A stretch of DNA of 14,391 nt from Pasteurellaceae bacterium (lineage in GTDB: Bacteria > Pseudomonadota > Gammaproteobacteria > Enterobacterales > Pasteurellaceae): assembly GCA_900756875.1 (NCBI GenBank), contig CAAELW010000119.1, positions 1 to 14,391 on the forward strand. The letters run 5' to 3'. The first letter of the stretch is position 1. Each line of letters opens with the position of its first letter. Positions 1 to 14,391 of this stretch are shown here, one piece after another. The position numbers and the translations under genes are program-made. The notes below the pieces were generated by a model. The model saw nothing but the letters and a program-made list of their open reading frames with translations. It searched no databases and was not told where the DNA came from.

Positions 1-52
1 GCCGATGGTAGTGTGGGGCTTCCCCATGTGAGAGTAGGACACCGCCAGGTAC
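1..52 (+). rRNA. rrf: 5S ribosomal RNA, 3' end (partial)
   Basis: The first 50-odd bases match the 3' half of bacterial 5S rRNA: GCCGATGGTAGTGTGGGG, then TCCCCATG, GAGAGTAGG and the closing GCCAGG. The gene is cut by the left window edge, so a 16S-23S-5S operon presumably lies to the left and is read rightward. The exact 3' end (50-52) is placed by comparison with remembered E. coli 5S. A terminator follows about ten bases later. Confidence 0.93.
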
Positions 53-61
53 TGAATGTAG

Positions 62-94
62 AACCCCGAGCTGAATGGCTTGGGGTTTTTGTTT
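62..94 (+). terminator. rRNA operon terminator
   Basis: A 10-bp stem, AACCCCGAGC (62-71) with GCTTGGGGTT (78-87, one G-T pair), encloses a 6-base loop and is followed by TTTGTTT. This is a standard intrinsic terminator for the rRNA transcript coming from the left. Between it and the next hairpin (95-172) I see no gene. Confidence 0.88.
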
Positions 95-172
95 ATGGAG
101 TTTTTTTAAAGATTACTTTGACAATATAAGTGTGGTAGAAAGTTAGGCTATTTTTACGTAGAGAATATATAA

Positions 173-211
173 AAAGGAGTTTGTCCCAAATATCTGGGGA
201 TAGACTCCTTT
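173..211 (-). terminator. terminator of the tsaE-glnE operon
   Basis: A 15-bp stem pairs 173-187 with 197-211 (two G-T pairs) around a 9-base loop, starting 7 bases past the glnE stop. Read on the minus strand the stem runs into a T5 stretch and then ATATAT, so it suits glnE transcripts best. On the plus strand the trailing T tract is poorer, but the hairpin may back up the rRNA terminator. Confidence 0.82.
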
Positions 212-217
212 AATCTT

Positions 218-3151
218 TTAAGAAAATAGCTTATTCCAGAAAGAACAAACAAACTCTCTTTCTTCTGCAAACGCCGAATCATCAACAATGACAGGATTTC
301 CTAATAAGTTCAGGAGATGAATTTTATTACGTAGTGTCACATAGCAGGATTTGAGCTTTTCACATTCTATTAGAGAAATAATGTGATATTCTGCCATTGA
401 ATCAAAAATACGGACGTTATCAGACCATTTGGTTAATATTGGATTAGCTGGGGCATTCGCAAGCATCAGATACTGGGCGATAAATTCAATATCGGTAATG
501 CCGCCACGATCGGTTTTGATATTAAAAAAGCCGTCTTTTGTATGAGATAAATGTTCGTACATTTTTTCACGCATTTCTCTTACTTCGATTTTTAGCTGAT
601 TAATATCTCTTTGAGCAGAAAGTACATTACAGCGAATTTTTTCAAATTCTGCTTTTAATTCAGTTTCACCAAAAATAGCACGGCTACGAACAAGCGCTTG
701 TTTCTCCCATGTCCAAGCCTCATTGAGTTGATAGTTTTCAAATGCTTGAAGTGAACAGCCCAATAAGCCAGCATCGCCTGAAGGACGTAATCGCATATCA
801 ACATCGTAAAGTATGCCTGCACTGGTGTTCATACTAAAAATGCTGACAATTTTTTGAGCCAATCTTAAATAGAATTGATTACTATCAATGGATTTTTTCC
901 CACCAATGGTTTGGCCTTCAACAGCTTGGTATAAAAAGACTAAATCCAAATCAGATTTATAACCGAGTTCAATTCCGCCTAATTTGCCGTAGCCAATAAC
1001 TAAAAAGCCTTTTTCAGTTTTATCTACAAGATGTTCGGGGACCCCAAATCGTTGACTGACTTGTTGCCAAGCAAAATTGACAACGGCATCAATGATTGCT
1101 TCTGCCAGATAAGTGAGATGATCGCTTACTTTCATAACAGGCAATACGCCTAGAATATCAGCGGCTGCAACACGTAATAAAATAGACTGTTTGAATTGGC
1201 GTAAACCGTCAATGAATTGCTCTTCATCGTCTTGCGGTAATCGCAGCATATATTGCTTTAATTCATCAGGATACTGTGTGAATGGCAATGGATTACGTAG
1301 CGCATCAGTATTTAATAATTCATCGAGTAGAATAGGGTAACGAGCCACTTGTTCGGCAATCATCTGTGATTGCGAACATAGTTCAATAAGCTGCTCAATG
1401 GCTTGAGGATTTTCTAAGAGCAATTCCAAATACGTTGTTCTACTCGTAATTTTATCGACAATATTGAGGATGCGTGGCAATAAAGTGCGGTAATTTTTTT
1501 GTTCAAATATTTGGGTGAAGATACTTGGCAATAAGTGAGCTAAAACTTCTCGACCACGAGCACCAATAACGCGGCGCGCAAGCCCCTCTTTGAATTGAAT
1601 AAGTTTATCTAAGATATCGGAAATCGCGTCTTCATCAATGTGATTATCGACTAGCATTTGTTCAATATCATCGAGATCACCTTCTAAAAAATCAATCCAC
1701 TGATTATTATCATCGCTACGTTCATCCTTTTCTTCACCAATTAATGCATCAAAAACTGACCGCACTTTTTGTTGGTGTGCCTGTAATGTTTGATAAAAAT
1801 CATCCCAGTTTTCAATTGGATAAGATTTTATCGTAGCCTGAGTGTTTTCATCTAAATAAGTGTATTCTCGACAAGCAATCATTAATCTAAGGCGATTTTC
1901 TTCATCTGTTGGCAGAAGTTGCGTTTGTTGGTCATCAATGGCTTGAAGTACGTTTTCAGTACGACGAAGGAAGATATAAGCGTCTCTTAATTCATGATAT
2001 TGCTGAGGCGTAATCAAACCAAGATCTCGTATTTCAGGGAGAAGTTTAAGCAATTCATGTTGTTGGAGCTTAATCTCACGTCCCCCTCGAATCAGTTGAA
2101 AAACTTGCACAATAAATTCGATTTCTCGAATCCCGCCTGCGCCTAACTTAATATTGTCTTTTAAACCACGACGACGCACTTCACGCTCAATTTTACCTTT
2201 CATTTCACGTAAAGCTTGAATCACACTAAAATCAATATAGCGGCGATAAACAAAGGGGCGAAGTAATTGTTGTAAGGTTTTTACGTTGGGATCTTGCTCA
2301 TCTGTGCCTAAAATACGTCCTTTAATCATGGCATAGCGTTCCCAGTCTCGCCCTTGATCTTGGTAATATTGCTCCATTGCAGAAAAACTTAAGGCAAGTG
2401 CACCACTGTCGCCAAAAGGGCGAAGACGCATATCCGTACGATAGACAAAACCATCTGGCGTAAATTGATCCAACGCATTAATTAGACGTTGTCCTAAACG
2501 GGTAAAAAATTTAGCGTTATCAACAGCTCGTCTTGCACCAACAGTTTCGCCTTGTGAAGGGTAGGTAAAAATTAAATCAATATCAGAGGAGAAATTTAGC
2601 TCAAAACCACCTAATTTTCCCATGCCAAGAATATAGAGTTGCTGAGGATTGCCATTTTTATCACAAGGTGTGCCCATTTCTTCGCAAGCTTGTTTATATA
2701 GCCAATCTCTCGCATCAATGATAAGGCTCTCAGCAAGTTGAGAAAGACGAATAAAAATTTCTTCTACGGTAGCAAGATTTAAACTTTGGCAGAAACTTAG
2801 TTTCGCCATTTCTTGATTACGAAAATCTCGTAGCGTTTTGTAAAGCTGTTCTTCGTTTTGGATAGTGGAGAGTTGCTCAGCTAAACGGCTAGCATAATGT
2901 TGACAATCTGAAAATTGAGGAGGTGTTTGCCACCATTGGGCTAAAAAGTGCGGTTGTTTTTTTAAGACTTTTCCCAAGAAATCAGACAGACTGATGGCGT
3001 AGTTTATTTGTCCGATTGGTGTTGTGAAATCTGTTGCATCCCACTCGATTTGTTGGGTTATTTCATCAAGATTCATTTCAGGGAAATGTTGGCAAAGCAC
3101 TTCGCCAAGTTGAATGAGTTTTTCAGTCGAAAGCGGAAGTGAAAGCGCCAT
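218..3151 (-). CDS. glnE: Bifunctional glutamine synthetase adenylyltransferase / adenylyl-removing enzyme
   Basis: GlnE attaches AMP to, and phosphorolytically removes it from, the regulatory tyrosine of glutamine synthetase, tuning ammonia assimilation in response to PII (GlnB) and glutamine. The 977-residue protein has the expected two nucleotidyltransferase halves. The N-terminal (removase) half has [20 protein letters not shown] at about 176-195, with catalytic-type D190 and D192, and [10 protein letters not shown] near 241. The C-terminal (transferase) half has [20 protein letters not shown] at about 720-739, with D734 and D736, and [10 protein letters not shown] near 786. Each half also has a GGI(R/T)(E/D)IEF motif. 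Length is close to E. coli GlnE (about 946). The ATG at 3149-3151 is preceded by AAGGGG and lies 3 bases after the miaA stop, so it is the last gene of the operon and probably translationally coupled. It carries three uptake signals. Confidence 0.97.
1483..1491 (+). repeat. DNA uptake signal sequence
   Basis: AAGTGCGGT inside glnE; its complement encodes Y554-R-T-L. A T-rich run (AATTTTTTT) follows, as in the extended signal. Confidence 0.9.
1759..1767 (-). repeat. DNA uptake signal sequence
   Basis: The ACCGCACTT complement form in glnE, encoding K462-V-R-S-V. It has the opposite orientation to the copy at 1483. Confidence 0.9.
2946..2954 (+). repeat. DNA uptake signal sequence
   Basis: AAGTGCGGT followed by TGTTTTTTT, near the glnE 5' end; it encodes Q66-P-H-F on the gene strand. 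Confidence 0.9.
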
Positions 3152-3154
3152 AAT

Positions 3155-4108
3155 TTACCCCTTAAAATGTTCGTCAATCTTGCGTAATACGATTTCTTTG
3201 GCTTGTTGCGGTTGCAGACTATCTAGCCAATTTAATGGTGTTTTCCAGCCTCGTAGCCAAGTGATTTGTCGTTTGGCTAATTGTCGAGTTGCACAAATAC
3301 CGCGGAAGACCATTTCTTCATGATCATAGTCACCTCGTAAATATTCCCACATTTGGCGATAGCCCACACAACGGATAGAAGGCAAATCAGGATGAAGATC
3401 TTCTCGTTGATAGAGTTTTTCTACTTCTTCTTGGAAGCCTAATTCGATCATTTTATGGAAGCGTTGTTCGATACGTTGATGTAATACCGCGCGATCTTCT
3501 GGTGCAATAGCGAATTGTAAAAATTGATAAGGCAATTCTTCGCCTTTTTGTTCGGTTAATTCCGTTAATGATTTACCCGTTAAATAGAATACTTCTAATG
3601 CACGATTAATGCGCTGTGAATCATTTGGGTTGATACGCTCAGCAGAAATAGGATCAATTTTTTGTAATTCTTGATGGAGTGCTGGCCAGCCAAGTTTTTG
3701 TGCTTTTTCTTCAATCTCTAAGCGTAAATTTTCATCAGCAGATGGAAGGGGAGAAAGCCCCTCAATCAATGCTTTGTAATACAACATGGTGCCGCCAACC
3801 AAAAGTGGAATTTTGCCTTGCGCGGTAATATCGGCCATTTCTCTGAGTGCATCGTCACGAAAATTCATCGCAGAATAACTTTCAGCGGGATCTAAAATAT
3901 CAATTAAGCGGTGAGGGGCAAGGGCAAGTTCTTCTTTAGAAGGCTTTGCCGTACCAATATCCATACCTTTATAAATTAATGCAGAATCGACACTAATCAC
4001 TTCCACTGGCAGGTTTTGACGTAATTGAATAGCAAGATCTGTTTTTCCTGAGGCCGTCGGCCCCATCAGAAAAAGTGCGGTTGGTTTGGAGTCAGTTTTT
4101 TGTGTCAT
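3155..4108 (-). CDS. miaA: tRNA dimethylallyltransferase
   Basis: MiaA transfers a dimethylallyl group from DMAPP to N6 of A37 in tRNAs that read codons starting with U, the first step to i6A/ms2i6A. The 317-residue product matches the usual length of about 316. Visible landmarks are the P-loop GPTASGKT (16-23), the substrate motif [16 protein letters not shown] (41-56), [18 protein letters not shown] in the middle, and [14 protein letters not shown] near the C-terminus, a region typical of tRNA-binding MiaA. The start codon lies 1 base after the mutL stop (TAATATG) and has no clear Shine-Dalgarno, so translation likely depends on ribosomes finishing mutL. An uptake signal encodes P9-TALF near the N-terminus. 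In E. coli miaA is followed by hfq; here glnE follows. Confidence 0.97.
4073..4081 (+). repeat. DNA uptake signal sequence
   Basis: AAAAGTGCGGTTGG at the 5' end of miaA, encoding P9-T-A-L-F just before the P-loop. Confidence 0.9.
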
Positions 4109-4109
4109 A

Positions 4110-5954
4110 TTACAAATCAGTTAAAAAAGGCTGCCAATTAATCGGTTTCAGTAATGTATTAAATTTCTCTTGATGAGCTTTATTCAGTAAGCGTTCCGTT
4201 TCACTTAATAAGCTGACCGCATCTGCTAACACTTGAATCGGTTTCACCTCTAGCGTCTGACAAAGTGCGGTCAGAAAATCAGACATATTTTCTAGATGTT
4301 CAGCGAGTAGGCTCACCACACATTTTTGTAAATTTTGCGTACGTAAAACCGCAGGCACTTTGTTTAGAGTGAGACGTAGCTGGGCTTCATTTTCAATAAA
4401 TTCAAAACCACTTTGTTGGAAAAAAGCTTTTTGTTTTTTCCATTGTTCAAATTGTTTTTCATCTAAGCGGAAAATAATCGGGATGAGCAACGGTTGTTGT
4501 GGAATTTCACCTTGTTGTAAGGTTAATTCATAATTTAAGGTTTGCAATTTAGCTAATGACATTAAATAAAATTGCAGATTTTGTTGTAAAAGCAATGCTT
4601 TATTTTCAATTAATGCCAATGCACGTAAATAGCCTGGTTCACTTGTTTGTGGGAGTTGTTCAACCACAGGTGTTGTTAAAACTTGAGAATTTTCCGCAGG
4701 ACGTACTAATTCCCCATATAAGCGTTGTTCGGTCTTTGTAGGTTGTTCGCGATAACCATATGGCGGTACATACTCAGTACGGTTTGAAAAGTGCGGTCGA
4801 TTTTCTGATTGTTTTTCACGAGTATGATGATAATTCGAGGCAAAAATATTTTGCCCTGCCGCTGCACGATTGGGTTTAGGTTCATAGTGGATTTGATACG
4901 AAGGCGAAGGCTCTCTTGCCTCATTTATCGCAGGTGCTAAATCTAATTCAGCTTGAGGAATAGCATTGAGCGCATTTGTTACGCCTTGGCAGATAAAATC
5001 ATGAATTAAGCGAGCTTGATGGAAACGAACTTCGTGTTTTGTTGGATGCACGTTGACATCGACATCATGTGGATTGAGATCGATAAATAGCACAAATGCA
5101 GGGTATTGCTCAGTATGTAAATGCTCCGCATAAGCTTGACGAATGGCGTGGGTGATCACTTTATCACGCACCATTCGTCCATTGATATAGCAATAGCTCA
5201 AATCATTTTGAGAACGTGTAAATTTAGGTGTCGCAACCCATCCGGAAAGATGCAAATCATCATGTTTCCAGTCAATGCGTAAGGCATGTTGAACAAAATC
5301 ATCGCCACAAATAGCGGCAACGCGTTTTAGTTGTTGTTCTTCATTCATCGCAGGACGATATTGTCGAATCATTTTGCCGTTATGAGTGAGTGTAAAAGCA
5401 ATATTGAATTTTGCTAAAGCAATTCGGCGAATGACTTCATCAATATGAGCAAATTCCGTTTTATCGGTACGTAAGAATTTACGACGAGCAGGCGTGTTAA
5501 AAAAGAGATTTGCCACTTCAACTGTTGTGCCGACTGGATGAGAGGCGGGTTTAATTGTGGTTTCCATCTCTCGTCCTTGCGCATAGACTTGCCATGCTTC
5601 ATTTTGCTCTGCAGTGCGAGAGGTAAGCGTGAGACGAGAAACCGAGCTGATACTGGCAAGGGCTTCACCACGGAAACCTAAACTTAAAATGGCTTCGAGA
5701 TCATCAAGATCGGCAATTTTACTGGTTGCGTGTCGAGCCAGCGCAAGACTTAATTCTTCTTTAGGAATGCCACTACCGTTATCTCGAATACGAATCAGAC
5801 TGGCACCGCCGTTTTCAATATCAATATGAATTTTATTGGCGCCGGCATCAAGGCTGTTTTCCACCAATTCTTTCACCACAGAGGCAGGGCGTTCGACCAC
5901 TTCACCTGCGGCAATCTGATTAGCCAACTGTGGAGAAAGAATTTTGATTGCCAT
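4110..5954 (-). CDS. mutL: DNA mismatch repair protein MutL
   Basis: MutL is the ATP-gated matchmaker that links MutS at a mismatch to the MutH nick and UvrD unwinding. The N-terminal GHKL ATPase is plain: [12 protein letters not shown] with E29 and N33, DNGSGI (58-63), and GFRGEAL (93-99). A proline/polar linker follows from about residue 335 to 435, then a C-terminal dimerisation domain. The endonuclease signature of non-MutH bacteria (DQHA...E) is absent, as expected for a gammaproteobacterium that uses MutH. Length 614 matches E. coli (615). The ATG is preceded by AAGGA overlapping the amiB stop region, with an 8-base gap. Two uptake signals fall in it, encoding RPHF (about residue 387) and LTALC (about residue 562). 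Confidence 0.97.
4263..4271 (+). repeat. DNA uptake signal sequence
   Basis: AAAGTGCGGTCAG in the mutL 3' part, encoding LTALC. Confidence 0.9.
4789..4797 (+). repeat. DNA uptake signal sequence
   Basis: AAAAGTGCGGTCGATTTTC in the mutL linker region, encoding NRPHFS. This is the part of MutL most tolerant of sequence. Confidence 0.9.
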
Positions 5955-5962
5955 AGGATTCC

Positions 5963-7576
5963 TTATTTTTCTTTAAGTTTGATTTTTTGCCCAGTCACGA
6001 CTTTGCCGTTTTTCAATGTTGGATTCAGTTTCAAAAGACGATTAACCGGTACATTGTATTCACGAGAGATAGCATAGATAGTTTGATCGGCTTTCACCGT
6101 ATGGTAAAGCGGGATTTCTTTCTTGCCATTATCTTCCTTCTCATTTCCTTTTGACGAAGTATCTTTTTTATCGTTACCTTTTTTCTCAGGCTCTTTTTTA
6201 CTCTCGGTTTTTTCTTGTTTTTTATCTTTTTTAGAAACGGCTTTTTCAGTTTCAACAATCTTGCTGTTTTTCTCTTTGTTATCAGCTTTGGCTTTATCAT
6301 CCGATTTAGGTTTTTCTTCTACCTTTTTGCCTTTTCCATTATCAGGAATTTTAATGGTTTCATTCAGCCAAAGTTCTTTACGTTTCAGTTTATTTAACTC
6401 AATAATTTCACTGACTTTTACATCGTATTTGTTCGCTAGGCTACCAATGCTTTCACCTGGTTTCACTTTATGACGGACGCCGCTGTCTTTCACATCGGAA
6501 GTGCGGTCAGATTTTTCGATGTTTTTCTCTTCTTTTTTAGTGGGTTCTTCCGCCTTTTTGCCTTTGCCATTATCAGGAATCTTAATGGTTTCATTTAACC
6601 AAAGTTCTTTGCGTTTCAGTTTATTTAACTCAATGATTTCACTGACTTTGACATCATATTTATTCGCCAGGCTACCAATGCTTTCACCCGGTTTCACTTT
6701 ATGGCGAATACCGCTATCTTTCACATCGGAAGTGCGGTCAGATTTTTCATTATTTTTGTCGTTTGATTTTGTAGATTTGCTGTCTTGCTCATCACTAGGT
6801 GGAACAGCAATCGCTTTTAAATTACCATTGCGATAAGCGACTAAGCCTTCATAAATCATGTAAGCAATACGACGACGATAAGCAATGGTATTCAGTTTTT
6901 GTTCTTCTTCCATATTGGAAAGGAAACCTGTTTCCACCAGAACAGAAGGGATATCAGGTGAACGCAATACACCAAGGCTCGCATGTTGTGGTGTGCTGCG
7001 GCTTAATGAAGTCACGCGAGCAAAACGACGTAGAATGCTGTTACCAAGTTCATAGCCTGTACGTTGGCTGTGACCAAATTGCAGGTCGAGTACAGTTTGA
7101 TCTAAATATTTGTCATTGTTATTGGAAAGTACTTTACCGGCTCCGCCTAAAAGCTCAGAGCGTTTTTCATCGTCTTCTAACCATTGGCCCATTTCATCGT
7201 TGGCACGGCGATTGGATAGCACCCAAACAGATGCACCACGTTGGTCTGCATTAAGAGAGGAGTCGGCATGGATAGACACGAGAAAATTTGCTTTGTATTT
7301 ACGTGCAATTTCGGAACGTTCCGGCACGGAAATGTAGTAATCGCTACTGCGAGTTAAAACACCTTTGAAATTAGGATCTTTATCTAATAAGGCTTTTAAT
7401 TCTCGCGCGATAGAAAGGGTGACATTTTTTTCATAAATGCCGAGATTTTTTCCGATTGCACCGGGATCTTTACCGCCGTGGCCGGGATCAATGGCAATTG
7501 TCCATTGTGGTGCGGCAAATACGGTAGTAGAAATTAGAGAAAATATTCCAAAAAGAAACGAAAATTTTGCTTTCAT
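5963..7576 (-). CDS. amiB: N-acetylmuramoyl-L-alanine amidase with three LysM domains (AmiB type)
   Basis: This is a periplasmic zinc amidase that cuts the stem peptide from MurNAc to split septal peptidoglycan; in E. coli AmiB is switched on by EnvC at FtsEX. Residues 1-21 form a signal peptide (K-rich start, hydrophobic core, VFA/AP cleavage). The Amidase_3 domain spans about 25-250, with zinc-type ligands H33 (DPGHGG), E49, H103 (SIHAD) and catalytic E215 (VETGFLSN). A variable insert at about 125-170 fits the autoinhibitory helix of this family. LysM domains lie at about 291-333, 368-411 and 491-534; the first two are near-identical copies. A Lys/Glu-rich linker (about 417-488) separates the third. 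At 537 residues it is longer than E. coli AmiB (about 445), because of the duplication and linker. The start has only a weak Shine-Dalgarno, 11 bases after tsaE. Confidence 0.95.
6323..6517 (-). repeat. amiB tandem repeat, downstream copy (LysM2 plus linker)
   Basis: This encodes residues 354-418, from EKSDRTSD through the second LysM to GKGKK. It matches the copy at 6554-6748 at an exact offset of 231 bp (77 codons). By hand I count about 16 base differences in 195, of which only one changes a residue (Val here, Ile in the other copy). Confidence 0.93.
6499..6507 (+). repeat. DNA uptake signal sequence (amiB repeat copy)
   Basis: GGAAGTGCGGTCAGATTTTT, encoding SDRTS in the linker before LysM2. 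It is one of two copies spaced 231 bp by the tandem duplication. Confidence 0.9.
6554..6748 (-). repeat. amiB tandem repeat, upstream copy (LysM1 plus linker)
   Basis: This encodes residues 277-341. It is the partner of 6323-6517. The repeat starts exactly where the uptake signal is encoded (SDRTS), so each duplicated unit brought a copy of that signal. The 12 codons between the two 195-bp blocks (about 342-353) are not part of the strict match. Confidence 0.93.
6730..6738 (+). repeat. DNA uptake signal sequence (amiB repeat copy)
   Basis: The partner copy before LysM1, with the same flanks (GGAAGTGCGGTCAGATTTTT). Confidence 0.9.
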
Positions 7577-7587
7577 GTAAGTCAGTT

Positions 7588-8058
7588 TTATAGTTGTGTC
7601 AAAATATGCTCGCCCACTGGATTTTGAGCAATTAGCGTAATATTGCGAGCATCATCGTAATAATCAATATTCACCAGTAAATCAGCCTCAGACAGAATAC
7701 CTTCACCTTTTTCTGCCCATTCGATTAAGCAGATGCAATTTTGGCTGAAATAATCACGAATACCCATAAATTCCAATTCTTCAGGATCGGCAAGACGATA
7801 TAAATCAAAGTGATAAATCATTTTTCCTGCAATGCTATATTCTTCCACTAACGTATAAGTAGGACTTTTGACATTGCCTTGGTAGCCTAAACCTTGCACC
7901 ATTCCGCGAGTCAGGGTGGTTTTTCCTGCACCAAGATCGCCATTAAAATAAAGCACAATGGCATTATCTTTCGGTTGTTTTACAAGCACTTCTGCCAGTT
8001 TTTTACCAAAACGGAGCATCGTGCCTTCATCAGGAATGTATTGGGTTAGTTCGGTCAT
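7588..8058 (-). CDS. tsaE: tRNA threonylcarbamoyladenosine biosynthesis ATPase TsaE
   Basis: TsaE (YjeE) is the ATPase that works with TsaB and TsaD to place threonylcarbamoyl on A37 of ANN-reading tRNAs. The 156-residue sequence shows the P-loop GDLGAGKTT (40-48), the conserved [10 protein letters not shown] (65-74), YHFDLYRL (82-89) and LIEWAEKG (111-118). It is closely similar to the remembered H. influenzae protein HI0065. It is the first gene of the minus-strand operon. A terminator for the upstream tRNA ends 77 bases before its ATG, so it should have its own promoter in 8059-8134. I see only weak candidates there (for example TTCCCT-17-TACGAT) and a weak Shine-Dalgarno. Confidence 0.96.
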
Positions 8059-8134
8059 TCTTAGAGTGATTTTTTAGGTTAAAGTTTCTGGGGGATTTTA
8101 TCGTATTTTGAAGGGAATATGTAGGGAAAATACA

Positions 8135-8167
8135 ATAAAAAAATCCGCTGCTTTTCAGCAACGGATT
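8135..8167 (-). terminator. terminator after tRNA-Gly
   Basis: On the minus strand a 10-bp stem (8158-8167 with 8142-8151, one G-T pair, loop TGAAAA) is followed by six T, then ATT. It begins 7 bases past the CCA end of the tRNA. It separates the tRNA transcript from the tsaE operon. Confidence 0.9.
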
Positions 8168-8174
8168 AAGAATT

Positions 8175-8250
<76 letters not shown>

Positions 8251-8275
8251 ATTTCACATTGGTGAATGAGGCAAC

Positions 8276-8303
8276 ATTATACGAAAAAATTTATTCAACG
8301 CAA
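8276..8303 (-). promoter_or_regulatory. promoter of tRNA-Gly
   Basis: On the minus strand the -35 TTGCGT (8298-8303) is separated by 16 bases from a perfect -10 TATAAT (8276-8281). Transcription would begin near 8269, about 20 bases before the tRNA 5' end. Bases just after the -10 are GTTGCC, moderately GC-rich as in stable-RNA promoters. Confidence 0.8.
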
Positions 8304-8343
8304 GCGCAGATTTCGCAAATGATTGAGTTTGCCTAAGTTTTCA

Positions 8344-8892
8344 TCAACCCAGATTAATAAAGTGCTCACGGTAGTAAGCTAACTCTTTAATTGATTCACG
8401 AATATCATCAAGCGCTAAATGAGTATTGCCTTTTTTAAATCCATCTAAAATTTCTGGTTTCCAGCGAGAAGCCAATTCTTTTAATGTGCTGACATCTATA
8501 TGACGATAGTGGAAATAATCCGCTAAATCAGGCATGTATTTATAAAGAAAGCGTTTATCTTGTGCGATGCTGTTGCCACAAATCGGTGAAGCACCTTTTG
8601 GTACCCATCGTTTTAAAAAATCTAATGTTTGTAATTCTGCTGCACGTTCAGTGAGTTTACTCGCTTTAACACGGTCAACTAAGCCATTTGCTGTGTGGGT
8701 TTTTACGCACCATTCCGACATTTTGTTTAATAATTCATCACTTTGATGCACCGCAATCACAGGGCCTTCCGCTAAAATATTGAGATCTTTATCGGTCACA
8801 ATGGTCGCGATTTCAATAATGCGTTCTTTTTCAGGATCCAATCCTGTCATTTCTAAATCGATCCAAATCAGATTTTGTTTATCTAATTGCAT
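8344..8892 (-). CDS. orn: Oligoribonuclease
   Basis: Orn is the essential 3'-to-5' exonuclease that turns the last 2- to 5-mers of RNA decay (including pGpG) into mononucleotides. With the start at 8890-8892 ([14 protein letters not shown]) it is 182 residues, the family's usual length. All DEDDh residues sit where E. coli has them: D12 and E14 in [10 protein letters not shown]112 in AQDKRF, H158 and D163 in THLALDDI. A longer reading frame begins 24 codons earlier, but that extension is not conserved and runs across the divergent rsgA leader. AGGA lies 11 bases before the chosen ATG. The gene diverges from rsgA, as in E. coli. No hairpin terminator is visible after it; the tRNA promoter begins 40 bases beyond the stop. 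Confidence 0.97.
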
Positions 8893-8897
8893 AATAT

Positions 8898-8910
8898 AAG
8901 GTATCCTATG
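8898..8910 (+). promoter_or_regulatory. alternative rsgA ribosome site and start
   Basis: AAGG (8898-8901), 6 bases, then ATG (8908-8910) in frame with rsgA would add 20 residues ([10 protein letters not shown]...). This is a better ribosome site than the one in front of the conserved start at 8968. The same bases read on the other strand contribute AGGA in the orn leader. Confidence 0.4.
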
Positions 8911-8957
8911 AACATTTTTAATCCCGTTTATTTTAACGAAAAACATCGGAAAAAACG

Positions 8958-8966
8958 ACCGCACTT
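8958..8966 (-). repeat. DNA uptake signal sequence abutting the rsgA start
   Basis: GACCGCACTTT ends on the base just before ATG 8968. It sits in the 75-base divergent orn-rsgA gap, where a Shine-Dalgarno for that ATG would be expected. Confidence 0.9.
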
Positions 8967-8967
8967 T

Positions 8968-10005
8968 ATGAGCAAACGTAAACTAACGCAAAATCAAACT
9001 CGTCGAATTCAATCAAATAACGCGAAAGCCTTGCATCGCCACAAGAAGAAAGAAGTGGAATGGCAAGATGATATGCTAGGCGAAAGCCAAGATGGAGTAG
9101 TCGTTACGCGTTATTCGGTTCATGCAGATGTGGAAAATGCACAAGGCGAAATTTTCCGTTGTAATTTACGTCGTACACTTTCTAGTCTCGTGGTTGGAGA
9201 CAAAGTGATTTGGCGACAAGGCAATGAACAGCTTCAAGGCGTGAGTGGGGTGATTGAAGCTATTCACCCAAGACAAAATGAAATTGCTCGTCCAGATTAC
9301 TATGATGGGTTGAAACCGATCGCGGCCAATATCGATCGTATTATTATTGTTTCTGCCGTTGTGCCAGTACTGTCACTCAATATTATCGATCGTTATTTAG
9401 TGGTGTGTGAAAATGCGGGGATCGAACCTATTATCGTAGTTAATAAAGGCGATTTACTGGATGTCGAGCAAGAGCAGGAAGTGGAAAGCCAGTTACAGAT
9501 TTACCGTGATATTGGTTATCAGACCATTATCATTTCAGCTGAAACCGGAAAAAATATGGAAAAATTGACCGCACTTTTAAGTGATGGCACATCCATTTTT
9601 GTAGGGCAGTCAGGGGTTGGGAAATCCAGTTTAATTAACCATATTTTACCAACGGTCAATGCGCAAGTCGGTGGCATCAGCGAAACCTCAGGCTTGGGGC
9701 AACATACCACAACTTCTTCTCGTTTATATCATTTGCCGCAAGGCGGTAATTTGATTGATTCACCAGGCATTCGCGAGTTTGGCTTATGGCATTTGGAGCC
9801 AGATCAGATCACCAAAGGCTATCGTGAATTTCAATATGTCTTAGGCACGTGTAAGTTCCGTGATTGTAAACATTTAAATGATCCAGGCTGTGCGTTGCGT
9901 GAAGCGGTAGAAGCAGGTCGGATTTCACCAATACGTTATGAGAATTATCATCGCTTAATTGAAAGTTTAAGTGAGACAAAATCACAACGCCATTTTTCTG
10001 TGTAG
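8968..10005 (+). CDS. rsgA: Ribosome small subunit-dependent GTPase RsgA
   Basis: RsgA (YjeQ) is a late 30S maturation GTPase. The 345-residue form begins [13 protein letters not shown], like the H. influenzae protein. After an N-terminal OB fold come the circularly permuted G motifs: G4 as NKGD (159-162), then G1 GQSGVGKSS (213-221), the T-rich switch HTTTSS (246-251) and G3 DSPG (264-267). The C-terminal zinc knuckle is C295, C300, H302 and C308 ([14 protein letters not shown]). Start choice is uncertain. The conserved ATG at 8968 has no Shine-Dalgarno and is immediately preceded by an uptake signal. An in-frame ATG at 8908 has a good one. I prefer 8968 for conservation. An uptake signal at 9568 encodes LTALL. 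Confidence 0.95.
9568..9576 (-). repeat. DNA uptake signal sequence
   Basis: TTGACCGCACTTTTA in rsgA, encoding L200-T-A-L-L. It is the last perfect copy before a 4.7-kb stretch without any. Confidence 0.9.
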
Positions 10006-10034
10006 TAGACAAATTACTGTAAATTAGGTATAAA
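10006..10034 (+). promoter_or_regulatory. candidate ptsH promoter P1
   Basis: TAGACA (10006-10011), 17 bases, TATAAA (10029-10034): five of six matches in both hexamers with ideal spacing. It begins right at the rsgA stop and would start RNA near 10041, giving a leader of about 120 bases before ptsH. Confidence 0.6.
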
Positions 10035-10047
10035 TTACCCCAAATTT

Positions 10048-10063
10048 CGTGACGTAGCTCAAG
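10048..10063 (+). promoter_or_regulatory. candidate CRP site upstream of ptsH
   Basis: CGTGA-CGTAGC-TCAAG fits TGTGA-N6-TCACA at 7 of 10 positions, flanked by A/T runs (AAATTT and GTTTTTT). Its centre (10055.5) would be about 60 bases before the P2 start, the class I spacing. This is a weak match and is inferred. Confidence 0.35.
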
Positions 10064-10079
10064 TTTTTTGTGTTTAGCC

Positions 10080-10108
10080 TTGATTATTGGGCATTTAATA
10101 GAGATACT
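10080..10108 (+). promoter_or_regulatory. candidate ptsH promoter P2
   Basis: TTGATT (10080-10085), 17 bases, GATACT (10103-10108): four of six matches each, spacing 17. A weak promoter that would need help, for which the CRP-like site upstream is a candidate. E. coli pts is also served by more than one promoter with CRP control. Confidence 0.35.
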
Positions 10109-10159
10109 ACAGCGGATTTATAGACTAAATTTTACAATTACTATAATAGAGGTAACATT

Positions 10160-10417
10160 ATGTTCTCAAAAGATGTAGAAATTACAGCTCCTAATGGTTT
10201 ACACACCCGTCCAGCGGCGCAATTTGTAAAAGAAGCGAAAGCATTTGCTTCTGATGTAACAGTGACTTCCGGTGGAAAAAGTGCAAGTGCGAAGAGCCTA
10301 TTTAAGCTACAAACCTTAGGCTTGACGCAAGGAACTGTAATCACCATCTCGGCGGAAGGTGAAGACGAACAACAAGCTGTTGAACATTTAGTAGCATTAA
10401 TTCCTACTTTAGAATAA
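10160..10417 (+). CDS. ptsH: Phosphocarrier protein HPr
   Basis: HPr is the small cytoplasmic carrier that takes phosphate from enzyme I and hands it to sugar-specific EIIA proteins. The 85-residue length is standard. The active histidine H15 sits in NGLHTRPAA and the regulatory-site serine S46 in [13 protein letters not shown] precedes the ATG by 7 bases. It is the first gene of ptsH-ptsI-crr, 154 bases after rsgA. The 79-base gap to ptsI holds a hairpin that may limit read-through. Confidence 0.98.
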
Positions 10418-10425
10418 TTTACGAT

Positions 10426-10459
10426 TAGCCATAGGATTTCTATTCTATGGCTATTGTTT
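10426..10459 (+). terminator. ptsH-ptsI intergenic hairpin, possible attenuator
   Basis: A perfect 9-bp stem, TAGCCATAG (10426-10434) with CTATGGCTA (10445-10453), has a 10-base loop and is followed by TTGTTTA. The T tract is broken, so it looks like a partial terminator or an RNA 3'-end stabiliser rather than a full stop. It would leave more ptsH than ptsI message. Confidence 0.5.
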
Positions 10460-10496
10460 ATCTAACCTTTAATAAATTATCTCGGAAGGTAAAAGT

Positions 10497-12224
10497 ATGA
10501 TTACAGGTATTCCAGCGTCACCAGGTATTGTTTTTGGTAAAGCCTTAGTATTAAAAGAAGAAAAAATTGTTCTTGATACGCAAAAAATTTCAGAAGATCA
10601 AGTTGAGGCAGAAGTTGCCCGTTTTTATGCTGGTCGTGAAGCGGCTGTTGAGCAACTTAATTCTATTCATCAACGTGCATTAAAATCCTTAGGTGAAGAG
10701 AAAGCGGCCATCTTTGAAGGCCATTTAATGATCCTTGAAGATGAAGAATTAGAAGAAGAAATTATTGATTATCTTCGTTCACAAAAAGTGAATGCGAGTG
10801 TGGCAGCAAGTAAAATCATCGATCAACAAGTTGAAATGTTGTCTGAAATTGATGATGAATACTTAAAAGAGCGTGCGGGTGATATCCGTGATATCGGTAA
10901 TCGTTTAATCAAAAATATTTTAGGTATGCACATCGTAGATCTTGGTGATATTGCCGAAGAGTCTATCCTTGTAGCTTACGATTTAACCCCATCAGAAACC
11001 GCTCAATTAAACTTAGAAAAAGTATTAGGTTTTATCACTGATATTGGCGGTAGAACATCTCACACCTCAATTATGGCGCGTTCACTTGAATTGCCGGCCA
11101 TTGTTGGGACAAATGATGTCACCGCGCGAGTGAATACGGGTGATTATCTTATTTTAGATGCCGTGAACAACCGTGTTTACGTGAATCCGACTCAAGCTGA
11201 AATCGATGAATTAAAAACACTAGAAGCAAAACTTGCTGAAGAAAAAGCAGAATTAGCGAAATTAAAAGATTTGCCTGCAGTGACTCTTGATGGTCATAAA
11301 GTCGAAGTGGTAGCGAATATTGGTACGATTCGTGATTGCGAAGGCGCACACCGTAATGGTGCAGAAGGGGTGGGTTTATACCGTACTGAATTCCTCTTTA
11401 TGGATCGCGATCAATTACCAAGCGAAGAAGAGCAATTCATTGCTTATAAAGAAGTGGTTGAAGCAATGGAAGGTCGTCTAGTGGTATTACGTACCATGGA
11501 TATCGGCGGTGACAAAGAGCTTCCATATTTAAATTTACCAAAAGAAATGAACCCATTCTTAGGATGGCGAGCGGTACGTATTGCCCTTGATCGTCGTGAG
11601 ATTTTACATGCACAATTAAGAGCAGTATTACGTGCGTCTGCATTTGGTAAACTTGCCGTGATGTTCCCGATGATTATTTCAGTAGAAGAAATTCGTGAAT
11701 TAAAATCTGTGCTTGAAACTTTAAAAGCAGAATTACGTGCGGAAGGTAAAGCATTTGATGAAAACATCCAAGTGGGTGTCATGGTTGAAACGCCATCTGC
11801 TGCAGTGAATGCGAAATTCTTAGCGAAAGAAGTGGATTTCTTCAGTATTGGTACAAACGATTTAACGCAATATACCTTAGCCGTTGACCGTGGTAATGAA
11901 TTAATTTCTCACTTATATAACCCAATGTCGCCTTCAGTACTTGGTTTGATTAAACAAGTCATTGATGCCTCTCATGCCGAAGGCAAGTGGACAGGGATGT
12001 GTGGTGAGTTAGCCGGTGATGAACGTGCGACCTTATTGTTACTCGGTATGGGCTTAGATGAATTTAGTATGAGTGCAATTTCTGTGCCACGTATTAAAAA
12101 ATTAATTCGTCATGTGAATTATCAAGAGGTGAAAGCCTTAGCTGATGAAGCATTACAAAAACCAACCGCTGCTGAAATTGAGCAATTAATTCAAGCTTTT
12201 TTAGCAGAAAAATCGTTAAACTAG
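10497..12224 (+). CDS. ptsI: Phosphoenolpyruvate-protein phosphotransferase (enzyme I)
   Basis: Enzyme I autophosphorylates from PEP and passes the phosphate to HPr, powering all PTS sugar uptake. It is 575 residues, the same as E. coli. The HPr-binding and phosphohistidine domains fill the N-terminal half, with the active H189 in [18 protein letters not shown]. The PEP-binding TIM barrel follows: [11 protein letters not shown] (292-302), [15 protein letters not shown] (331-345), ETPSAA (431-436), [15 protein letters not shown] (448-462), and the proton donor C502 in [15 protein letters not shown] precedes the ATG. The 59-base gap to crr shows no terminator, so crr is likely cotranscribed. 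No uptake signal occurs in this gene. Confidence 0.98.
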
Positions 12225-12283
12225 ATACAAAAACAGAGTTTTACGTTAAAATACTAGCCATCTTTAATAGATAGGAGATTAAA

Positions 12284-12784
12284 ATGGGCTTATTTGACAA
12301 ATTATTTGGTTCAAAAGAAAACAAAACAGTGGAAGTCGAAATTTATGCGCCACTTTCTGGTGATATTGTGAATATCGAAGATGTACCCGATGTTGTTTTC
12401 TCTGAAAAAATCGTGGGTGATGGTATCGCAATTCGTCCAACAGGTAACAAAATTGTGGCACCTGTTGATGGTGTAATTGGCAAAATTTTTGAAACCAATC
12501 ACGCTTTTTCAATGGAATCAAAAGAGGGTGTTGAATTATTCGTTCACTTCGGTATTGATACCGTTGAATTAAAAGGTGAAGGATTCACTCGCATCGCACA
12601 AGAAGGTCAAAGCGTAAAACGCGGCGACACAGTAATCGAATTTGATTTAGCAACATTAGAAGCAAAAGCAAAATCAGTTTTAACACCAGTGGTTATCTCT
12701 AACATGGATGAAATTTCATCTATCGAGAAAAAATCAGGTGAAGTGATTGCTGGAGAATCTGTTGTTTTAAGTTTAACAAAATAA
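12284..12784 (+). CDS. crr: Glucose-type PTS enzyme IIA (EIIA-Glc)
   Basis: EIIA-Glc accepts phosphate from HPr. In enteric bacteria its phosphorylation state controls adenylate cyclase and inducer exclusion. The 166 residues include the amphipathic N-terminal anchor [27 protein letters not shown] (22-39), and the two active histidines H73 (TNHAFS) and H88 (FVHFGIDT), equivalent to E. coli H75 and H90. AGGAG lies 7 bases before the ATG. In H. influenzae the PTS transports mainly fructose and EIIA-Glc serves regulation of cAMP and competence. That role is inferred here from relatives, since no glucose EIIBC gene is in view. A strong terminator follows. Confidence 0.97.
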
Positions 12785-12802
12785 GATTTATAAACTAAAA
12801 GG

Positions 12803-12828
12803 TCCGCTTTAAATAAGCGGATTTTTTT
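12803..12828 (+). terminator. terminator of ptsHI-crr
   Basis: A 7-bp stem, TCCGCTT (12803-12809) with AAGCGGA (12815-12821), has a 5-base loop and is followed directly by seven T. It starts 18 bases after the crr stop. manA begins only 28 bases later, so manA needs read-through or a promoter that overlaps this element. Confidence 0.9.
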
Positions 12829-12856
12829 ATACTTATTCTTTTTAAAAAAGGTAAAA

Positions 12857-14056
12857 ATGATTTATCGATTAACTGGCCAAGTACAGCATTATGCATGGGG
12901 CGGAAAAAACTATATTGCATCATTGATTGGATTAAATTCAGCGAAAGATCAACCTTGTGCTGAGTGGTGGTTAGGTGCGCATCCATCAGCACCTTCTGAA
13001 ATTGAGAATGTAACAGGTAAACAATCCCTTATTGAATTTTTATCGCAAAATCCGACCGCTCTTGGGCAAGCAAGCCGTCAGCAATTTGGTGATGAACTTC
13101 CTTATTTGTTAAAGATTTTAGATGTTGAAAAGCCGTTGTCGATTCAATTGCATCCGACTAAAGCCCAAGCTGAAAAGGGCTTTGAAGCTGAAAATGCAAA
13201 AGGTGTGGCATTAACTGATAGTACTCGTACTTATAAAGACCAAAACCACAAGCCTGAAATGATGATTGCGTTATCAGATTTTTGGCTTTTACACGGTTTT
13301 AAAACAAAATCTCAAATGCTTGCTACATTAAATGCGCGCCCCTCTTTGCAACCTTTGGCTAAAAAACTCGACACACAAAGCCTTGCTGAATTTTATGCAG
13401 ATGTGATGTTGGCGGATCAATCAACGCTCGCAAATTGGCTATTACCTATTATTGAAGTTAATCAACAGTCTTATAAAAATGGTGAGTTGGGGCTAGATAA
13501 CCCCGATTATTGGGTGCTTTATACCATGGAAGCCATGGCGATTTCACCTAAAAAATTAGATGCCGGCTTGGTGTGTTTTTATCTCTTTAATATCGTGCAT
13601 TTAAAAGAAGGGGAAGGTATTTTCCAGGATGCAGGGATTCCTCATGCTTATCTTCGCGGGCAAAACGTGGAATTAATGGCTTGTTCTGACAATGTGATTC
13701 GTGGTGGCTTAACACCAAAATATGTCGATATTGTCGAATTATTAAAAATTGTGGATTGTCGCGAAGTAACACCTCAAATTATCTCAGCGGCACCTCAAAA
13801 TCAGTCAGAATTTACTTATAAAACGCCAGTAAACGATTTTGCTTTAGCTCAAATTCGTGTTGAACCACAACAACATACTGAATTGAATCTTCAAAGTGCA
13901 GGTATTTTGTTGGTGATGCAAGGTGAGTTGAAAATGCAAGAAAAATCAGCCGTACTTACCTTGAAACAAGGTGAGTCAGCATTCATTACAGCAGATTCTA
14001 ATGTTGAAATAATGAGTGAAAAAGGCGGTTATGCCTTCTTGGCAAAATTACCATAA
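12857..14056 (+). CDS. manA: Mannose-6-phosphate isomerase, class I
   Basis: ManA interconverts mannose-6-phosphate and fructose-6-phosphate, letting mannose enter glycolysis or supplying mannose for surface sugars. The 399-residue cupin protein shows the zinc ligands Q97 and H99 (SIQLHP), E134 (DQNHKPEM) and H263 (DAGIPHAYLRGQNVELM), with R282 in SDNVIRGGLTPKYVD. The N-terminus (HYAWGGKNYI) is typical. AAAGG stands 6 bases before the ATG. It follows the crr terminator by 28 bases; the position next to the PTS fits use of PTS-delivered mannose-6-phosphate, though linkage alone does not prove that. A near-miss uptake signal (one mismatch) lies at 13055-13063. No U-tract terminator follows it. 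Confidence 0.97.
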   Translation: MIYRLTGQVQHYAWGGKNYIASLIGLNSAKDQPCAEWWLGAHPSAPSEIENVTGKQSLIEFLSQNPTALGQASRQQFGDELPYLLKILDVEKPLSIQLHPTKAQAEKGFEAENAKGVALTDSTRTYKDQNHKPEMMIALSDFWLLHGFKTKSQMLATLNARPSLQPLAKKLDTQSLAEFYADVMLADQSTLANWLLPIIEVNQQSYKNGELGLDNPDYWVLYTMEAMAISPKKLDAGLVCFYLFNIVHLKEGEGIFQDAGIPHAYLRGQNVELMACSDNVIRGGLTPKYVDIVELLKIVDCREVTPQIISAAPQNQSEFTYKTPVNDFALAQIRVEPQQHTELNLQSAGILLVMQGELKMQEKSAVLTLKQGESAFITADSNVEIMSEKGGYAFLAKLP

Positions 14057-14063
14057 AAATTAA

Positions 14064-14079
14064 TGTGATAAGTATCACG
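14064..14079 (+). promoter_or_regulatory. CRP box 1 upstream of lacZ remnant
   Basis: TGTGA-TAAGTA-TCACG matches TGTGA-N6-TCACA at 9 of 10 positions. Its centre (14071.5) lies about 60 bases before the start predicted from the TATAGT -10, the usual class I place. Confidence 0.7.
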
Positions 14080-14082
14080 ATT

Positions 14083-14097
14083 TGTGAACTTATCACT
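14083..14097 (+). promoter_or_regulatory. CRP-like box 2, short spacer
   Basis: TGTGA-ACTTA-TCACT has both half-sites (the second with one mismatch) but a spacer of 5 instead of 6. Its centre (14090) is about 41 bases before the predicted start, the class II place. Together with box 1 it also forms one hairpin: GTGATAAGT (14065-14073) pairs with ACTTATCAC (14088-14096), and TCAC with GTGA inside it. Confidence 0.45.
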
Positions 14098-14124
14098 AGA
14101 TTAGTCGAAGATTTTAGGTATAGT
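14097..14124 (+). promoter_or_regulatory. candidate lacZ promoter
   Basis: TATAGT (14119-14124) is a five-of-six -10. The best -35 at suitable spacing is TAGATT (14097-14102, 16 bases), a poor match. A weak -35 with CRP boxes at class I and II positions is what an activator-dependent sugar promoter looks like. RNA would start near 14131. Confidence 0.5.
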
Positions 14125-14176
14125 GGCGTCATTCAGGTGCCCTTTTTTATGTGTCTAAATTGCATTGGGAGTTTTT

Positions 14177-14344
14177 ATGTTGTTGCCTCGCTATTTTGAA
14201 GATCCGCAAACCTTGCACGTGAATACCACACCACATCATGCTTATTTTATTCCTTTTTCTTCAACAGAAAGTGCGGTCAAAAATACAAGAGAATTTTCCC
14301 CTTGTTGCAAAAAGTCAGTGATATCAAATTCACTGGTGCAATGA
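14177..14344 (+). pseudogene. lacZ: N-terminal fragment of a GH2 beta-galactosidase gene (lacZ), disrupted
   Basis: A good ribosome site (GGGAG, 6 bases, ATG) opens a frame of 55 codons. Its first 30 or so (RYFEDPQTLHVNTTPHHAYF and IPFSSTES) look like the start of LacZ-type glycoside hydrolase family 2 proteins, which begin with an (N/D)P....hVN..P..AYF pattern and run to about 1,000 residues. Beyond about residue 35 the match stops and the frame ends at TGA 14342-14344, with further in-frame stops after it. From about 14280 the DNA instead encodes lacZ sequence on the opposite strand, which supports the identity and shows the gene is rearranged. The upstream CRP-type promoter fits a lactose gene. 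The family call rests on memory of the proteins, not on a search. Confidence 0.72.
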
Positions 14345-14391
14345 CTAATTTGGCTATAGCCTACAAATTGGTAGTTCACATAGACAAATAA
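14242..14391 (-). pseudogene. lacZ: Internal lacZ segment in reverse orientation (partial, enters from the right edge)
   Basis: Read leftward from base 14391 the minus strand is open for 49 codons to TAA at 14242-14244. About the first 36 residues (YVNYQFVGYSQISH, then TSEFDITDFLQQGENSLV) match the sugar-binding domain of GH2 beta-galactosidases, the region near residues 190-220 in E. coli LacZ (CNGRWVGYGQDSR, SEFDLSAFLRAGENRLAV). The family normally continues with VLxW.DGSYLEDQD; here it switches to FLTALSVEEKGIK and stops. So an internal piece of lacZ faces the N-terminal piece across a junction near 14278-14295. YVNY in place of the usual YVNG may be natural variation or decay. The gene's remainder lies outside the window. 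Confidence 0.75.
14269..14277 (+). repeat. DNA uptake signal sequence at the lacZ junction
   Basis: GAAAGTGCGGTCAAAAAT, reading ESAVK on the plus strand and LTALS on the minus strand. It lies where the two oppositely oriented lacZ pieces meet. Confidence 0.9.

Follow-up and report, generated by a model that had tools for sequence, protein, structure and literature searches.

The window, that is, the whole stretch of 14,391 nucleotides analysed here, is a Haemophilus contig and ends on its right side within a lactose gene. Its last 215 bases are two facing pieces of one lacZ gene, preceded by a manA-like gene and a CRP-like site.

1..99, plus strand: left contig end, a multi-copy stretch that recurs seven to eight times, sometimes only in part, in each of six congeners
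12857..14056, plus strand: intact manA-like gene (mannose-6-phosphate isomerase), an ORF of 399 aa directly upstream of lacZ, as in the congener G003
14064..14079, plus strand: CRP-like site TGTGA-N6-TCACG upstream of lacZ, read directly and with the same letters in eight congeners
14177..14303, plus strand: lacZ codons 1-43, identified by translation and by DNA identity to eight congeners
14269..14277, plus strand: uptake signal AAGTGCGGT, one of 11 in the window and also found in normal lacZ
14294..14303, no strand assigned: the joint, 10 bases TTTTCCCCTT common to the two lacZ pieces (11 with some alleles), both of which match across it
14294..14391, minus strand: lacZ codons 139-171, from the sugar-binding domain, reaching the contig end and identified by PF02837 and by DNA identity to eight congeners

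The CRP-like site is named for its likeness to the CRP consensus, and AAGTGCGGT is taken to be an uptake signal. In two of the 11 congeners, G001 and G006, the match beside manA is limited to 47 bases, and elsewhere only short uptake-signal stretches match. G001 is also the nearest genome compared, sharing 45% of the window's sampled words. After its manA, where G003 has lacZ, it carries a cluster (L065 2244-7570) which we presume from its proteins to be citrate-lyase-like, and the position is therefore a variable gene slot. In G008, lacZ is located elsewhere (L064 3492-6533), after an operon that is presumably polyamine-transport-like, and not after manA. The plasmid collection gave two weak matches, from Persicobacter, over the manA part, one of them annotated manA. 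Elsewhere in the window, positions 5963-7576 encode a protein that we take to be AmiB-like, with two nearly identical tandem LysM-like units. A literature search on Haemophilus parainfluenzae and ONPG found no mention of H. parainfluenzae among the matches listed.

The plus-strand reading from 14177 is MLLPRYFEDPQTLHVNTTPHHAYFIPFSSTESAVKNTREFSP, and the minus-strand peptide of the second piece is LFVYVNYQFVGYSQISHCTSEFDITDFLQQGEN. The latter matches the Pfam family Glyco_hydro_2_N (PF02837) with an E value of 9e-7 and 29.4 bits (cut-off 28), as expected for the sugar-binding domain of a GH2 beta-galactosidase (LacZ); the plus-strand piece alone matched no Pfam family. At the DNA level, the first piece, taken with its upstream DNA (query 1-247), is 94-97% identical to the lacZ region of eight congeners, and the second piece is 88-94% identical to their lacZ. 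Chance is excluded for both pieces because of this identity. The first-pass annotation had recognized LacZ-like peptides on both strands, placed head to head and derived from one gene, and this description is borne out by translation, Pfam and DNA identity. Its coordinates have to be revised: the second piece, which it had put at residues ~190-220, corresponds to codons 139-171, and the joint lies in the common 10-mer at 14294-14303 instead of at ~14280-14283.

The two pieces do not diverge equally from the congeners. The first (codons 1-39) differs from the eight congeners by 2.6-7.7%, against 1.7-7.7% (mean 4.2%) among the congeners themselves, and the second by 6.1-12.2%, against 2.0-9.2% (mean 5.5%). 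Another strain or another copy of the gene could be the source of the second piece, a weak indication on 98 bases.

The arrangement of the two pieces was then compared among relatives. Matches were obtained in 40 of the 100 relatives searched, and 32 loci were compared, taken from 30 of them (L003-L032) together with two further loci. Both pieces are present in 26 of these loci, and all 26 have them in the normal order. The other six (L001, L002, L017, L025, L031 and L032), each without one of the pieces, match only through DNA beside manA or through an uptake-signal stretch. The order in L014 was judged from its 94-base match; this locus has in addition a short match on the opposite strand (query 199-244, 46 bases, 78%). 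The more distant genome G035 contains both pieces in two places, each in the normal order by the strands listed. In the normal lacZ of the eight congeners, both pieces are on the same strand, 287 bp apart. Full-length matches include strains of H. parainfluenzae (L069, L080, L087), whose normal lacZ (e.g. L080) resembles the window by its start, its upstream CRP-like site and the presence of both segments; these segments are, however, consecutive on one strand and separated by the 287 bp, unlike those of the window.

Searches for the junctions themselves were made with exact patterns containing few degenerate letters, in collections from which the record of the window itself, and those almost identical to it, may be missing. 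On these terms, neither the window's joint nor the reciprocal joint was found in the 11 congeners, and the window's joint was likewise not found in genome contigs or viral contigs. At the protein level, five words spanning the joint were absent from all 21 protein fragments retrieved (20 by the plus-strand search and one by the minus-strand search). The best protein match, covered at 98%, goes on as normal LacZ and then out of frame. Several short LacZ starts (P0012, P0015-P0017 and P0020) lose the frame in their first 40 codons or so, through natural frameshifts or sequencing errors. P0013, a 41-aa LacZ-start fragment from another contig, departs from the normal sequence just after the uptake-signal codons, and perhaps represents a lacZ broken at this point. 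The C-terminal peptide of P0006 resembles what we take to be a translated sequencing adapter, an artefact among the database lacZ fragments.

The joint can be read directly in the window, and its two arms can be located in a normal gene. In the lacZ of G003, TTTTCCCCTT occupies nucleotides 118-127 and, on the opposite strand, nucleotides 503-512. An inversion at these arms would cover 375-395 bp, from codons 40/43 to 168/171, so that the range of codons 35-215 proposed earlier is too wide. The arm pair is exact in four of the eight congeners and has one altered arm in the other four. No likeness of the two ends beyond the 10-11 bases was seen by eye in the congener sequences. In G003 lacZ, four arm pairs of at least 10 bases were counted within 1 kb, and 50 mononucleotide shuffles gave 3.0 on average; a match like the one at the joint is thus to be expected by chance in lacZ. 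The window differs from all eight congeners at two positions located at most 10 bases from the joint.

An invertible DNA switch was considered for this locus and rejected, on the basis of the single orientation observed in the 26 loci with both pieces and of arms that are short, present at chance level and exact in only half of the eight congeners. The shortness of the likeness between the ends and the inconstancy of the arm pair equally dismiss an invertase site. The uptake signal at 14269-14277 was discarded as a recombination site: it lies upstream of the joint and is unchanged in the lacZ of seven of the eight congeners. Its occurrence in normal lacZ also means that it is not a product of the joint. 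As a separate observation, no recombinase gene was noticed in the window's ORF list.

The position of the contig end adds a further line of evidence. Counted from the arm to its final base, the contig has a tail of 99 bases by the alleles of five of the eight congeners and of 98 by those of the other three. Toy de Bruijn graphs were therefore built from the G003 lacZ with k=99, a value taken from the data and not fixed beforehand. A clonal inversion assembled into one unbroken contig of 4600 bases. Complete normal reads combined with chimeric reads gave a joint piece that ended 99 bases from the arm as a separate piece of 188 bases, and a mixture of both orientations gave the same result. A gap in the normal reads was then inserted deliberately at the first break, as a test of the chimera reading. 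In a first trial without tip clipping, the joint remained a separate piece of 188 bases; with the gap, chimeric reads and tip clipping, a contig running from upstream through the joint was obtained, and it ended 99 bases from the arm. The contig of the window thus ends at the point where the path through a de Bruijn graph would return to normal lacZ.

The left end was examined as well. Bases 1-99 are presumably the 3' part of a 5S rRNA gene followed by the terminator, i.e. rRNA-operon DNA; Rfam at gathering cut-offs reported nothing for this truncated end. Six of 30 loci were set aside because their seed had two or more mismatches. In seven of 24 copies, among them the one that occupies in G010 the same place as the window, agreement beyond base 77 stopped exactly at base 99; in the others it stopped elsewhere. 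An exact stretch of 99 bases shared with any single copy was not shown among the 24 copies compared. A k of 99 is compatible with both contig ends. In G003, the rRNA-linked left end and lacZ are about as far apart as in the window (match starts 1729506 and 1743655 on one contig), and the rest of the contig therefore looks normal.

These observations were weighed against a real and fixed inversion of ~375-395 bp within lacZ, which would leave the gene off in the strain. The relative placement of the pieces fits it, and there is a 10-bp inverted arm at each end. A clonal inversion, however, assembles through in the toy graph, whereas the contig breaks off 98-99 bases after the arm begins, and neither joint was found in the 11 congeners. 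We regard this explanation as quite improbable. The first-pass annotation had favoured such a reading: its head-to-head pieces of one lacZ hold, but the strain-wide inversion switching the gene off loses its support with chance-level arms, joints not found in congeners and a contig that stops at the expected rejoining of the graph. The assembly error near a contig end, which it had also mentioned as a possibility, agrees with the length of the tail and with the graph tests.

A mixture, in which some cells or a close co-resident strain have the inverted gene and others the normal one, shares with the chimera a toy joint piece ending 99 bases from the arm, and a second strain could explain why the second piece is the more divergent from congeners. 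In the mixed graph, however, the joint is separate from the upstream contig, the arms, compared by eye, have nothing in common beyond their 10-11 bases and are exact in half of the eight congeners, and the inverted order occurs in none of the 26 loci; a mixture is accordingly considered improbable. A truncated second copy of lacZ, inserted or copied back tail to tail with a normal copy elsewhere, would fit the higher divergence of the second piece and would supply the normal lacZ that the branch of the graph at the right end presumably needs. No such arrangement exists in the 26 loci with both pieces, and more assumptions are required than for a chimera, which makes this a very improbable explanation. 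We give equally little credence to the idea that a minority of cells underwent a real and reversible inversion of lacZ codons 43-168 at the 10-bp inverted match, forming a lactose-off subpopulation beside normal cells.

The joint is most probably a fold-back chimera retained by the assembler from a sample that also contained normal lacZ, and hence an artefact of sequencing or assembly rather than a real inversion of the gene. Its structure is that of such chimeras: two nearby segments of one template, in opposite orientation, meet at a short complementarity of 10 bases, or 11 for certain alleles. In the tube, a single strand of normal lacZ whose end lies in the TTTTCCCCTT arm would anneal to the complementary arm ~375 bp further along the gene, and would then be extended on the opposite strand. 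Where normal reads over codon 43 are thin, the assembler would extend the manA-lacZ contig with the chimeric reads; the contig would stop one k-mer later, when the chimera, now on the opposite strand, runs back into the path of normal lacZ. We infer in this way a laboratory origin of the joint, an assembler k of about 99, thin coverage at the break and a normal lacZ in the same sample.

Comparable joints have been described. In one amplification study of E. coli, inverted joints accounted for 406 of 475 chimeras, with complementarity of up to 21 bp (PMC1855051). As in the window, nearby segments are inverted at a short complementarity and the intervening stretch is missing; those chimeras stem from multiple displacement amplification, and the likeness of the window to them is one of joint structure. 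Chimeric reads at inverted repeats are also reported for sonicated human libraries (PMC10908179). In these library-preparation products, as in the window, a short inverted repeat in the template marks the joint; they are described for human DNA, unlike the bacterial window (PMC10908179).

Taken together, the normal order in all 26 loci, a joint not found in the contigs searched, arms at chance level and a tail of about one k-mer make the fold-back chimera the best explanation. The divergence of the second piece, the two unique differences near the joint and a graph that needs an inserted gap and tip clipping count against it.

Provided that the sample contains normal lacZ, the lactose gene, with its order of manA, CRP-like site and lacZ, would be an ordinary one. 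If, on the other hand, the joint were real, it would represent a lactose-off variant arising through a 10-bp match. A joint of this kind at the end of a contig can be mistaken for a gene inversion or a phase switch. A tail that extends about one k-mer beyond a short common arm is an inexpensive warning, and the sequence alone is enough to check for it.
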